Below, piece by piece: positions 1-64,000 of a DNA stretch of 64,000 nucleotides. The DNA lies in NCBI RefSeq assembly GCF_000231115.1, contig NW_006889847.1:8117-72116 (forward strand), written 5' to 3'. Every line of letters begins with the position of its first letter. Positions within the stretch are counted from its first letter, which is position 1. The translations under genes were made by a program, and so were the position numbers. This stretch comes from Vittaforma corneae ATCC 50505. Taxonomy: Eukaryota; Microsporidia; Nosematidae. The notes under the pieces were generated by a model. That model saw only the letters and a list, made by a program, of their open reading frames with translations, had not been told where the DNA came from and searched no databases.

Positions 1-404
1 TAATATACGCTTAAACACGCTTATTCATATTGGATATTGATTGAAATAAACAAAGGAACAAATTTTGTAGTGGAATGTGTCAATGAGACATTGATTCATG
101 CTGGCATGCTTGATATATTATGAAAAATTAAATTCTTAATATAATATTAAATATAGTCAACTGAAAATGCTTTTTAGACACAAAAATGACGTTTGTTTTC
201 ACTTATATATCAACAAAGGTCATCTTTTGTAAAGACAAATGAGAATAAACAGCATATAACACCATTTGGCATACTAATTGTTAAACCATCGTATTTCCAC
301 ATCTGATTAAATATAACGTCCATATTTATTTTAGTTAAATATCCTAAATTAATTTCTTTTTTGTAGCATCAAAAATTTTATACTTTCGTCAGACTTTCAC
401 CCAA
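1..404. other. AT-rich intergenic / contig edge
   Basis: AT-rich sequence with no supported gene on either strand. The last few bases carry a CCC just before the ATG at 405, which is the start signal of the following Rqc2 gene. Nothing else is recognised. Confidence 0.6.
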
Positions 405-2489
405 ATGAAACAAAGATTTACTCTTTTAGATTTAAGAGCAACAGTAAACGAACTAAACGAAAGACTTACCAATACTTTCATTCAAAACTTCTATTCAACA
501 CAGCAGAGGTTTATATACATAAAGTTTTCCAACAAGGACACTTTACTCGTTGAACCAGGATTTAGATTCCATTTAACTCAAAATGCAGATTCGGAAATTT
601 CACATTTTTGCAAAAAATTAAGAGAGAAGTGTAGACATGCACGAGTGCATCGAATTTACCAATTTGGATTTGATAGAATTGCCATTATAGATCTTCAGAG
701 AGTCAGAATTGTCATAGAGTTCTTTAGTGCAGGAAATATGCTAGTATTAGATGAAAATGATCAGATATTGGAATTGCTCAGACCAGTAGAAGAGCTTGGA
801 ATCATCAGACATAGCAAATATGTGTTTAATTCAGTAGACATAGACCTTTCATTCAATACTTTTAAGGAATGCAATAATCTTTCGAGTATTTTACCTTTTG
901 AAAAAGAGTATATAGAGGCTATTAAAGAAAGAATTCAAAAATGAGCTTGGGGAAGATCTAGAAAATCTGAAGAGAGAAGAGCATAAAGATAACGTAGAAA
1001 AGTTTTTTAGCACATTTAAAGAAGAAATAAGCCAGATTGGATGGTTTGGGGAAGTTACACTCATTAAAGATAGGCCAAATCAATTATTCGCTTTTAAAAC
1101 TGTACACAATGCACTTGAAATTAGTAAAATAGCAAAAAATGCAAATATAAATGAAACAACATTAAAGGAGGATGAACATATGTAGAGAAAGAGCTTAAAA
1201 ATCTTAAAATACATACGAAAATTTCAATTAATCTCAAAAATAAAGAAGAGATTGAGGAGTTATTATCTAGAACTAAGGGCGTAAACGCCTTACACTTTTC
1301 ATCATTTAATGAAGCCGCTGAATATTACTTTTGTGATTCTCAAAAGAAAAAGAAGATTAAAGAAGACAAGGGCACTAGGATTAGAAAAGCACAAGAGAAG
1401 TATATTGGTGAACTTGAAACACAAGCTGCAGGATTGAAAGAGACAACGGAAATACTTAATGAAAATAGAGTGTTCATAAATGAGATTTTGGGAATTTTTA
1501 AAAAAGTATTTGAGACTAAAATGGAATGGAGTGCATTTGAGGCCTTTTGGGAAGAAGAAAAACGAAATGGAAATCCATATGCCAAGGCTATTGTGAGCTA
1601 TGATTTAAGTGAAAGAAAATGCATAGTTTTAATAGATCATCGATACATTGAACTTGATGTTTCCATGCCATTGAGCAAGAATATCGAAAAGTATTTTTCA
1701 AAAAGAAAAAAGGCACTTGACAAAAGTGATAAAACCAAAGCCGCATTAGAAAACATTGTGGACAAACTCATTCCAAAAAAGGCAATAGTTCCGGCACAGA
1801 AAAGAGAACTCTATTGGTTTGAAAAATTTCATTTTTTCATTAGTACAGAAAATGAATTGGTGATTGGAGGAAAGAATGCACAACAGAACGAAATTATAGT
1901 CAAGAAGCATTTAGAACCAACTGATTTATATTTCCACTGTGATATACATGGCGCAAGTTCAATAGCATGCAAAGGAAGAAGTGAAGTAACCATTGAAGAG
2001 GCATCTTACATGGCTCTATGCATGTCAAAGTGTTGGGATGAGGGTGTTATAAAGCCAGTATTTTATGTCGAACCTGATCAAGTATCAAAGTCAGCACCTA
2101 GTGGGGAGTATATTACAAAAGGATCGTTTATGATAAAAGGCAAGAGAAACATAATGAATCCTTACAGACTTGAATATGGAATTGGACTTTTATTTAAATT
2201 GGAAGGCTCCCAAAACATTCTTGAATTTTCAAGTAACCCAGCAGATGATGCTAAAATTTTGTATGGATTGCCAGTTTCAGCACCCTGGATTTGTGTTAAA
2301 AACTATAAATACAAAATAAGACTTTGCCCAGCATCTGAGAAGAAGTCAAAATTATGTCAAGACATCAAAACAAGCTTTGAAAGTCTTTCAGAAGGAACTC
2401 TAGAAGAAAAATATGTAAAATCAATAGGATTAGATGAGTATATGAATGTAGTTCCCGGAAAATCCAAAATTGCTAAGCTTCTCAAGTAA
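405..2489 (+). CDS. RQC2: NFACT-family ribosome quality control protein (Rqc2/Tae2/NEMF), frame broken twice
   Basis: Rqc2/NEMF binds 60S subunits carrying stalled peptidyl-tRNA, recruits the Listerin ligase and directs C-terminal tailing. The first part (405-944) is a typical NFACT-N domain beginning MKQRFTLLDLRATVNELN. The last part, open from 1182 to 2489, holds a coiled coil and the NFACT-R domain with the hallmark DIHGASS. The middle (about 943-1185) is open only in the +1 frame and encodes a matching coiled-coil stretch. Frame therefore changes twice: +1 in the A-run before 942 and back by -1 near 1175-1185. The pair of compensating shifts suggests indel errors or a decaying gene. Start at 405 is supported by CACCCAAATG. 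The joined length of roughly 690 residues is short compared with yeast Rqc2. Confidence 0.85.
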
Positions 2490-2785
2490 ATATTAAAAAG
2501 CTAATTTAAAGAGAGAGTATTTTTAAAGTGCCAATATCATATGGATAATAACAACTAAGTTAGTTAGATAATTGACAAACAATGAGATATGTTACAAATC
2601 TGCACTTCTTTAATATTAGCCTTTAAATTGCTTTTTACAACAACAAAGCAATAAATGTGCTATAAAACCTATTGATTTTTATTCAAGCCTCATTTAACTG
2701 ATATTTATTAAATGTGTTTTCAAATGACATCGTCTTTTAAGTATTCTCGGCGAATAATTCCATAATGTTTCCTTGAACCCTTACA

Positions 2786-3565
2786 ATGAGTCCTGAACTA
2801 CAGAAAAAAATTACAAAAGCAGAGAAGCTTAGAACAAAAGCAGCATTTCCTCTTTCACTTATTACGGAGCCGGACTACGTAGAAGCCGGGGATCTATACT
2901 GTGAAATAGCCAGGGAGTGCAGTGATTTAGAGGATAAAATCAAGTTTTATAATGAGGCTGCCATAACATTTTTGAGAAAAAAGGCAGAGTACAATGAATA
3001 TAGAGCTTCCGAGTGTTATAAGAAGTTGTTTGAACTACTTGTTAACCAAGATGTTACAGCAGCTGTTGAGAACTACATTAAATATTGTGAATGCTTAGAA
3101 AGGATTGAGAAATACATGCTTGCTGGACAAGGATACACAAAGATAGGTGATATTTTAGAAGAAATAGATGGAAAAAGGGCAATTGAAATGTATAGAAAAG
3201 CACAGGATGCATATTCAAAGGATTATAGTTGTCCTATGCATTATAAAGAGGCAGTCCAAAAATGTCTTACTATACAGATAAAAGGACAGGATATTGAAGG
3301 CGCAATTGAGTCTTTAAAGATGCTAGATATAGAATTTAGCAAGTTATGCATACAAATACTAACATTGTTATTGGGAAAGACGAATTTCGAAGAAGACCTT
3401 AAGAAAGATGAGAGTGAGTTGATAATGACACTACTAAACAAAGATAGAGACACGAGCATTGAGTCATTACGACAGTTCAAAGAAAAAAACTTTATCAATC
3501 CTATTATTTCTAAAATTTTTGATTTTGCAATTGATAGACTCCAACCAGAAAATGATATATGCTAA
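2786..3565 (+). CDS. SEC17: alpha-SNAP (Sec17), SNARE disassembly adaptor
   Basis: Alpha-SNAP binds assembled SNARE bundles and recruits the NSF/Sec18 ATPase to take them apart at secretory membranes. The 259-residue product is all helical and follows the SNAP family closely: an N-terminal helix with AEKLRTKAAFP, repeated TPR-like helices (YVEAGDLYCEIARE; KIKFYNEAAITFLRKK; AGQGYTKIGDILEE; AIEMYRKAQDAYSKD) and an acidic C-terminal third. It is slightly shorter than the usual 290-295 residues. The start is preceded by CCCTTACAATG. It sits in a 300-bp gap downstream of Rqc2 on the same strand. A Qbc-SNARE candidate is also found near 56.5 kb. Confidence 0.85.
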   Translation: MSPELQKKITKAEKLRTKAAFPLSLITEPDYVEAGDLYCEIARECSDLEDKIKFYNEAAITFLRKKAEYNEYRASECYKKLFELLVNQDVTAAVENYIKYCECLERIEKYMLAGQGYTKIGDILEEIDGKRAIEMYRKAQDAYSKDYSCPMHYKEAVQKCLTIQIKGQDIEGAIESLKMLDIEFSKLCIQILTLLLGKTNFEEDLKKDESELIMTLLNKDRDTSIESLRQFKEKNFINPIISKIFDFAIDRLQPENDIC

Positions 3566-4192
3566 AACGACAGCATTTACACTAAATCTATTACATTATT
3601 TTGTTCAAAACGATTATTTTTATCATGGATATTTTAATCATTTTTAGAGATTATCAAAAGCTTATTTACTTGTGAAAATCAAAAGTGCATCAAAAGAATA
3701 AAAACAATGCAGTGGTAACAAAAGAGGACATACTTTCTTAGATAGCTTATTAAAGTATTTATAAGAAAAACCATACCTTTTCCTTTTTATAAAGATTTTA
3801 TAAACATTTGGACAAAAGCATTCAAGAATGGTTAAACTAATATAAAAACACATGAATAAACAATAAAACAATCAATAGCTCTTCTTAATAGCTGTTGAGA
3901 AATAAGGTTTACATTTTAACTATCAAACTAGCCAGAAACACCATCTCAAACCATCTGTCAAATTTATCAAGATTCGCTTGGAGCCATAAAATTTTCACCT
4001 TATTAAATATCAAGTAAATATTGTTTAAAGCCTGTTTATTTATTTTTTAATATTTAATTTTATCAACAAATATATCACAAAAGATGCATTTTAAACATTG
4101 CCTGATTTCAAATTTCAATTTATTTTCATTTTTTCTTGATTTTTCTTTGTTTTTTAAAGCTTTTGATTTTAAAAATTTTCAGCTTCCCCTCA
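3566..4192. other. Intergenic region upstream of the HMG protein
   Basis: About 630 bp of AT-rich DNA between alpha-SNAP and the HMG-box gene. Open frames here are low-complexity (Phe/Ser/Lys-rich) and not convincing. The only recognised element is the start signal at the right end. Confidence 0.5.
4171..4192 (+). promoter_or_regulatory. AAAATTTT plus CCCC start signal of the HMG gene
   Basis: AAAAATTTTC followed by CTTCCCCTCA directly before the ATG. The same arrangement precedes ribosomal protein and chaperonin genes in this window and decides the start at 4193, not the longer frame that opens at 4136. Confidence 0.7.
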
Positions 4193-4738
4193 ATGGTCAA
4201 AAGAATAAAGGACAAGAATGCGCCAAAGAGACCTTTGACAGGATTTTTATTGTACGGCAATTATTTGCGTGCAAGTGATGAAAATATTAAGACCCTTCCT
4301 GTCACTCAACAGGCAACAGCCATTGCCCAAATGTGGAAAGAGTTGAATGAGAGTACAAAACAAAAGTACAATCAACAGTCAGAGAAACTCAAAGAGCAGT
4401 ATAAGAAAGCTATGGAGGCCTACGAGAAGAGCGATGCCTATAAGGAGTTTCAGAAGACACTTGCCGAGGACAAATCTGGAAATAGCAAAGGAGCCAAAAA
4501 GAAGAGACAAGGATCCACCAAAATGTCAGGCTATCGACTTTTTGTGAAGGAAAATAAAGACAATGTTGATGATGGGCTAAATGAAGAAGATGCAGGAAAG
4601 AAGCACATTGCAAAGTGTGGAATGAAATGGAAGAAACTTTCAGAGGCTGAAAGGCAGGCTTACAATGACCGAGCAGCTCAAATGAACCCTGAACAATTAG
4701 CTAGCGGGGACCACGCAATGACTGATGATGAGGAGTAG
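4193..4738 (+). CDS. Two-HMG-box chromatin protein (NHP6/HMGB type)
   Basis: A 181-residue basic protein that should bend DNA and act in chromatin architecture or transcription. Box A opens with NAPKRPLTGFLLYGNYLRAS and continues through a conserved W (MWKELNESTKQKYNQQSEKLK). Box B begins STKMSGYRLFVKEN and contains GMKWKKLSEAERQAYNDRA. The tail ends acidic (DDEE), like vertebrate HMGB proteins. The open frame extends 19 residues upstream, but that leader is hydrophobic and spans the CCCCTCAATG start signal, so the second ATG is preferred. Yeast Nhp6 has only one box, so the two-box layout is worth noting. Confidence 0.88.
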   Translation: MVKRIKDKNAPKRPLTGFLLYGNYLRASDENIKTLPVTQQATAIAQMWKELNESTKQKYNQQSEKLKEQYKKAMEAYEKSDAYKEFQKTLAEDKSGNSKGAKKKRQGSTKMSGYRLFVKENKDNVDDGLNEEDAGKKHIAKCGMKWKKLSEAERQAYNDRAAQMNPEQLASGDHAMTDDEE

Positions 4739-5014
4739 TAAAAGTATTTTATGAAAGCAGAACCTTGATTTATCTTTATAACTTTATTAGTTTTTAAGGT
4801 ATATGGAAAGTACCAGCAATTATTATTCATGCAACAAGACAGTGCATCTCTTAATAAAGTTAAAGGTATTAAGTTTTTTAGACTTTTTTCAATTTTCTTT
4901 GACAAAGCCTTAATTAAAAAATCAGTGAATAAAGCCATTAAAATATTTTAAATAATACTCTGCCTTATTTTATCAAATACTTACGTACCTTTATTTAGTA
5001 TTTACTTATTTTAT

Positions 5015-6373
5015 CTAACTCTTTGGCTTTGATGCAATTCTTTGGCTAGGTCTTTGCCTTGGTCTACGTTCTTTCACGTAGTCATCTTTGGCAACAGAAA
5101 ATGCAGAGCAATGCGTTCTTCGTTCATTTTTTGAATAGGGAATATAAAACTGGTCTTTGAATGATACTTCTTCCTGTTTGGAAGATTCAATCTTCTTAGC
5201 CTTCATTTTCTTAAGTTCATCAGCAAGAGTGTTCCGTATTTTAAATTTTGAATGCACCTCAAAGCTTTCAACAAGGGATTTAAACTCAGCGGGAACACTT
5301 ACTTTTCTTCTAAAATCTAGGCATCTTTGATATCCTCGCATAGCAAGATATTTTAGATGATCGAGATCACTCAAATCGTATTTGTCCAGTAGATTTTGTG
5401 GAATTGTCCCAATTTCAACACTGTTTAAATGGGTTTCTTTAATATTAAAGAAATGGAAAACATCAGAATACGTCACAAGAGAGTATTGCTCCCCCATTCC
5501 TCTAACACGACCAACACGATGAACAAAGGTCTTTTCATCACTCAAATCATATGAAATTGAAACATCAAGATGAGGAATATCCAATCCACGAGCTGCAACA
5601 TCAGTAACGACCAATATTTTGATCTTTCCACTCATAAATTCACCAAAACTCTCTTTTCTTGCATCATCGTCCATACTTGAATATATTCCTTTAGCTTTAT
5701 ATGAAAATTTCTCAAGAACCGCAAGGAGAAATTCTACGCCATAGCGTGTAGCAACGAAAACAATAGTCTTCTTTGTTCTATCAAGAATATTTAACAGCGC
5801 ATTCTCCTTACTTTCACTAGGAACATAAAAGAAGTAATTTTGGATATGCTCAGGTATCTTACTTTCTACCTGCACAATTGGAATGTCTAACGGCTCGTCT
5901 GGAAGGGTTGCACTGAAATACACCTTTTGACACGCTACCTTCTCCGAAATGCTCTCGAAAAACGCATTTAAAGAAGGTTCTTCGAGAATTCTGTCTATCT
6001 CATCTACAACCAACAATGAAATGTCTTTTAGTTCCATGCTTTTCAAGGTTGTAATTACAACAGTACCAGTCAAAGGAACCTGGTTTGAGAGGATCTTAAA
6101 AATAGACTTAACCTGCAGCACAAGCTCTTTTGTAGGGAGTAGTATCAGTGAATTTTGATTGTTTATAGCATTCATAATGACAGGAATAAGATAACATAGT
6201 GTCTTACCACTTCCAGTTCTAGCAATACCCATAAGGCTTCGTCCTTCCATCACCAAAGGAACAGTCTTTCTTTGAATCGGAGTTGGATTGTCAAATGGAA
6301 TGTTCTTTAAGAGTTGTGGATGCAATCCCATAGTTTTGAAAGAACCAGCTTTTATCCTTTTCACTTCGGTCAT
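5015..6373 (-). CDS. DBP10: DEAD-box RNA helicase Dbp10/DDX54 family
   Basis: ATP-dependent RNA helicase of 60S ribosome assembly in the nucleolus. Motifs in order: Q motif FKTMGLHPQLLKNI..PTPIQRKT; Walker A ARTGSGKT; LLPTKEL; motif II as VDEID rather than DEAD; SAT within YFSATLP; VFVATRYGVEFL; ARGLDIP; HRVGRVRG. The Q-motif region (GFKxMGLxPxLLK, PTPIQRKTVP) and the segment around TDVAARGLDIPHLD match Dbp10/DDX54 best among DEAD proteins. The 452-residue protein lacks most of the long C-terminal extension of yeast Dbp10 (995 residues). The start at 6373 is chosen because its upstream sequence reads AAATTTTTCTCCCAAATG. Confidence 0.85.
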   Translation of the reverse strand: MTEVKRIKAGSFKTMGLHPQLLKNIPFDNPTPIQRKTVPLVMEGRSLMGIARTGSGKTLCYLIPVIMNAINNQNSLILLPTKELVLQVKSIFKILSNQVPLTGTVVITTLKSMELKDISLLVVDEIDRILEEPSLNAFFESISEKVACQKVYFSATLPDEPLDIPIVQVESKIPEHIQNYFFYVPSESKENALLNILDRTKKTIVFVATRYGVEFLLAVLEKFSYKAKGIYSSMDDDARKESFGEFMSGKIKILVVTDVAARGLDIPHLDVSISYDLSDEKTFVHRVGRVRGMGEQYSLVTYSDVFHFFNIKETHLNSVEIGTIPQNLLDKYDLSDLDHLKYLAMRGYQRCLDFRRKVSVPAEFKSLVESFEVHSKFKIRNTLADELKKMKAKKIESSKQEEVSFKDQFYIPYSKNERRTHCSAFSVAKDDYVKERRPRQRPSQRIASKPKS

Positions 6374-6569
6374 TTGGGAGAAAAATTTGTTAACAATAAA
6401 AAATAACAAGGAAAAATCAAATACTACCCAAAATTTTAACACTGTGCAATCTATCTTTTTATCCTACTGCATAATTACATGTTATAAAATACACAATATC
6501 GTTTATGTCTCATTTTGTACTTCTATGAAATATAATAGTAGTTTAACCCATTATTAATGACATTACATA

Positions 6570-6640
6570 TCTCCGATGGTGCAGTGGTTAACATATCAGC
6601 CTGTCACGCTGGGGACCCGAGTTCAATTCTCGGTCGGAGA
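6570..6640 (+). tRNA. tRNA-Asp (GUC)
   Basis: A 71-nt cloverleaf without intron. The acceptor stem TCTCCGA pairs perfectly with TCGGAGA. The D arm contains GGTGCAGTGGTTA, the anticodon loop is CTGTCAC with GTC at 6603-6605, and the T arm contains GAGTTCAATTCTC. The match to eukaryotic tRNA-Asp is close. It lies in the 390-bp gap between the Dbp10 start and the end of the next reverse-strand gene. Confidence 0.96.
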
Positions 6641-6762
6641 GCATTGTTTTCTACCACCTTCTTACTATTTTCCAATCATTAAAATTAAATACTATTTATC
6701 ATTTACAATACAAAATAATATCAGATTGATGCATTCTAACTAGTTTTATGTGAAATGTTTAT

Positions 6763-9180
6763 TTAAAGAAGCTCGTTGAACTCAGGTTTGTTAACAATGA
6801 CAATATTCTTTGACTTTCCACCCTTATTTTTGAATTTTAGCATTGTTTTCATACTCTTTGAAAGTGAAAATCCCTTTGTTTGTGCACTGATACAGAATTC
6901 TCTTAATTCTGACCTTAATTTCTTTGGAAATTGAGAAATGTAAGAGTCAACAACCTTAGCCATTTCATTGTAGAAAAAAGTATATTTTGAATTCAAAATG
7001 ATTAAATTAAATGCTTTGAGAATGTGCTTAGCAACGTCCTGGGAATGCATTGATACAAATATCAGTGCATTCAATAAGGAATTAACGACGAAGTCCCTAT
7101 TAATATCGTTATTATGAGAATAAATATACTCAGTGTTCGAACTTGTATACTCCAATACTATCTGTGCAGCATTAATACAACCACATATCAATGGAACATC
7201 ATTGCTTTTGTCGGACATGTGATCTAGCAAAAACTTTAAAAAATACTGATCGTCAATCATTTGAATGATAATTTCTTTAGCAACCTTTTTGCATTTGTAA
7301 TTGCCCACAAACAGTCCTTTGATAATCTCAGAAAGAAATTTGTCTACCATTTCAGCCTTGTTCTCAACTTTACAGCCAAGACAGCCGTTTTTTAATATTG
7401 AATGTAATAGTAATATTCTGTTCTTTTCAGCTGCCAAATTCATAGTTTTAATCAGTGATGAGTATAAAATATCACAGATACAAACACTCGTTCGTTTCTG
7501 AGAGTATATTTTATACAAAAGTTGATATGATTTCTTTTGAATTGGGACTGCTTGGAAGGAGCACAGTTCCAAAAGTCTACTTATGAAATCAAGGTCGAAT
7601 GTATTTCTATCCACAAAAAATATCATGAGTCTTAGTGCGTCATAAAGGGACAAGGCCTGATCCTGCACATCATCAAGAATGACTGGGATAATTCTATGAG
7701 AAAGGTCAACGTTGCAGAGTTTTATTAGCATTTGAAGAACCACTTCACAGTCAAGAGTATCATTTTGAATGTGCTTGTCAATTAAGTCATATACAATACC
7801 GCATTCTTTAACTGAGCTTAATATTAATATCGATTCCTCCTTAGAAATTGGATTGTTAAGTTGCAGAGTATTTGTAAGATTTTCAGTGTGGGAGTAAACA
7901 AGTTTTTCAAGAGCAGAACACACAATAGTTGGGTGTGTGTTAATATGGACTTTAAAAATTTTCATCAAATTTGTGTGGTTTTTCAAATAATCAGTACAGT
8001 AATAGCAGAAACTGGGCAGACATGCCATTAAACAGCCAAGTGAGTCACTCTGTGAAGATGAAGTTATACAGGAAAGTGGTTCTGATTTGGAATAGTCAAT
8101 CTCTATGCTTTCATATTCAGTACTACGTGAATACACACGGTATAATCCAAAGAATACACCAAGATCAACGTTTGAGAGTCCTTTGAAGACTAAAAAATGT
8201 TTGGAAATATCAACAGAACCAACAACATCAACAAAATCCTGTATTTTTATGTAAGAAATCATATTTTGTAGAAGTTTTTGGTACTTCTTCTCTTGTAAAA
8301 ATTTTTCATTAATATTAATCAATATGGATGAGAAAGCAGGAAGAATGTGATCGGACAGTAGCGAAAACAAGTCAATCAAATCATTCTCTGAATTTTTTGA
8401 TTCAACTACTTCGTGGGTGATGAGATCGATCAGCTTTGTTGTAAAGATCGACCCAAGTTCTGTTCCACCCATCAACTTTAGCTTGTTAATGTTCTTTCTA
8501 TAAAATGCTAAAGTCAAGGTTAGAATTTCGAGATTCTCGGGTGAGAATGGAGCCATAAGATAAATTATTGACTTTAGTACATCAATGTCAACGAATGAGT
8601 CTTTTGTATATTTGGCTCTCAAGAATGACAGAAGCAGCCTGCTTAAAGTAGCAGAATCTAATGCTGATCTATTTGAAACTATAAAATGCATAACGTCAAA
8701 ATCATCCATAAAGACATCCATGCTATTTTCAAGAATAATAACTTGCTTTTCAAAATCGCATGTGTCAAAACAATCAGAAACTCTAAAGTGCTTTACAATA
8801 AAGTTACTTACTCTTTTGATTTCTATGTTTTTGAGTAAAATTTGAAATAGCTGGTAAAGCTCCGAGTTTTCGCATAGCGAATTCACAGAATTCCACGTCT
8901 GAGAATTTTCTTGAAAAACTGAATGTAGAATTGTACAGCATGGAGAGGGGTGTAAAGGAATGCACAGTGAAATTGCTTGAAGGAATGTTCTATTGAGGGT
9001 ATAAGCCTTCATTTGGACGGCAACATCCAACAATTCTTTAAAATCCCTTTTGTTTCGGTTGTAAAGCTCTATTACGGTTTCAAAGCAGGCATTTGCAATA
9101 TTTTCCGGAATTGGTTGTATTTTCTTTGAGAGCAGCACCGTTTTTATCTTTTCCAGCAAATTGAAATCAGCTTTGTTCAT
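6763..9180 (-). CDS. RRP12: Helical-repeat protein, probable Rrp12-type ribosome export factor
   Basis: An 805-residue, all-helical protein with HEAT/ARM-like repeats and no membrane segments. In the last third, stretches such as VPIQKKSYQLLYKIYSQ and the KVAKEI...MIDD region, plus a basic C-terminal tail (SLSKSMKTMLKFKNKGGK), resemble Rrp12, which escorts pre-40S and pre-60S particles. The identification rests on this pattern and size (yeast Rrp12 is about 1230 residues) and is not certain. Another HEAT-repeat ribosome or transport factor is the main alternative. Its upstream sequence is GAAATTTTTTATCCATG, a clear start signal. Confidence 0.5.
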   Translation of the reverse strand: MNKADFNLLEKIKTVLLSKKIQPIPENIANACFETVIELYNRNKRDFKELLDVAVQMKAYTLNRTFLQAISLCIPLHPSPCCTILHSVFQENSQTWNSVNSLCENSELYQLFQILLKNIEIKRVSNFIVKHFRVSDCFDTCDFEKQVIILENSMDVFMDDFDVMHFIVSNRSALDSATLSRLLLSFLRAKYTKDSFVDIDVLKSIIYLMAPFSPENLEILTLTLAFYRKNINKLKLMGGTELGSIFTTKLIDLITHEVVESKNSENDLIDLFSLLSDHILPAFSSILININEKFLQEKKYQKLLQNMISYIKIQDFVDVVGSVDISKHFLVFKGLSNVDLGVFFGLYRVYSRSTEYESIEIDYSKSEPLSCITSSSQSDSLGCLMACLPSFCYYCTDYLKNHTNLMKIFKVHINTHPTIVCSALEKLVYSHTENLTNTLQLNNPISKEESILILSSVKECGIVYDLIDKHIQNDTLDCEVVLQMLIKLCNVDLSHRIIPVILDDVQDQALSLYDALRLMIFFVDRNTFDLDFISRLLELCSFQAVPIQKKSYQLLYKIYSQKRTSVCICDILYSSLIKTMNLAAEKNRILLLHSILKNGCLGCKVENKAEMVDKFLSEIIKGLFVGNYKCKKVAKEIIIQMIDDQYFLKFLLDHMSDKSNDVPLICGCINAAQIVLEYTSSNTEYIYSHNNDINRDFVVNSLLNALIFVSMHSQDVAKHILKAFNLIILNSKYTFFYNEMAKVVDSYISQFPKKLRSELREFCISAQTKGFSLSKSMKTMLKFKNKGGKSKNIVIVNKPEFNELL

Positions 9181-9631
9181 GGATAAAAAATTTCCAGGAT
9201 ATAAAAATAAGCCAGCAAAGCATTTTGCTAATAAAATAGATAGCTGCTTGCTATATAAGAAGAGTATTGATCAACAATGCAACGCATGCTTGGAAGTTTG
9301 TGCTGCTGCTTTCAATATTAACATTTGATTTATAATAGCTTTTAATAAGTAGTACATTCATTTAAACTTGTGTTTGTGCTAGTAAGATTTTAATTAGTTT
9401 CCAAGCCTTCATTCTCAATTATGGAAATAACTGTCAACACTATTGAAAAAGAGTTCATTGCTGAGGATCTTTCTAGGTTAGGACAATGCCAGTCATTCAA
9501 AATGCACAGTCCCAAAATATGTGCTGTATTTTCCAACAGCAACCAACCACTTTCATTTAAATGCAATACTGTACAATCAAAACGTCAAAATCAATCACAT
9601 AACAGTACTGCAACATCACAGTTCATTTTTA
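9181..9631. other. Intergenic region between Rrp12-like and CTR9
   Basis: No supported gene. A forward frame opens at an ATG at 9421 but soon becomes Phe/Ser-rich and then runs antisense through the CTR9 3' end, so it is not annotated. The right end (9632-9697) can encode a charged tail for CTR9 in another frame. Confidence 0.4.
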
Positions 9632-9695
9632 TTAAAGAGCCCTTCTTTTTCTATACTCCTCAATTTCTGCCATTTTTCTTTTACGCTCATTTTCT

Positions 9696-11507
9696 TTACT
9701 TTCTCAATTCATCAATCTTTTCTAATACTTCAGAATCTTCAACTTTCAAGTCAACCGCCTTTTTAATATCACCCCTTTCAAGAAGAATAAGAGCCTTTGT
9801 CTTTTTCAAACGGTCAAGCCCTTTTTCGATGAGAAAATCAATCATTCGTAAATCTTTTGTTTTCTCAACTAAACACAGCAATGCCTTTTCATCAGATTTT
9901 GAAAGCTTGACTGATGACATTTGTAAAAAACAGTCAACTGCCTTAGCATAATTTTTTTGAAGTAAATAACAGAAACCAAGATTCTTAAATGCACCTGAAA
10001 ACTCAGAAGTAATCTGATTGAATAGCTTTATGGCAACAGTAATATTGTTTTTAAATACTGCACAAATGCCTAATCCATTAATGCATAATGGGGAGCTAGT
10101 AGAAGATCGGAAGACTGCCTCTGCCTTGTCAAGCAAACTAGTATCCAGGCAATGCGATCCAGTAAATTCATCCAAGAGCTTATTTCCAACAAATATTACA
10201 CAAAATGGATCATTCATGTCATGCACTAGACTTTTGTCTCCTGTCAAATATGCTCTCAATTTAATATCAGATGTGCTGATATTGTTTTTTAAATAATCAC
10301 AATAAAGATGGGCCTCTGGCAGACTACACTCTTCAAGCAGTTTGACATCTCTTTTTGATACTCCTAAGTTGTACTTGACAAATTCTAAACGGTTGAAATC
10401 AATGTTCTTCATCAAGTTTTGGAATATTTCAATCGATGTGTCGTTATCCATTAGAATGGCTTTGTTATTTTCTAATGCAACATGATCAATGTACTTGGAA
10501 ATACTTTTCATTTCAGGTATAGCAGATTTGTTCATATTTCTAGCCTGTATAATAATCCAGCAAAGTTTTCTTACAAAATCAGAGCAATCATTCAAATCAA
10601 CATCAAAAACTAGATTTTTTAGGGAAACAATTGCATTAAAGTCTCGAATGGCTGTACATTTATGCTTACATTCAACAAGTTCGTTTTTTATCCGTGATAG
10701 ATTGAACTTTGCAGGTAAATAGTCTATGTCAAGGCTTAGTGCCTTTTCGTACCACTGAGCTGCACTTTCATAATTTTCTAATATGTGGTAGATCTTTCCA
10801 ATATCGTACAATATTTGTGGAGAGCTGACACCCTCACATATTAAAGCATTGAGCTTGTCAATTAGCCCATTCAATATCATAGCATCCGTTGAACTGTCAA
10901 TTTCCTGCTCAATATGTTTTATTTTTATATCCACGTTTTCCTTGTCATCAAACACATCTGATTTGCCAATTATATAAAGAAAATTGTTGTTATCAACGCT
11001 AGCATCAAATTTACTCCAGTTCTTTGAACTGAAATAACACTTAACTATTGGATCGTTGCTAATTGACATTTCTTTTGTGTCCTTTTTCATTACTGCACAT
11101 CTTTCCAGTCCATTTTTATAGCCTATTTTTTCAAAACAAAACTCAGCATCTTCAATTTGGTTCATATTAAGAAGAAATACTCCCCTGAGAAAGTCGACTC
11201 TCTTGTCATCAGATGATTGTAGTTTTTCAAGAAGGGGTTTAACATCCAATTTGTGCTGAATCATAAGCCCAGCTTTTTGGATGTCCACATTTTCTTGTTG
11301 GAGTTCTGAACTGCATCTTTTTTCAGCCATGTCCAAAAGGCACTTGGCTTGGGCATAATTTGATCTTATGCTGTATGACACATCTAAAATATCCTCTAAG
11401 CTGTGATGATTTAGTGCTTTGCCTACTAATTCAAATGTTTCATGGTCCAAGACAATATCCTTTGTAATTTCAATTTCTCTATTTGATTCCAAAGAGATTT
11501 TAACCAT
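9696..11507 (-). CDS. CTR9: TPR protein, Ctr9 subunit of the PAF1 transcription elongation complex
   Basis: Ctr9 is the TPR scaffold of the PAF1 complex on elongating RNA polymerase II. From the start at 11507, the N-terminus MVKISLESNREIEITKDIV matches the family's opening 'I.IPL...E.IELD'. TPRs include ILYDIGKIYHILENYESAAQ and YEKALSLDIDYLPAKFNLS. The most diagnostic block is DPFCVIFVGN...KAEAVFRSS...CINGLGICAVFKNN...AFKNLGFCYLLQKNYAKAVDCF, equivalent to the Ctr9 signature NPYALLxLGNI..YAANGxG. The frame extends 42 residues upstream, but AAAAATTTGCCCATGG marks the internal ATG. At 604 residues it is well below yeast Ctr9 (1077). A frame break may hide about 22 further residues. Confidence 0.75.
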   Translation of the reverse strand: MVKISLESNREIEITKDIVLDHETFELVGKALNHHSLEDILDVSYSIRSNYAQAKCLLDMAEKRCSSELQQENVDIQKAGLMIQHKLDVKPLLEKLQSSDDKRVDFLRGVFLLNMNQIEDAEFCFEKIGYKNGLERCAVMKKDTKEMSISNDPIVKCYFSSKNWSKFDASVDNNNFLYIIGKSDVFDDKENVDIKIKHIEQEIDSSTDAMILNGLIDKLNALICEGVSSPQILYDIGKIYHILENYESAAQWYEKALSLDIDYLPAKFNLSRIKNELVECKHKCTAIRDFNAIVSLKNLVFDVDLNDCSDFVRKLCWIIIQARNMNKSAIPEMKSISKYIDHVALENNKAILMDNDTSIEIFQNLMKNIDFNRLEFVKYNLGVSKRDVKLLEECSLPEAHLYCDYLKNNISTSDIKLRAYLTGDKSLVHDMNDPFCVIFVGNKLLDEFTGSHCLDTSLLDKAEAVFRSSTSSPLCINGLGICAVFKNNITVAIKLFNQITSEFSGAFKNLGFCYLLQKNYAKAVDCFLQMSSVKLSKSDEKALLCLVEKTKDLRMIDFLIEKGLDRLKKTKALILLERGDIKKAVDLKVEDSEVLEKIDELRK

Positions 11508-11521
11508 GGGCAAATTTTTAT
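11508..11521 (-). promoter_or_regulatory. AAAAATTTGCCC start signal of CTR9
   Basis: On the reverse strand AAAAATTTGCCC abuts ATGG. It places the CTR9 start at 11507 and removes a hydrophobic 42-residue leader that would be odd for a nuclear protein. Confidence 0.65.
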
Positions 11522-11793
11522 AAGAGATTAAGTTGATATGAAAGGCAAGCACACCACCAACGACAGCACAAGTTAAAAAAACAACTCCGGCACGGCTGCC
11601 TCCATTTTTATGCATATACTGGAAACTGCCCATTTGTCAGAAAGACATGCAGTTTTATTTGTTTTAGTAAACAATAATATGAACTTATGAATATGATACA
11701 CAACAAAACGTTGTACATCAGTCAAATATTCATGTACAGTTCGCATTTAATCAAGCTAGCCATTGCAGTACAGCATGAAAATGCCCTTTAACA

Positions 11794-12081
11794 CTACCCT
11801 CTCCTGTTTTCTACAATTTTATCAATCAAGCACGTGCCGTCATTTACAAAATTATTTCCATCTACAAACACTGCCATGTAGTCTTTAGAGACTTTCTCTT
11901 CCTCCTCGTTGCTGTCCAGAAATGTCAAAAGACTATTTTTACATTCTTTTATCTCAGCAGATAGCCTTTTCATTGTTTCTTCTATGCCACTCTCATTGTA
12001 ATCTCTTTGAATAAGGCCTATGGCATTGTAGTATAAAAATAACAATTTGTTTACCTCTTCTTGGAGTTTATGAAGATTCAT
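11794..12081 (-). CDS. MED21: Mediator subunit Med21 (Srb7)-like
   Basis: A 95-residue acidic protein with two predicted helices. The N-terminal LHKLQEEVNKLLFLYYNAIG followed by LIQ is the characteristic Med21 opening (LQxxVNxLxxxxxNAIGxLQ), and the second helix (EETMKRLSAEIKECKNSLLTFL) fits the Med21 coiled coil that pairs with Med7. Med21 belongs to the Mediator middle module bridging activators and RNA polymerase II. It is shorter than human MED21 (144 residues). CCCTATG precedes the start. It is transcribed divergently from the eL14 gene across 179 bp that contain a hairpin and repeats. Identification is by motif only. Confidence 0.6.
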   Translation of the reverse strand: MNLHKLQEEVNKLLFLYYNAIGLIQRDYNESGIEETMKRLSAEIKECKNSLLTFLDSNEEEEKVSKDYMAVFVDGNNFVNDGTCLIDKIVENRRG

Positions 12082-12098
12082 AGGGTAGACAAAAAGAG

Positions 12099-12210
12099 AG
12101 TAGATTGTAAATCTACTTGCACTCAGCGTGACAAAAGGGATGAGTACCCAACTAAGGGAACTGAATAGAATCTACTTGGTACACCACGAAATTGCATGCT
12201 CTAATCTACT
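12099..12210. repeat. Three AATCTACT repeats and a perfect hairpin in a divergent promoter
   Basis: GTAGATT (12100-12106) and AATCTAC (12110-12116) form a 7-bp stem with a 3-nt loop. The octamer AATCTACT occurs at 12110-12117, 12169-12176 and 12203-12210. All lie between the divergent Med21-like and eL14 genes. A regulatory role is inferred from position only. Confidence 0.5.
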
Positions 12211-12232
12211 GCATATTGACTTTATTTTCTCT

Positions 12233-12260
12233 TAAAATTTTGTGAAAAATTTTCACCCAC
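12233..12260 (+). promoter_or_regulatory. Tandem AAAATTTT and CCC start signal of eL14
   Basis: Two AAAATTTT blocks (12234-12241 and within 12245-12253) followed by CACCCAC and then ATG at 12261. This is the same layout as at other ribosomal protein genes here. Confidence 0.7.
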
Positions 12261-12578
12261 ATGCTGTTTGTTGAATTGGGAAGGGAAGTGTCACCAAGAA
12301 GCCTTAAACTTCGTAGTGTTAAGGCTGTAATCACTGGAATTAAGGACGAGAAGTTTGTTGTAATTCAGAAACAGGATAGGAGCTTTGAGGTTGTAAGATT
12401 GAAGGATATTGTTCTGAATGATAAAGTGTACGATCTAAATGAGCTAAAAGACCCCAACCACGAGTTCTTCAAACAAGTAGAGACTGCAAAGAAATGCAAT
12501 GATTTTGATAGATTTAAGATGGATCTTGAAAAGAGAGTCATTGAAGAGTTGATCAAAGCTAAGGGCATTGATAATTAA
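12261..12578 (+). CDS. RPL14: Ribosomal protein eL14 (L14e)
   Basis: A 105-residue component of the 60S subunit. The N-terminal KOW-like half (FVELGREVS...KAVITGIKDEKFVVIQ) and the C-terminal helix with NDFDRFKMDLEKRVI match eL14, whose family signature near the C-terminus is DFDRFKV. The basic C-terminal extension of animal eL14 is missing, giving a minimal protein. The strong AAAATTTT/CCC start signal is typical of a ribosomal protein gene. Confidence 0.75.
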   Translation: MLFVELGREVSPRSLKLRSVKAVITGIKDEKFVVIQKQDRSFEVVRLKDIVLNDKVYDLNELKDPNHEFFKQVETAKKCNDFDRFKMDLEKRVIEELIKAKGIDN

Positions 12579-12692
12579 ATTATTAATTCAAAGCATAAAC
12601 ACTTTATGCAAATACTTTGATCAATTATTTAATGCTAAGTGGGTTGTTTTGTTTATATTTCTATTAAGGCCTGTCTAGCTTATTGCTGGACC

Positions 12693-13022
12693 ATGCCCGA
12701 AGACATCAAACAAGCTGCAGACCAGCAAATGGCAACTCGACAAATTGGTGTGCGTTCAAGTGTGGTTGAGAGTGTTTACTTACAGTTGGAGCTGAGAAAG
12801 GTCCTTCAGACCCACCACAAGTTCCCCACAACATTCGTTTATCCAGTAGGTCGACTTTGCTTTGAAGGCATCACCTACTCTGGATCTATCACGAAATTTA
12901 CAGTCATCAAAGAGAACATCAAAGAAACATGGAAAATCAAATTAGATGGCAGCACATCATTCGAAGACTCGCTTTGTTATAGCTTGGGCGATGCATTTTG
13001 TAAGTACTTTAGCAAATACTGA
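12693..13022 (+). CDS. Small conserved-looking protein, function unknown
   Basis: A 109-residue product starting MPEDIKQAADQQMATRQIG if the ATG at 12693 is used; the frame opens 18 residues earlier at 12639. It has an N-terminal amphipathic helix followed by an apparent beta-rich half (FVYPVGRLCFEGITYSGSIT; WKIKLDG) and a C-terminal helix. No signal peptide or membrane segment. I do not recognise the family. It is on the same strand as eL14, 114 bp downstream. No clear CCC element lies right before either start, so the start is uncertain. Confidence 0.55.
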   Translation: MPEDIKQAADQQMATRQIGVRSSVVESVYLQLELRKVLQTHHKFPTTFVYPVGRLCFEGITYSGSITKFTVIKENIKETWKIKLDGSTSFEDSLCYSLGDAFCKYFSKY

Positions 13023-13447
13023 ATGAAATGGTCAAAGAAAGCTTAATATTAACTATTGACAATCCAACTTCGACTGTTAATTCATATGCATAGGACTTTA
13101 AATAATTAGGGTGTGCTTTCATGTAAGTAAATACACTAGTCTTTGTAAGTGACCTACTTTAAGATAAAGCCTTTGAACAGCTCCACCACAAAGTCTTCCA
13201 ACATTTTCCTATGTAAAATATATTTTGTTTCCTTTATGCAAACACCCCACTTTTGTTTTTAACAATAAACCCTCCTATCATTAACCGCTGAAATGGTCGG
13301 GTGTTTGACAGTAAGCATTCAGCCAATTGCACTTTCATTGGTTGTGCAAAAAGGTTTTATTCGTTTATGTTCTACGAACAAATTTTAAAACATAGGTTTT
13401 AAAATGAAATACTAAACAAAATTACGAAGCTGAGCAGCTCTGCACTA
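13023..13447. other. Intergenic region
   Basis: About 425 bp of AT-rich DNA between two forward genes. No gene, RNA or repeat recognised. Confidence 0.5.
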
Positions 13448-14839
13448 ATGAAGAATATCGACAAGGAAATTGAAAGGATACTGAACAAAGAGTACAAGGA
13501 ACAGATAAATGAAAATGAGACTGTGAATTTTGTAAGCGAGAGCCTTGGATTGGACAAAAGCACAGAGCATATTAGCTTTGAAGACGATAGAAATAGATTG
13601 GGAGAAAAGCCTATGGGTATAACTCCTAGAGAGGAAAACATAGAAGGTAATCGCCAAGGAGACTCATTCAAGAGTAATATATTCTCACAGAAGCCTTTTA
13701 CACAGCCACCAGCAACTGTGCCTGAAGAAGTCTTAGTTAACTTAAGGAACAGCAATATAGGACTGATAGATTTAGAAGTGCTATTGGGATTAAGCAGAAA
13801 ATCAAATGGGAGTGAAGAGGAGGAGTCAAATGGCGGGATTCAACCTAAGATTTCTAGAATTTTTGATGATGTTCCAAATGATGTGGTATCAAATGCAGTC
13901 AAGAAGCCAAAACTAGTAGAAAACACAAGCGAGGATCATAGACATAAGATTGAAGAAATGAACCAGTTTATTGATGACTTATTCTCAAATAAATACCTTG
14001 AAAAGAGAGTGTTTGAACATCAAAAGCAGAGTTTCAGCGAATCTTTGTTTGGTGCACCTAATTTAAGTAACGAGTACCGCCCAGTTCATAGCAGAGCAAG
14101 CAATGTGAAACAGTCTTCTCAAAACAGTGTATATCAGGAAATGGATAGGATGTCACACAATTCAATACTTTCCAGTTTTTCACCGCACAGCTCTGATAAT
14201 TCTAATATGAAGTCTATTACTGATGAATCGAAGACTTGTACAAAACCAGATCAGCTATCAGCACATGTAAATAAAAACGAACATTTTCCTAACATTGTAC
14301 AAGGGTGCAGATATCCCCCATATAATAGTACGTCCACCAGGCCATCAATTGCACCAGATTGTCTGTTGTTTAGAAATCCAACACTGCGCCAGAACAGCTT
14401 CAATCCTCAGGCGTATTGCAAAGTTAAAAGAAGACGTAGGATTAGTTCAAATACATGGTGTTCAGCCGGGAACTTACTCGCATTTCATCCGTCAAAGCTT
14501 TCTTCTTTTGAGTTTGTTCGTGGTAATATGAGCCTTACACCCAAACCAATTGTAAATCCGGGAAATTTTGTATTTACGCCTAAACAAAGTTCTGAAAATG
14601 ACAGAATGATTGAAAACTTCAAAAAGCAAATGAATAGAATTGATTTTGATAATATTACAGTACATGAACTTAAGAGCATAATGAAAGACTACGGATTAAA
14701 CCCCAACGGTAAAAAGAAAGAAATGATTGACCGACTCAGAAACACACTAAAGGAAGTTAGAACAAAGCATGAAGAAAGACAACCAAACAAAATTACGGAT
14801 TGTAGAGAGGATCCGTTGTATGAAAAATACTTTTTTTAA
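13448..14839 (+). CDS. Mostly disordered protein with a C-terminal SAP-like DNA-binding motif
   Basis: 463 residues, rich in Ser, Asn and Lys and with no membrane segment. Most looks unstructured. Near the C-terminus, ITVHELKSIMKDYGLNPNGK followed by KKEMIDRLRNTL is a good SAP-type helix-turn-helix (two helices separated by Gly-rich turn, conserved KKxMIxRL). A basic patch KVKRRRRISS lies around residue 330. Such a layout (long disordered body plus terminal SAP-like helix pair) occurs in nuclear scaffold and repair proteins. The Slx4 C-terminal domain has a related motif, but there is not enough here to claim Slx4. A nuclear role is inferred. Confidence 0.65.
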   Translation: MKNIDKEIERILNKEYKEQINENETVNFVSESLGLDKSTEHISFEDDRNRLGEKPMGITPREENIEGNRQGDSFKSNIFSQKPFTQPPATVPEEVLVNLRNSNIGLIDLEVLLGLSRKSNGSEEEESNGGIQPKISRIFDDVPNDVVSNAVKKPKLVENTSEDHRHKIEEMNQFIDDLFSNKYLEKRVFEHQKQSFSESLFGAPNLSNEYRPVHSRASNVKQSSQNSVYQEMDRMSHNSILSSFSPHSSDNSNMKSITDESKTCTKPDQLSAHVNKNEHFPNIVQGCRYPPYNSTSTRPSIAPDCLLFRNPTLRQNSFNPQAYCKVKRRRRISSNTWCSAGNLLAFHPSKLSSFEFVRGNMSLTPKPIVNPGNFVFTPKQSSENDRMIENFKKQMNRIDFDNITVHELKSIMKDYGLNPNGKKKEMIDRLRNTLKEVRTKHEERQPNKITDCREDPLYEKYFF

Positions 14840-15026
14840 TAAATATATAAATTATACTCAAATATAATTATTTTTATATGACGCTAAAGCATAAAGGGGC
14901 AGAAGATAAATTGATTGTGTATGACTGTAGTATTGTCTGTGGCTTTGCACTTTATTGCAGTACTACTTTACTGTAGTGTTCACACCCGTTATTTTTATTT
15001 ATTTTTCCAAATAAAGCCCTCTAGGA

Positions 15027-16523
15027 ATGGATGGAGTCTCAGCTTATAACTATATACGAAGTAAGTTTGTAGATCTTAGAGAAACAAGATCTTTAATCAA
15101 GAAATATGGACTGAAAATCAAATATGGATTCCTTTCAGACGAGGAAGCTGCGACTGTTAGAGGAGCTGTGGAAAAGTTCCTTTCGGAAAGACACTTGGCA
15201 ATGAACGATCTAAAAAGACACTTAGTGGAAGACACAGAGTTTCCAATACATGATCTAATTTACGAATGCACCCAAGTCTGTGAGCTTAGAACATACAAGT
15301 CCATGCACACTCACTTGTCTTATATGTATCATCCTTATATCCGTACCATCTGGAATTTAGACGAAGAAATACAATTGCTAGATCTTGTAAATCAAAAAGG
15401 ATTTAAGTGGAAAGAGATAAGCTACCATCTTTCTAAGTACAAAGATTTGTGCAGACTGAAGTATTTAGCCTTGAAAGGTGAAAACAGCACCAACTTGACT
15501 AAAAGTAAGATTCAAAGTCTCCTTGCACACATGCCAGCAACAGACGAAGAATGGGCGGTTCTATGCAGTGAGCTTAATCTTAATAGGGCCTATATTATCA
15601 GATGCATTGACAGGTATTTGAATGGCAAGGAGTTGGCCCGCCCCGAAAACAAGATTTTGGAAATACACCTCTGCCTTCTGATTTTAAATAACAACCATTA
15701 CTGTAAGTTTAACTGCAATATTGAGAATATATTATCATTTTTGAACTTAGATGCGAAATCATACGATATTGTTGATAAAATTGAAAGTAGTTCAACACCC
15801 TTTGTTTCTCAGAAAGGTCGAAGGGCAGGTTCCGTTCTTGTCGATGGTCTTTGTAGAAGACCGCATGAAAATGCATCCATAGATACTGGACAAACATATC
15901 CAGAGGATGACTTTGAAGTGCTTTTGGAAAATATTAAGAAAGCAAGTGCTGAAAATCGCAGCCAGACAAGATTCTTAAACAGATTTTTAGACTTTTTCAG
16001 AATTCAACCAGGTTTTAATCTTGATATTGCCATTAATAAGGATGATATTTTCTGGTACAACGTCACAAAGGAGATTAACGTTGAAAAGAGCGTGGCATTA
16101 TCAAGGTTTAACCAGCTAGGTAGGGTGTATAAGTGGAAAACTTTCAAAGACGTCTACGACACTATTGCCAAAATGTCATATGATTACGTGGTTACCAGGA
16201 TTAAGCAAAGTCTAATAGAAAAGAACTCAGAAGACAATGCTAGGGATAAGAACGACACCACTACGAAAGCCATAGAAAAATCGGAGAGCTCTGAGCTAAT
16301 GCTTGAAAAGAATGTTAAAAGCAAAGATGCAAAAGAGAGCGAGAATATCCTGGAAAACCCTAAAAGTTCAGAATTGAGACATCAAGCCAATCGTGGATGT
16401 GAAAATCTTGAGAATCAACGGACAGACAGTGAAGCCAGCTTAACCATGGAAGAGATAAAAAAGATTAGGACCAAATCAAAGCAAATCTTCTCACGACAGT
16501 GGCGGGAATGCATCAAACAATGA
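15027..16523 (+). CDS. Myb/SANT DNA-binding protein (Reb1/TTF1-like)
   Basis: 498 residues. A Myb/SANT repeat begins around residue 112 with TIWNLDEEIQLLDLVNQKGF then KWKEISYHL..CRLKYLAL, showing the spaced Trp residues and Arg of a DNA-reading helix. A second, weaker repeat (ATDEEWAVLCSELNLNRAYI) follows, and another Trp-containing segment lies near residue 360 (FWYNVTKEINVEKSVALSRF). Multiple divergent Myb repeats in tandem are seen in Reb1/TTF1-type factors that bind promoters and rDNA terminators. The specific assignment is uncertain. The C-terminal third is charged and low complexity. GCCCTCTAGGAATG precedes the start. Confidence 0.6.
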   Translation: MDGVSAYNYIRSKFVDLRETRSLIKKYGLKIKYGFLSDEEAATVRGAVEKFLSERHLAMNDLKRHLVEDTEFPIHDLIYECTQVCELRTYKSMHTHLSYMYHPYIRTIWNLDEEIQLLDLVNQKGFKWKEISYHLSKYKDLCRLKYLALKGENSTNLTKSKIQSLLAHMPATDEEWAVLCSELNLNRAYIIRCIDRYLNGKELARPENKILEIHLCLLILNNNHYCKFNCNIENILSFLNLDAKSYDIVDKIESSSTPFVSQKGRRAGSVLVDGLCRRPHENASIDTGQTYPEDDFEVLLENIKKASAENRSQTRFLNRFLDFFRIQPGFNLDIAINKDDIFWYNVTKEINVEKSVALSRFNQLGRVYKWKTFKDVYDTIAKMSYDYVVTRIKQSLIEKNSEDNARDKNDTTTKAIEKSESSELMLEKNVKSKDAKESENILENPKSSELRHQANRGCENLENQRTDSEASLTMEEIKKIRTKSKQIFSRQWRECIKQ

Positions 16524-16808
16524 GGATTCAACAGTTAATATAAATTAGCAACATCCACAAATGAGCAGAGGTATTAATTGCTAATTGTTATGCAGCAATG
16601 CCAAGTGTCAAAAGAAAAGGCTTTGTTGAGGTCTACTGTAAGATCCAGTTTGCTTTTATCATTTATAATAGAACTTGAAATATGTCGGGCATTCAACATC
16701 AGCAGTCTGGCTTTGCATTTACCTTCACAGTGCTGCATCGTCGCTAATTAAATTGTATTTTAGACTACTGGCATTTTATATTTAGTAAACCCACAAGTCT
16801 TTTGCCCT

Positions 16809-17798
16809 ATGGAAAGTAGCTCCATTTTGAAAAGTATTTCCACTTTAGAGAACTTCAACGAAATAGCCATAGTCTTCTCAAAAAGCTTCAAAAACCAGAT
16901 AAAAAGCATTTATGAAGACTTGACGATGCGATTTCCAACCAAGGACGTCTATCTAGTTCCATCCAATGACATTCTGTGCTCTGCCAAATGCGACAAATAC
17001 GAAGCCTATGTCTTGGTTGGAATCGAGTGTCCGATCCATACATTCGAGAATGCAGTACAGTTCAAGGTTGAGTTAAAGCCTGAAGTTAAGGATAAAATCA
17101 AAAGCTATGATGGCAAAGTGGCGTTGGACTCGATTTACACGAATGACGGACTGGTGAATAAATCAGATGAGTTCTGTGAATCAGAAGCCCACGGCGCTGA
17201 CACACCAATACTGGTTGTAACTGAAAATCAGATGGTTTTTGACTACTATTCGTATAAATATGAGAATATTGAAAAGTCGAGCGAAGATCTAAAATCACGA
17301 ACCCGTGTTTCATACTTGATGAAGGAAAATGCAAGTGGAGGTAAGCTAGAAAATAAAAGAATGGTTGGTGTTGTTTTTACCAGCAGGGCTTTTGAGGATA
17401 TTGCCACTTCACTGGTCAAGACTATTAATCAATTCTCACGGGCTTACAAAATATTCTTGAAAGACGTTAGCTATGAAAGATTAATTAGCATTGACAATAT
17501 AGACTGCATCGTTCTTGTTGACTGCCCATTTTTCCAATGTAGTTTTGATCTTCACATTCCCATTCTGACACCCTTTTCAGTGAATTGCTATATGACCGAA
17601 AAGTGGAGTGACCAGTATAATAGAAATAGTTTTGAATGCAGCGAAACAAAAGAATTGGCAATCCAAAGCCATGCAGGTGAAATTATGGAGACAAGATGGT
17701 TTAAAGGGGCGGTGTTTAGAACCGAGGAAGAAGATATGAATATTTACAAGGGCAGAAAAGGCATAGCGACGGAATATGACGATGAGGGCAAGATATAA
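16809..17798 (+). CDS. DPH2: Diphthamide biosynthesis protein Dph2
   Basis: Dph1/Dph2 form the radical enzyme that transfers the 3-amino-3-carboxypropyl group from SAM to the target histidine of eEF2. Family features: Cys in SAKCDKYEAYVLVG in the first domain, and in the third domain VGVVFTSRAFEDIATSLVKT..IDCIVLVDCPFFQC..LHIPILTPFSVN, the counterpart of 'xxVLVACPExS...R.F..PIVTPFEL'. The C-terminus WFKGAVFR..YKGRKGIATEYDD fits Dph2. At 329 residues it is shorter than yeast Dph2 (534). Dph1 is the alternative paralogue. The start follows TTGCCCTATG. Confidence 0.75.
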   Translation: MESSSILKSISTLENFNEIAIVFSKSFKNQIKSIYEDLTMRFPTKDVYLVPSNDILCSAKCDKYEAYVLVGIECPIHTFENAVQFKVELKPEVKDKIKSYDGKVALDSIYTNDGLVNKSDEFCESEAHGADTPILVVTENQMVFDYYSYKYENIEKSSEDLKSRTRVSYLMKENASGGKLENKRMVGVVFTSRAFEDIATSLVKTINQFSRAYKIFLKDVSYERLISIDNIDCIVLVDCPFFQCSFDLHIPILTPFSVNCYMTEKWSDQYNRNSFECSETKELAIQSHAGEIMETRWFKGAVFRTEEEDMNIYKGRKGIATEYDDEGKI

Positions 17799-17946
17799 AA
17801 TCCTTGACTGTTCTGATATGTTCACACCACAAAATAAATTCTTTAGCAAATAATTAGTGTCTGTAAAACTATACTTTCTCGTACAAATTATCAGGAAGAA
17901 CGGGGAACTGACATGGTCATAAAAGCTTTGTTTAACTAAACTCAGT

Positions 17947-18510
17947 TTATTGCCTTTTACTAAAGAACGATGAAATATGGTTAGCCATTTTCTTAGAAAT
18001 CATAGTTGGAGGATTGACATGGAGTTTCTTCTTTATGTTCTTCGCATCAGCAGGCGTGTCGCTCTTCTTCATTTTCTTATATTTTTCACGATCATCAACA
18101 TACTTCAAATACCTAACAGCATACACAACAAAATCAATAAAAACCAGTAAGCATACAACTGAAATTACGATGATGAAGAAGTAGTTTCTGAAATTCTCAG
18201 GCTCGTTGATGTACAAAAACTTCGACTCTCTTAGAAAATTGTCATAGGCCTGTCTGTAATTGCTAAGAACGCTGTATCCATTCATTACTAGTTCATTGAA
18301 CTGGTCTTTTGTAAGATTAGTTGGTGGCGTACTCTTTCTGAGCTTCCTAAATGCCTTTTTAATGTCGGAATCCGAACAGTTTTCCCCGAGGTTGAAGAAT
18401 TCATAGTATGTTGCTGCTCTGGTAAGCTCATGAAGCCGCCCAATCTTCATTTTGATTGTTGTATACAAGTCTTGGTAGCACTTTGCAGCACATAAAAAGA
18501 GTAAACACAT
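17947..18510 (-). CDS. Membrane J-domain protein of the ER, lacking the HPD motif
   Basis: 187 residues. The N-terminus is hydrophobic (MCLLFLCAAKCYQDL), consistent with a signal sequence. A J-domain follows (YYEFFNLGENCSDSDIKKAF, RKLRK), and then one strong transmembrane segment around residues 109-131 (YFFIIVISVVCLLVFIDFVV) and a basic cytosolic tail. This is the layout of lumenal-J ER proteins such as ERdj1 or Erj5. The loop between J helices II and III reads STPPTNLT instead of HPD, so Hsp70 stimulation by the classical mechanism is doubtful. The start is supported by GTTTACCCATG. Confidence 0.7.
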   Translation of the reverse strand: MCLLFLCAAKCYQDLYTTIKMKIGRLHELTRAATYYEFFNLGENCSDSDIKKAFRKLRKSTPPTNLTKDQFNELVMNGYSVLSNYRQAYDNFLRESKFLYINEPENFRNYFFIIVISVVCLLVFIDFVVYAVRYLKYVDDREKYKKMKKSDTPADAKNIKKKLHVNPPTMISKKMANHISSFFSKRQ

Positions 18511-19134
18511 GGGTAAACAAAAGAAATATTAGTTAAATAAAGACTAATTTAACTAATGCAAAAGTGATGGATGTGTTGAGTCAGTGTTATGCATAGCATT
18601 TGTTTGGACATTTTTCAGCAAATACCCATGAATCTATGCTTTATTGCCTTAGAATGAATTTTCACAGTCATCTCGTGTGAATCTCTGAAGTATTCCCAAC
18701 TGGTCGTCTTCTAAAGAATTCCTTATGCTGTTTAAGATCATCTCTTTCTGTACAAACTTATTTATAAAAGTAAAAGCCTCATTATCTTGCATTCCACTTT
18801 GAGGGTTGAATATCTAAAAATAGTATACAGCAGCTTAATAACATTTTAAATGGGAAGCTAGGATAGTGCAGTGCATAGAACAATTTGTCTGTGCCCATAC
18901 GTTTCTATTAATACTGGAAATATTTCAAAATGCTATAATTTAGTACAGTAGAAAGCATTTGTGGGATATTTGAAAATTAGACAAAGCAGCACAAGAATGA
19001 CCAAAAATGACGCGGCCAGTCGTTTAACAGCGAACAACTATCAACTGTATGCATTAAGCCCATTTATCACCATTTCCTTCTGGTTTGAAAGTTTAAAAAT
19101 TTTTATCCCAAAGCATGACCCATCAATTAAAACC
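18511..19134. other. Intergenic region upstream of the LRR gene
   Basis: About 620 bp. It contains a 47-codon reverse-strand frame listed separately. Just before the LRR gene there is AAAAATTTTTATCCC at about 19096-19110. The open frame that covers 18961-19134 is read as leader, not coding. Confidence 0.45.
18649..18792 (-). CDS. Candidate small protein, 47 residues
   Basis: A short reverse frame starting MQDNEAFTFINKFVQ and ending DDCENSF, with a balanced amino-acid mix and helix-forming character unlike the Phe/Ser/Lys-rich noise frames nearby. An AACCCTC element lies 11 bp before the ATG, as in real genes here. It is not recognised and could be chance. Confidence 0.35.
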   Translation of the reverse strand: MQDNEAFTFINKFVQKEMILNSIRNSLEDDQLGILQRFTRDDCENSF

Positions 19135-20649
19135 ATGAAAACTGTTTTTCTAGCATTCCTTTTTAAAGCTTCAGCTTCGTCTTTTGTCGACATTATGGCT
19201 CAGTTAAGAAGGGGAGAAATGACGGATGCTGTCATAAAACAAGACTTTATCCACTGGTTTGGCAGGCATCTCCACGAATCTTCCAAACAAGTAGCAACCG
19301 ATCTCAACTACCTAAATCATATTATTATCACAACCAGAAATAAGAAATTTATCAAAGGGAAGCATGCAAAAGAAGAAGTAATGAAAGAAATTGAAAAAGC
19401 CGAAAGCGTCTCTGCAATTTTTGATAGAAAGTTTGGAAGCCCTTCTGCTTTTCCTTTACTACTGTGCAAAATTAAGACATTAAAGGTCATGTATCTAAAA
19501 AATGTAGCTATTCCTTCTTCCTTGGAGAAGTACACTGAACTTAGCAATTTAGAAGAGCTTGAGCTGCATTCTTGTGTCATTGCGAACCTTTCTTGTCTCC
19601 TTCCTGCCAATTCAAAGCTCAAAAAGTTGATCCTTCATAGCTGCTATATTCTACACTGCACTATTGATGTGAGTCGCACACCAAATCTGGAAACCTTGGT
19701 GATCAACCATACAAATATGTACGATATTAACAAAGACATCTTCATGCTGAAGAATCTAAAGAAGATTGATTTAAAGGACAACCACCTGTCTGCTCTTCCC
19801 GTTTTTGATGACAAAGATGCTTTGACCACAGAGGAGCTGATCCTTACCCGCAACATTTTTGAGAAATTTCCGTCAAATATTAACTCGTTCAAGAAGCTAA
19901 AGAAGCTTGATCTGAGCAAGAATATTATCCAAAAATTCGAAAAGGACTTTGAATTTGACGAGTCTTTGGTTCTTGAAGAGTTGAACTTGGCTGAGAACTT
20001 GGTTAAGGAGCTGCCAAAGAATCTTGAGAATCTTCAAAAAGTCAAATCCATCAATCTTTCATCCAATCTGCTGACCAAGATTGATCCAGAAATCTTTAGG
20101 TTCCAGACTATTGAAAAGCTCAACCTTTCACTGAATCAGTTAGAGTTTATAGATGAAAGCTTGCCTATGATTCCGCGAGAGATTTTTAAGTTTACACGTA
20201 TGGTTTCGGGAAATACTCCCGTGAATTTAAAGGAGTTGGATCTCAGCTACAATTCTCTACTGGCACTGCCAAACTCCATTAGTTCTTTTGTTTCCTTGGA
20301 AAAACTTAATATTGAGGGCAATCAATTTAAATCCATACCTGATCAGGTGTACAATTTGCTCAATTTACATGTGTTTAATGCCAGCTTCAACAAGATCAGA
20401 GAAATCCCATCTTGGCTGGCACGGTTACCCTATCTCTACGAGTTGAACTTGGCTGGTGGAACAAATTCCCGCATACCCACGGGTCCTACAAACGAAATCA
20501 CAAAAGTCCCGATGCTACTTGTAGATAGACAGTCCAGGAAAGTTATTAAGATTACACTGAAAGGCAATCCTATCCAGGATCACTCTACAATTAACAGCTA
20601 TGGCAAGATTGATCTTATAAGAAACTACAGGAGCTGGATTATTTTTTAA
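19135..20649 (+). CDS. Secreted leucine-rich-repeat protein
   Basis: 504 residues from the ATG at 19135. It begins MKTVFLAFLFKASASSFVDI, a plausible signal peptide. From about residue 110 to the end there are more than ten leucine-rich repeats of the LxxLxLxxNxLxxLP type, e.g. LKKIDLKDNHLSALP, LKKLDLSKNIIQKFE, LKELDLSYNSLLALP, LEKLNIEGNQFKSIP. No second membrane segment or GPI-like tail is evident. Microsporidia carry families of secreted LRR proteins thought to face the host; a role here is inferred. The frame is open 58 codons further upstream, but AAAAATTTTTATCCC lies in that leader and the signal peptide supports the internal start. Confidence 0.8.
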   Translation: MKTVFLAFLFKASASSFVDIMAQLRRGEMTDAVIKQDFIHWFGRHLHESSKQVATDLNYLNHIIITTRNKKFIKGKHAKEEVMKEIEKAESVSAIFDRKFGSPSAFPLLLCKIKTLKVMYLKNVAIPSSLEKYTELSNLEELELHSCVIANLSCLLPANSKLKKLILHSCYILHCTIDVSRTPNLETLVINHTNMYDINKDIFMLKNLKKIDLKDNHLSALPVFDDKDALTTEELILTRNIFEKFPSNINSFKKLKKLDLSKNIIQKFEKDFEFDESLVLEELNLAENLVKELPKNLENLQKVKSINLSSNLLTKIDPEIFRFQTIEKLNLSLNQLEFIDESLPMIPREIFKFTRMVSGNTPVNLKELDLSYNSLLALPNSISSFVSLEKLNIEGNQFKSIPDQVYNLLNLHVFNASFNKIREIPSWLARLPYLYELNLAGGTNSRIPTGPTNEITKVPMLLVDRQSRKVIKITLKGNPIQDHSTINSYGKIDLIRNYRSWIIF

Positions 20650-21032
20650 TTTATCAAGAATAAATAGTTAGCTGATTTTGACTGCAAAAGTTTGCTTAAT
20701 TTACTAACAGAAAATATGAAGAGGCCTAATACTGAAGCCTATCCTAGAAAGACAGATGTTACTTATGACATAGATAGCAGGTTTGCAAATTCTGCAGTCG
20801 CCACATTCTTCGATAATATTTTTACAGCAATAGGGTGGCTTCATCGCCCGGTGTACTAAAGTACAGTTAGATAAATTTAAATACGACTTGAAATCTAGCA
20901 ATCTGCTATTTCTTCAGAAAAGCGTTTCATTAACGCTTTCTTGAAACGGTGACGTTTTAGTAAACATGCTCTAAGATTGGCATCGTTTCCACTTTCCCAG
21001 ATATTTCATAGAGACTCATATTTTTGTATCCC
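20650..21032. other. Intergenic region with overlapping inverted repeats
   Basis: 380 bp. CGTTTCA (20923-20929) pairs with TGAAACG (20942-20948), and an overlapping pair AAAGCG (20919-20924)/CGCTTT (20934-20939) can form instead. A Cys-rich reverse frame at 20704-20844 is not convincing. Confidence 0.45.
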
Positions 21033-21491
21033 ATGCCACAAGAAGTCGGGGAAGATATCCAGGAGCAGATCCAGGAAATAGCCAATAGGATTCTAAAGAG
21101 TGTTAAGGACCTAGAGACACTAGAAATATATGCAGAGCAGCCAAGCAAAGTACACCTGGCCTTCAAAACAGACAAATCGGATAACATTCCCTCATTGGTG
21201 GGTTTTTTAGATGACATTGATCAAGAGATGGATCCAGAAGAAGGACTGAAAAGAAGCTTGTGCGAATCTGAGTTTATTTACAAGAATGAGAAGTACACCT
21301 TTAATAGGATAACATCCATAACTGAAGACTTCATTTCGGTTATTCTAATATCCCGGGACCCAATCAATGGCTACAAGAGAGGTCTAATATTGTTTGTGGA
21401 TGCATCGGGAGTGGTAGTTATTGCGACATGCAAATCCGATGTTCTTAGGCAGTTCAATTTGGATTTAACATCGATTTTAGACCCAAGCTAG
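21033..21491 (+). CDS. Small alpha/beta protein, function unknown
   Basis: 152 residues from the ATG at 21033, which directly follows GTATCCC; the frame itself opens three codons earlier. An N-terminal helix (EVGEDIQEQIQEIANRILKS) is followed by alternating strands and helices, ending YKRGLILFVDASGVVVIATC and a short acidic C-terminus. No signal peptide or membrane segment. The pattern resembles small longin/roadblock or profilin-like folds, but I do not recognise the family. It is convergent with the AP endonuclease gene 118 bp downstream. Confidence 0.65.
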   Translation: MPQEVGEDIQEQIQEIANRILKSVKDLETLEIYAEQPSKVHLAFKTDKSDNIPSLVGFLDDIDQEMDPEEGLKRSLCESEFIYKNEKYTFNRITSITEDFISVILISRDPINGYKRGLILFVDASGVVVIATCKSDVLRQFNLDLTSILDPS

Positions 21492-21609
21492 CATTAAATG
21501 ACCAATTTTCATCAGTTTCGCAGGACATTGAAATTTATTTATAATATTTGGCATGCTGAATTGTTAAATGCCTTTATAAACAACCAATGCTTTGGGACTT
21601 ACTTTATTT

Positions 21610-22686
21610 TTAGCTGGTTTTTGGCTTGAAAAATGCAAGCAGATTATTTTTCCTTTTTGCAAGATTAACGCCGTCCTCTTCGTAGGGTTCAACTTCAAAC
21701 TCGGCAAAGACTGGACAGTGGTCGGACCCCTTTATTTCGGGTAATATCCCAGACTTGGTACATCTAATATCCTTCGAACACAAAATATAATCAATTCTTG
21801 TGCCCAGGTTTGCTGGTCTCAAGTTAAAAATCGTATTCCAACAGGTATATTTCGACAATCCATCATTGAACAACCTAAATGTATCAACATAGCAGTCCAC
21901 AAGCTTCTTCATCCATGCTCTTTGATACACCTCATAAAAATAGTCTTCCAGTTCTTTCAAGCTAAAGAAGTGGTAGGGTAATTCCACCTTGCTGGGATTT
22001 ATCTTCTCCACTCTGTCCTTCTTCATGCTTTGATCCATAAATTCATCGGCAGTTTCGACAATTGACTTCCACAATTTCCACTTTTCTTTCATTTTGGGTG
22101 TAATGTCCAAGCTTTTATCAATGTTTTCACCAAACTTCCTAAAGCTTATCTTTTCAAAGCGAGCCAATAGCTCAGAATGTGGCTGCCATCTATTAACACT
22201 GATCAGTGTGTTTAGCTCAGCAACAAACTGATAGTGATCTAGCATGTTATAAGTAGCGTTGAAGTCACCACACAGTATTACGCTGGTCTCTGGCAAATTT
22301 AACCTTAATTTATCATAAGCCTCTATGTATTTTTGTCTTATCTCCTCTTTGCTTTCGTCATAATACGGCATGTAGCAATTGTAAATGGAAAAGCTGCCGT
22401 GGCATGTTTTTAAGATTCTTCCAGGCATTATCTCTTCACACTTTCCGCAGAACAAATTTTTTCTCACCAAAGTGGACACTCCGTGTCTTCCCTTTTTGTA
22501 AAAGGAGCTGAACGTCTGGTAGTCTTCAAGAGCGTGGTATTTGGATAGTGAGCCATCAGATCCTTTAATTTCTTGTAGACAAACAATGTCCGCCTGGAGG
22601 AGATCTAGACAGAATTTGTTGAAATTGCCATGGTTTTTCTCATCAAATGCTCTCAGCCCATTGACATTTATCGAGACTATCTTCAT
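21610..22686 (-). CDS. APN2: AP endonuclease of the ExoIII family, Apn2/APEX2 type
   Basis: Base-excision repair enzyme that cuts DNA at abasic sites. Catalytic and metal residues are in place: VSINVNGLRA (Asn), CLQEIKGSD (Glu), CGDFNATYNMLDH (Asp-x-Asn), RIDYIL and the terminal GSDHCPVFAEF (Asp-His). The C-terminal tail ends KRKNNLLAFFKP, close to a PCNA-binding PIP box (xxxLxxFF) with Lys at the usual Gln. A PCNA-binding tail after an ExoIII domain is characteristic of Apn2/APEX2. Length 358. A helical insertion of about 70 residues sits between the DFN and RIDY motifs. CCCATTCATG precedes the start. Confidence 0.88.
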   Translation of the reverse strand: MKIVSINVNGLRAFDEKNHGNFNKFCLDLLQADIVCLQEIKGSDGSLSKYHALEDYQTFSSFYKKGRHGVSTLVRKNLFCGKCEEIMPGRILKTCHGSFSIYNCYMPYYDESKEEIRQKYIEAYDKLRLNLPETSVILCGDFNATYNMLDHYQFVAELNTLISVNRWQPHSELLARFEKISFRKFGENIDKSLDITPKMKEKWKLWKSIVETADEFMDQSMKKDRVEKINPSKVELPYHFFSLKELEDYFYEVYQRAWMKKLVDCYVDTFRLFNDGLSKYTCWNTIFNLRPANLGTRIDYILCSKDIRCTKSGILPEIKGSDHCPVFAEFEVEPYEEDGVNLAKRKNNLLAFFKPKTS

Positions 22687-23151
22687 GAATGGGCTGTGAT
22701 TCTTTTCATCCTTGTTTGTAAAATACGTTTAATAGCCCAATACTAATTAGCGATTACAAAATAGCACGTTGTATGTATGGTGACATGAATGATGAGAAGT
22801 ATTGGAATAACTATCAGACTGCAGGTCAATATAATTCTGCCCGACAATAGACAGTGGGTCTTAGTTTTAGGTGTAAATTGACTTTACTGACAATTCCGCT
22901 TTGTATAGGCACGAGGACACATTCAAGACAAAAGTCATAATTATGCAATGAAAATACTGCTTTGTGTTAGCAATCTGCTCTTTCGTCATGTTGGAAATTG
23001 TTTAGCTAATAAAAACGGTCTTCGAGCAAATACATGAGATATACTTTGACTGTAGTGTTTGTCTATAAAAATGATTTTCGTTTAACTTTGATTGCTCGTT
23101 CATGATCAACTACAAAATTTTTAATTAAACTGAGCAGTGACACCCCTTCGA
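22687..23151. other. Intergenic region (divergent promoters)
   Basis: 465 bp between divergent genes. No gene or RNA recognised. The right end carries CACCCCTTCG before the ATG at 23152. Confidence 0.5.
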
Positions 23152-23781
23152 ATGCGTCTATTGCTTCTGAATAGTTTGGTACATGCATTTAGTATAAATC
23201 GAAAACTTCGGTTGGATTTTTCTAAGTTTGACGAGTACACAATTTCCAGTACACCACCATCTAACACTCAACAGCAATCTTTTCATCAAAGATTTATGGA
23301 TGTGGAACTCCAATTGGAACTCACAGGTTTTCAGCAGCTTTCTGACGAGTTCATTCGAGATATTGAGCAGATTAGTAATGATGGAATTGGCAGTGTTTTT
23401 GACCATTTATCAAATTTTTTAGACCTTTTAACAAAGATATGTAAAATAATTGGAATTGACAAACTAAACTTTCAACAAGACTGTGTACGTAAAATCCCAG
23501 TACTCACATTGGAATCCTTTATTGATATGCTTAAGGCTACTAAAAGATATCTTACTTTTTCAAAAACAATATCTGAAGCTGTTGTGAAAAAGTTTACTAA
23601 ACAATGCAAGTCTGGATGTATTGATCCTGATACCAGTGAGGAAACAAGACAAGTATGTGAATGTACAAATGAGTTTAAACAGCATATGGGCAAGCAGATA
23701 TTCCACATTCTAGCATTGATAGAGTATTTTAAAAAACATTATGAATCTTACAGTGAGGCAGACAATGATGTGTTTGACTGA
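23152..23781 (+). CDS. Predicted secreted orphan protein
   Basis: 209 residues from the ATG at 23152, which follows GACACCCCTTCGA. The N-terminus MRLLLLNSLVHAFSINRKLR looks like a signal peptide. The mature part is helical with a Cys-containing loop (CKSGCIDPDTSEETRQVCEC), the four closely spaced cysteines suggesting disulfides. No membrane anchor. No family recognised. It may be a lineage-specific secreted or spore protein; this is inference from the signal peptide and lack of similarity. Confidence 0.65.
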   Translation: MRLLLLNSLVHAFSINRKLRLDFSKFDEYTISSTPPSNTQQQSFHQRFMDVELQLELTGFQQLSDEFIRDIEQISNDGIGSVFDHLSNFLDLLTKICKIIGIDKLNFQQDCVRKIPVLTLESFIDMLKATKRYLTFSKTISEAVVKKFTKQCKSGCIDPDTSEETRQVCECTNEFKQHMGKQIFHILALIEYFKKHYESYSEADNDVFD

Positions 23782-23925
23782 TATGCTAGATACAAGCCTT
23801 ACAATAGAATGTCTGCAGATTCTAACACTTTTATCCAGCGTAATACATTCGAACTGCTATTTACTTTAATACTGTCTTAAAACAGAAAACTAAGCAATCC
23901 TGCGTAAATCTAATGCGTTTGCTAT

Positions 23926-24510
23926 TTATTGCTCAAACACCATCGTGTTAAGTTTATCTGCGTGGGTTTCGATGAGAATGTTTATTCGCGTTTCAAAGGA
24001 ATTGTCCCATATTTCTCTTCCGTCTTTTGAACAGACAATAACACCGCCCAAGCCTTCGATTGGCATTTGCTTGATTTCGTACTTAACATTGCTCCTTGAG
24101 AGTATCTTTTTTGTCTCTGCAATGTCTCTCTGATCTACAAACACAAATATTTCATTTATCGATATTTTTTCCAAAACCGATTGCAAAATAGACTCATCAA
24201 AACTCAGCTTTTGAACTGCTTCCCTGACGTTTTGGACTATTTCTTCGAGCAGGGCTGCTTTTAATTCTTCGATTTTCAACTTGTGGTGCTGCCGCAATTT
24301 GCTTTCTTCCCTCAACTGCCTCTTTGCAATTTCCTTTGTTTCTTTTGCAAACTCCCTTTCCAGTCCTATTTTCCGGCTTGTGATCAGCTCATTTTTGATA
24401 CGATTGTACTCTTCGCTGGCTTCCAATCGTATCTCTTTTACTTTAATGCAGCATTCGTGGTCAATGGCCATGATCATCCTGTTTAGATCAGCAAGCGTGT
24501 TATTGTCCAT
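23926..24510 (-). CDS. VMA4: V-type H+-ATPase subunit E
   Basis: Peripheral stalk subunit of the V1 sector. The 194-residue protein has the long N-terminal helix typical of subunit E (ECCIKVKEIRLEASEEYNRI, then KRQLREESKLRQHHK) and a C-terminal globular part with GLGGVIVCSKDGREIWDNSF followed by ETRINILIE, the best conserved block of the family (GGVxxxxxxGxIxxxNTLExRL). Slightly shorter than yeast Vma4 (233). Subunit a of the same pump is encoded at 38.5-40.6 kb. Confidence 0.92.
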   Translation of the reverse strand: MDNNTLADLNRMIMAIDHECCIKVKEIRLEASEEYNRIKNELITSRKIGLEREFAKETKEIAKRQLREESKLRQHHKLKIEELKAALLEEIVQNVREAVQKLSFDESILQSVLEKISINEIFVFVDQRDIAETKKILSRSNVKYEIKQMPIEGLGGVIVCSKDGREIWDNSFETRINILIETHADKLNTMVFEQ

Positions 24511-24791
24511 TGTTTGTTTGACTAAAATCTAGTTTGTTGTCTCATGAAACTTAATATAAAACAGGCAAATAAAATCAGTTATTAAAAGTTTATTTGGGAT
24601 TCACAAAATATTTATTTTCGGCCTGTTTTCAATGTTCACGCTAGTATCAAAAACCGTAAACGTTTTGGCTAAGAATGCAAACGCACGTTGGATTTTACCA
24701 AAAAACCCGCTTTATGGCGCTTAAAAACCCGATTATTCAAACCACTGCAGACACTAAACCTTAACATTGATGAAGGACATATACACTTTAT

Positions 24792-25649
24792 TTAATATCC
24801 GTACTTGCTCAAGTATATGGCAGCGAGAATGGACAGAATTCCAGCTATTAAAAAACTCAATGATGCATAGTGGTTGGGTATACCCAAAATACTCTTTTCA
24901 CAAATAAAAAGTGACTTTTTAGTGGCTATGCCATAGCTGGACATAATTGTTAAATTGTACTCTCCAGATTGCTTAACGTTCACTCTCCCCCATAGCTTTT
25001 TAAAGCTGGAAAATGGTGAAAGAGTAATCCAATTTACAAACCTTTCATTTAAAATAGGCAGTCCTGATCCTGTAAAAGTGTTTAGTGGCGTTGTATTGAG
25101 ATTAGTGTACGATGTCCAATTGATGGGCATAGATATTTGATCAGGTAGATACGATGTAAACCCGATCAAATCCATGTCTGCACCTCTCGAAATGTTGTCA
25201 GATTCTATTTCGAGATTATCAATAGTGACTATGTCCTGAAAATATGTTGCTGCAATTGCACCTGCAGGATAATATGGCTTATCTCCGTTGTAGTCAAACG
25301 GGCTTGCTGCACTGAGGTTGAGGCCTGTGGTTTTTCCCTTTAACTGCCTAAAATTAATACTTTTAGTGTATGAAAGATAGTTCTGATAAATGCCATCTAC
25401 ACTAATGTAAATGTAGCTCGTACCTTTTGGTAGAAAAACAGTGCTTTGTATATCTGAGTTGTACTGAATGTTTGTTGTTTTTGTGTTGAAGTATGTGTAG
25501 GCAGAGGAAAGTGCCAAGGCCAAGTTTACAATGGCAAATGCCAGAATTACTCCGCTACATCTAGAAGGTCTTCTCTTTACATAGGTTCCCTCCAGGTTCT
25601 GGCTGAATACACCTTCCTGCATTCTGCTGTAAAAGTCGGAAAGTACCAT
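24792..25649 (-). CDS. CDC50: CDC50/Lem3-family flippase beta subunit
   Basis: CDC50 proteins are obligate partners of P4-ATPase lipid flippases, needed for ER exit and activity. Two transmembrane segments flank a large ectodomain: about residues 33-53 (VILAFAIVNLALALSSAY) and 263-282 (SLSFLIAGILSILAAIYLS). The ectodomain has family landmarks: LPKGTSYIYISVDGIYQNYL, YYPAGAIAATYFQD (usual P-CGLIANS-FNDT), FVNWITLSPFSSF, and LWGRVNVKQSGEYNLTIMSS. The usual Cys of PCG is Ala here. Multiple N-glycosylation sequons (NLS, NIS, NWT, NTT, NLT). Start supported by CACCCATG. Its P4-ATPase partner is probably the gene at 51.1-54.3 kb. Confidence 0.85.
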   Translation of the reverse strand: MVLSDFYSRMQEGVFSQNLEGTYVKRRPSRCSGVILAFAIVNLALALSSAYTYFNTKTTNIQYNSDIQSTVFLPKGTSYIYISVDGIYQNYLSYTKSINFRQLKGKTTGLNLSAASPFDYNGDKPYYPAGAIAATYFQDIVTIDNLEIESDNISRGADMDLIGFTSYLPDQISMPINWTSYTNLNTTPLNTFTGSGLPILNERFVNWITLSPFSSFKKLWGRVNVKQSGEYNLTIMSSYGIATKKSLFICEKSILGIPNHYASLSFLIAGILSILAAIYLSKYGY

Positions 25650-25828
25650 GGGTGATTGGATGTAGAGTGGGGCTAGGCATTAGAAGTAGATATTAAATGC
25701 AAAATAAGCAGGCATTTTAGTTTTATGCATACAGATAAATTCGTGCAGTGCCAAAGCAGGGCATTTACAAGGGCTTTGATTCCAATTACAGGATTCGTAG
25801 TAATCAGCCCAGTAAAATAAACCCGGGC

Positions 25829-26326
25829 CTAATTTAAAATTCTTTTAATGTTCCTGTCTACGATGTTCAAATGGTTTCCTCCCATATTCCATACTGAGAA
25901 ATCAGAAATACAAATAATGCTTCCTACAGAAATACTTTGGTCAGAGACAATTGAGCTTGCAAAAATAACCCCACTTTCATCCATCAGCTCCCATTTGTGG
26001 ACGCAACCATTAATACCCTTGTAGCTCTCAATTGATTTTACTATTGCCCACACCGGCCCGTCTATCTTTAGGAGGTCACAGAGCTTCAATTCCGAGATTT
26101 TCATTGAATTTTCCCCTCGATACTTTTTGAGAATGTCAAAATCAAGTTTAAACCTATTCTTTGGAAGTATGTCAGACTGAGAGGTTGTTATTTCAGGAAG
26201 CTCATTTTCATTTTTGATTACAAGCACATCATCATTCAGAGAGGACTGTGTTTGGGAGTTATCAGTCTGGACATTCTTCTGGGTTTCTGAAACTTGGCTT
26301 CTTAATTTAGCAATAAGCTCATCCAT
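25829..26326 (-). CDS. OB-fold protein, possibly HROB-like
   Basis: 165 residues. The first 60 are polar and likely disordered. The rest forms an OB-fold pattern: LLKIDGPVWAIVKSIESYKG, VHKWELMDESGVIFASSIV, ISVGSIICISDFSVWN, LNIVDRNIKRIL. The order 'control of expression strand, D-x-x-G, G-S-I-I-x-I, H-L-N-I, N-I-x-x-I' resembles the OB domain of HROB/C17orf53, a helper of MCM8-9 in replication and repair. This identification is tentative; another single-stranded DNA-binding OB protein is equally possible. Start follows CTACCCATGG. Confidence 0.5.
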   Translation of the reverse strand: MDELIAKLRSQVSETQKNVQTDNSQTQSSLNDDVLVIKNENELPEITTSQSDILPKNRFKLDFDILKKYRGENSMKISELKLCDLLKIDGPVWAIVKSIESYKGINGCVHKWELMDESGVIFASSIVSDQSISVGSIICISDFSVWNMGGNHLNIVDRNIKRILN

Positions 26327-27077
26327 GGGTAGTAAAATAGAAGTGTTATCATAGCATGTTTAATCTCAAGCCAACTAGAATTCATCCAGGATTGCTTTCT
26401 ATAAACATCCAGCCAACCATTGGCATTGTTTTAAATACCAACTTATATAAGTATCATTATGCTATTTCCTTATTTGCAAAATAATATGTTAGTTCCATTG
26501 CTCATCATTAACACTGCAGAACATGAAAGGACGACCTATCAACTATGGAATACCGTGTAATTGTATATACATCAATGGCAACGACGCATCAAGATTAATT
26601 GAAATAAAGCTCTATGGATCTGGCTTTCAGAGGAACCTTGGCATCAATGCGGCATCCGCAGTCTTATCTCTACTTTGTAACCAAGTTCTCTTATAAACTT
26701 TTATTATGCTTTTTATTATGTTTTCAAATCTTTAGCCATCTTACCCTCATAGGTCACCAATCAACCGAATTGACACATGCTCTGCAAAAGTCGCCGGCAA
26801 TCTAGCAGATAGTCAAAGACAATGGGGGACTAAATAGACGGATGCCCCCATGCTATTCTGCAATACTGTATGTACCAAGACTAATATCATTAATTTATAT
26901 TCTTTAATGTTTAGTCATAGAATTAAAAAATTACTAAGAAAGGTTTTAAAATTGCACACCTTGCAACCTTTCATTTATGCCTGGCATTTGATTCAAGAAC
27001 TATACTCTCCTCCTTCTTTCTGCTTTCTTCCCTGCAAAAATTTTTAAAAAATACAAACAATCAACCCGAGCACGAAG
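26327..27077. other. Long intergenic region before the Epl1 gene
   Basis: 750 bp, among the longest gene-free stretches in the window. It contains a 57-codon forward frame (26523-26696, listed) and a frame at 26850-27047 that follows CCCCC but has noise-like composition. The right end has TTTTTAAAAAA and ACCCGAG before the ATG at 27078. Confidence 0.4.
26523..26696 (+). CDS. Candidate small protein, 57 residues
   Basis: A short forward frame starting MKGRPINYGIPCNCIYINGN and ending SAVLSLLCNQVLL. The composition is more protein-like than surrounding noise frames, including GFQRNLGINAASAVLSLL. It is not recognised and lacks a clear CCC start signal. It could also be a remnant of a longer gene. 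Confidence 0.3.
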   Translation: MKGRPINYGIPCNCIYINGNDASRLIEIKLYGSGFQRNLGINAASAVLSLLCNQVLL

Positions 27078-28238
27078 ATGGTACTTAAAAGAAAAAGAAA
27101 CTTAAAGATAGACACCACAGCCAGCTACTCAGTATTTTTACTCAGGGATCTAAATCGGAACGAAGTAGAGGATTATCTTGAGAATAGGGACACAGGCATG
27201 GAGGCCGAAGAGGAGAAAGAGCTTCATCTTCAAAATATAATGAAAGGAACAGGAAAGGACATTCCAATTCCTGTAGTTGCAGAAATTGAAAACATTAGCA
27301 GATCTCGTTATGAGAAAAAAGAATTAAAAAAGAGAATAATTTGGGAAAAAGATTGTCCTAACGACTATATTGAAGACAGGAGCGACGTCGAGACAGAAAA
27401 AGAAATGCAGCTTAAGTTACACGAGCTGATTTCCAAAAGCAATCCACAGGGAATCAGCACAGAGAAGGGGTCTTTTATTCCCATTGAGACGTTTAATATT
27501 TCTAATAAATCTACAGGGACGCTAAATTCAGGTAGCCACCCAGATTCCATCATCAAGGTTGTGGAGCACGAATCAAATAGTGCACAACAAGGAGCTATTG
27601 CAACACAAAGACACCCAATAGCATCTAATATATATAAAATAGACAGCAAAAGACCCGCATTTAAAGACATAATTAAAAGGATAGGTAGTGACAAAAATGC
27701 ATATACAATAAAAGACGAAAACATTGTAAACTTTTGTCTGAGGAAGACCCTTGTAAGATATGAAAGGCCGGGGTTTGAGGCCTACACGTGTTTTAGAGAC
27801 AGAATATTCAATCCTACATTCAAGTCGAGGAGGAATGAGACACTAATGTTTGAAAAAATCAATAGAATGGGTGTTGAGTTTGGTACTTTGAAAAAACTAT
27901 GTGAAATGTACAAGGAAAAGTGTATGTATGAGGACAAAGCCTACAAACAGACAATAAAGATATTTAAGAAGCTTTCATCATCGAGTGTGAGTAAGCTCAA
28001 AAAGAGGATGCTTGTGAAAATGATGTACAAATTCCCGGAGAAGGGGCCTGGGTCTAAGATGAAGATTAATATTTATGACATAATGACAGATAGACAAAAA
28101 ATAGTCAATTTGAAAACTACAAAATCAAGTAATGAGTTGTACCTGGACATCAAATATTATAACGAAGTAATGAGTCTTATAAAGTTTGATGAAAAGGAGA
28201 ATCAAGCAAATAAAGACAAAACACCAAAAAAAATCTAG
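27078..28238 (+). CDS. EPL1: Enhancer of polycomb-like protein (Epl1, NuA4 acetyltransferase subunit)
   Basis: Epl1 holds together the Piccolo/NuA4 histone H4/H2A acetyltransferase. The N-terminal EPcA domain is recognisable: basic start (VLKRKRNLKIDTTASYSVFL) then LRDLNRNEVEDYLEN, ELHLQNIMKGTGKDIPIPVV (family: EHHLQxAI..GxxIPIPxV) and a Y..D/E-rich stretch. A later segment CFRDRIFNPTFKSRRNETL and LMFEKI..LKKLCEMYKEK is equivalent to the second conserved block (FRRR..TRKNR..E..EK). 386 residues compared with 832 in yeast. Nuclear, no membrane segment. Confidence 0.75.
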   Translation: MVLKRKRNLKIDTTASYSVFLLRDLNRNEVEDYLENRDTGMEAEEEKELHLQNIMKGTGKDIPIPVVAEIENISRSRYEKKELKKRIIWEKDCPNDYIEDRSDVETEKEMQLKLHELISKSNPQGISTEKGSFIPIETFNISNKSTGTLNSGSHPDSIIKVVEHESNSAQQGAIATQRHPIASNIYKIDSKRPAFKDIIKRIGSDKNAYTIKDENIVNFCLRKTLVRYERPGFEAYTCFRDRIFNPTFKSRRNETLMFEKINRMGVEFGTLKKLCEMYKEKCMYEDKAYKQTIKIFKKLSSSSVSKLKKRMLVKMMYKFPEKGPGSKMKINIYDIMTDRQKIVNLKTTKSSNELYLDIKYYNEVMSLIKFDEKENQANKDKTPKKI

Positions 28239-28555
28239 AATATATAATATAATTAAATGCCTAGTAATTTAAAGCAGTGCAATATAGGTCATATTATCTG
28301 CTATTGTGTTATTTAGATATATTTTCGTTGTTAATTACATAACACCTTTACTAAAAGCTTTCGCTGCATGGACGTTCAATTACATAGCATGATGTGCTTA
28401 TCAGTATGCATATGAGCATAAAGTTAGATAGTGCTTAAAATAGAAGACCTACATTGGAGCCATTGGTGATTGTTTATTTAAGAATAGCCTGCAAAGGCTT
28501 CACAGGAAAAGAATACTCTTTGATTTAAAAACCGAAAGCTGTTTTGGAGGTTTAT
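28239..28555. other. Intergenic region between convergent genes
   Basis: 317 bp of AT-rich DNA between the ends of Epl1 and CCT5. Nothing recognised. Confidence 0.5.
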
Positions 28556-30142
28556 TTAGTCTTTTGTAGAAATAACATCGTTTATCTTCAAAATGGTATT
28601 GACAAGATCCGTAGCCATCTTCAGCTGTCTAAGCTTGCTCTTGAACGTTTCAAAAATGCCTAGCTTCTTCATATTTCTCTCACCTGTTTCAAGGCAATCA
28701 ACTCCAAAGCACGGCTCATTATTGCTAATATGCAGTTCTCGGAGTTTTTCAACATACTCAACAGCATCAAAGCCACTATTTTGGCTCAGAGTTATAGGTA
28801 TATCAAGCAATGCTCGCGAAAACGCTTTGATTGCTGCCTCATCCTCGCAACCAAACTCTTTGGCTTTTTTATCAAGATAGATAGACAGGCTAAGCTCGCA
28901 ACTTCCTCCACCATAAACAATCCTTTCGCAATCGATCATACTCCGTATTGCACATAGCGCATCCCTGATAGCCCTTTTCGCCTCTTCAATTACATATTCT
29001 GTACTTCCCCTCACAAGAATAGTCACCGCTCTATTCTTTCCGGGACTCTCAATAGTAATTATCTTTTCATTCTCTGTTCCAAGCGACTCTTCCTTTACAT
29101 CTGCAATGCCCAAATACTCCTCTCTGAGATCCTCAAACCTGGCAACAATCGATCCCCTAATGTGTGATGCAATCAGCCCAAGATCATTGCCACCAACCCA
29201 TCTGACAGCCATAATGTTATTTTGCATGAGAAGTGAGTTTGCCTCATCATCGAATCCCCACTGACAGAGCACTACATCAACCTTGCAGTTCTTAAGATAC
29301 GTAATCATCTCTTCAAATTTCATCTTTTCGTATAGTTCCAGACTCCTATACTCTTCTGCATTTGAAACTATCAACGAATTTTTATTTTTAAGCTTTGGTG
29401 GCTCAAAAGGGCAACTAAGCAAGGCAATTCTGGCACCCTTCATGCACTTGCTCATCTGAGGATGCGAAAACTCCTTTTTTATTACCAAGCCTTTTACCAG
29501 CCTTGTATCAGCTAAGCTTTTTCCGGTTTTACTTTGAACACTAATAAGATCCAGGTCAATATCTTTTCTAGATAGATCGGCAACTGCAAGTGATGCTTCT
29601 ACACAAAGGCCACTAAAGTCATATAAAGATACGATTTTTGAACCAAGAGAGGTTTTTGCTACCTTCAGCAGCTGTGCATTTAGATCCGTAATTTCCTCTG
29701 ATACTTTTAGCAGATGCTTTTCGGCCAATTTCAGTGCAGTGCTTAAGCCTTCTGAAATTTTTATTGGATGCATGCCCTTTTCCAATAAAAACTTTGCCTG
29801 ACTCAAAATGGCCGATGTCAGAATTACGATAGAGGTAGTTCCGTCCCCAATTTCATCATCCTGTGACTGGCTGAGTTGTAAAATAAGCTGTGATATAGGA
29901 TTGTCTGTCATGTCCATTTCCTTAAGGATGGTTGCTCCGTCGTTGGTAACATAAATGTTGCCATCTTTGTCGGTCAGGAGCTTGTCCATTCCTGTAGGAC
30001 CCAAAGACGAAGACAAGAAGCTTGCAATCGACTTTACTGTGTTTATGTTTGCCTCCAAGCATTCTCTTCCCCTGAGAGTGGCATGTTCTTCTTTTCCCAG
30101 CTGGAACGACTGGCCGAGTTCATCTGTAAGAATTTGCGCCAT
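28556..30142 (-). CDS. CCT5: CCT/TRiC chaperonin subunit epsilon (Cct5)
   Basis: Subunit of the cytosolic chaperonin that folds actin and tubulin. 528 residues from the ATG at 30142. Group II chaperonin motifs: SSLGPTGMDKLLTDKDGNI, VTNDGATIL, DDEIGDGTTSIVIL (ATP-hydrolysis Asp), and VYGGGSCELSLSIYL. The N-terminus (TDELGQSF) and MDKLLTDKDGNIYVTNDGAT fit the epsilon subunit better than other paralogues. The frame extends 47 residues upstream into the divergent Rpp1 leader, but AAAATTTTATCCTCAATGG marks the internal start and it gives the normal family length. Confidence 0.9.
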   Translation of the reverse strand: MAQILTDELGQSFQLGKEEHATLRGRECLEANINTVKSIASFLSSSLGPTGMDKLLTDKDGNIYVTNDGATILKEMDMTDNPISQLILQLSQSQDDEIGDGTTSIVILTSAILSQAKFLLEKGMHPIKISEGLSTALKLAEKHLLKVSEEITDLNAQLLKVAKTSLGSKIVSLYDFSGLCVEASLAVADLSRKDIDLDLISVQSKTGKSLADTRLVKGLVIKKEFSHPQMSKCMKGARIALLSCPFEPPKLKNKNSLIVSNAEEYRSLELYEKMKFEEMITYLKNCKVDVVLCQWGFDDEANSLLMQNNIMAVRWVGGNDLGLIASHIRGSIVARFEDLREEYLGIADVKEESLGTENEKIITIESPGKNRAVTILVRGSTEYVIEEAKRAIRDALCAIRSMIDCERIVYGGGSCELSLSIYLDKKAKEFGCEDEAAIKAFSRALLDIPITLSQNSGFDAVEYVEKLRELHISNNEPCFGVDCLETGERNMKKLGIFETFKSKLRQLKMATDLVNTILKINDVISTKD

Positions 30143-30159
30143 TGAGGATAAAATTTTGG
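30143..30159 (-). promoter_or_regulatory. AAAATTTTATCCTCA start signal of CCT5
   Basis: On the reverse strand AAAATTTTATCCTCA abuts the ATG at 30142, nearly identical to the element before the HMG gene and eL19. It sets the CCT5 start. Confidence 0.65.
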
Positions 30160-30385
30160 CTGCAAAGTAATCTGTAAAATTGGTAAAAGTTACTTGTTGG
30201 ACACTGTTTGACAGACTGTATACAAATATGTAATCATCATAGATCTGGAATGTAGAATTAAAGCGCAATTGCTTGCCAACCATATGCCAGGCACAGTCTT
30301 CCCATCACCACCGTTTGCATCAGCCATATTAATACAAATACCATATTATATTCGAATACATCAGCAAAGCCTCTTTTGTATACCC

Positions 30386-31093
30386 ATGTACTATGATCTA
30401 AACATCGACTGCCAATTCAAAGATTTCTCGGAGCTGGACTGTGTGGATGCAAAGGGATATTGCATGTCAATGTCGCCAAAGGAGAATTACAGAAGCATAT
30501 CCCCGTTTCCTGTTCCAGCTCTCGAGAAGCCTATCTACACAAGAATCAACATTGAATATCAAAACAGACTGGACCAGTCCATAATGAATAGCTTGAGAAA
30601 GTTTGATATAGTATGCATACAGAATGTTGATAGCGCCAACATCTCATCGGTCATAAAGTTAGATCCTGATGTTATTGGTCTCAAGATTGACGAAGTTAGG
30701 CATATTAAAAAGTCTTTTATCAACACACTCAAAGAGAAAAAACTGTACATTGAAATATGCATTAGAGATGCGCTTTACGGCTCAAGGGAGAAGATATTGT
30801 GGATGAACTCCTTGAGAAGACTGCTGAAACTTGGATGCGCTAGGATTTTAGTGGTTTCAACAGGTGCTCAAATTTTCACAGAGTTAAAAACTAGCAACGA
30901 CATCTGCAAAATTTTGAATGTGTTTGGACTAAGTGATGATAATGTCAAGAAGATTTTAAGAAACTCAGAGGACGTGCTAAGAAGCGCAGCTTTGAAGAGA
31001 TATTCGTCTCGAAATGCAATAGTAACCAATGAAAATGAAGGCAAGCTAAAAGAAGACTTTATCATTAATTACAAAAAACGCGAGTCGTTGTAA
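30386..31093 (+). CDS. RPP1: RNase P/MRP protein subunit Rpp1 (RPP30)
   Basis: Protein subunit of RNase P (tRNA 5' processing) and RNase MRP, with a TIM-barrel-like fold. 235 residues from the ATG at 30386, which follows GTATACCC. The start MYYDLNIDC is the typical first strand. The central block DPDVIGLKIDEVRHIKKSFI, LYIEICIRDALYGS and REKILWMNSLRRLLKLGCAR (family: YEIxYRDAL..R......L..LIR..KG) is diagnostic. The frame extends 39 residues upstream but overlaps the divergent CCT5 leader and is noise-like. The gap to CCT5 is then 243 bp. Confidence 0.85.
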   Translation: MYYDLNIDCQFKDFSELDCVDAKGYCMSMSPKENYRSISPFPVPALEKPIYTRINIEYQNRLDQSIMNSLRKFDIVCIQNVDSANISSVIKLDPDVIGLKIDEVRHIKKSFINTLKEKKLYIEICIRDALYGSREKILWMNSLRRLLKLGCARILVVSTGAQIFTELKTSNDICKILNVFGLSDDNVKKILRNSEDVLRSAALKRYSSRNAIVTNENEGKLKEDFIINYKKRESL

Positions 31094-31287
31094 CTTTAAT
31101 GCTGAATGGCACATATCATTTAATAAATACTATTACGTCACTTTGCACTTTGTCTGCGACCTCTGGCAGAAGCTTAGATTTATAAAGAGATGCATTGGAG
31201 ATAAACCATAGGCTTGTAGGCCTATTCATTTCAACACTATTTGCCAAGATCCTCTCAACGATGCAGCCATCTTTAGATGAATGGTGA

Positions 31288-31734
31288 CTAGGCTTGCTCT
31301 AGATAGCTTTCCCACTCCTCAGCCAGGTTTTCGTCTAGCAAACACTCGTGCAGCAACCTTTCGCAGTTGATTATAAACTGTCTTTCGTGGAGAAGCTCAA
31401 TGGTCTTTATGCTTTCCAAATCTCTCTGCTCTGTTAAGTAAAATATTCTATCTACCGCATTTTGTATTATCTTATCATTTGCCTCGTGTCTTTTTACATG
31501 CTTGTTCAGTGCATCTGCTCTAGTAAAATCTTTAGCGCATTTTGCACATTTAAATGGCCTTTCCCCTGTGTGTGTTCTTAAATGAGCAATTAAAGATCCT
31601 TTGCTCAGCGTCTCATTCCTTTTCGTACAAAATCTCCATCTGCATTTAAGCTCGTCTTGCTCGCTAAGGTGTTTTTCAATATGCTCCTTCAAGTCATCAA
31701 CATCTTCTTCGCAGTTTTCCCATTCGCACTTCAT
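31288..31734 (-). CDS. C2H2 zinc-finger protein
   Basis: 148 residues with three fingers in the N-terminal half: CEWENC...H...H, CRWRFCTKR..LIAHLRTHTGERPF, and CAKCAKDFTRADALNKHVKR followed by H. The TGERPF linker between fingers two and three is classical. The first two fingers have the wider Cys spacing (CxxxxC) seen in GLI/ZIC/Rim101-type factors. The C-terminal half is an acidic helix (EWESYLEQA at the end). Presumably a sequence-specific transcription factor. The start is preceded by ATACCCCAATG. Confidence 0.85.
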   Translation of the reverse strand: MKCEWENCEEDVDDLKEHIEKHLSEQDELKCRWRFCTKRNETLSKGSLIAHLRTHTGERPFKCAKCAKDFTRADALNKHVKRHEANDKIIQNAVDRIFYLTEQRDLESIKTIELLHERQFIINCERLLHECLLDENLAEEWESYLEQA

Positions 31735-31844
31735 TGGGGTATAAGATTGTAGGCTGTCTTAAATAAAAGAACAAGCTACCCACATTGCAGTTAATATTTG
31801 ACTAGACTGTAATAAAAACTGTTACAGAATTAAAATCCATGAAT

Positions 31845-32129
31845 TTATTTAGGTTGCCTCATCAATGTTTCAAATTTCTTCTCTGCCCTCGACATTGAGC
31901 CGAGCCTAGCCTTCAAGAACTTTTTAGCTTTCTTTGGATCATCCTTTTTAATGTAGTCAATAGCCTTCTTTTCGTATGGCATCAATCCACAAACCTCCTG
32001 GGCAATTTTTCTAGCAAGAATTTTGCTTTCACTGATTGCAAAGGACTTCCTTTTAACAACCGGCTCTGGGTTTATTGGTGTAACTTTGTGAGCTACACGT
32101 CTTTTTCTATAGAATCTCTTCATCTCCAT
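31845..32129 (-). CDS. RPL36: Ribosomal protein eL36
   Basis: 60S subunit protein of 94 residues, very basic. The C-terminal half IAQEVCGLMPYEKKAIDYIK then KAKKFLKARLGSMSRAEKKF is the eL36 signature (family: IREVxGxAPYERRxMELLK...RALKFxKKRxGTHxRAK). Start by the AAAATTTTCATACCCATA element directly before the ATG. A second ATG two codons on (ATGAAG) is an alternative. Confidence 0.9.
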   Translation of the reverse strand: MEMKRFYRKRRVAHKVTPINPEPVVKRKSFAISESKILARKIAQEVCGLMPYEKKAIDYIKKDDPKKAKKFLKARLGSMSRAEKKFETLMRQPK

Positions 32130-32132
32130 TAT

Positions 32133-32161
32133 GGGTATGAAAATTTTTGAAGAAAAATTTT
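32133..32161 (-). promoter_or_regulatory. Tandem AAATTTTT and CCC start signal of eL36
   Basis: On the reverse strand two AAATTTT-type blocks separated by a short spacer are followed by ATACCC, three bases before the ATG. Same layout as eL14, uS13 and eL19. Confidence 0.7.
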
Positions 32162-32186
32162 AGTGGAGTGCAGTTGAATGCGCTGT

Positions 32187-32330
32187 TTAAACGGAATTAA
32201 GACGAATGGGCTCTTTGCCGAAGACTACTTTCTGATACAACTTTGTGATAATTTGCTTAAAGTTATCAATGCCAAGAAACCTTTTAGATGAGCGTTCAAA
32301 TCTGCTTTTAGTGCCATGAAAAAGGTGCAT
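32187..32330 (-). CDS. Candidate small basic protein, 47 residues
   Basis: A short reverse frame starting MHLFHGTKSRFERSSKRFLG and ending GKEPIRLNSV, with high Lys/Arg and helix-like content. GAAATTTTGGC lies about 25 bp before the ATG, reminiscent of the start signal. It could be a small ribosomal or RNP protein but is not recognised. Confidence 0.35.
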   Translation of the reverse strand: MHLFHGTKSRFERSSKRFLGIDNFKQIITKLYQKVVFGKEPIRLNSV

Positions 32331-32520
32331 TCACAATCTATGCTCAAGTGCCAAAATTTCTATTTTACTAGTGGGAAGTTGTGGCTGCACAGGTGTTTAA
32401 TTAACAGGAAAACACAAATGCCCAAGAATTAAAAATAGGTAGATTTTACTAAAGATTTTAAACCTCTTTATAGATTTATAAAGTAGCATCATCGCACGCT
32501 TATTAGAGCTCACTGACTTC

Positions 32521-33273
32521 TCAATCACATTTAACCTCCCTTGGCTCCTCGTCATCATATCGTTGGAGAATGTTATCCAAGCACAAAAGCAAACTCTCCA
32601 CCATGTCTTCGTTCTTCCAATCTAAAGGTATGAAGTCTAGCATTCCATGGCTGTCCACATATTCTACAATGGCCCGGCTAAGCCTTCCGCTTTCGTCATC
32701 TGAAAACTCGCTCTCAAAAATGTCTTCTCCGCTGATAATCTGTCCAAGCTTTTCTTCATCTAACAAGTCGCTTTTTGAGACAACATTAAGAACGGGAAGG
32801 TAAAATCTATACATGGATATTGTTGCACACAGGAGACTGTACATGAGCTTTGAGCTGTTCATGAAGTTGGTAGAGTCTATCAAGTACACAATTGCTATTT
32901 TTGCAAAATTTTTTACATGCTTTACACATGTCTGTAAAATATCCGAGTGTATAAAAAGCTCAATCTGACCAGGACAATCAAAAACAAAATAGTCGTTTTC
33001 AAAGTCCTGTAAATCGAGCTCATCAATGTTCTCACACATTTCTCTCAGAGCATAGAAAAGTGCACCATTTGGGCCGTAGTCGCACTCGTTCATAATTTCC
33101 TTCACGGTAATGAAGTCGCATAAATCCAAGTCGTAGTCTCCGCCGCTCTCCTGTGCAGGGTCGAGATTGATCAGACGAATGTTTCTCTTTGGTAGTCCGT
33201 TTTCCTTCAAATTTCTGCAGAAAGTCGTTTTTCCAGCACCAGCAGCACCAAAAACAAACACAGCATGTCCCAT
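32521..33273 (-). CDS. GPN3: GPN-loop GTPase (Gpn3/Gpn2 family)
   Basis: GPN GTPases assemble and import RNA polymerases. 250 residues from the ATG at 33273 (context CCACCCATGG); the frame opens 19 residues earlier. Motifs: P-loop GAAGAGKTTF, INLDPAQE (switch I region), FDCPGQIELF (G3), the defining GPN in YGPNGALFYALREM, and G4 SKSD. The position and sequence of the GPN loop and acidic tail fit Gpn3, with Gpn2 the alternative. Subunits of polymerase machinery (TFIIB, Rpc37-like) lie nearby. Confidence 0.85.
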   Translation of the reverse strand: MGHAVFVFGAAGAGKTTFCRNLKENGLPKRNIRLINLDPAQESGGDYDLDLCDFITVKEIMNECDYGPNGALFYALREMCENIDELDLQDFENDYFVFDCPGQIELFIHSDILQTCVKHVKNFAKIAIVYLIDSTNFMNSSKLMYSLLCATISMYRFYLPVLNVVSKSDLLDEEKLGQIISGEDIFESEFSDDESGRLSRAIVEYVDSHGMLDFIPLDWKNEDMVESLLLCLDNILQRYDDEEPREVKCD

Positions 33274-33413
33274 GGGTGGTCTGAAAGCACTCCCCAAATG
33301 CCATTCATATGATGGATACACTGAAGCCAAAATTACATAGTATAAACAGAAAATCAGGCATATAGCACAAGCACGTTAGATGAGCTGGTACTGTGCAAAA
33401 ACAATGCTATGAT

Positions 33414-34637
33414 TCATTCTTTAATAGGCCTCAAATAAAATTTGTTGGCACGCACGGTGCAGTACTTTTTAATTTCTTCGACTAGTGCATTATTTTCAAA
33501 ATCTATCTCCTTTTCTTTCAATATTTGAGTGAGCTCTGACAGCTCAAACGATTTCTTATCGGCTAAAATATTAAACATATCATTAAGAACATATCCGTCG
33601 TCATCCAGTGTATATGCATTGTTTGCTAAGTGAAAGAAGCCATCGTTAGAAACTAGTTCAATTACAGTATCCTCATCAATAGACAGCTCATTTGCAATTT
33701 GGCTGGAAGACAGCATACGGCATATCTTCAAAAGCTCCCTGATTGAAGATAAGTTTGCCATCCTAACCGATTCACTATCAAATTCAACAATCTCCTTGAA
33801 TCCTTTAAGGCAATATGCGCTACCTTTAATCTCCGCAATATCGTCAACCATCCATTTCTCTTCCCCAAGAAACCTTATGTCCTTTATCTCAACAGTTTCA
33901 TTTTCTTTAAACAGTTGAATAAGCTTAGTTCTCACCTCATGTAGCGATTTTTCATAAAACCTGTTTTTCAATATGAATCTCCCACACAGTGGGTCAGTCA
34001 TCTTAAAAAGCACTGATTTTATTGCCTGTTCGTTGGAAAACATCTGAACAAGAGTCTTTAAATTGACTATTCTGGTTCTTTTTACTGTTTCTTCAATTTT
34101 TTTAAAATCGAGCTGCTGGGTTTTACTTGGCATTTTTTCGTCGGTTGAAATGCTAGTTAGCTTTGGGGAAAATTGGGATTCTTCAAAAGACAGAGTTGTA
34201 AACTCTTCGATCTCAACGTTCCTGAGCCTGTAGTTGATGCTTCTCATTCTATGCTCAAATTCTTCTCTGCTTTCTGCCTTTTTTAGCTTTGTAGACGAGT
34301 AGTCAAAAGGACAGTAAAAATGAAAAGGCTGAAACATGTAGATATTTTGAATTTCGTAAAGAAGCACTTTTTCACCATCAAACTTTACAAAATAAAAAGC
34401 AGAAGAACGGACAGGAAATGCCCGATAGCACAGGCTCTCTGCATTTAGTGTCTTGACTTTCAGTGCAGAGACGTTTTTGGACGGTAAACTTGCTTTGATC
34501 TCGACAAACTTTGAGACTGGCTTTTGCCTCACTTCGGTAATATTCATATTCCTGATTGAAATTGGAAACCTATACAGCTGTAATGCATTTGAGCACTTTG
34601 CTTTGATAATTGGAAATTCTTTTAAGACTTCTCTCAT
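33414..34637 (-). CDS. RNA polymerase III subunit Rpc37/RPC5-like
   Basis: 407 residues. The N-terminal 170 residues follow the Sin/RPC5 dimerisation domain: ALQLYRFPIS near the start, a run of short strands (VSKFVEIKASL, LCYRAFPV, AFYFVKFDGEKVLLYEIQNI) and a later charged helix with RMRSINYRL. The remainder is helical and includes winged-helix-like pieces (LLKICRMLSSSQIANELSID). In polymerase III, Rpc37 pairs with Rpc53 in initiation and termination. Yeast Rpc37 is shorter (282) and human RPC5 longer (708) with C-terminal winged helices, so the layout suits RPC5. The assignment rests on pattern only. Confidence 0.55.
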   Translation of the reverse strand: MREVLKEFPIIKAKCSNALQLYRFPISIRNMNITEVRQKPVSKFVEIKASLPSKNVSALKVKTLNAESLCYRAFPVRSSAFYFVKFDGEKVLLYEIQNIYMFQPFHFYCPFDYSSTKLKKAESREEFEHRMRSINYRLRNVEIEEFTTLSFEESQFSPKLTSISTDEKMPSKTQQLDFKKIEETVKRTRIVNLKTLVQMFSNEQAIKSVLFKMTDPLCGRFILKNRFYEKSLHEVRTKLIQLFKENETVEIKDIRFLGEEKWMVDDIAEIKGSAYCLKGFKEIVEFDSESVRMANLSSIRELLKICRMLSSSQIANELSIDEDTVIELVSNDGFFHLANNAYTLDDDGYVLNDMFNILADKKSFELSELTQILKEKEIDFENNALVEEIKKYCTVRANKFYLRPIKE

Positions 34638-34753
34638 GCCAAGTGGGCTTAAAACATAAGATTTTTAAATAAGCTACATAATATAATGATAAACCATTAG
34701 TAAAACAGCAACAAAGTAGAACAACAAAGTAGTTTAACGTTAGTCTCGGGAAT

Positions 34754-34975
34754 TTAGTCCCTCTTTCTTTTCTTGGACTTCATCTCCTCTTTTTTCTGCT
34801 TTAGCAATTGAAAATATGCTCGCTTCTTGTCTTTAATTTCTTCAACCCTCTTTCTATTTTTATTGGCCTTCTGTTTTCTTTCCTCTCTAAACTTCTTTCT
34901 TTCTTCCACACTAAGCAGACACATTGGCTTCTTGGCTTTAAAGTCTTTCCATTTCTTAGCTAGAATCTTTGCCAT
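34754..34975 (-). CDS. Small Lys/Arg-rich protein, probably ribosome-related
   Basis: 73 residues from the ATG at 34975, starting MAKILAKKWKDFKAKKPMCL and ending SKKRKRD, an almost uninterrupted basic helix. The AAAATTTTAAGCCCATGG element selects this start; the open frame extends 59 residues upstream antisense through the uS13 start and is rejected. It is divergent from uS13 with only 49 bp between the start codons, so they share a promoter. No family is recognised; a basic nucleolar assembly factor of the Cgr1 kind or a ribosomal protein are possibilities. Confidence 0.65.
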   Translation of the reverse strand: MAKILAKKWKDFKAKKPMCLLSVEERKKFREERKQKANKNRKRVEEIKDKKRAYFQLLKQKKEEMKSKKRKRD

Positions 34976-35024
34976 GGGCTTAAAATTTTTCTTGTGAAAA
35001 TTTTTCAAACCCAAGAATCCACCA
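34976..35024. promoter_or_regulatory. 49-bp bidirectional promoter with one AAAATTTT/CCC signal per direction
   Basis: Forward: GAAAATTTTTCAAACCC then ATG of uS13 at 35025. Reverse: GAAAAATTTTAAGCCC then ATG of the small basic protein at 34975. The two AT blocks are adjacent and nearly mirror images, so each gene has its own copy of the signal in this tiny gap. Confidence 0.7.
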
Positions 35025-35498
35025 ATGGCCTCTACAAAAGCAGCCCAGTTTAATCCAGAAGAAATCCAACACATTATCCGTCTGTATAACACAAATATTG
35101 ATGGAACCAAGAAGATCCCATACGCGCTCACTGCTATCAAGGGAATTGGCATGAGATTTGGAAAGACTGTTGTGTCAAGGGCAGGCGTTTCTCTTCAAAA
35201 GCGAGCAGGAGAACTGACGCAAGAGGAGATAGCCAAAATCCAGGAGGTCATTAATGATCCAAAAGCATTTGGGATCCCAGGGTATATGCTCAATCATCAG
35301 AAAGATGTTGTCGATGGCCTTGACTCACAGCTTGTTGGCATTAAGCTTGACGGAGATCTGAGAATGCGTATTGAGAAGGGTAAGAAGATCAGAGAGATCA
35401 GAATGCTTAGACTGGCAGCAGGTCTCAAGGTTCGTGGACAGAGAACTAAGTCTAATGGAAGGAAGTCTAAGGCCCTAGGCGCACCCAAGAGAAAGTAA
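35025..35498 (+). CDS. RPS18: Ribosomal protein uS13 (S18)
   Basis: 40S head protein of 157 residues, full length. Contains IPYALTAIKGIGMRFGKTVV (GIG turn of the H2TH domain) and the C-terminal RNA-binding tail KIREIRMLRLAAGLKVRGQR followed by TKSNGRKSKALGAPKRK. The C-terminal RGQRT motif is the uS13 signature. Start by the bidirectional AAAATTTTTC..CCC element. Confidence 0.97.
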   Translation: MASTKAAQFNPEEIQHIIRLYNTNIDGTKKIPYALTAIKGIGMRFGKTVVSRAGVSLQKRAGELTQEEIAKIQEVINDPKAFGIPGYMLNHQKDVVDGLDSQLVGIKLDGDLRMRIEKGKKIREIRMLRLAAGLKVRGQRTKSNGRKSKALGAPKRK

Positions 35499-35920
35499 AG
35501 AACGTATTAATTAATAAGTATTGTGTTGTTTTAGCTTGTAGTTGGCTCAGAATCGTTGATCTTTTTACGCTAGTTGCGCATGTGTTTGGATTTGTGCAGC
35601 ATTCATCCGCGATGCTACAACACTCCATAGTGTATTTTTTATTTATGTCTCTCACAACTATGCATCTCTCTTACATTTGCGTTTAAGCCAATCCCTGCTA
35701 GGCTTGCTATTACCAATTAAGTTAGAGCATCAAGCCAAAGCTAGGTTGGATATAATCGACTAGCTAAAGATCGTATTTATTCATGAAAAATTTATTGAAG
35801 AAAATCTAAATGTGGTAGTCAAGCTGCAGGCATGGCCAAAGAAGCAATGCTTTAACGACCGATATCGCAAGATAAAACGAAAAGCATACAGACTAGCTTA
35901 AAAACTATAAAAGCTTACTT
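35499..35920. other. Intergenic region between convergent genes
   Basis: 420 bp between the ends of uS13 and TFIIB. A Cys-rich reverse frame overlaps the uS13 end and is not supported. Nothing else recognised. Confidence 0.5.
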
Positions 35921-36859
35921 CTACCCTTTTGATAACTTATCAATCGTCCTTTTATCAAGAATATCCTCAGGTATGATCTCGTCTTTAAAAGCAAGAAGAT
36001 CTTTATATGTGTTTTTGATTGTTATTTCAGTCACACCAGCAACTAAATGAATGTCCTTTTGTAAATCTTTATGCTCTGGAAAGATGTTTAAAACCAAATA
36101 GATAATCGCTGCAGCTATTGAATCGGGGCTTTTTCCCGTAAGTGCACCAATTTCATATGTCTTCTGGGAAATTGTTGATGCCACTCTTTGAATTTTAAGA
36201 CTCAGATTCAAATCTGCACAGAATCTTGAAACAATGTCACCCGTTGGTGCATAGTTGTTTGTGTCTACATCTTTGGCTATTAGCTTGTAGCATCGACCTA
36301 TTTCTCTCTTTTGTACGCCTGTTATTACACTAATTTCTTTAAATGTGCGTGGCGCATTCTCCAGTTTACAAGCAATGTAGAGACAGGCTCCAACAGAGCC
36401 CTCTAAATTCTTGCCTTTCAGAAGCTTCTGTGATTCTACCATCTTAAAAATGTGCTGGGCCCTGTCGCAAATGGTCTTGCAGATGTTGGATCTCTCACAA
36501 AATGCTTGTATCAAGTTCAATCCATTTTTCAGAGCACGCTTTGGTCCCCTCATGTAGTTCTTCATTTGAATTTTGGAAAGTGTGTGCGAATTCATTCCTT
36601 TTCCTGCAGAAATCATTGTGTCGAGTTGTTCTGAATCTAAAAACGGATTAGATGCACTTCCAACTCTCGACGGATCGGATTTGTGGCTGTCTTCGAAGTT
36701 TCTCCACTCGCTGGTTTCATCAATTATACGATTTCCCAGAACCACGCCACAGTTTCCACAAACATTATATCCACTTCTGTGATCTTCTATTATATTTTGT
36801 GTTTCCCCACAGTCTGTGCAAATATCTATCTGTTGTCTATACTTTAGATGCTGGGGCAT
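35921..36859 (-). CDS. SUA7: Transcription initiation factor TFIIB
   Basis: General factor that bridges TBP-DNA and RNA polymerase II. 312 residues, normal length. N-terminal zinc ribbon CTDC...CGNCGVVLGNRIIDE, then the B-reader/linker (SEWRNFEDS, DPSRVG), and two cyclin-like repeats: first with LLKGKNLEGSVGACLYIACK (then PRTFKEI), second with VSRFCADLNL..GKSPDSIAAAIIYL. Start supported by ATTTACCCATG. Divergent from eL19. Confidence 0.97.
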   Translation of the reverse strand: MPQHLKYRQQIDICTDCGETQNIIEDHRSGYNVCGNCGVVLGNRIIDETSEWRNFEDSHKSDPSRVGSASNPFLDSEQLDTMISAGKGMNSHTLSKIQMKNYMRGPKRALKNGLNLIQAFCERSNICKTICDRAQHIFKMVESQKLLKGKNLEGSVGACLYIACKLENAPRTFKEISVITGVQKREIGRCYKLIAKDVDTNNYAPTGDIVSRFCADLNLSLKIQRVASTISQKTYEIGALTGKSPDSIAAAIIYLVLNIFPEHKDLQKDIHLVAGVTEITIKNTYKDLLAFKDEIIPEDILDKRTIDKLSKG

Positions 36860-37160
36860 GGGTAAATTATTTTTTTATGTTAAGTTTAGATGGCAAAGGA
36901 AAGGCATAGGGTAATCGGCTGGCAATATGATGGCTAAAGGTGAACGTATTGCTATCTGCAGGCCAACTTGTCTTTTATTGTCCACAGCACAATCCGCTAG
37001 CATCGATCAAGCAGGGCTTTAAATACGAATAAGTGTGGTTCCGTGGTGGACTGTAGTTTCTATCTAGATATTTCAGGTGGTTATTTGACACCTAGTTTAC
37101 TGCAGTGTGTTTTGTCGGTCTCTTTCAAATTTTTTAAAAATTTTTACACCTCTACCCTCA
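36860..37160. other. Divergent promoter region TFIIB/eL19
   Basis: 300 bp. CCC directly before the TFIIB ATG on the reverse strand; CAAATTTTTTAAAAATTTTT and ACCCTCA before the eL19 ATG on the forward strand. Nothing else recognised. Confidence 0.55.
37125..37160 (+). promoter_or_regulatory. AAATTTT repeats plus CCC start signal of eL19
   Basis: Overlapping AAATTTTTT and AAAAATTTTT followed by CACCTCTACCCTCA directly before the ATG at 37161. It decides the eL19 start against a longer open frame from 37107. Confidence 0.7.
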
Positions 37161-37667
37161 ATGCGTAAAGTAGCATCTATTCAGAGAATGGCCCGGAGAG
37201 TGTTGAAATGTGGAAGAAACAAGCTTTGGATTGATCCAAACGAGAAGGAAAGGGTTACTGCAGCGCAAAACTATGAGCATGTAAAACAACTTGTAGAGGA
37301 CAACATTATTATCCGCAGAAGAGATAAAGTGAACAGTAGAGCTCATGCCAGAAAACTTGCTGAGGGCAGGGCCAAAGGAAGAAGAATGGGTCTTGGAAAG
37401 AGAAAGGGAACCAAGAAGGCAAGGCTTTCTCCAAAGAAGATCTGGATGAAGAACATACGATCAATGAGAGCGACTCTTAAAGAATTAAAGAAAAAAGGCG
37501 ATCTTGTGGGCGAGGAATATCGCATGTACTATGTTCAGGCTAAGGGTAATCTGTTCAAGAACAAGAATGTGATGCTCGATGCAATTATGAAGAAGAAGGC
37601 AGAAATGGCCAGGCTGAAAGAGCTAGGTTTGCAGGCCGAGGCACTCAAGATGGGCAAGCCTAATTAA
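37161..37667 (+). CDS. RPL19: Ribosomal protein eL19
   Basis: 60S subunit protein, 168 residues from the ATG at 37161. The N-terminal three-helix domain (VASIQRMARRVLKCGRNKLW, IDPNE) and the linker with SRAHARKLAEGRAKGRRMGL, GKRKGTKKARLS match eL19 closely, followed by the long C-terminal helix. The long C-terminal tail of animal eL19 is reduced. The start signal is the strongest in the window. Confidence 0.97.
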   Translation: MRKVASIQRMARRVLKCGRNKLWIDPNEKERVTAAQNYEHVKQLVEDNIIIRRRDKVNSRAHARKLAEGRAKGRRMGLGKRKGTKKARLSPKKIWMKNIRSMRATLKELKKKGDLVGEEYRMYYVQAKGNLFKNKNVMLDAIMKKKAEMARLKELGLQAEALKMGKPN

Positions 37668-37854
37668 ATACAGCTTTATTTACCAGTTTTTATAAAAATT
37701 TGTTGCGACACATACTACTTAATGCTAGTTATTTATTGGCTCGTCAAGGATCGGGGTGTATAATTTTAAAAACAAAATCGGACTAAGATTGAAGTAAAAA
37801 TAAATGCCAAGAGACATCGGCAGCAGGCGCAGTACAATGATGGACTAGGCCAAT

Positions 37855-38343
37855 TTACTCAGATGGACTGGCTTGCTCTTGATTTTGACAACTAGCAGTA
37901 CTTGGTTTTGTAAGCGAACTTATGAACTCGTCAATTTTTGTATTTTCCCATTTCAAACAGCCTCTTTTACTTACAAATCCTGACAGCCTATCTCTGAAGC
38001 TGTAATCTACCAGCTTTGATGCATTCACACGTCTTTCTTTTGTCTTTCGGCTCTCAATATCGAATAGTCTTTCGTACTTTGGATCATCAAATGTCTTGGA
38101 CTTGCTCATATAATATTCAACAAATCCAGAAACAGGTTTGAACTCAGTTTCGAGCATTCCACAGAGTTTTCTATTTATTTCGTCCATCTTGTGAATAATG
38201 CCATCTAGACTCTGCGATGGACCGTGTTTTTCCAAATCTATGCCGCTTGGAACCATCTTTCTTGTTTTCAAATCCTTAATTAGTTGCAGACACTCCATCT
38301 CTTCCTTTGAAGCTCGGGCTATTTTTTCGGCATCCTCCGGCAT
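37855..38343 (-). CDS. Small helical protein, function unknown
   Basis: 162 residues from the ATG at 38343 (the frame opens with TTG one codon earlier). Acidic N-terminal helix (PEDAEKIARASKEEMECLQL), a central helical part (IIHKMDEINRKLCGMLETEF) and a Ser/Gln-rich tail. No membrane segment or known motif. A CCC lies about 18 bp before the ATG. I do not recognise the family; the layout would suit a small adaptor or complex subunit. Confidence 0.6.
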   Translation of the reverse strand: MPEDAEKIARASKEEMECLQLIKDLKTRKMVPSGIDLEKHGPSQSLDGIIHKMDEINRKLCGMLETEFKPVSGFVEYYMSKSKTFDDPKYERLFDIESRKTKERRVNASKLVDYSFRDRLSGFVSKRGCLKWENTKIDEFISSLTKPSTASCQNQEQASPSE

Positions 38344-38508
38344 CAATCAGCAAAGAAAGGGAATCTACGAGCCAAAACTTAAGATAATAGAAAAAATACG
38401 AAGTCTTTTGAGACATGGGCATTATTTCTAGTCAAAATTTATAAAAGTCCGGCGCATCTAAATCAAAAGTATCAAATTTAATGCTGGGTGCTGTGATTGA
38501 CTTTAGCA

Positions 38509-40620
38509 CTAATCTTCAGGCTCCTTAATTTTGAAATTTAAAGGCTCAAACAATGTTCCACCGCCTGAGTAAAATTTCGAAAAAAACTCTATCCAGTTGA
38601 GTCGCAAGGCGTGGAGACAAGAACTCAACCCTTCCAATCCGATTAGTAGCGTCAGTGTTCCACTTAAATAAATTGGAAACGTCAAAACTTTCACGGCATA
38701 GCTGCTGCTTCCTAGTGTAAATTCATGCAGAACAGTTGTAAGCTGAACATGTGCTAGCGACACTGCCCAGAGTCGCAGGTAAGAGCTAGTATTGGATATT
38801 AGGCCGAGACAAAACTCAACAACGTGTATCCCAGACGTAATCCAAAGGTCTAAAGGCCCGGTCTCTGGTGTTTTCTTTCTAAATGTCAAGTAGATTGGCT
38901 TGCTGAGTATCATCCATGGAATGCAAATTAGTATTATTGAGAATATAAATAGCTGGACGTGCATCTGGCCGGGGTACATTTGATGCTTCATATTGAATGG
39001 ATCGGTGTACATCGAGATAAGCGTATTGACTAGCGATGGATGGTTTATTGTCACCAGCCATTTGTAGACACAAAGAAACACAAGATATCCCCAAAAATGA
39101 GAAAAATGCTATTGCTTGCGGTACTGCTTGGCAAATTAGGGTTATCTTGTCCTTGAAATATAAACTATTAGCTATCGAAATTGCAGATCCCAGCCCCATG
39201 TGGAAGAATCCAATAATCAGACTAAGTTTCATTTTTAAGGAGTTTATAAATATCATTTTATTGTCTGCATGGTGCCATATTGGATCAATTCCAAACGGAT
39301 ATGTTCTTCCAACCTCGTATTGAGATTTAAACAGAGCTATTGGCAATGACCCAAAATCTCCATACATAAATCCGAACCACACGCAAAGAATGCGCAAGCA
39401 AGAGCCACATATCTGCCGTCGAGAATAATCTGAAACACCCCACATTTTTTATGTAGCTTCTTCTGATTGTGTATTAGAAATAACGAAATTGCCAATAAAA
39501 TTAAGCCATGGAGCACATCTCCAAACATTGCTCCAAAGAGAAATGGAAACGTGAAAGTCATAAATATGGCTGGGTTGATTTCCTGATACTTTGGAACACC
39601 GAACACGTTTGTTAAGCTCTGAAATGGACTAGAGAATTCTGACGGCTCAAAGCTTGTCGGTCTGACCAAGCTTGACTTTTTAATTTCAAATAAAAACCTA
39701 CCTTTTTCATTGTCAAAGCATTTCAGCTCTTCAAGCTTGTCCATGCTTTTCTTCAAAACCCAGCCTTCCCCAACATAGCACCGTGTGTTCTCAATTTTTG
39801 TTAGCTTCTTCATAGTCTCAACAATTGATCTTTCTTTGCTAATGCAGTATCTCCAGATAGAATGCCTCTTTTGCATATCTCCAAGTACCTGCAGTATCTG
39901 TTTGTCAATACTGAGATTCAATCTTTTGACTCTACTGTATCTTTCTTGGATGTCTTCATGTATTTGAGAGTCTTTCATAGCAAAATCCAATACTCGGCCT
40001 CCCAAATTTTTGATTATTGATCTGGCAAAGGCTTTGTTATCTTCAGCAAGAACATACACAACAAATACAGTTTGCTGGCTAACACTTGATCTTAACTCAA
40101 CATCAAAGGTTTTTATGTAGACATTTCTCCTCAGCCTATGCTTTAGCATCTGCCTTATCATTAGTTTCTTGTCTATATTAGATATTGCCGTAATAAAGTC
40201 AAAATTAATAACCGTCGTGTCTTCTGGTTCTTTTAGCTCACTTATAAAATGCCTACTAAGCTTAATCATTTTCAGATTTTGCTCGAGTATGTGCTCCTCC
40301 CTTTGGTTCGATCTTTTTGACAACTTAAGGAACAAATATCTCTCATGATACTTGTTGATTTCACTTTCGATTTCTAACAGTGGTGTTTCGGGATAGCTTT
40401 CGCACTCTACTACTGGTCTGTCCTGATTTTCCAACTCCTTTTTCAAATATTGCAGCTTTTGCTCGAATTTTTCAATACGATCTGATTCGTGCTTAAAGTT
40501 TTTGTTATCTTCGCCAATGAAGTGCACAGTGGACGACTCGCCTAGTCTCTCGAGAACATTTCTAATGCCATCTACGCCAAAGTACAAAGAGACACATTCA
40601 ACCTCGTCTGATCTCAGCAT
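38509..40620 (-). CDS. VPH1: V-type H+-ATPase subunit a, frame broken twice
   Basis: Membrane subunit that forms the proton half-channels of V0. Three overlapping reverse frames make one gene: 39337-40620 (N-terminal cytosolic domain and first membrane helices, FPFLFGAMFGDVLHGLILL), 38879-39445 (FGFMYGDFGSLPIALF, FGIDPIWH, FFHMGLGSAISIAN) and 38509-39081 (YKW, ...SYLRLWAVSLAHVQLT with the essential Arg, VLHEF). The first change is -1 around 39365-39380; the second is +1 at a T5-G4 run near 39090, where dropping one T restores SFWGYLVFL. The two shifts cancel. Joined length about 700 residues against 840 in yeast. Indel errors are the simplest explanation. Confidence 0.85.
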
Positions 40621-40737
40621 TATTTATTATTTTACAATGTGCGAAAACACCAAACTGAAACCCAACAAAAACAATAAACAGTCCAACTCCAATACATGAG
40701 AGTCCAATTTTAAACTTAGTGCCTGAATTGTTATTGA

Positions 40738-41741
40738 TCACATTGGCATGAATTGGTTTCTATACCCACATCCAATAACTGTCAGGATTTGATTGTCTCC
40801 ATGTTCTTCAAGCTTGTAGCTAACTTTGAAGAATAATTCCAAAAGATCTAAGACTTTTTGAGACTTATGATTTAAGCTGCGAATTGCCAGACGGCTAACA
40901 CCATCAGACAATCCCATTAGCAGTACTGCAGCCGGTAGCAATTTTTGATCAAAAACACAGCCACCTCCAACACTTTTCAGAAAGCCTACACAGCACTTTT
41001 CAGCCATGATCTCTGGGATATCCTGGTTGTTAACTGTTTCAAAAAACACCCCATGCTTTGATTCCCCCAGAATGCTGCATTCGTAGCCAGGCGATGGGCC
41101 AGAGTCGTTTCTATTGTTGACAATGCAGAGAACCTTTGTGTTTGCTAAGTCTGTCATTTCATTGTTTAATTTTTGATATCATTCTATGAGCAAAGTCCGA
41201 TCCTATTCTGGATGTTATCACAAGGCCCCTGATTTTTAGGATGTCTTCGGGACTGCACATATCTATTGGATCTACTTTTCTCACGCACTTTTGTCTTATA
41301 AAGCACGCAGCCTTCACCCAGCGGTCCGAAGCCTCTCTTTTTAACTGACAGATCAAACCTTGGCAGATTAAAAGCCCTGAACATCGTGTAATATGTTATT
41401 TTAAACAGATCCACAGAGCAGCTTGAATGGTTTGTGATCCCCGACATCTCCAGCTGAAGATCCTCTCTGAGAAACGGCGAAAGTAAAATAATTGAAGCAA
41501 GAGCATCTGGAATCCTATCAACACTTAACTTGTGCCTTCCTCCTTCTAGTGGGCCAGGGATAAACTTCAAAAAGTCCCCAGAAACTTTCCAAGTACTTTC
41601 GGGTGCAAGTAGCTTTATAAATGTCGGCACAGATTTAACATCAAGCGCACATGTGAAACACACGGGCTTTCTACTCAGCAAGCTTAAAATCAAAGCATAT
41701 TCCAAACTGTTGTCTGTTACCAGAGTAATTTCAACAGCCAT
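40738..41741 (-). CDS. RCL1: Rcl1, RNA 3'-phosphate cyclase-like pre-rRNA endonuclease factor, frame broken twice
   Basis: Rcl1 acts with Bms1 in the SSU processome. Three frames form the gene: 41184-41741 (GPLEGGRHKLSVDRIPDAL, SGITNHSSCSVDLFK, KKRGFGPLGEG), 41159-41356 (KCVRKVDPIDMCSPEDILKI, RGLVITSRIGSDFAHRM) and 40738-41157 (NNRNDSGPSPGYECSILGES, GGGCVFDQKLLPAAVLLMGL, LTVIGCGYRNQF). The GGGxxD..L and RGxxPxGxG blocks are the cyclase-fold landmarks, and SITNxxxxxSVDxxK is typical of Rcl1 rather than the catalytic RtcA. Both changes act as +1 (one extra base), near 41290-41310 and at 41158-41162. CCCATGG precedes the start. About 330 residues joined, near yeast Rcl1 (367). Confidence 0.85.
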
Positions 41742-42025
41742 GGGTTCAAAACATTATTGGTATTTATGATATCCGTAGTGTGTAAACCAGCATATTAAAA
41801 TGTAAATGCCAAATGCTATTCTATAAACTGATTAAATTGCTGGATGGCTGACCACTGTTGTCTCTATTCGAAAGCTTAGATTGTGCCATCCAAGCACAAG
41901 TCTGCAATATAAATGTGGTTTTGATGTGTGTCAATTGATTCGTATGCATTGGTCTTCCATCTTGTGGTGTTATTTCTTCAGCATGTAATGTGCCACTTGT
42001 TTTTATTTTTTTTGAATTTTAACCT

Positions 42026-43220
42026 ATGAAATGTGAAGTCTGCGGAACAAGCTACAAAAAAATAGACTCACTTTTGGTTTGTGCAAACGGACACACCCTC
42101 CAAAACACTACAGAAGTGGCACACGATGACAACCCGCTAAGAGGAAGATCAAAAAGAATATACAAGCCAAAGAAAGAGAAAAAAGTAGTATTCAAAAGCG
42201 ACGGTTGCAAACTGATGAGAATGGTACTTATGAGGCTGCTGTTTGAAGAGTCAATGGCATATTTTGGCATAAAAGACAATGTTGTATTCAGATACTTTAC
42301 CGAATTCTTGGAATTTAAAAATGCTAAGCTAGACACCGTTTTTGACATTTCAAAGTTTACATTATCGATTCTTGTGTATTTTGCTAAGAGGTCGGAGATG
42401 GAAAGAAATGGACAGATATATCTATATAACGAGTTCAAAGATACTTTCAATAGCCTTGATCTGACAAACAGATTGATTGGCATAAAAGCTAAATTTCCAA
42501 TGTTAGAGGTGGCAATAAATGAGTTTACTCACAATTATCTTATAACTTCAACAATATGCAGCTTTAGGCCCTGGATCGACGAGTTCTCAAGCCTGTATAT
42601 CTATGCAAGGAGATATGGATTTGTAAAGTCGTCAGAAACTGGAATTCTTGAAGAGTGTGTGGAATCAGCCAAGCACAATATCAGAAGACTGTTTAGAAAT
42701 GATCTGGAGCTTATGAAAGTGTATTTTCCAGACGATATGCAGCCATCTGGGAGTGGAGGTTATTCCAGAACTAGAGTTTTATTTTGAGAAGTTTATCTAT
42801 ACCTACGATCCAAACGTTGTGATATTTCCTGAATATGACTTTACCCTCTTTATTATGTCATACTTTGTTTCAAAAGGCTCGTTTGAAGGATCTGACATTG
42901 AAAAAAACGTGATCGAGTATTTTGGAGTGTGCAAAACGAACCTAATAGCGTCGCACTATGCTCCATTTGTTGATCGATTGAATAATCTGGCGACTCCAGA
43001 ATTATACGTATCATATATGATCAAAAAGAGCAGATCTAGATTTGAAAATCTAAGAGGCGCAATTGAGTTTATAGACGCATATAAGCGACTCGTTGCCGAG
43101 GATATGCAAGATGTGCTGTTGTCAAAAATACCAAATGCCAAGATGGTAAAAAAAATCATTTCTAGTAAGCTAAAGAAGGACAACGAGAGTGTTGATAGTG
43201 AGGATATGGACTTGATATAA
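42026..43220 (+). CDS. RRN7: Rrn7/TAF1B-like RNA polymerase I core factor with zinc ribbon, frame broken once
   Basis: The N-terminus MKCEVCGTSYKKIDSLLVCA then NGH forms a zinc ribbon (CxxC...CxxGH) of the Rrn7/TAF1B type, followed by a basic linker and cyclin-like helical repeats. The frame changes by +1 between about 42730 and 42785: the first part runs 42026-42787, the second is open from before 42753 to 43220 and contains VIPELEFYFEKFIYTYDPNV. Rrn7 is the TFIIB-like component of the polymerase I core factor. Neighbouring Rcl1 and Utp22-like genes also serve rRNA synthesis. About 397 residues joined compared with 514 in yeast. The family call is by zinc ribbon and layout. Confidence 0.6.
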
Positions 43221-43292
43221 AATAACCCAGATGTAAAATAAATACGTTAAGCTAAAACCGTCTTTTTCGATCCTTGGCCCAATCTAAATATT

Positions 43293-43317
43293 TTTAGAAA
43301 ACCCAAAAATTTTTCCC
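43293..43317 (+). promoter_or_regulatory. AAAAATTTTTCCC start signal
   Basis: AAACCCAAAAATTTTTCCC directly abuts ATGG at 43318. A second CCC lies just upstream in the same element. Confidence 0.65.
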
Positions 43318-44838
43318 ATGGAACAGTTCAAAAAGGGCTTAACAGCGAATCTGAGGAAACTTGGATTGAACAAAGACTACTCGGAGGAAATAGATGGCTT
43401 GTTTGAGAAGGGCATTCTAAAAGATGGCATGCCTTACAAAGCACTATTTAACACCTTCTTGATTCATATGAGCAAGAGGAGCAGGCTGTTTGAAAATATT
43501 ATGAAAGGCAAGTATATTTTTGATTTAACCTGTCATCTTAACTCTCCATATGTGGATGCGGATCCCAATGGTGATGATTTGGCTTGCAAACTGGAAAAAT
43601 CTTTCTTAAATAGAATTGAATATGTGCATGTTGAAAGACAGGATTCAAAAATATTTATTGGAGTGAGATTTAATAAGAATATTTATATGGAGCTCAAGGG
43701 CAGTGAAGTGCATGAATATCTATATCCGTATCGGCTACTTTTGTTTGATAAGCTTGTCAAAATAACCGACTATACATTTGATCAACTGCTTTTTAGCTAC
43801 ACGAAACCTAGAGATGTTAAGGTAAAATATGCGGAGTTTGTGGAGCATCTCAAGACCCTTAAATTGCCCCTTTCTATCACTTTTGATGATTTGCTGTTTG
43901 AAAACACTAACATTCTGCCGATTTTTGATGTTTTCATCTACTTAGAATCCAGTTCTCAATGGCCAAAGGATCAAGATGCAATTGATTGTGCAAAGACCGC
44001 GTTTTATTGCCAGCTTTATTTAAAAAGCAAGTATAGGCACAGTGTCAGCAAGGAATATTGTGTTTTCAAGTACGATGAGTTCTATTTTAAAGTTAGAATC
44101 CTGATAAAATCAGACTTTAGTGCAAAATATAAGGTACTGATGGGTCTTGGGTCGGCCGTGAACAAATTGGACGAGGACTTCCATAGAAAGGCGCACATGG
44201 CAAAAACAATATTTGCACGGCTAGGGCTTTATCCGCTTTGCTTTGACGACTGTTTTGTTGATGTAATTTGTCTTGCACTAGGGCATGGTGTAATTGGCGA
44301 TTCAAAATTTGTCGATAATCTTTTGAATTTTAACTTTGATATCTTTGGATCGTCATTTGATCTGGAGACGCTAAAACTTTCTAAAGATGGATCCAACACA
44401 AAAATGCTAAAAATATGCTATACGAATTCAGTTTTCAGTTTACCCTTGCCCGATAGACAGATAATTGAGGAGACAAAAACGAAGTTACGCTCTCTACAGA
44501 TACCTGAGGTATTATTGGATGAAGATTTTATTCTGCAAGCAGACCACATTCTAGATTTTGACACATCCGAGTATGACATTGTACTGTCCAAAAAGTATAT
44601 TCCAGGATTTTCTGAAATCATTGGCAACATCACCGACAGCTTTGACCTCGGGACACCGGAGTTTAAAGAGTTTTCAAAGGGCATACTGTTTAAAATGGGG
44701 TATTTCTACTACAACTCTTTGTCAAGAATGCTCTTTATCAAAGCAAAGACTGACGTTGATACTGATTTATTTGCAAATCTGCTAATATTGGAAACGTCGT
44801 TTGAGTACATTAAAATCAACAAGCAAACGAAAAAGTAA
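43318..44838 (+). CDS. UTP22: Probable Nrap/Utp22 SSU-processome protein
   Basis: 506 residues, alternating helices and strands, no membrane segment. The region around residues 190-300 (NILPIFDVFIYLESSSQWPK, DFHRKAHMAKTIFARLGLYP, CFVDVICLAL) resembles the Nrap domains of Utp22, in which degenerate nucleotidyltransferase and PAP-like helical folds alternate (compare 'FGPTVRLAKRWLSxHLL..EAVELLVA'). Yeast Utp22 has 1237 residues, so this would be a reduced version. The strong AAAAATTTTTCCC signal is typical of a growth-related gene. The assignment is tentative. Confidence 0.5.
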   Translation: MEQFKKGLTANLRKLGLNKDYSEEIDGLFEKGILKDGMPYKALFNTFLIHMSKRSRLFENIMKGKYIFDLTCHLNSPYVDADPNGDDLACKLEKSFLNRIEYVHVERQDSKIFIGVRFNKNIYMELKGSEVHEYLYPYRLLLFDKLVKITDYTFDQLLFSYTKPRDVKVKYAEFVEHLKTLKLPLSITFDDLLFENTNILPIFDVFIYLESSSQWPKDQDAIDCAKTAFYCQLYLKSKYRHSVSKEYCVFKYDEFYFKVRILIKSDFSAKYKVLMGLGSAVNKLDEDFHRKAHMAKTIFARLGLYPLCFDDCFVDVICLALGHGVIGDSKFVDNLLNFNFDIFGSSFDLETLKLSKDGSNTKMLKICYTNSVFSLPLPDRQIIEETKTKLRSLQIPEVLLDEDFILQADHILDFDTSEYDIVLSKKYIPGFSEIIGNITDSFDLGTPEFKEFSKGILFKMGYFYYNSLSRMLFIKAKTDVDTDLFANLLILETSFEYIKINKQTKK

Positions 44839-45015
44839 ACTGTACTTAGCAAACGCTGTTTGATTTGGCATTATGCATTTGCATTTAAAATTTGGCATAG
44901 TAAAGTGAACGATGCATACTACAATGCTGAATTGGACGTTTCCTGTTGCAAGCATCATGTTTGGATTAACGTCCTTACTCTAGTACGGCTTTTACGAAGA
45001 TTTTCCTTCTGACCC

Positions 45016-45234
45016 ATGGTACCTCTCACGGTCTTGAATGAATGCAAAAACAAAACGATTGAAGTACACACATCAGATCAAGATGTATATACGGGTGTTT
45101 TGTACGACTTTGATATATACGTGAATATAAGCTTGCGAAATGCCGAATATCATGAGCTTGGAGCGAAAAGCAGGGAGCTAATCGGAGATACAATTATCCA
45201 GGGAAACTTTGTGACGTTTGTGAAGATAATTTGA
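45016..45234 (+). CDS. LSM5: Sm-like protein LSm5
   Basis: A 72-residue protein that is a single Sm fold. Sm1: PLTVLNECKNKTIEVHTSDQ, DVYTGVLYDFDIYVNISLRN. Sm2: GDTIIQGNFVTFVKI (usual IxGxxI). The N-terminus PLxVxxxCxxKxIxV and the spacer containing a Glu-rich insertion match LSm5, a member of both the LSm1-7 decay ring and the LSm2-8 U6 ring. Start by TGACCCATGG. It is too short to carry anything beyond the fold. Confidence 0.8.
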   Translation: MVPLTVLNECKNKTIEVHTSDQDVYTGVLYDFDIYVNISLRNAEYHELGAKSRELIGDTIIQGNFVTFVKII

Positions 45235-45488
45235 AATACACGACTTTTCACTAAACTGGTATTTGTTTTAAATCTTTTGAGACTTTACGGATATCTTACG
45301 AATATATCCTTCTGTTTTAATGCACACTATAGTATGGACTAATATCAACTGAAGGAAACTACTATTGCTCTGTATACACTAGCATATATCGCTAGAGCCT
45401 TTTCATTATATGAGCAGAACCGCATTATGAAAGCTAATTGCCAGCAGCATCGTATTATATAAATATAATTTAATTTCTTGCCTTTTAG

Positions 45489-46571
45489 TTAAATGGCAAA
45501 TCCTGGATCGATATTATCAAGCTTCTTATTTCCAAGCAAGCTCAATGAAGCCAGTGAAAACATCAAATGGTACAAATCTGGCTCATTTCCAGGCCTATCG
45601 CTAAATCCACCCTCATCACCCTCACAGCTAAATATAAATTCCTGTAGCTTTTCGAGATTGATATATTCAGACTCGAGGATAGCCATCGAGGAAAATGCCC
45701 AGAAGGAGTAGCAGACATCTTCTTTTTTGCCAATCCTACCGCACAGTCCACCATTTGGTAGCTGTCTATACATCAAGAAGTCAACGGTTTTAAGCTTATC
45801 GATCGCTTCAAGATGTCCAAGTGAGCGAAGCGACGATAGTGCACAGAATGTCTGTGCTGCATGCGACTCAGACCCCTTAAACTGTCCGACGCCTCCATCG
45901 TAGTTAAAACATTCCACCAAATGCCTGAGTGTAATATCAATGTCCAATCCGACATCCTGAAGAAATGACTGGTCTATTGGTTCAGAAAGATGCCTCCGAT
46001 CTAATCTATTATCAGGGGACAAATACTGACATATCTTGTGTTCCATCCCGTCTGCTGCACAGTTGTCTAGTGAGAACACGTCACATGCATCAGCTGTACA
46101 GGAGCAAATAGCTATACCTTTAGAATAGTCAATATGCTTGTAGTCTTTCATGATTGACAACAAGTGGAGTGAAAGGATAGCACAGCAGTCAAATCTGGTA
46201 TCAATGTCACCGTATGCGTCGAAAGTAAATGCACCACTTAGGTTCTGCAGACTAAGCAAGAATTTAACAGTTTTGATATCGTAGTACGGCACGTTATACA
46301 AGAAAAGAAGTTGAAGTGCATTAAATGTTGAAACCACATTTGATGAATACTCTGGATTTGGACCAAAACCGCCGTTTGTTTTTAGACACGAATAGACAAA
46401 CTGGATGACTTGTGGCCTAATCTGTTCAAACAGTGGATCTTTGAGCATTTTTAAGGAATTTGCTGCCCAATAAACTGTTGCCATTCGGTCCTGTTCAGTA
46501 ATGTAGTACAGAAAATCTCTGCATTTCATTGTCTTTTTGATAAATTCAATGTGTTTTTCGCTCTGGATCAT
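45489..46571 (-). CDS. BET2: Rab geranylgeranyltransferase beta subunit (Bet2)
   Basis: Transfers geranylgeranyl groups to Rab proteins with the alpha subunit and REP. The alpha-alpha barrel repeats appear as NGGFGPNPEYSSNVVSTFNA, LSGAFTFDAYGDIDTRFDCC, YDGGVGQFKGSESHAAQTFC, NGGLCGRIGKKEDVCYSFW and EGGFSDRPGNEPDLYHLMFS. Zinc ligands Asp and Cys (DxCYSFW) and His (DLYH) are present. The C-terminus LSLLGN..NIDPGFAI fits RabGGTase beta rather than farnesyltransferase. About 50 extra residues, Cys/Asp-rich, interrupt the barrel around residues 153-203. TGGCCCATG marks the start. Confidence 0.85.
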   Translation of the reverse strand: MIQSEKHIEFIKKTMKCRDFLYYITEQDRMATVYWAANSLKMLKDPLFEQIRPQVIQFVYSCLKTNGGFGPNPEYSSNVVSTFNALQLLFLYNVPYYDIKTVKFLLSLQNLSGAFTFDAYGDIDTRFDCCAILSLHLLSIMKDYKHIDYSKGIAICSCTADACDVFSLDNCAADGMEHKICQYLSPDNRLDRRHLSEPIDQSFLQDVGLDIDITLRHLVECFNYDGGVGQFKGSESHAAQTFCALSSLRSLGHLEAIDKLKTVDFLMYRQLPNGGLCGRIGKKEDVCYSFWAFSSMAILESEYINLEKLQEFIFSCEGDEGGFSDRPGNEPDLYHLMFSLASLSLLGNKKLDNIDPGFAI

Positions 46572-46908
46572 GGGCCAGGAATAAAAACCAAAAAGAACGC
46601 CAGCTTATTGGCCCGGCCACGCATGAGTTTTCCATGCAGGATGCTGCTGATATGGCTACAAATACCACCATTTGATGTTCAAGCAAACCTCAAATCAATA
46701 ACAGCATTGAAACCTAAAAGATTGATACAAAGCAGTAATTGAAATGGAGAATGCCCGATTGCGAAACTAGAGCTGGTTGTGCTTGGCGCCAATAAATTGC
46801 TATTTTATGACAGCACTTGTTAAATGATTTTGTAATTTTTTATTATGAAATATATAGTTTTCTGGTGTTTCATGTTATTTAATAAATTTTCAGAATACCA
46901 CAAAAACA
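46572..46908. other. Divergent intergenic region BET2/PMT
   Basis: 337 bp. CCC before the BET2 ATG on the reverse strand. The forward side lacks a frame that could supply the missing N-terminal catalytic part of the mannosyltransferase. Nothing else recognised. Confidence 0.5.
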
Positions 46909-48482
46909 ATGAATGAGATGGCTCCTCAGATCACCAGCATCCTGCAGCGCAAGTTTTATGGGCTTAATCCACTGCCGTTTCCATCCTATGTTCTCTCGTT
47001 GATGTTTATATCCAAGATACAACCAGATCTTGGAACTCTTCCATTGATACTATTCGTCACTGCAAAACTTGTGTTAATATCGCGGATGGAAAGGCGCGCC
47101 ACCAAGAGCATTATGCGTTTATCTGTTTTTGCCATCTTTTCATTACTTTCATATTTCAAAAATACAAGTGCCCATTCCTACTTTGCAGAAATCTTTGCAT
47201 TTTTATCCTTGACATTCTTTGTGGAGGGGAAATATGTCTGGGCATCAGCGATGCTTTGTTTTTTGACCGCTACTGATCCTCTTTCTCTTCCTGTAATGTC
47301 TACTTAGTGATATTTTCTAGTAGAAAAATTTATCAAAAACTGATTAATCCAAAAAATAGTGTACTGAAAACACTTCTTGGTGGACTAAAGCCGACAGCAT
47401 TATTTATATTACTTCCAATAATCTTCCTTGCAGCATTTATCAGCTTTGATCTGCATGTTAGAAATACCCATAGCCAAGAAAGCTTGGGATTTTCATTGCC
47501 GTTCCAGTCATCACTCAAGAACTTTGACATTACCCAAGGATTTATAAACTCCCATAGCCCAAATAACAGCCTAGAAACAGATTTGTATGTCATGGATAGG
47601 TCAATAATTTCAGTTATGAGCAAGAAGCACAATGCTTTTTTTTCAATTGGTGAAAGTGTTGAGGGTTCAAAAAAGTTTACGAGATTTTGTGAGATTCATA
47701 AAATACATGGCCAGGACTTTGATGATGAGGAGCCTAGGTTTATAAAGGATGGGGATTATGTTAAATTTAAGCATATCGAAGAGGACAAATTTGTAGGAAT
47801 GAAAAGAAACGACTCTGATCAGAAGTTTGTTGAGCTTTCTGCTGGAACTTTTGAGAGTGACGAGGACCTTTGGCAGATTGTAACTGATGGATATTTAAAA
47901 ACACGGTTTTCCGAAGTTGAATTCAAAAATGTCAACAGTGGTGACCAGCTGTGTGCAAAAATGGTAAAAGATCAGCCGAGTTTGAACGCATCATTTTACT
48001 CTGATGTAAAATCAAGAGTATTTTATATAGCGGACAATGTAAACCACGACTATTTCAAAGCTAACTTTCATGATTACAGGACTAGAATCACAACAAATGA
48101 ATATCCTACGCATTCCTTTTTCAAAAAGTTGCAAGAGTATCTGAGCACAGTCAATCTGAAATTCAACAGTGTGGCAGAAAATGCTTCAGGCCTTAAAAAG
48201 TCCTGGTGTATGATGCCAGGCTTACTTTCTATATTCATTCTACTGATAAATGGCATAGCTGCCAGGAGATGGAAATCAAAGATTAGCATCAAAGAAAGCA
48301 CTGTTGTTTTTACAGCAACATACACAATGGCGTGTCTATTTTCCCCAGTGATAGGAGTTAGGGCATACATTATTGCGTCATTTGGTTCACTGTCTCTTTA
48401 CAGCATCATTTCAGATCTTGCCGACATGAAAAAAGGTAAGGTTGTTTTTGCAAGTGGATTTGAGAAAGATAAAAATGAATAA
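46909..48482 (+). CDS. Protein O-mannosyltransferase-like membrane protein with MIR domain, frame broken once and lacking the canonical catalytic N-terminus
   Basis: First frame 46909-47307 (132 residues, several hydrophobic segments); second 47307-48482 (391 residues), shifted by -1 at about 47300. The second part has a membrane helix (ALFILLPIIFLAAFISFDLH) then FSLPFQSSL, the PMT 'MSPxFQxSL' junction, and a MIR-type beta-trefoil (IKDGDYVKFKHIEEDKFVG, DLWQIVTDG, TRFSEVEFKNVNSGDQLCAK). C-terminal membrane helices follow. PMTs O-mannosylate proteins in the ER lumen. The first lumenal loop with the catalytic acidic pair and the HPPxAK motif is absent. About 520 residues joined against about 750 in true PMTs, so activity is doubtful. 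Confidence 0.65.
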
Positions 48483-48679
48483 ACACGTCCTTATTACAAG
48501 CTTCGACTTAATTCATTTATCTTAAATCGATCATTTCTTTTATGATGCGCTTGTTCATAACTGCCATCTTGCTGCGAGCAGGCTGCCTGCATATTGGCTC
48601 TCCTCAGTCAATAATGCCAATGATGTCCTCCCACATCCGCACAAACTGAAATAAACTGTGCATAATAATGTTTATTAAT

Positions 48680-50422
48680 CTATACCCGCTCAACAACCTC
48701 AATGCACTCCTTGTCGAGTCTAAACTTGGTTGGAAACTCGTTTGCAATATCCCTGTCGTGGCATATCACAAAGAATGTCTTCTCCGCATACCGGGGGCTT
48801 CGGATATACTCCAGCAAAAATCTGCTGTGGTTTGCATCGAGGTTGTTTGTGGGCTCGTCAAAGAGATATATCTCGCTGTCTCTCAGAAACGCCCTTGTGT
48901 AGAATATCTTCTGCTTCAGCCCTCCATTTATGCTCTTGCCCCCCTCGCCAACTCCGGTATTGTATCCGCTGGGAAACGACATGATGGCGTCGTGTATCCC
49001 CATGCTCTTGCACTCCTCGATGATTTCCTTGAACGACTTGCTGTTGCCGTATGCCAGGTTGTAGTAGATGCTTTCGTCAAACAGCCTGGTGTCCTGCGGG
49101 ACATATGTTATGAGTCGTCTATAGTCGGATATGCACAGTCTTGACAGCTCAATGCCGTCGAACAGGATGGTGCCTCTGTACTTGTCGAAGCCGAGAAGCA
49201 GCTTGAAGATGGAGCTTTTCCCCGTGCCATTCTTGCCGAACAGAACCACCTTGCTTCCCCTGCTGATGACGAAGCTGACGTTATTGAAGACAAGCTTGTC
49301 CTTGCATGTGTAGCTCAGGTCCTTGACCTCGATGCTTTCTGAGAACGAGCTGATCCTGATTTTTTCATTCTTCAACTCTCGGATATAGTCTAAATAAATC
49401 ATCAATTTTTGTGAAAGAACAACGGATTCAGCTAGATCTCTGTAAAACTTCATGGCTGATATGAAGCAATTGGGAATGTAAACAAGAACTCTGTTAAAGT
49501 TACTAATTTCACCACAGTTGTCTTTTAAATTCATCTCAAATTCTGAATTTTCATTTTTATTTGCAATATACAAAATCGTTATACTTGACACTACAACATC
49601 GCAAAGCAAGTTGAAGACGAAGTCGTTGGAGAACAACAATACTTTACCCTTTATTGTTAGATTTTCCCATCTGTTAAGTGTTCGACTGTATCTGGACATC
49701 ATTTTTTTTTCTTCGCCACTCATTTTAACCACAGGAAATAGATCCATGGTCTCGATATATTGTTTTTCCTTTTCACTGTTGACATCACTCGCTTCGTTAT
49801 TGATATAGAAAACCTTTTGAAGATGGTAAAGCTTGAGGAATGCAATAATAACCATGAAGCATATGAATGATAACGAATTCTTCTTGTATGGTGAAATATC
49901 TTTTACGAAAATAAAATAAAAATCGCTACAAAGCTGAACAAAACAATTAGACATGTTCACAAAAAGAAGCCTTACTATTTTTGCAATGGCCTTACTACTT
50001 TCAGTTATTACATATTCACAATAAGACGGCACAACATCAAACACTGTCGGGTCTTCTGTAAATATCATCTGTGTGAGAATGTACTGAGCAATAATTCCGC
50101 CAATCGGTGTTATAAGCACTTCGAAAGTCATTTTAGAAACAAAATCAATAGACCACCACCAAAGCTTCAGCATCATAAAAACAATCATTTCGCCAGGAAC
50201 AATGCTTGGTCTTTCAAACCCATTCTCCTTGATGGGTGGCCTTTTTTCCAGCATGTCTCTGAAGCCCTTTTCATAGAAATCCATCCATCCTCTCATAGAA
50301 ATCAGAGCGAAAATCAGGGCTATATAAATGTTTGGATGCCTAGTCCGTTTTGAAAAGAAGTTATATGACATTTTCAAGGAATTGAAAAACTCTGCTCGTG
50401 ACATGGCTCCTTTAGCAGGCAT
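48680..50422 (-). CDS. Half-size ABC transporter, Atm1/ABCB-like (copy 1)
   Basis: 580 residues from the ATG at 50422 (context CCCCATCCCC). An N-terminal half with about five membrane segments (e.g. NIYIALIFALISMRGW, SLSFICFMVIIAFLKLYH) and a C-terminal nucleotide-binding domain: Walker A LFGKNGTGKSS, Q-loop YVPQDTRLF, signature VGEGGKSINGGLKQ, Walker B EIYLFDEPTNNLD, H-loop ICHDRD. VGxGGxxxxGGxKQ and the half-size layout recall Atm1-type exporters, of which microsporidia keep several. The LSGGQ core is replaced by INGGL. Most of the domain (48729-49360) is GC-rich and identical to copy 2 at 55639-56270, which points to recent gene conversion or duplication. Confidence 0.88.
   Translation of the reverse strand: MPAKGAMSRAEFFNSLKMSYNFFSKRTRHPNIYIALIFALISMRGWMDFYEKGFRDMLEKRPPIKENGFERPSIVPGEMIVFMMLKLWWWSIDFVSKMTFEVLITPIGGIIAQYILTQMIFTEDPTVFDVVPSYCEYVITESSKAIAKIVRLLFVNMSNCFVQLCSDFYFIFVKDISPYKKNSLSFICFMVIIAFLKLYHLQKVFYINNEASDVNSEKEKQYIETMDLFPVVKMSGEEKKMMSRYSRTLNRWENLTIKGKVLLFSNDFVFNLLCDVVVSSITILYIANKNENSEFEMNLKDNCGEISNFNRVLVYIPNCFISAMKFYRDLAESVVLSQKLMIYLDYIRELKNEKIRISSFSESIEVKDLSYTCKDKLVFNNVSFVISRGSKVVLFGKNGTGKSSIFKLLLGFDKYRGTILFDGIELSRLCISDYRRLITYVPQDTRLFDESIYYNLAYGNSKSFKEIIEECKSMGIHDAIMSFPSGYNTGVGEGGKSINGGLKQKIFYTRAFLRDSEIYLFDEPTNNLDANHSRFLLEYIRSPRYAEKTFFVICHDRDIANEFPTKFRLDKECIEVVERV
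48729..49360 (-). repeat. 632-bp inverted repeat, left arm
   Basis: Base-for-base reverse complement of 55639-56270 in every line compared. It encodes the nucleotide-binding domain of the copy 1 ABC transporter. Identity stops sharply at TGATCCTGAT (49360); the flanks and the membrane domains are unrelated at the DNA level. GC is visibly higher than in the surroundings. Confidence 0.95.
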
Positions 50423-51105
50423 GGGGATGGGGATTGCTGTTGGAATTTTGAATAAAGGAGAATAAAGAAAAAGAAAAATTTTCAGAAAAATTTCCAAAGC
50501 TCTTGTCCAAGTCCATAGACATTTAATAGCGTTCGATATTTTTGCATATGTGCAACGCTTTTTAATTGTCTCTGGATGGCGCGGTTTGTCTTTTATTTTC
50601 TTATTAATTTTTCATGGTACGTCTAAATGTAGCACACAGCCTATATCAATAACTTGACCACAGCGTCCTATTATTGGCTATGCAGCATCCAAACATTACA
50701 AATAAATATAGTTGCAGTTTTCTGCTGCAGCTATATGAATTTGAGATGTTGATATAAATTCGTATCCTTAGTTTTTGAAGTAGATATAGAAGATAGAATG
50801 TTAAACTATAGAATGAGTCGTCTATAAGCTTCCTCAACATAAATTACTACTCCTAGACTGCCAGTTGGTCTTGCATTTAATTTCAATATTGTCATCTGTA
50901 AATAGTTCGCAAATTAAAATTTACTTTAAAATGCATCAGTGTTAATTCCTGTCACTAAAGGCTTAGCTTTTAAATAGCCTCTATTCCCAAGATAAACTGT
51001 GAATAACCAGCATTAATCCACAAAGTTAGATTCTTGAATGCTTGTATTAACTTTATATTTTTCTGACTCATTGTTTATAAAATTATTTTGTTTTTATTCT
51101 CCTAA
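50423..51105. other. Divergent intergenic region ABC copy 1/flippase
   Basis: 680 bp of AT-rich DNA. Near the ABC gene, on the reverse strand, GAAATTTTTCTG and AAAATTTTTC precede its CCCC-rich start. No gene or RNA is recognised in the remainder. Confidence 0.5.
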
Positions 51106-54100
51106 ATGAATCTAGCCGATCCAGCCACAAGCCAGAACAATACACCAGATACAATTCTAGGCAACAAGGTGCCACCGAATATTGGATTTCCAAACAAGAT
51201 TGTAACCAGCAAATACACTGTCTACTCATTTCTCCCGGTAAATTTCATACATCAATTATCAAAAGGCTCAACATTTTTCTTTTTTATAACATTGATTCTA
51301 ATGTGCATCCCAAAGATAAGTCCGTTCGAACCTTACACATACATTCTGGCCTTCTGTATCATTGTGGGTGTTTCTATGATTAAAGACGCCATGGAGGATT
51401 ACAAAAGACACAAAGACGACGATGTTATTAATAAAACAATGGTAAAAATTGTAAAAATGGTTGAACGTGGAAATCAAAAGAAAGCATTTGAAATCTCTGA
51501 AAAATACTGCATGGAACTAAATCGGGGAGACTACATTCTTGCTGAAAAAGACATGGAAATTCAAGCAGATGTCGTTCTTTTGAGAAGTAAGAAACATCAT
51601 AAAAACCGACTGGGATGTGCAAACCATTGCTACATCGAAACATCCAATATTGATGGGGAATCAAATCTGAAGAAGAAAAGTGCTATTACATCTCCTCTTT
51701 GTGGGAGCTTGTCCATAGACGCTTCTGACAAATCTCTTGAGCTTTGTGGATGTTGCGAATATTTTTTCAGAAATATTAACTCTTTCGAATTGAAGGATAC
51801 TGGCGACTCATTTAATGAATTTGAATGCGACTTTAATATTGAAGGCAAGCTATTGATTGCAAACATTAAAAACGTGCTTCTAAGAGGATCGATTTTGAAA
51901 AATACTGAAAATGCACTTTGCCTTGTTGTGGGCGTTGGCAGTGATACAAAACAGTCAAAGAGTATGTACAAATCAAAGAAGTCAAAAACCTTGTTTGACC
52001 AACGGATGAATCTTATTCTTATTGCAGTCCTGATGCTGTATGCCTTCATGTTGGTCATTACAAGCATTGTTGGATCTTTGTTTCTTATTTTCAACAAGGA
52101 GAATGTCTACTTGAATATTTCTAATATAGGGCCTTCAATCATACAGCTAATCTTTTCTAACTATGTGCTTTATACGTATCTAATACCGTTGAGCCTCTAT
52201 GTAATTTTGGAAGTGGCTAGATTCGTCCAAACATTATACATTTCACATGACAAAAGCATGATGGCGGGTGGAAAAGAATCTAAATGCAGAAACTCCAATG
52301 CAATTGAAGATCTGGGTGTGATAGACTATATTCTAACCGACAAAACAGGAACAATAACTAAAAACTCAATGACACTGAAGTATATTCATGAGAAAAACAA
52401 AGAGAATCTGTCGACGCCCAACGATCTATGCAGGAGTCTTTCAGTAATTCTGACTGATAATACAGGATGTGTCGATATGAAAGTCTTGGAAAAGCTTTTG
52501 TCGGAAGACTCTCCAAAAAGAGACAAGCTTCTTATGATTTTGAACATGCTAGTATGCAATTCGGTTGAAATTCTAAATGGGAGGGCAGAGGGCATTAGCC
52601 AAGAAGAGCTTTGTTTTTTAGAGTCCGTTGGCCAGCATGGCCTTTATTTATGCGAGAGGGATGAAAGCTTTGTCGTTGTCAAAATATTAGATAAAAAGAT
52701 CAATATTAATATTGTTGGAACACTTGATTTTACATCCCGAAGACAGAGAATGTGTGTGATCATAGAAATATTAGGACGATTCTTTCTTCTGGAAAAAGGG
52801 TCTGATTCGATGCTGTTAGAGAAAGCCAGAGACTCAAGCATACTCCAAATTATCAACTCATCGACCGATTACAGGTGTTTGGTTATGAAATATAAGGAAA
52901 TGTCTCCGGAGGCTGCAGAGGAGTTTCAAGAGCTTTCAAAAATAGAGCTAGAAAATGAAGATGCTAAAGACGACGAGAGAACTGACGATGCAGAAAATGA
53001 CGTGCATTTGGCAAACAACTTGTTACAAAGAAAGCAACAGTTAGAGGAAGAGAACTTTGAAAGGCTTGAAAAGAACACCATATACCTTGGTTCAACATTT
53101 ATCGAAGACAAGTTGCAAGATGAAGTGCAGGAAACAGTGCGTATATTAAAAGAAGCTGGCATTAAGATATGGATGATTACAGGAGACAAAAAGGAGACTG
53201 CCATCGCTTGTGCAAAAAACTCATATATTATTGAAAACAATGATTTTGTAGCTTTTGATGGCAAACGAGTATTGGATTTGATGGAAAGCTGTGTTGGAAA
53301 TGAAAGGCTAAGCCAAAATGGCTCTTCCGTTCAAGGCATGCAAGGACGTGAAAAGTGATTATTCGCACGGCCAGCAGGTCAATGAGCTTAGTATTTTCAA
53401 CAAGCCAAGTGTTGTTATTTACAGGGCTACGCCCTCACAAAAGGGCAGAATAGCAGCTTTTCTGGTAAAATCTGGCAGAAGTACCCTAAGTATCGGCGAC
53501 GGAAACAACGATGTAGCCATGCTTAAGGATTCACATGTGGGTGTTGGGATTATGGGAAAGGAAGGCACACAAGCAGCTTTATCTGCTGATTTTGCAATTC
53601 CACAGTTTAGAAATCTTAAAAACCTTATACTTATTCATGGAAGATACAGCTTTCTTAGATACACTAAGATTGCACTCAACTCGTATTACAAAAACATCGT
53701 TTTTATCGTTGCGCAGTTCATGTACAATCTCTACTCAGGCGCCTCTGCATCGCCCCTCTATAACTCATTTACCCTCAACTACTATAATCTATTCTTTACT
53801 TCGATGATCCCCTTTTCAGTCGTTCTTTTTGATCGTGATGTAACTCCCTCGTTTGCACTTAACCAGCCTTCTAGCTATAGACACATTAGGAATCACTTTG
53901 ACAAGATTTTCATTGTTCTAAATATATTTTTTGCAGTTTTTGAAGCGCTTGTCGTCTTTTTTGGCATCAGGCTGCTCACCCTGAATGACATAACAAACGG
54001 GTCGGGAATTTTAGGTGCATATGCAAGTATCAGCACAATATTCTCAATTATAGTTATCTACACGGTTGTTTTGAGACAAATCCGACAGATTTCTTACAGG

Positions 54101-54328
54101 GTATTCTTCACTGATATTGCCATTGCGCTGACTATCATTCTAAACATTGTTTCAATATTTGTAATCCAGGAACTTTACAATAGAAGCAACTATACGATAT
54201 ACTATCTACTGTCTATGCCATACTTTTATTTTATCTGCATATGCCTTTGCACACTGATTTATTCTGCCGACACAGTTTTTGAAAACGTTTGCTTGTATTT
54301 AGAAGATAGGCTAAAAATGAAAAATTAA
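51106..54328 (+). CDS. P4-type ATPase (phospholipid flippase), frame broken once
   Basis: Moves aminophospholipids to the cytosolic leaflet with a CDC50 partner. First frame 51106-53358: FPNKIVTSKYTVYSFLPVNF (P4 entry motif), YIETSNIDGESNLKK (P4 actuator loop, DGES), phosphorylation site LTDKTGTITKN with Asp near residue 412, TGDKKETAIACA. Second frame 53318-54328: VVIYRATPSQKGRIAAFL, LSIGDGNNDVAMLKDSHVGV and six C-terminal membrane helices. DGES with Gly-rich GDGNND (usual GDGAND) is P4-like. The frames differ by +1 at about 53315-53358. Joined length about 1,070 residues, shorter than yeast Drs2. The CDC50-family gene at 24.8 kb is the likely beta subunit. It lies between the two inverted ABC genes. 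Confidence 0.88.
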
Positions 54329-54608
54329 ATTGATATTAGAACCTCTGTGCCTTACTCTTTGGCCTACCGATGTAAGTTATTTAATGGCATGTGGCAATCT
54401 TTGCTACCTTTGCAGCTATTTTTAATAAACGATCTCCTATTAAAAATTTTCATGCTTGGCATTTGGGGTAATTAAAAGTGAGATACAAATGCGGACACGA
54501 AACTCCATTTACAGCCGCATGGCTATATCCAGTAATGGGCATGAAAGTCTGATATTTTACATTTTAAAGGGGCTGTTTAAAATATTTTCCCCCTCTTTGC
54601 CAAGAACA

Positions 54609-56270
54609 ATGAACGATATCGGCAAAGCAAAGACACCAACAAAATGGGAGATCACCAAGCTTTCTCTCAAGTATTTTGGCATTCTGAGCAAAAGAAAACA
54701 TCAAGTCATCTGCACAATTATTTTCATTACTGTTTTCAAGAACTATCTAAAGTATGAGGCCGACTGTACAAAGTTTCTCTTAAAAAACAGCTCATCGGTG
54801 GGAGAGATGAAAATAGCGTTCTATAAAGATATCCCTTTACAATTCTCTGTGGTCTGCAAGTAATTTTCTGACCGACTATCTTTTCGAAAAGCAACTTACC
54901 CAATTTGGTGGTTATATTGCAGTCAAAGTTTTAGAAAAGTTTTTGTTTTCAAGCTCAAAGCTGGCTTTTGAAACACCAGGAAGCCATCTTGAATACTACA
55001 TGTCAGAGGGCGGCAAAGCACTTGCCAAAATAAGCAAATTCATTGTTTTCAGCTTTCTTTCAAAAGTCAGCCACTTTATTTTTGATTTCTTTACAATTAT
55101 ACATCTTGATGATTCAAAAAACAAAAATATTACTGTGATCTTTATGATCTCTCTGATACTGTTAGGAGCAATCAAACTTTGGAAGATGCCAAAAATCATT
55201 TATTTTAACAAGATGAACATCGACATTGCCTATGAAAAGGAAAAATGCATAAACGAGACGCTCGAAAACCTTGCGATAGTCAAAGCATATGGAACTAAGA
55301 AGCATACGGTTTCAAAGTATGCTAGAAAAGCTTTTATGTGGGAATCTGCAAACGTTTCATACAAATTTTGGAATCTCTCCACTGATATGATATTCAACTG
55401 TATTAGCACAGCTGCTAGACCTGGAATAGGTCTTCTTTATATTCTTTGGTGTAGTCCTAGCAATGGAAAAATGCACGTTCAAAACAACGATGTTTTAAAT
55501 CATATGGATAAGATCACTGAAATGTTGAAGACAATTGTTTCATTAGTCAGTATCCAGACTGAGTTACTTCAAACGTACATTTTAACCGAAAATGTTATTG
55601 AGTATTTGAGGTTGGCAAATGAAGAAGTTAATAGAGAGATCAGGATCAGCTCGTTCTCAGAAAGCATCGAGGTCAAGGACCTGAGCTACACATGCAAGGA
55701 CAAGCTTGTCTTCAATAACGTCAGCTTCGTCATCAGCAGGGGAAGCAAGGTGGTTCTGTTCGGCAAGAATGGCACGGGGAAAAGCTCCATCTTCAAGCTG
55801 CTTCTCGGCTTCGACAAGTACAGAGGCACCATCCTGTTCGACGGCATTGAGCTGTCAAGACTGTGCATATCCGACTATAGACGACTCATAACATATGTCC
55901 CGCAGGACACCAGGCTGTTTGACGAAAGCATCTACTACAACCTGGCATACGGCAACAGCAAGTCGTTCAAGGAAATCATCGAGGAGTGCAAGAGCATGGG
56001 GATACACGACGCCATCATGTCGTTTCCCAGCGGATACAATACCGGAGTTGGCGAGGGGGGCAAGAGCATAAATGGAGGGCTGAAGCAGAAGATATTCTAC
56101 ACAAGGGCGTTTCTGAGAGACAGCGAGATATATCTCTTTGACGAGCCCACAAACAACCTCGATGCAAACCACAGCAGATTTTTGCTGGAGTATATCCGAA
56201 GCCCCCGGTATGCGGAGAAGACATTCTTTGTGATATGCCACGACAGGGATATTGCAAACGAGTTTCCAAC
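54609..56270 (+). CDS. Half-size ABC transporter, Atm1/ABCB-like (copy 2), frame broken and cut by an assembly gap
   Basis: Starts at the ATG at 54609 (a longer open frame begins at 54456) and is open to 54863, then continues in the +1 frame (open before 54943) to the N run at 56271. The membrane part (SHLEYYMSEGGKALAKISKF, YLKYEADCTKFLL) is only distantly similar to copy 1. From 55639 the nucleotide-binding domain is identical in DNA to copy 1 (Walker A GKNGTGKSS, DEPTNNLD, ICHDRD). By comparison with copy 1 only about 16 residues and the stop are missing. TATTTTCCCCC lies upstream of the start. The frame change at 54840-54863 could be an indel error. Confidence 0.82.
55639..56270 (+). repeat. 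632-bp inverted repeat, right arm
   Basis: Reverse complement of 48729-49360 without a single difference seen over ten 60-base lines compared. Ends at the N run, so the true right boundary is unknown. Two 60-base lines inside it count 48% and 53% G+C, against 37% in one line (55381-55440) just outside. Confidence 0.95.
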
Positions 56271-56290
56271 NNNNNNNNNNNNNNNNNNNN
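56271..56290. other. Assembly gap (20 N)
   Basis: A run of 20 N directly at the end of the 632-bp repeat arm. The true distance between the ABC gene and the coiled-coil gene is unknown. The gap position is what an assembler would produce when a repeat cannot be bridged. Confidence 0.98.
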
Positions 56291-56292
56291 GT

Positions 56293-56949
56293 TCATAAAT
56301 TCTTGCGTAATTTCTCGTCGGTTTCTTTAACTGATTTTTTGGCATATTCACTTGTTTTCATAATATCACCTAGCTTTGATTTCTGCTTCTTGCTTTCTCG
56401 TGACTGAACCTCAGTCTCCTTGTTGATCCTTTTAACGCTTTTGTAGATCTTTTGAAGCTCCTTATTGGTCTTCGCTTCTGCCTCAGTTTTTGCATTCAAA
56501 TTTCCCAGTTCTTTGTTTTCTGACATAGCCTCATTTTCCAATTGTTCAGATGACTTGTTTTTCATTTGTTCAATTTCGGCTGCTGCCTGTGCATCTTTTG
56601 CAGCCCACTTTCCATATTTTGCTTTAGCAGGTGCAAGAATATCAAATGCGTTTCTTTCCTTCTCCAGTGTTATGGCTGTATCCTTGGCCTTTTCTGCCTC
56701 TTCATGAACCTTGAATGCACCCTGCCGTCCATGCTCCAATGATTCATTCTGCTTTCTTACCTCTTCTGTTGTCATTTTTTGCTTTTGTTCCGCCTCTTCC
56801 AGCTTTTTTCTTGCCTTGCGTGCTCTATTGTAGCTTCCCTTTTCAATCTTTGTAGCTTTTTTAGCAGCCTCTTCAGACAGTTCCTGCTCAAGAGATGTTT
56901 TTTTTTGTTTCTGAGCTTGCTGTAAATCGTAGGGATCCTTCATTGTCAT
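56293..56949 (-). CDS. Coiled-coil protein resembling a Qbc-SNARE (SNAP-25/Sec9)
   Basis: 218 residues from the ATG at 56949, very rich in Lys, Glu, Ala and Gln. Two separate heptad regions fit SNARE motifs. The first, with VRKQNESLEHGRQGAFKVHE, aligns with LDEQGEQLDRVEEGM of SNAP-25. The second, with VKRINKETEVQSRESKKQ, aligns with the NEIDTQNRQIDRI region, each with Gln at the zero layer. No membrane anchor, as expected for a Qbc-SNARE. The N-terminus has DPY, like the NPY/NPF motifs of fungal Sec9. The composition is also compatible with an unrelated coiled-coil protein, so the assignment is tentative. Confidence 0.55.
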   Translation of the reverse strand: MTMKDPYDLQQAQKQKKTSLEQELSEEAAKKATKIEKGSYNRARKARKKLEEAEQKQKMTTEEVRKQNESLEHGRQGAFKVHEEAEKAKDTAITLEKERNAFDILAPAKAKYGKWAAKDAQAAAEIEQMKNKSSEQLENEAMSENKELGNLNAKTEAEAKTNKELQKIYKSVKRINKETEVQSRESKKQKSKLGDIMKTSEYAKKSVKETDEKLRKNL

Positions 56950-57132
56950 GCTTGTCAAGCTATTTCTTAAGCCATTCACTGTTTTAAAACGAATGTATCA
57001 GAAATTATTTTAATGCCCAAGACTTCTAAGTAGATAATTTTGCATGAGGCACTTATGAATAATGGCGTGAAAACATAAAATACAAATGATCGAACCATAA
57101 TCTACAACTCTGTACAACAATGAACGAGATTT

Positions 57133-57327
57133 TTATTTGTTGCTTTTTTGCATGCTTTTCAGATTGTCAATTTTTGCAATTTGCTCCCTAAGTTTTTTAA
57201 CATAGTTGGAGTTATCTTTGGACATGATAGATACCTCATTTTGAAATACTGTTTCAAAGCTTCCGTCCATTTCTTCCTCTGACTCTTGCTCAAGATTCAG
57301 GAAAAATTTGTTGCTAATCTCTACCAT
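57133..57327 (-). CDS. Small acidic/coiled-coil protein, 64 residues
   Basis: Starts MVEISNKFFLNLEQESEEEM and ends with a Lys-rich helix (YVKKLREQIAKIDNLKSMQK). CCCCCTCATG marks the start, which favours a real gene. No membrane segment or known motif; the second half has heptad spacing. It lies between two coding genes on the same strand as the SNARE-like gene. Function unknown. Confidence 0.5.
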   Translation of the reverse strand: MVEISNKFFLNLEQESEEEMDGSFETVFQNEVSIMSKDNSNYVKKLREQIAKIDNLKSMQKSNK

Positions 57328-57708
57328 GAGGGGGCTTAAGTAACTTTGTTCACAAATGCGTTGTTAAAATGCATCGTTGCTAATGCTGAAATGCAAGAAG
57401 AAATGCTTTGAATAATAAAGCATGGATTAGAATTTAATAGTGTATTGTTCAAGGTCAATCAAATAAAACTTTATCTGCCAAAAGCTGTTTGTTGCAGAAT
57501 GTGTATTGGTAGTGTTCTTATATTTGCTTGCCAGCCTACAAAACCAATGGGTTTTTAAGGTTTTAGTTTGAGTAGTTAATGTGCCCAGTTAAAAACATAT
57601 TCTACGCTTTGGTTGGCACCATCACAGTCTTGCTCAGATTATAAAGCATCATGCACTTACCTCCTCTGCTCTATTGTTTTCCTTATAAACTACATTCTCA
57701 CACCACCC
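57328..57708. other. Divergent intergenic region
   Basis: 380 bp between the small reverse gene and the USP protease. CCC elements lie immediately before both starts. No other feature recognised; the open frame from 57613 is leader. Confidence 0.5.
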
Positions 57709-60201
57709 ATGACAAATCAAATTGAGGAATCATCCATAGGATTCTATGTTGTAACTTTACATGCTTCAAAGAAAAACTCAAGCCTTTTGGGGCCGACGGG
57801 TAGTCTTCGCATGGATGCCAGAAGAAACATAGACTATGATATTGTTTCATCCTCTGTTTGGGAGACTAGAAAGACGGAGTATGATGTTGAAATTCCCATA
57901 AAAAATGCATATAATGTGTATATTTCGTTTCTATGCAACGGATATACGTCTAAGAATGTAAATGTCCATGGCGTGGAAAAGGTTTTTGATGTAATACAGA
58001 CCCTTTTTGTGTGCAAAGCCTGGTCTATAGACCAATTTAACAGAATGTACGAGATCAAGTGGCATTCAAGTACCATAAATCCGATGATGAATTTTGAGAA
58101 TTTTGGTGATTCTTCAAGACAAATTATCTTAACGGTTGAAAGAAAGGTCGACGCTAGAGATGACAATCCACAGGTTCTAGAGACGTCAACTATCAACGAA
58201 AATGAGCTGTGCTCACTTTCTAGTCACAGTGGCTGCCCTTCTGGCAGGTGTTCTGGGACATCATGTGAGAATGATATTAGCTCGATGTTTATGACTAATA
58301 TGAAATTTTATGAAGAAATTTATACTTTGAACGATCGAAGCAAGGAAAGAGTCAGTAGTCTGCTTCAAATGATGGATTGCACAGACTTTGAAAATTCCTC
58401 TGAAGTGGCTATTTTGAAGAGCATGAAGAACCAGGACTGTGTGGGAATTATCAATATTGGTAACAGCTGCTACATGAACTCGAGCATTCAGTGTCTTAAC
58501 AGTTGCTCTATATTCTCCAACTTCTTCTACTGTTTTAGAGAACTATTTAATCCCCAGGATCCTCAACCGCCCTTTAATGAGCTTGGCAAAAATGAAAAAT
58601 TTGCAAAAAACTTACACATTATTTCAGCATGGTCTGATATTGTGAGGATGTGCAGGCAGTCCAAGCCCTTTTCACCAAGAATTCTGAAATACGAAATAGC
58701 CTCAAAAAACCAGGCGTTTAATAATTCAAAAGAGCAGGATGCTGCAGAGTTTATTGAATCCGTATTGACGTATCTTCACGAGGGACTATGCTACAAAAGG
58801 AAGGCTGAAGCATCAACAGCATCAGACACCCAGTCTAGTGTTTTATGTAGTATGCCCAGCTCAGTGTCCAGTAGTTTATCCAGTCTGGACACTCACTCGT
58901 CTACTGGCCCTTCATCTATTGATTCTTGTATAGGTAGCCTATTTAGTCAGAAGCACGAGGACATTATGGACACCGAAGATCCCACTTCAAATCTTGATAC
59001 CAAAGATAGCCAGAATTTAAATGGTTGTTTTCAAGAGTTACCAAAATCCTCAGCGTGTGCCAACTTAAATACGGATAGGAATCAATACTTAAATGATGAT
59101 TTGGCTTCAAATGAATTTGAAAGACTTATCAACGCGGAGAGGTCGATTATAAGCGAACTCTTTTATGGAATGGCAACTACAATAATGGAATGCCGCTTTT
59201 GTGGATATAAGAAGTTTAAAAATGATCTGATAATGTTCTTACCCTTGTCAATTCCAAACAAAGTCAGCTATCATTCATCATGCACACTGATATTACTTGG
59301 AAATAGCCCTCCTATAAAAGTCCTGATCCCGCTTAGTTCTTCGGTCCAAGAAGCAATAGAATACACAAAAATAGAGCATGGCATTACTTCAAGCCTCATT
59401 GCAGTTGAATATTATGACGATTGTATTGTTCAAGTTCTTCCAAGTCTTAAAAGCATCAGTAATGTCAAAAATAACATATTTTTCTACGAAGTTAGACCAA
59501 GCCACACCCACATTATTTGCCATCTATACTATAGAAAACTATACTTTATTAAACGCAAAGTGCCCATAGATTTTATAGTTGAAGAAGACCATTGCAGAGT
59601 TAATCTTTATGGAAAACTAAAAGGCTATTTTGTAAAAAATTTTTCTATGATGGAGTTTTTCAGTAAGGTTAAAATGAAAAAAGGAGCGTTCAATACAATA
59701 CTAAACATGCCAAGCATAGATGTTGTATTTGATGATGTTTCTGAGATATTTGGGGATAAACTATCGCTTCTGACAATAACACCATCTAAGAAAAAGAATG
59801 ATGTTTCTCTCAAGGACTGTTTAGAATATTGCTCTAAAAACGACAATGTAGAGCTGAAATGTGAGAAATGTGGCGTTTCACGCGAGTTTATTCTGCACTC
59901 AACCATTACCAAGCAGCCAAAATATTTAATAATACACCTGAAAAGATTCAGCTATCTTGAAAGCGGAACGAAAATCAACACGTTTATAGAGTTTCCCGAG
60001 GATAATTTAAAGATTGAAGGTAGCAAATACAGGCTCATAGCAACATCCAACCACATTGAAATTGGCCTTGGCTATGGGCATTATGTAGCCTACTTGAGAA
60101 AAGATAGCGGATGGTACTGTTGTAATGACGGCGTAATATCAAAAGTTCCAAGGCCCGACAAAGCCAGTTCGTACATTCTGTTTTACGAAAGGATTGACTA
60201 A
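57709..60201 (+). CDS. Ubiquitin-specific protease (USP/UBP), USP7/Ubp15-like
   Basis: 830 residues from the ATG at 57709, directly after CACCACCC. Residues about 20-140 (SVWETRKTEYDVEIPIKNAY, VYISFLC) look like a MATH/TRAF-type beta domain, as in USP7. The protease core has the Cys box GIINIGNSCYMNSSIQCLN, then QDAAEFIESVL, zinc CRFCG and CEKCG pairs, and the His box GLGYGHYVAYLRKDSGWYCC followed by NDGVISKV. A Ser/Asp-rich insertion of about 110 residues interrupts the core. MATH plus USP suits Ubp15/USP7, which deubiquitinate nuclear and cytosolic substrates; the C-terminal UBL array of USP7 is missing. Confidence 0.88.
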   Translation: MTNQIEESSIGFYVVTLHASKKNSSLLGPTGSLRMDARRNIDYDIVSSSVWETRKTEYDVEIPIKNAYNVYISFLCNGYTSKNVNVHGVEKVFDVIQTLFVCKAWSIDQFNRMYEIKWHSSTINPMMNFENFGDSSRQIILTVERKVDARDDNPQVLETSTINENELCSLSSHSGCPSGRCSGTSCENDISSMFMTNMKFYEEIYTLNDRSKERVSSLLQMMDCTDFENSSEVAILKSMKNQDCVGIINIGNSCYMNSSIQCLNSCSIFSNFFYCFRELFNPQDPQPPFNELGKNEKFAKNLHIISAWSDIVRMCRQSKPFSPRILKYEIASKNQAFNNSKEQDAAEFIESVLTYLHEGLCYKRKAEASTASDTQSSVLCSMPSSVSSSLSSLDTHSSTGPSSIDSCIGSLFSQKHEDIMDTEDPTSNLDTKDSQNLNGCFQELPKSSACANLNTDRNQYLNDDLASNEFERLINAERSIISELFYGMATTIMECRFCGYKKFKNDLIMFLPLSIPNKVSYHSSCTLILLGNSPPIKVLIPLSSSVQEAIEYTKIEHGITSSLIAVEYYDDCIVQVLPSLKSISNVKNNIFFYEVRPSHTHIICHLYYRKLYFIKRKVPIDFIVEEDHCRVNLYGKLKGYFVKNFSMMEFFSKVKMKKGAFNTILNMPSIDVVFDDVSEIFGDKLSLLTITPSKKKNDVSLKDCLEYCSKNDNVELKCEKCGVSREFILHSTITKQPKYLIIHLKRFSYLESGTKINTFIEFPEDNLKIEGSKYRLIATSNHIEIGLGYGHYVAYLRKDSGWYCCNDGVISKVPRPDKASSYILFYERID

Positions 60202-60528
60202 AATACCGTTTAATGTTTTACTATAGATTCGACAGCTGGTTTTGATTAAATAAATTAGATTAAGCAAATATGATACGTTTTGATTATACTTAGAATTGCA
60301 GACTTAGAAATGGGTCTGGGACTTTGTATTCTGAGCCTGAGGGCCTGTGAAGGCCAAAGAATGTGCATGTTCTTTGGCCCAAAACCTTAGCTACTATCAG
60401 TTCAACGAGCGTATCTTGATCGAGCATTGCCTTTTCAATCGTCACAACACATATTGCAATTAAACGTTATTCGAATAGATTAATATTTAAATTAAAAATA
60501 CACAGCTGCCTAATCTTTGAAGAAAATT
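60202..60528. other. Intergenic region between convergent genes
   Basis: 327 bp between the ends of the USP and REEP genes, with a prominent 10-bp stem-loop listed separately. No open frame of note. Confidence 0.5.
60352..60379. repeat. Perfect 10-bp stem-loop
   Basis: GGCCAAAGAA (60352-60361) and TTCTTTGGCC (60370-60379) are perfect inverted copies around an 8-nt loop TGTGCATG. GC-rich in an AT-rich gap between convergent genes. Could be a terminator or part of a structured RNA; function is inference. Confidence 0.75.
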
Positions 60529-61059
60529 TTAATCTTGCTTCTCTTCAACCTTAGCCTCTTCATCACTGTTCTTCTCTGTATCTGAAAGAGCAACGCTGGA
60601 AACATCTACCTCAGAACTTTCACACTCTTGCTTTTTTGGAAGCTCAAGCTTTGAGTCATTACTAAATCCTATCTCAATCTGTCCTTTCTTAGAGGAGTTT
60701 ACCATTTCATAGTATTTGTTCTTGACGTGATCACAGTAACCCCTTAAATTATTAATAACAGAGTCGATATCACCCTCAAACAGCTTGTGAATATTCTTTA
60801 TGTACACATTGTACATAAAATGGGGTCCTGTGCCCAACGGAACGCTCATCCATCCTAGCATCAGAAGCTTGAATATTTGGTAGTAGGGAATTCTGTACAG
60901 AACAAATGAGAAGGTATTGTCAACAACCAAAAGAGTAGCAATTACGACAAAGTAATGTTTGTAGAATTTTCTCCATGGCTTTGAGGTGTTCCTGAAGCTG
61001 TTGTGGATGTTGTTGAAAAGGGCTGCAGCGATGACTGCATTTACAATGAAGGAGAGCAT
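60529..61059 (-). CDS. TB2/DP1/HVA22 (REEP/Yop1) ER-shaping protein
   Basis: REEP/Yop1 proteins wedge into the ER membrane and stabilise tubules. 176 residues. Hydrophobic hairpins near residues 1-20 (MLSFIVNAVIAAALFNNI), 36-56 and 62-90, with the family block LVVDNTFSFVLYRIPYYQIF then LGWMSVPLGTGPHFMYNVYI (usual 'YWVVYAxFxxxE...PFYxxLKxxFxxWLxLPxxxGAxxIYxxxI'). The C-terminal tail is acidic. The open frame starts 5 residues earlier at 61074, but the sequence there is AAAATTTTACCC, the start signal itself, so the second ATG is preferred. Divergent from Sec63. Confidence 0.78.
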   Translation of the reverse strand: MLSFIVNAVIAAALFNNIHNSFRNTSKPWRKFYKHYFVVIATLLVVDNTFSFVLYRIPYYQIFKLLMLGWMSVPLGTGPHFMYNVYIKNIHKLFEGDIDSVINNLRGYCDHVKNKYYEMVNSSKKGQIEIGFSNDSKLELPKKQECESSEVDVSSVALSDTEKNSDEEAKVEEKQD

Positions 61060-61074
61060 GGGTAAAATTTTCAT
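61060..61074 (-). promoter_or_regulatory. AAAATTTTACCC start signal of the REEP gene
   Basis: On the reverse strand AAAATTTTACCC abuts ATG at 61059. The same bases would encode the first residues if the upstream ATG were used, so this element decides the start. Confidence 0.6.
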
Positions 61075-61513
61075 TGTTTGTTTAGATAGAAAGGGAAGAA
61101 CTAGAAAAATAAATACCGAGCAGATAGCTGGTTATTCTTCAAAAGAAAACTCGGATATATTTGCCTTGTAATAGATTATTTTGTAGCAATAGGGTAGATC
61201 AGGTACTTGAGTAAACTATAAATGGCACTATAGCTGCCACAGTTCTTACTATATTTTAGTATTTGCAGAGACATAGATAGCTTTTTCGCATATTAAATTT
61301 GCCTCAATTTCGTCTCAGTGACATATGCTCACGAATATGAGAAAATAGAATGCCCAATATGAAAATACGCCCAAGCATCCAGTATAATAGTCAACAGCAG
61401 CGCATCAGCTTGCATCACAAGAGTTCAGATCTTGTTCTATGTTTGACGTATTACTGAGTCTTCTTTGTAGAAATCCACCGCTTTGTTTAGATATTTTCTT
61501 AAAATATAACCCC
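61075..61513. other. Divergent intergenic region REEP/SEC63
   Basis: 440 bp. CCCC directly before the Sec63 ATG at 61514. No gene or RNA recognised in the rest. Confidence 0.5.
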
Positions 61514-63091
61514 ATGAAGCAGCAGCAATTGGACAAAGATGGGCTTGCAAGCAGCTATTTATTGCTCACTGCACTCATTCCGCTCTCCACTTACCTTCTT
61601 TACTCACTTCTCAAGAGAGCACCGGTCTTCAAATGTGCATGTAAAAACTGCATTTCAAAAAAGCCCAAAAGAAACCTTCCAAAGACCATGTCCACTGCCG
61701 TCGTGTGTCTAATCGTTGCTTATTTGTGCAAAAATGTTTTGACCATTAAAATCAACAAAAAAACAGCGGATTTTGATCCATTTCAGGTTTTGAATGTAAC
61801 TCCTGAAAGCTCTTTTGAGGAAATTAAGAAAAACTACAGGAAAATGTTGAAAGTATTCAACAAAAGGCTAAACAAGAAAAATTTCAAAGAGGAAGCCACT
61901 GAGGGAATTAAAAATCTAAACAAGGCGTTTGCAATACTCAAGGATCCAGAGTCTCTCAACAACTGGATCTCAAATGGCCCATCAAAGGAGTTGCTGATTG
62001 CTATTCCTTCTTTCATTCTAAACTTTAGCTCGTCTTTTTTAATATTTTATATTATTTTGATTGCTGTCGCTGTTCCGGTCTATTTTCTATTGAGGCACTT
62101 TGCTTTCAAAAAAATAAGCTTTTCTGGGTCTGAGTATGTCTCAAATGAAAGATTTTATGAGGACATTTGCAACTTTTCTGAGATTCCATCAATTATTCTC
62201 CACCAGTGCATTTTCATTATGGGAAAGTCTGTTGAATTCGCATCTAAAAAATGGAACAGAAGATTACCTAAAGACTGTGTTAGAATATTAGAAATGGATT
62301 ATGCTATACCTGTTATGGATGATGAAGAAGGCTACCATAGAATTCTGATGTATTTGGCTAGACGTATTGAAGATTCTGACGATAGAGAGTACATTAGATC
62401 GAGAAGCTCAATGTTAATAGAATCATTTAAGAGAATAGCATCTTCCAAAGGAAAGACTAAAGTTTTTGAAGCACTGCTGATCATAGAAAAGATGGTAAAC
62501 CAGGCCATATTTAGCGCAGAATACTACCAGCTTCAGTATCCTGGAATTCAGTTTGAGCAGGCAAGCCAGGTTGTATTTTCAAACGAACCTACTAAAAAGA
62601 CATTACATGCCGACGAGAAGATCATAAACAGATTTCTTGGTGGTAGAGAGCTAAAAATAGCCCTGAATGTGTTGAATAATATTCCAACTATAACAATTTC
62701 TGAGCTCAAGGCCTTTACAATCGACACGGCTGTTGAAAACTGTGATTTTGGCCAGGAGGAAGCTCAAGTTATCAAGAAAGAGGGTGATTTCTTTGTAATA
62801 CCAAAAGACTCCCAGGCTTACATTCGGTTTAAACTGATCTCTCCAAGACTAGTACCGATATGCCATACCCCATTTTCACAGGGTATTGTCTTCAATAAAT
62901 GGACAGTATATTTGAAGATTAACGATCGTCTAGAGGGGGATGTCTTCTTTTTAGATGCATTTGAGGGAGTAAAGAAAATCAAGATGAGCATACCATGCAG
63001 CAATGGAAAGCAAAATGTAAAAGTACATGTGGTATCCAACGGATACTTTTCTAATGATTGCTCTTCTGCATTGACAATTAAATCTAGCTAG
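61514..63091 (+). CDS. SEC63: Sec63, translocon J-protein, without the HPD motif
   Basis: ER translocon partner of Sec61/Sec62. 525 residues from the ATG at 61514 (AACCCCATG). Membrane helices near residues 12-28 and 60-77, then a lumenal J-domain FDPFQVLNVTPESSFEEIKK, NYRKML, and after it NGPSKELLIAIPSFIL, the Sec63 'GPxxxxxxIALPxFL' junction and third membrane helix. The Brl region follows: VYFLLRHFAFKKI, an Fn3-like C-terminal part. In the J-domain the HPD position reads KVFNKRLN, so the residue triad that activates BiP is missing. The C-terminus lacks the acidic Sec62-binding tail of yeast Sec63. Confidence 0.85.
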   Translation: MKQQQLDKDGLASSYLLLTALIPLSTYLLYSLLKRAPVFKCACKNCISKKPKRNLPKTMSTAVVCLIVAYLCKNVLTIKINKKTADFDPFQVLNVTPESSFEEIKKNYRKMLKVFNKRLNKKNFKEEATEGIKNLNKAFAILKDPESLNNWISNGPSKELLIAIPSFILNFSSSFLIFYIILIAVAVPVYFLLRHFAFKKISFSGSEYVSNERFYEDICNFSEIPSIILHQCIFIMGKSVEFASKKWNRRLPKDCVRILEMDYAIPVMDDEEGYHRILMYLARRIEDSDDREYIRSRSSMLIESFKRIASSKGKTKVFEALLIIEKMVNQAIFSAEYYQLQYPGIQFEQASQVVFSNEPTKKTLHADEKIINRFLGGRELKIALNVLNNIPTITISELKAFTIDTAVENCDFGQEEAQVIKKEGDFFVIPKDSQAYIRFKLISPRLVPICHTPFSQGIVFNKWTVYLKINDRLEGDVFFLDAFEGVKKIKMSIPCSNGKQNVKVHVVSNGYFSNDCSSALTIKSS

Positions 63092-63385
63092 TATTGATCT
63101 AATCCATATTGGTTTTGCATTTTGAATAGAAATCATCTAAATCTCTATTGTGGGCAAGATCACATGGTTTTAACAATCGCTACCTTTGTCCTAATAAAGT
63201 GCACAACCATTTGAGTGCATTTCGTGCCTTAAACTTTTCTTTAGGCTGTTGAAATACTGCCCACCTTAAGTGTTTGCGATGCAGTATGCAGCACTTTGTC
63301 TTTAATTTAGCACATCACTTTAAATTAGGCCATTAAATTAATTCTACTTGGTGTCTCTTTACGTGGTTCCTTTTTTGTTTGCCCA

Positions 63386-64000
63386 ATGCTTTCAGAGCTG
63401 CAAAGAGAAGCTATTCAAAAGAACCTCAACACTATTCTGCATATACCAGCATCTGTAACGCAGAAAGAATACATGGAACTATATAACAGTATTTATTCGC
63501 ATTGTACTGAATATTCTGACAACTATTTGATCAAAGGAGAGGCTGTATATAATCTTTTGAGCGAAACAGTCGAAAAATTTTCAGAGAACTTGCAATTTAG
63601 CGGCTCGATCTCATCTACAGCAGAGCAGGTGCGTACTTTTATCTCAACAGTAGATCTTCTTGAAAAGACATTCAGCTATTTGGAGCGTTTTTATATAAGA
63701 ACTTCGATTTTGAACAATAAGGACGTCAGAAAGGTGAAAGACTTGTTTTTCTACAAAATATACTATCAGTTCATATATAAAATTGAAAATGGCCTGGTCA
63801 ATATTATATTTTTTGAGATTGAAACACTTAGGAAGTTTTATAGGCAAGACTTCTCTGATCTAGCGATAGTTATTGAATTCTATCTTCTTTGCTTGACCAA
63901 CAACGGACTTGTTACCAACTCAATTAACTTTTACAAGCGATATGTCGATGAGTTCAAGCAGAGCTTCAACTTTAATGTTGAGGTTGGGAAGCTGCTGAAG
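63386..64000 (+). CDS. Cullin-family protein (cut by the window end)
   Basis: Scaffold of a cullin-RING ubiquitin ligase; only the first 205 residues are in the window. The start follows TTGCCCA. Cullin features: YMELYNSIYSHCTEY near residue 32 (family: xxLYxxVYxxCT), then helices with FSYLERFYIRTSILNNKDVR (family: YLxRxYVxR..xxxxVxxLxxxxFxxxV). It is open to the last base with no stop. Cdc53/Cul1 is the likeliest member, but the paralogue cannot be named from the N-terminus alone. Confidence 0.7.
   Translation, partial: MLSELQREAIQKNLNTILHIPASVTQKEYMELYNSIYSHCTEYSDNYLIKGEAVYNLLSETVEKFSENLQFSGSISSTAEQVRTFISTVDLLEKTFSYLERFYIRTSILNNKDVRKVKDLFFYKIYYQFIYKIENGLVNIIFFEIETLRKFYRQDFSDLAIVIEFYLLCLTNNGLVTNSINFYKRYVDEFKQSFNFNVEVGKLLK

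Follow-up and report, generated by a model that had tools for sequence, protein, structure and literature searches.

Regional homogenization of paralogous genes is already known as a general kind, the closest described cases being fugu protocadherins and certain mammalian gene pairs. According to the available passages of the respective papers, fugu protocadherin subclusters have undergone regional gene conversion (PMC1852091), and the mammalian BMP8A/B, DDX19A/B, and TUBG1/2 pairs display mosaic concerted evolution, for which shared binding domains were proposed as the reason (PMC2720389). The same passages cite the TLR1/TLR6 and CCR2/CCR5 receptor pairs, in which conversion reportedly affects structural or binding parts and the remaining parts diverge, together with a heterodimer argument (as cited in PMC2720389). 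With regard to microsporidia, variation in GC-biased conversion is given, in the available part of another paper, as one of at least three hard-to-separate explanations for base composition (PMC4948709). Among the 16 papers listed in the literature search, none names conversion restricted to the ATPase domain (NBD) in a type IV ABC half-transporter pair.

Here, we analyzed a window (the whole stretch of DNA under study) of 64,000 nucleotides from the microsporidian Vittaforma corneae, in which a phospholipid flippase gene lies between the arms of an inverted repeat (Table 1). This repeat is the NBD-coding part of two divergently oriented ABC half-transporter genes, and its identity is likely maintained by recurrent gene conversion that is GC-biased and stops at the linker between membrane domain (TMD) and NBD. 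The predicted fold of the left protein matches Atm1/TAP-type half-transporters, and its architecture, a helical TMD followed by an NBD, is that of type IV (ABCB/Atm1-like) half-transporters; no match to the Pfam ABC membrane domain was obtained for the proteins of the window. Walker A, signature (INGGLKQ), Walker B, and the Q and H loops are all present in the NBD. Both genes are predicted to encode type IV half-transporters whose membrane halves differ but whose ATPase domain is the same. In the flippase, the first ORF matches PF16209 and the second PF16212.

Table 1. Features of the locus (positions within the window)
Feature	Positions	Strand	Details
Left ABC half-transporter gene (P0001)	48680..50422	-	580 aa; TMD + NBD; ORF with ATG at 50422, PF00005, predicted fold
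Right ABC half-transporter gene (P0009 orthologue)	54609..56270	+	Extent given by the match to P0009
P4-ATPase (phospholipid flippase) between the arms	51106..54328	+	Two overlapping ORFs in different frames
Left arm, NBD-coding block	48729..49360	-	GC3 0.73; exact reverse complement of 55639-56270
Right arm, NBD-coding block	55639..56270	+	Identical to left arm
Assembly gap	56271..56290		20 N; truncates right arm
GC3 change-point support range, left gene	49351..49405		Best 49360, the identity edge
GC3 change-point support range, right gene	55630..55642		Best 55636; identity from 55639

The sequence-only reading had described an identical inverted repeat that is richer in GC than its flanks and is bordered by only distantly similar membrane domains. 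All of this was borne out: the two arms are exact reverse complements over 632 bp with no mismatch, GC content is 50.0% in the block but only 35% and 34% in the TMD half of each gene, and the membrane domains share 25% protein identity. The identity reaches synonymous sites, and the block occurs in two copies and no further ones in the searched part of the genome assembly. When the arms are extended to 641 bp, four mismatches appear (49361, 49363, 49365, and 49366). At the protein level, identity starts at residue 355-356, which in the predicted model is preceded by a TMD helix (339-347) and followed by the first long strand of the NBD (363-373). At the opposite end, the run of Ns begins exactly where the right arm stops, so that this edge belongs to the assembly and is no natural boundary, and 632 bp is a lower bound; the left gene runs 49 nt past its arm, stop codon included.

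This gap brings in the first rival explanation, an assembly artefact in which a single collapsed NBD was used in two places, or was misjoined to the second TMD, the right gene really having an NBD of its own. Besides the exact coincidence of right arm and gap, the right ABC gene switches frame near 54825 and loses its 3' end in the gap, and since the flippase switches frame as well, the assembly probably contains indel errors; the zero differences may therefore represent a collapsed consensus. Against this explanation, NBD-only identity recurs in the proteins of a second species. A total of 40 proteins (P0001-P0015 and P0121-P0145), picked from the best 120 of 666 and the best 120 of 255 matches, were compared in one identity table; a third protein search, with an alignment, added no new close member among the best 120 of 187 matches. 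In the window pair, 209/209 NBD residues are identical. In Glugoides intestinalis, whose assembly is based on PacBio HiFi reads and carries the P0002/P0009 pair on a contig of 439,321 bp, all 225 NBD residues are identical and the TMDs share 24% identity. A further pair, P0004/P0121, located on short contigs and matched to each other by NBD identity alone, has 225/225 identical NBD residues and 20% TMD identity. Between the window species and G. intestinalis, the relationship is reversed: TMD orthologues are 56-58% identical (58% left, 56% right) versus 24-25% for TMD paralogues within species, and NBDs are 71-75% identical versus 100% within species, which is the pattern of segmental concerted evolution. 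All identities outside the window refer to proteins. Viral contigs were also scanned with the family alignment, and two loci at 33-36% identity were found and left unused.

Phylogenetic trees of the two domains, built from 35 of the 40 proteins (P0132, P0133, and P0143 were excluded as short or partial, P0144 and P0145 as distant), conflict with each other. TMDs form clades by gene, with support of 100/100 for the left type and 100/99 for the right type, whereas in the NBD tree the paralogues pair by lineage. Non-identical NBD members also group by lineage, which argues against an artefact; the placement of one left-type member, P0003, is unresolved there. With left-type groups defined from the TMD tree, AU tests rejected a single clade of left-type NBDs (p = 1e-55, or 1e-45 without the three identical pairs), and TMD pairs as clades were rejected for all four pairs tested. 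The p values supporting the conflict range from 1e-7 to 1e-96; in the two tests that retained every row, the program did not constrain two sets of identical sequences. The earlier proposal that gene conversion is limited to the ATPase domain is therefore backed by the second species, the tree conflict with its AU tests, and the synonymous GC jump at the identity edge described below.

No candidate for a displaced right-type NBD was found among the sequences compared, although such an NBD may have gone unassembled. We compared 12 half-transporter ORFs, namely the window pair and ten controls; four ABC ATPase ORFs that are more distantly related (one in C2 and three in C9) were left out. The best non-window pair among these NBDs is 44% identical, and the sole ORF without most of a TMD in its frame (control C1:41277-42116) is only 37% identical to the repeat NBD. 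The whole pattern is hard to explain as an assembly artefact. Supported by the gap, this explanation was the first rival considered; the finding in the species with HiFi data and the conflicting trees have since reduced it to a minor place, and we regard it as unlikely. The case that would have undone the sequence-only reading, an arm copied in by the assembler, is weakened as well, although it may still account for the exact count of zero differences.

Base composition changes sharply at the identity edge. In the left gene, GC3 is 0.72 in the NBD (163/226) versus 0.39 in the TMD (138/354; p = 4.8e-15), and the two domains do not differ significantly at the first (p = 0.19) or second (p = 0.12) codon position; TMD GC3 in the two genes is 0.37-0.39. 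GC content at four-fold sites is 0.69 in the block versus 0.32 and 0.25 outside. The block GC3 compares with a background mean of 0.40 (sd 0.06; 1092 windows in 99 ORFs) and a next best ORF of 0.576, this background being a non-random set of nine stretches (~246 kb of 2.90 Mb) picked for ABC genes. No such rise was present in the ten other half-transporter NBDs compared (0.31-0.47). Best change points fall on or next to the identity edge in both genes, the two fits being only partly independent because they use one shared NBD sequence. The GC bias that had been suggested as possible is supported by this synonymous jump: in the window genome, to which all GC3 results refer, the rise at near-neutral sites is confined to the converted tract, as GC-biased conversion would have it.

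A second rival explanation is a single recent event without recurrence, either a segmental copy of the NBD between the two genes or its import from a GC-rich source. The lack of differences would follow from one fresh copy, and the GC jump from a GC-rich donor. However, NBDs are identical within each of two species and 25-29% different between them, so that at least two events are needed. A GC-rich foreign donor is rejected by the lack of a significant shift at codon positions 1 and 2 and by the NBD tree, in which the NBD protein of the repeat nests inside the microsporidian family; nor was a GC3-rich donor found among the ten other NBDs in the stretches covered. We regard a single event as unlikely, too.

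Recombination between the arms could possibly invert the segment 49361-55638. A functional switch, in which such flipping would alter expression, is permitted by inverted arms 6.3 kb apart. However, the junctions lie within the identical coding block, so that the TMD-NBD junctions of the proteins would come through an inversion intact; both proteins would be kept as far as seen, each promoter would stay with its own TMD, and only the 3' ends would swap, which makes a switch very improbable. Inverted geometry alone does not cause homogenization, since NBDs are only 27-34% identical in three further ABC pairs with divergent orientation in the genome (on C25, C9, and C1). In another lineage, the NBDs of a linked pair (P0008/P0123, each on an 11,654-bp contig) are 60% identical, so homogenization is not universal. 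Whether other copies and strains repeat the pattern, as the sequence-only reading had asked, is thus answered positively for G. intestinalis (in proteins) and negatively for these four pairs. Finally, strong purifying or codon selection on the conserved, motif-bearing NBD in the absence of DNA exchange is scarcely credible, since the identity covers synonymous sites, the ten other NBDs of the family are at most 44% identical to one another with no GC3 rise, and GC3 is ordinary in the TMD half of either gene, which rejects codon selection for expression.

Recurrent GC-biased conversion thus remains the preferred reading. Repair copying between the inverted paralogues (ectopic gene conversion) would transfer NBD sequence, mismatch repair in the heteroduplex would prefer G/C, and the process would recur. 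Tracts would stop at the linker, presumably because DNA homology between TMDs with ~25% protein identity is too low for strands to be exchanged, and conversion itself would keep the NBD homology alive. The zero differences next to the gap suggest that conversion may be ongoing. A likely outcome would be two half-transporters with distinct membrane halves and one common ATPase motor; their linkage and shared NBD suggest that they may form a heterodimer. A wider proposal, that the long-diverged half-transporters of this microsporidian clade are an obligate heterodimer on one motor rewritten lineage after lineage by linker-locked GC-biased conversion, is put forward only tentatively, and we think it rather doubtful.

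With this case, GC-biased conversion can be tested locally in microsporidia, and directly so, because each gene carries an internal control in its TMD half. A conversion tract that stops at a domain linker and recurs in more than one lineage also illustrates a way in which a protein could retain a common motor and yet leave its membrane half free to evolve. If the shared-motor heterodimer reading were true, the locus would bear the direct, local mark of recombination repair with a GC bias in parasites for which recombination is still debated. The case also calls for caution, since trees and assemblies of these genes that include the NBD may be misleading.

The window pair resembles the Atm1/ABCB7/TAP type IV half-transporters in predicted fold and NBD motifs. 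TAP and many ABC heterodimers have one degenerate ATP site; in contrast, both partners here carry an identical NBD. TLR1/TLR6 and CCR2/CCR5 differ in being receptors, with neither an ATPase motor nor a compact parasite genome. According to the available passages of PMC2720389, the BMP8A/B, DDX19A/B, and TUBG1/2 pairs are likewise linked two-copy pairs (one of them inverted) with segment-restricted homogenization in the mammals examined and a higher GC content at third positions, which reaches significance for two of the three, but their homogenized segments have no clear match to protein domains, whereas here the edge is the TMD-NBD linker and the unit is the NBD. In the available text on fugu protocadherins (PMC1852091), one coding end is near-identical among paralogues and the remainder diverged, the pattern is lineage-specific, the converted part is richer in GC3 (54-61% versus 38-45%, five rows), and the boundary lies at the EC4 or EC5 domain, similar to the domain-edged tract here. 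Those genes stand in tandem clusters with many paralogues each, and their unconverted parts have diverged less; the window pair consists of two inverted genes 6 kb apart, with unconverted halves ~25% identical and GC3 of 0.72 versus 0.37-0.39.

The two arms of the inverted repeat are exact reverse complements over 632 bp with 0 mismatches, and encode the ATPase domain (NBD) of two divergently oriented ABC half-transporter genes that enclose a P4-ATPase (flippase) gene. The repeat proposed by a sequence-only reading of this DNA is confirmed, with one caveat: exactly 20 Ns follow the last base of the right arm, where the right ABC gene loses its final codons, and the right-arm edge is the point where the assembly stopped. 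No third copy of the block was found in the genome searched (2.90 Mb, 35 contigs). Because 10 of the 16 further codons of the left gene beyond the arm have G or C at the third position, the true shared block may extend as far as the stop codon, as it does at the protein level for the pair in Glugoides intestinalis. Indel errors are probably present in the assembly, since a frame change occurs near 54825 in the right ABC gene and the flippase gene is split over two overlapping ORFs; therefore, the exact zero-difference count should not be over-read. Two neighbouring ORF pairs also overlap in different frames, and all of these two-frame ORFs reflect either assembly indel errors or decay. In addition, the Pancytospora homolog P0015 is labelled partial and stops within the NBD, like the right copy here; assemblies may be prone to break at homogenised NBDs.

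Coordinates of the repeat, its surroundings and other divergent ABC half-transporter pairs of the same genome
Feature	Position	Strand	Remark
Left ABC gene (P0001)	48680-50422	-
Left arm	48729-49360		NBD-coding
Flippase gene	51106-54328		two overlapping ORFs
Right ABC gene	54609-56270	+	orthologue of P0009
Right arm	55639-56270		NBD-coding
N run	56271-56290		20 Ns
Segment between arms	49361-55638		could be inverted
Neighbouring ORF pair	42026-43220		different frames
Neighbouring ORF pair	46909-48482		different frames
Divergent pair, contig C25	8915-16085		no homogenised NBD
Divergent pair, contig C9	76126-80154		no homogenised NBD
Divergent pair, contig C1	36165-40328		no homogenised NBD

Trees were built from 35 of the 40 compared proteins. 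In the tree of the membrane domains (TMDs), the 10 left-type rows form one clade (100/100) and the 7 right-type rows another (100/99), and the window and G. intestinalis proteins are sisters within both. The NBD tree groups by lineage (window pair, 100/99; G. intestinalis pair, identical; Pancytospora pair, 99/93) and leaves the placement of one homolog, P0003, unsettled. With groups defined from the TMD tree, AU tests rejected monophyly of the left-type NBDs (p 1e-55, or 1e-45 once the three identical pairs were removed) and likewise that of the right-type NBDs (p 3e-96), and joining the TMDs of a pair was rejected in all four pairs tested. This supports the earlier proposal of conversion confined to the ATPase domain. 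Moreover, two larger NBD clades (99/99 and 100/97) intermix left and right types, which suggests that homogenisation also occurred on older branches, with the copies diverging since then.

A rise in GC at third codon positions (GC3) accompanies the identity. In the left gene, GC3 sites number 163/226 in the NBD versus 138/354 in the TMD (p 4.8e-15), and codon positions 1 and 2 do not differ significantly (p 0.19 and 0.12); at four-fold sites, GC amounts to 69% for the NBD as against 32% and 25% for the two TMDs. Background GC3 averages 0.404 (sd 0.057) over 1092 overlapping windows of 630 nt, drawn from 99 ORFs in ~246 kb. The two repeat-bearing ORFs peak at 0.724, ahead of the next ORF at 0.576, and the ten other half-transporter NBDs in the comparison span 0.31-0.47. 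Two-segment fits, which share the same NBD sequence and are independent only on the TMD sides, put the left-gene change at 49360 (range 49351-49405), the position at which identity starts, and the right-gene change at 55636 (55630-55642), with identity starting at 55639. The GC bias of conversion, suggested from sequence as a possibility, is well supported in this genome. Within 48683-49360, most 20-codon bins toward the TMD edge have GC3 of 0.75-0.9 (one 0.5), and those near the C-terminus about 0.6, a possible gradient inside the block.

Protein searches (best 120 of 666 and best 120 of 255 matches) placed the closest named relatives of the left protein, among the matches listed, in microsporidia, with G. 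intestinalis first (63%) and Pancytospora epiphaga next, which makes a microsporidian origin of the genome very likely. The same matches include a left-type (P0002) and a right-type (P0009) orthologue in G. intestinalis, each on a 439,321-bp contig. We infer that both genes lie on one single contig, because this length equals the contig N50 given for the PacBio HiFi assembly in PMC12449221. Their NBDs are identical at 225/225 residues and their TMDs at 24%, as compared with 209/209 and 25% for the window pair; between the two species, left TMDs are 58%, right TMDs 56% and NBDs 71-75% identical. P0004/P0121, on short contigs and paired by NBD identity alone, have NBDs identical at 225/225 residues and TMDs at 20%; Pancytospora P0010/P0015 reach 91% over 116 NBD residues, with TMDs at 35%. 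The identity edge lies at nearly the same place in all three identical pairs, as their identical runs start 1, 9 and 2 residues ahead of the reference column. P0008 and P0123, each on an 11,654-bp contig, have NBDs merely 60% identical, so NBD homogenisation is not universal. At the protein level, other copies thus show the pattern in G. intestinalis, and do not show it in P0008/P0123 and three other divergent ABC half-transporter pairs of the window's genome. The latter have NBDs only 27-34% identical, and divergent geometry is rejected as a sufficient cause; among 66 NBD pairs of 12 ORFs, the window pair alone exceeds 44%.

These results support gene conversion as the source of NBD identity. 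The simplest account would be that the two NBDs undergo ectopic conversion in which mismatch repair is GC-biased; such conversion would sustain itself wherever DNA homology persists and could not spread into the TMDs, which would have diverged too far. If the two proteins form a heterodimer, selection for one shared motor might also contribute. The structure predicted for the left protein (mean pLDDT 81, pTM 0.69) matches Atm1-family, ABCB7 and TAP half-transporters; in it, identity starts at residue 355-356, after a helix of the TMD (339-347) and ahead of the NBD's first long strand (363-373). Both proteins carry strings fitting what we take to be Walker A, signature (INGGLKQ), Walker B, Q-loop and H-loop motifs; since these strings are the same, each ATP site of the putative heterodimer would be built from identical parts. 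The textbook ABC signature is LSGGQ; in INGGLKQ, encoded within the left arm, NGGL and Q do not vary across a 20-member alignment. Arm-to-arm recombination could invert the intervening segment. Because both breakpoints would sit in identical coding sequence, an inversion would leave each TMD with its own promoter and an unchanged NBD, and would swap only the 3' ends.

For microsporidian base composition, GC-biased conversion is one of at least three proposed explanations that are hard to tell apart, according to PMC4948709; a 2025 paper describes unequivocal genomic recombination signals in microsporidia as yet unobserved before presenting its own (PMC12558613). Searches of the open literature, which takes in few subscription papers, found no mention of conversion restricted to the NBD of ABC half-transporters, and this is weak evidence of absence. 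Concerted evolution that is limited to a segment and accompanied by raised GC3 is established for fugu protocadherins (PMC1852091) and for three pairs of mammalian genes, two of which show a significant GC3 rise (PMC2720389). The mammalian homogenised segments do not clearly match protein domains (PMC2720389), whereas that of the window pair has an unusually clean domain boundary. Segmental conversion of this kind is already known, and the present case shows this clean boundary together with recurrence in a second species.
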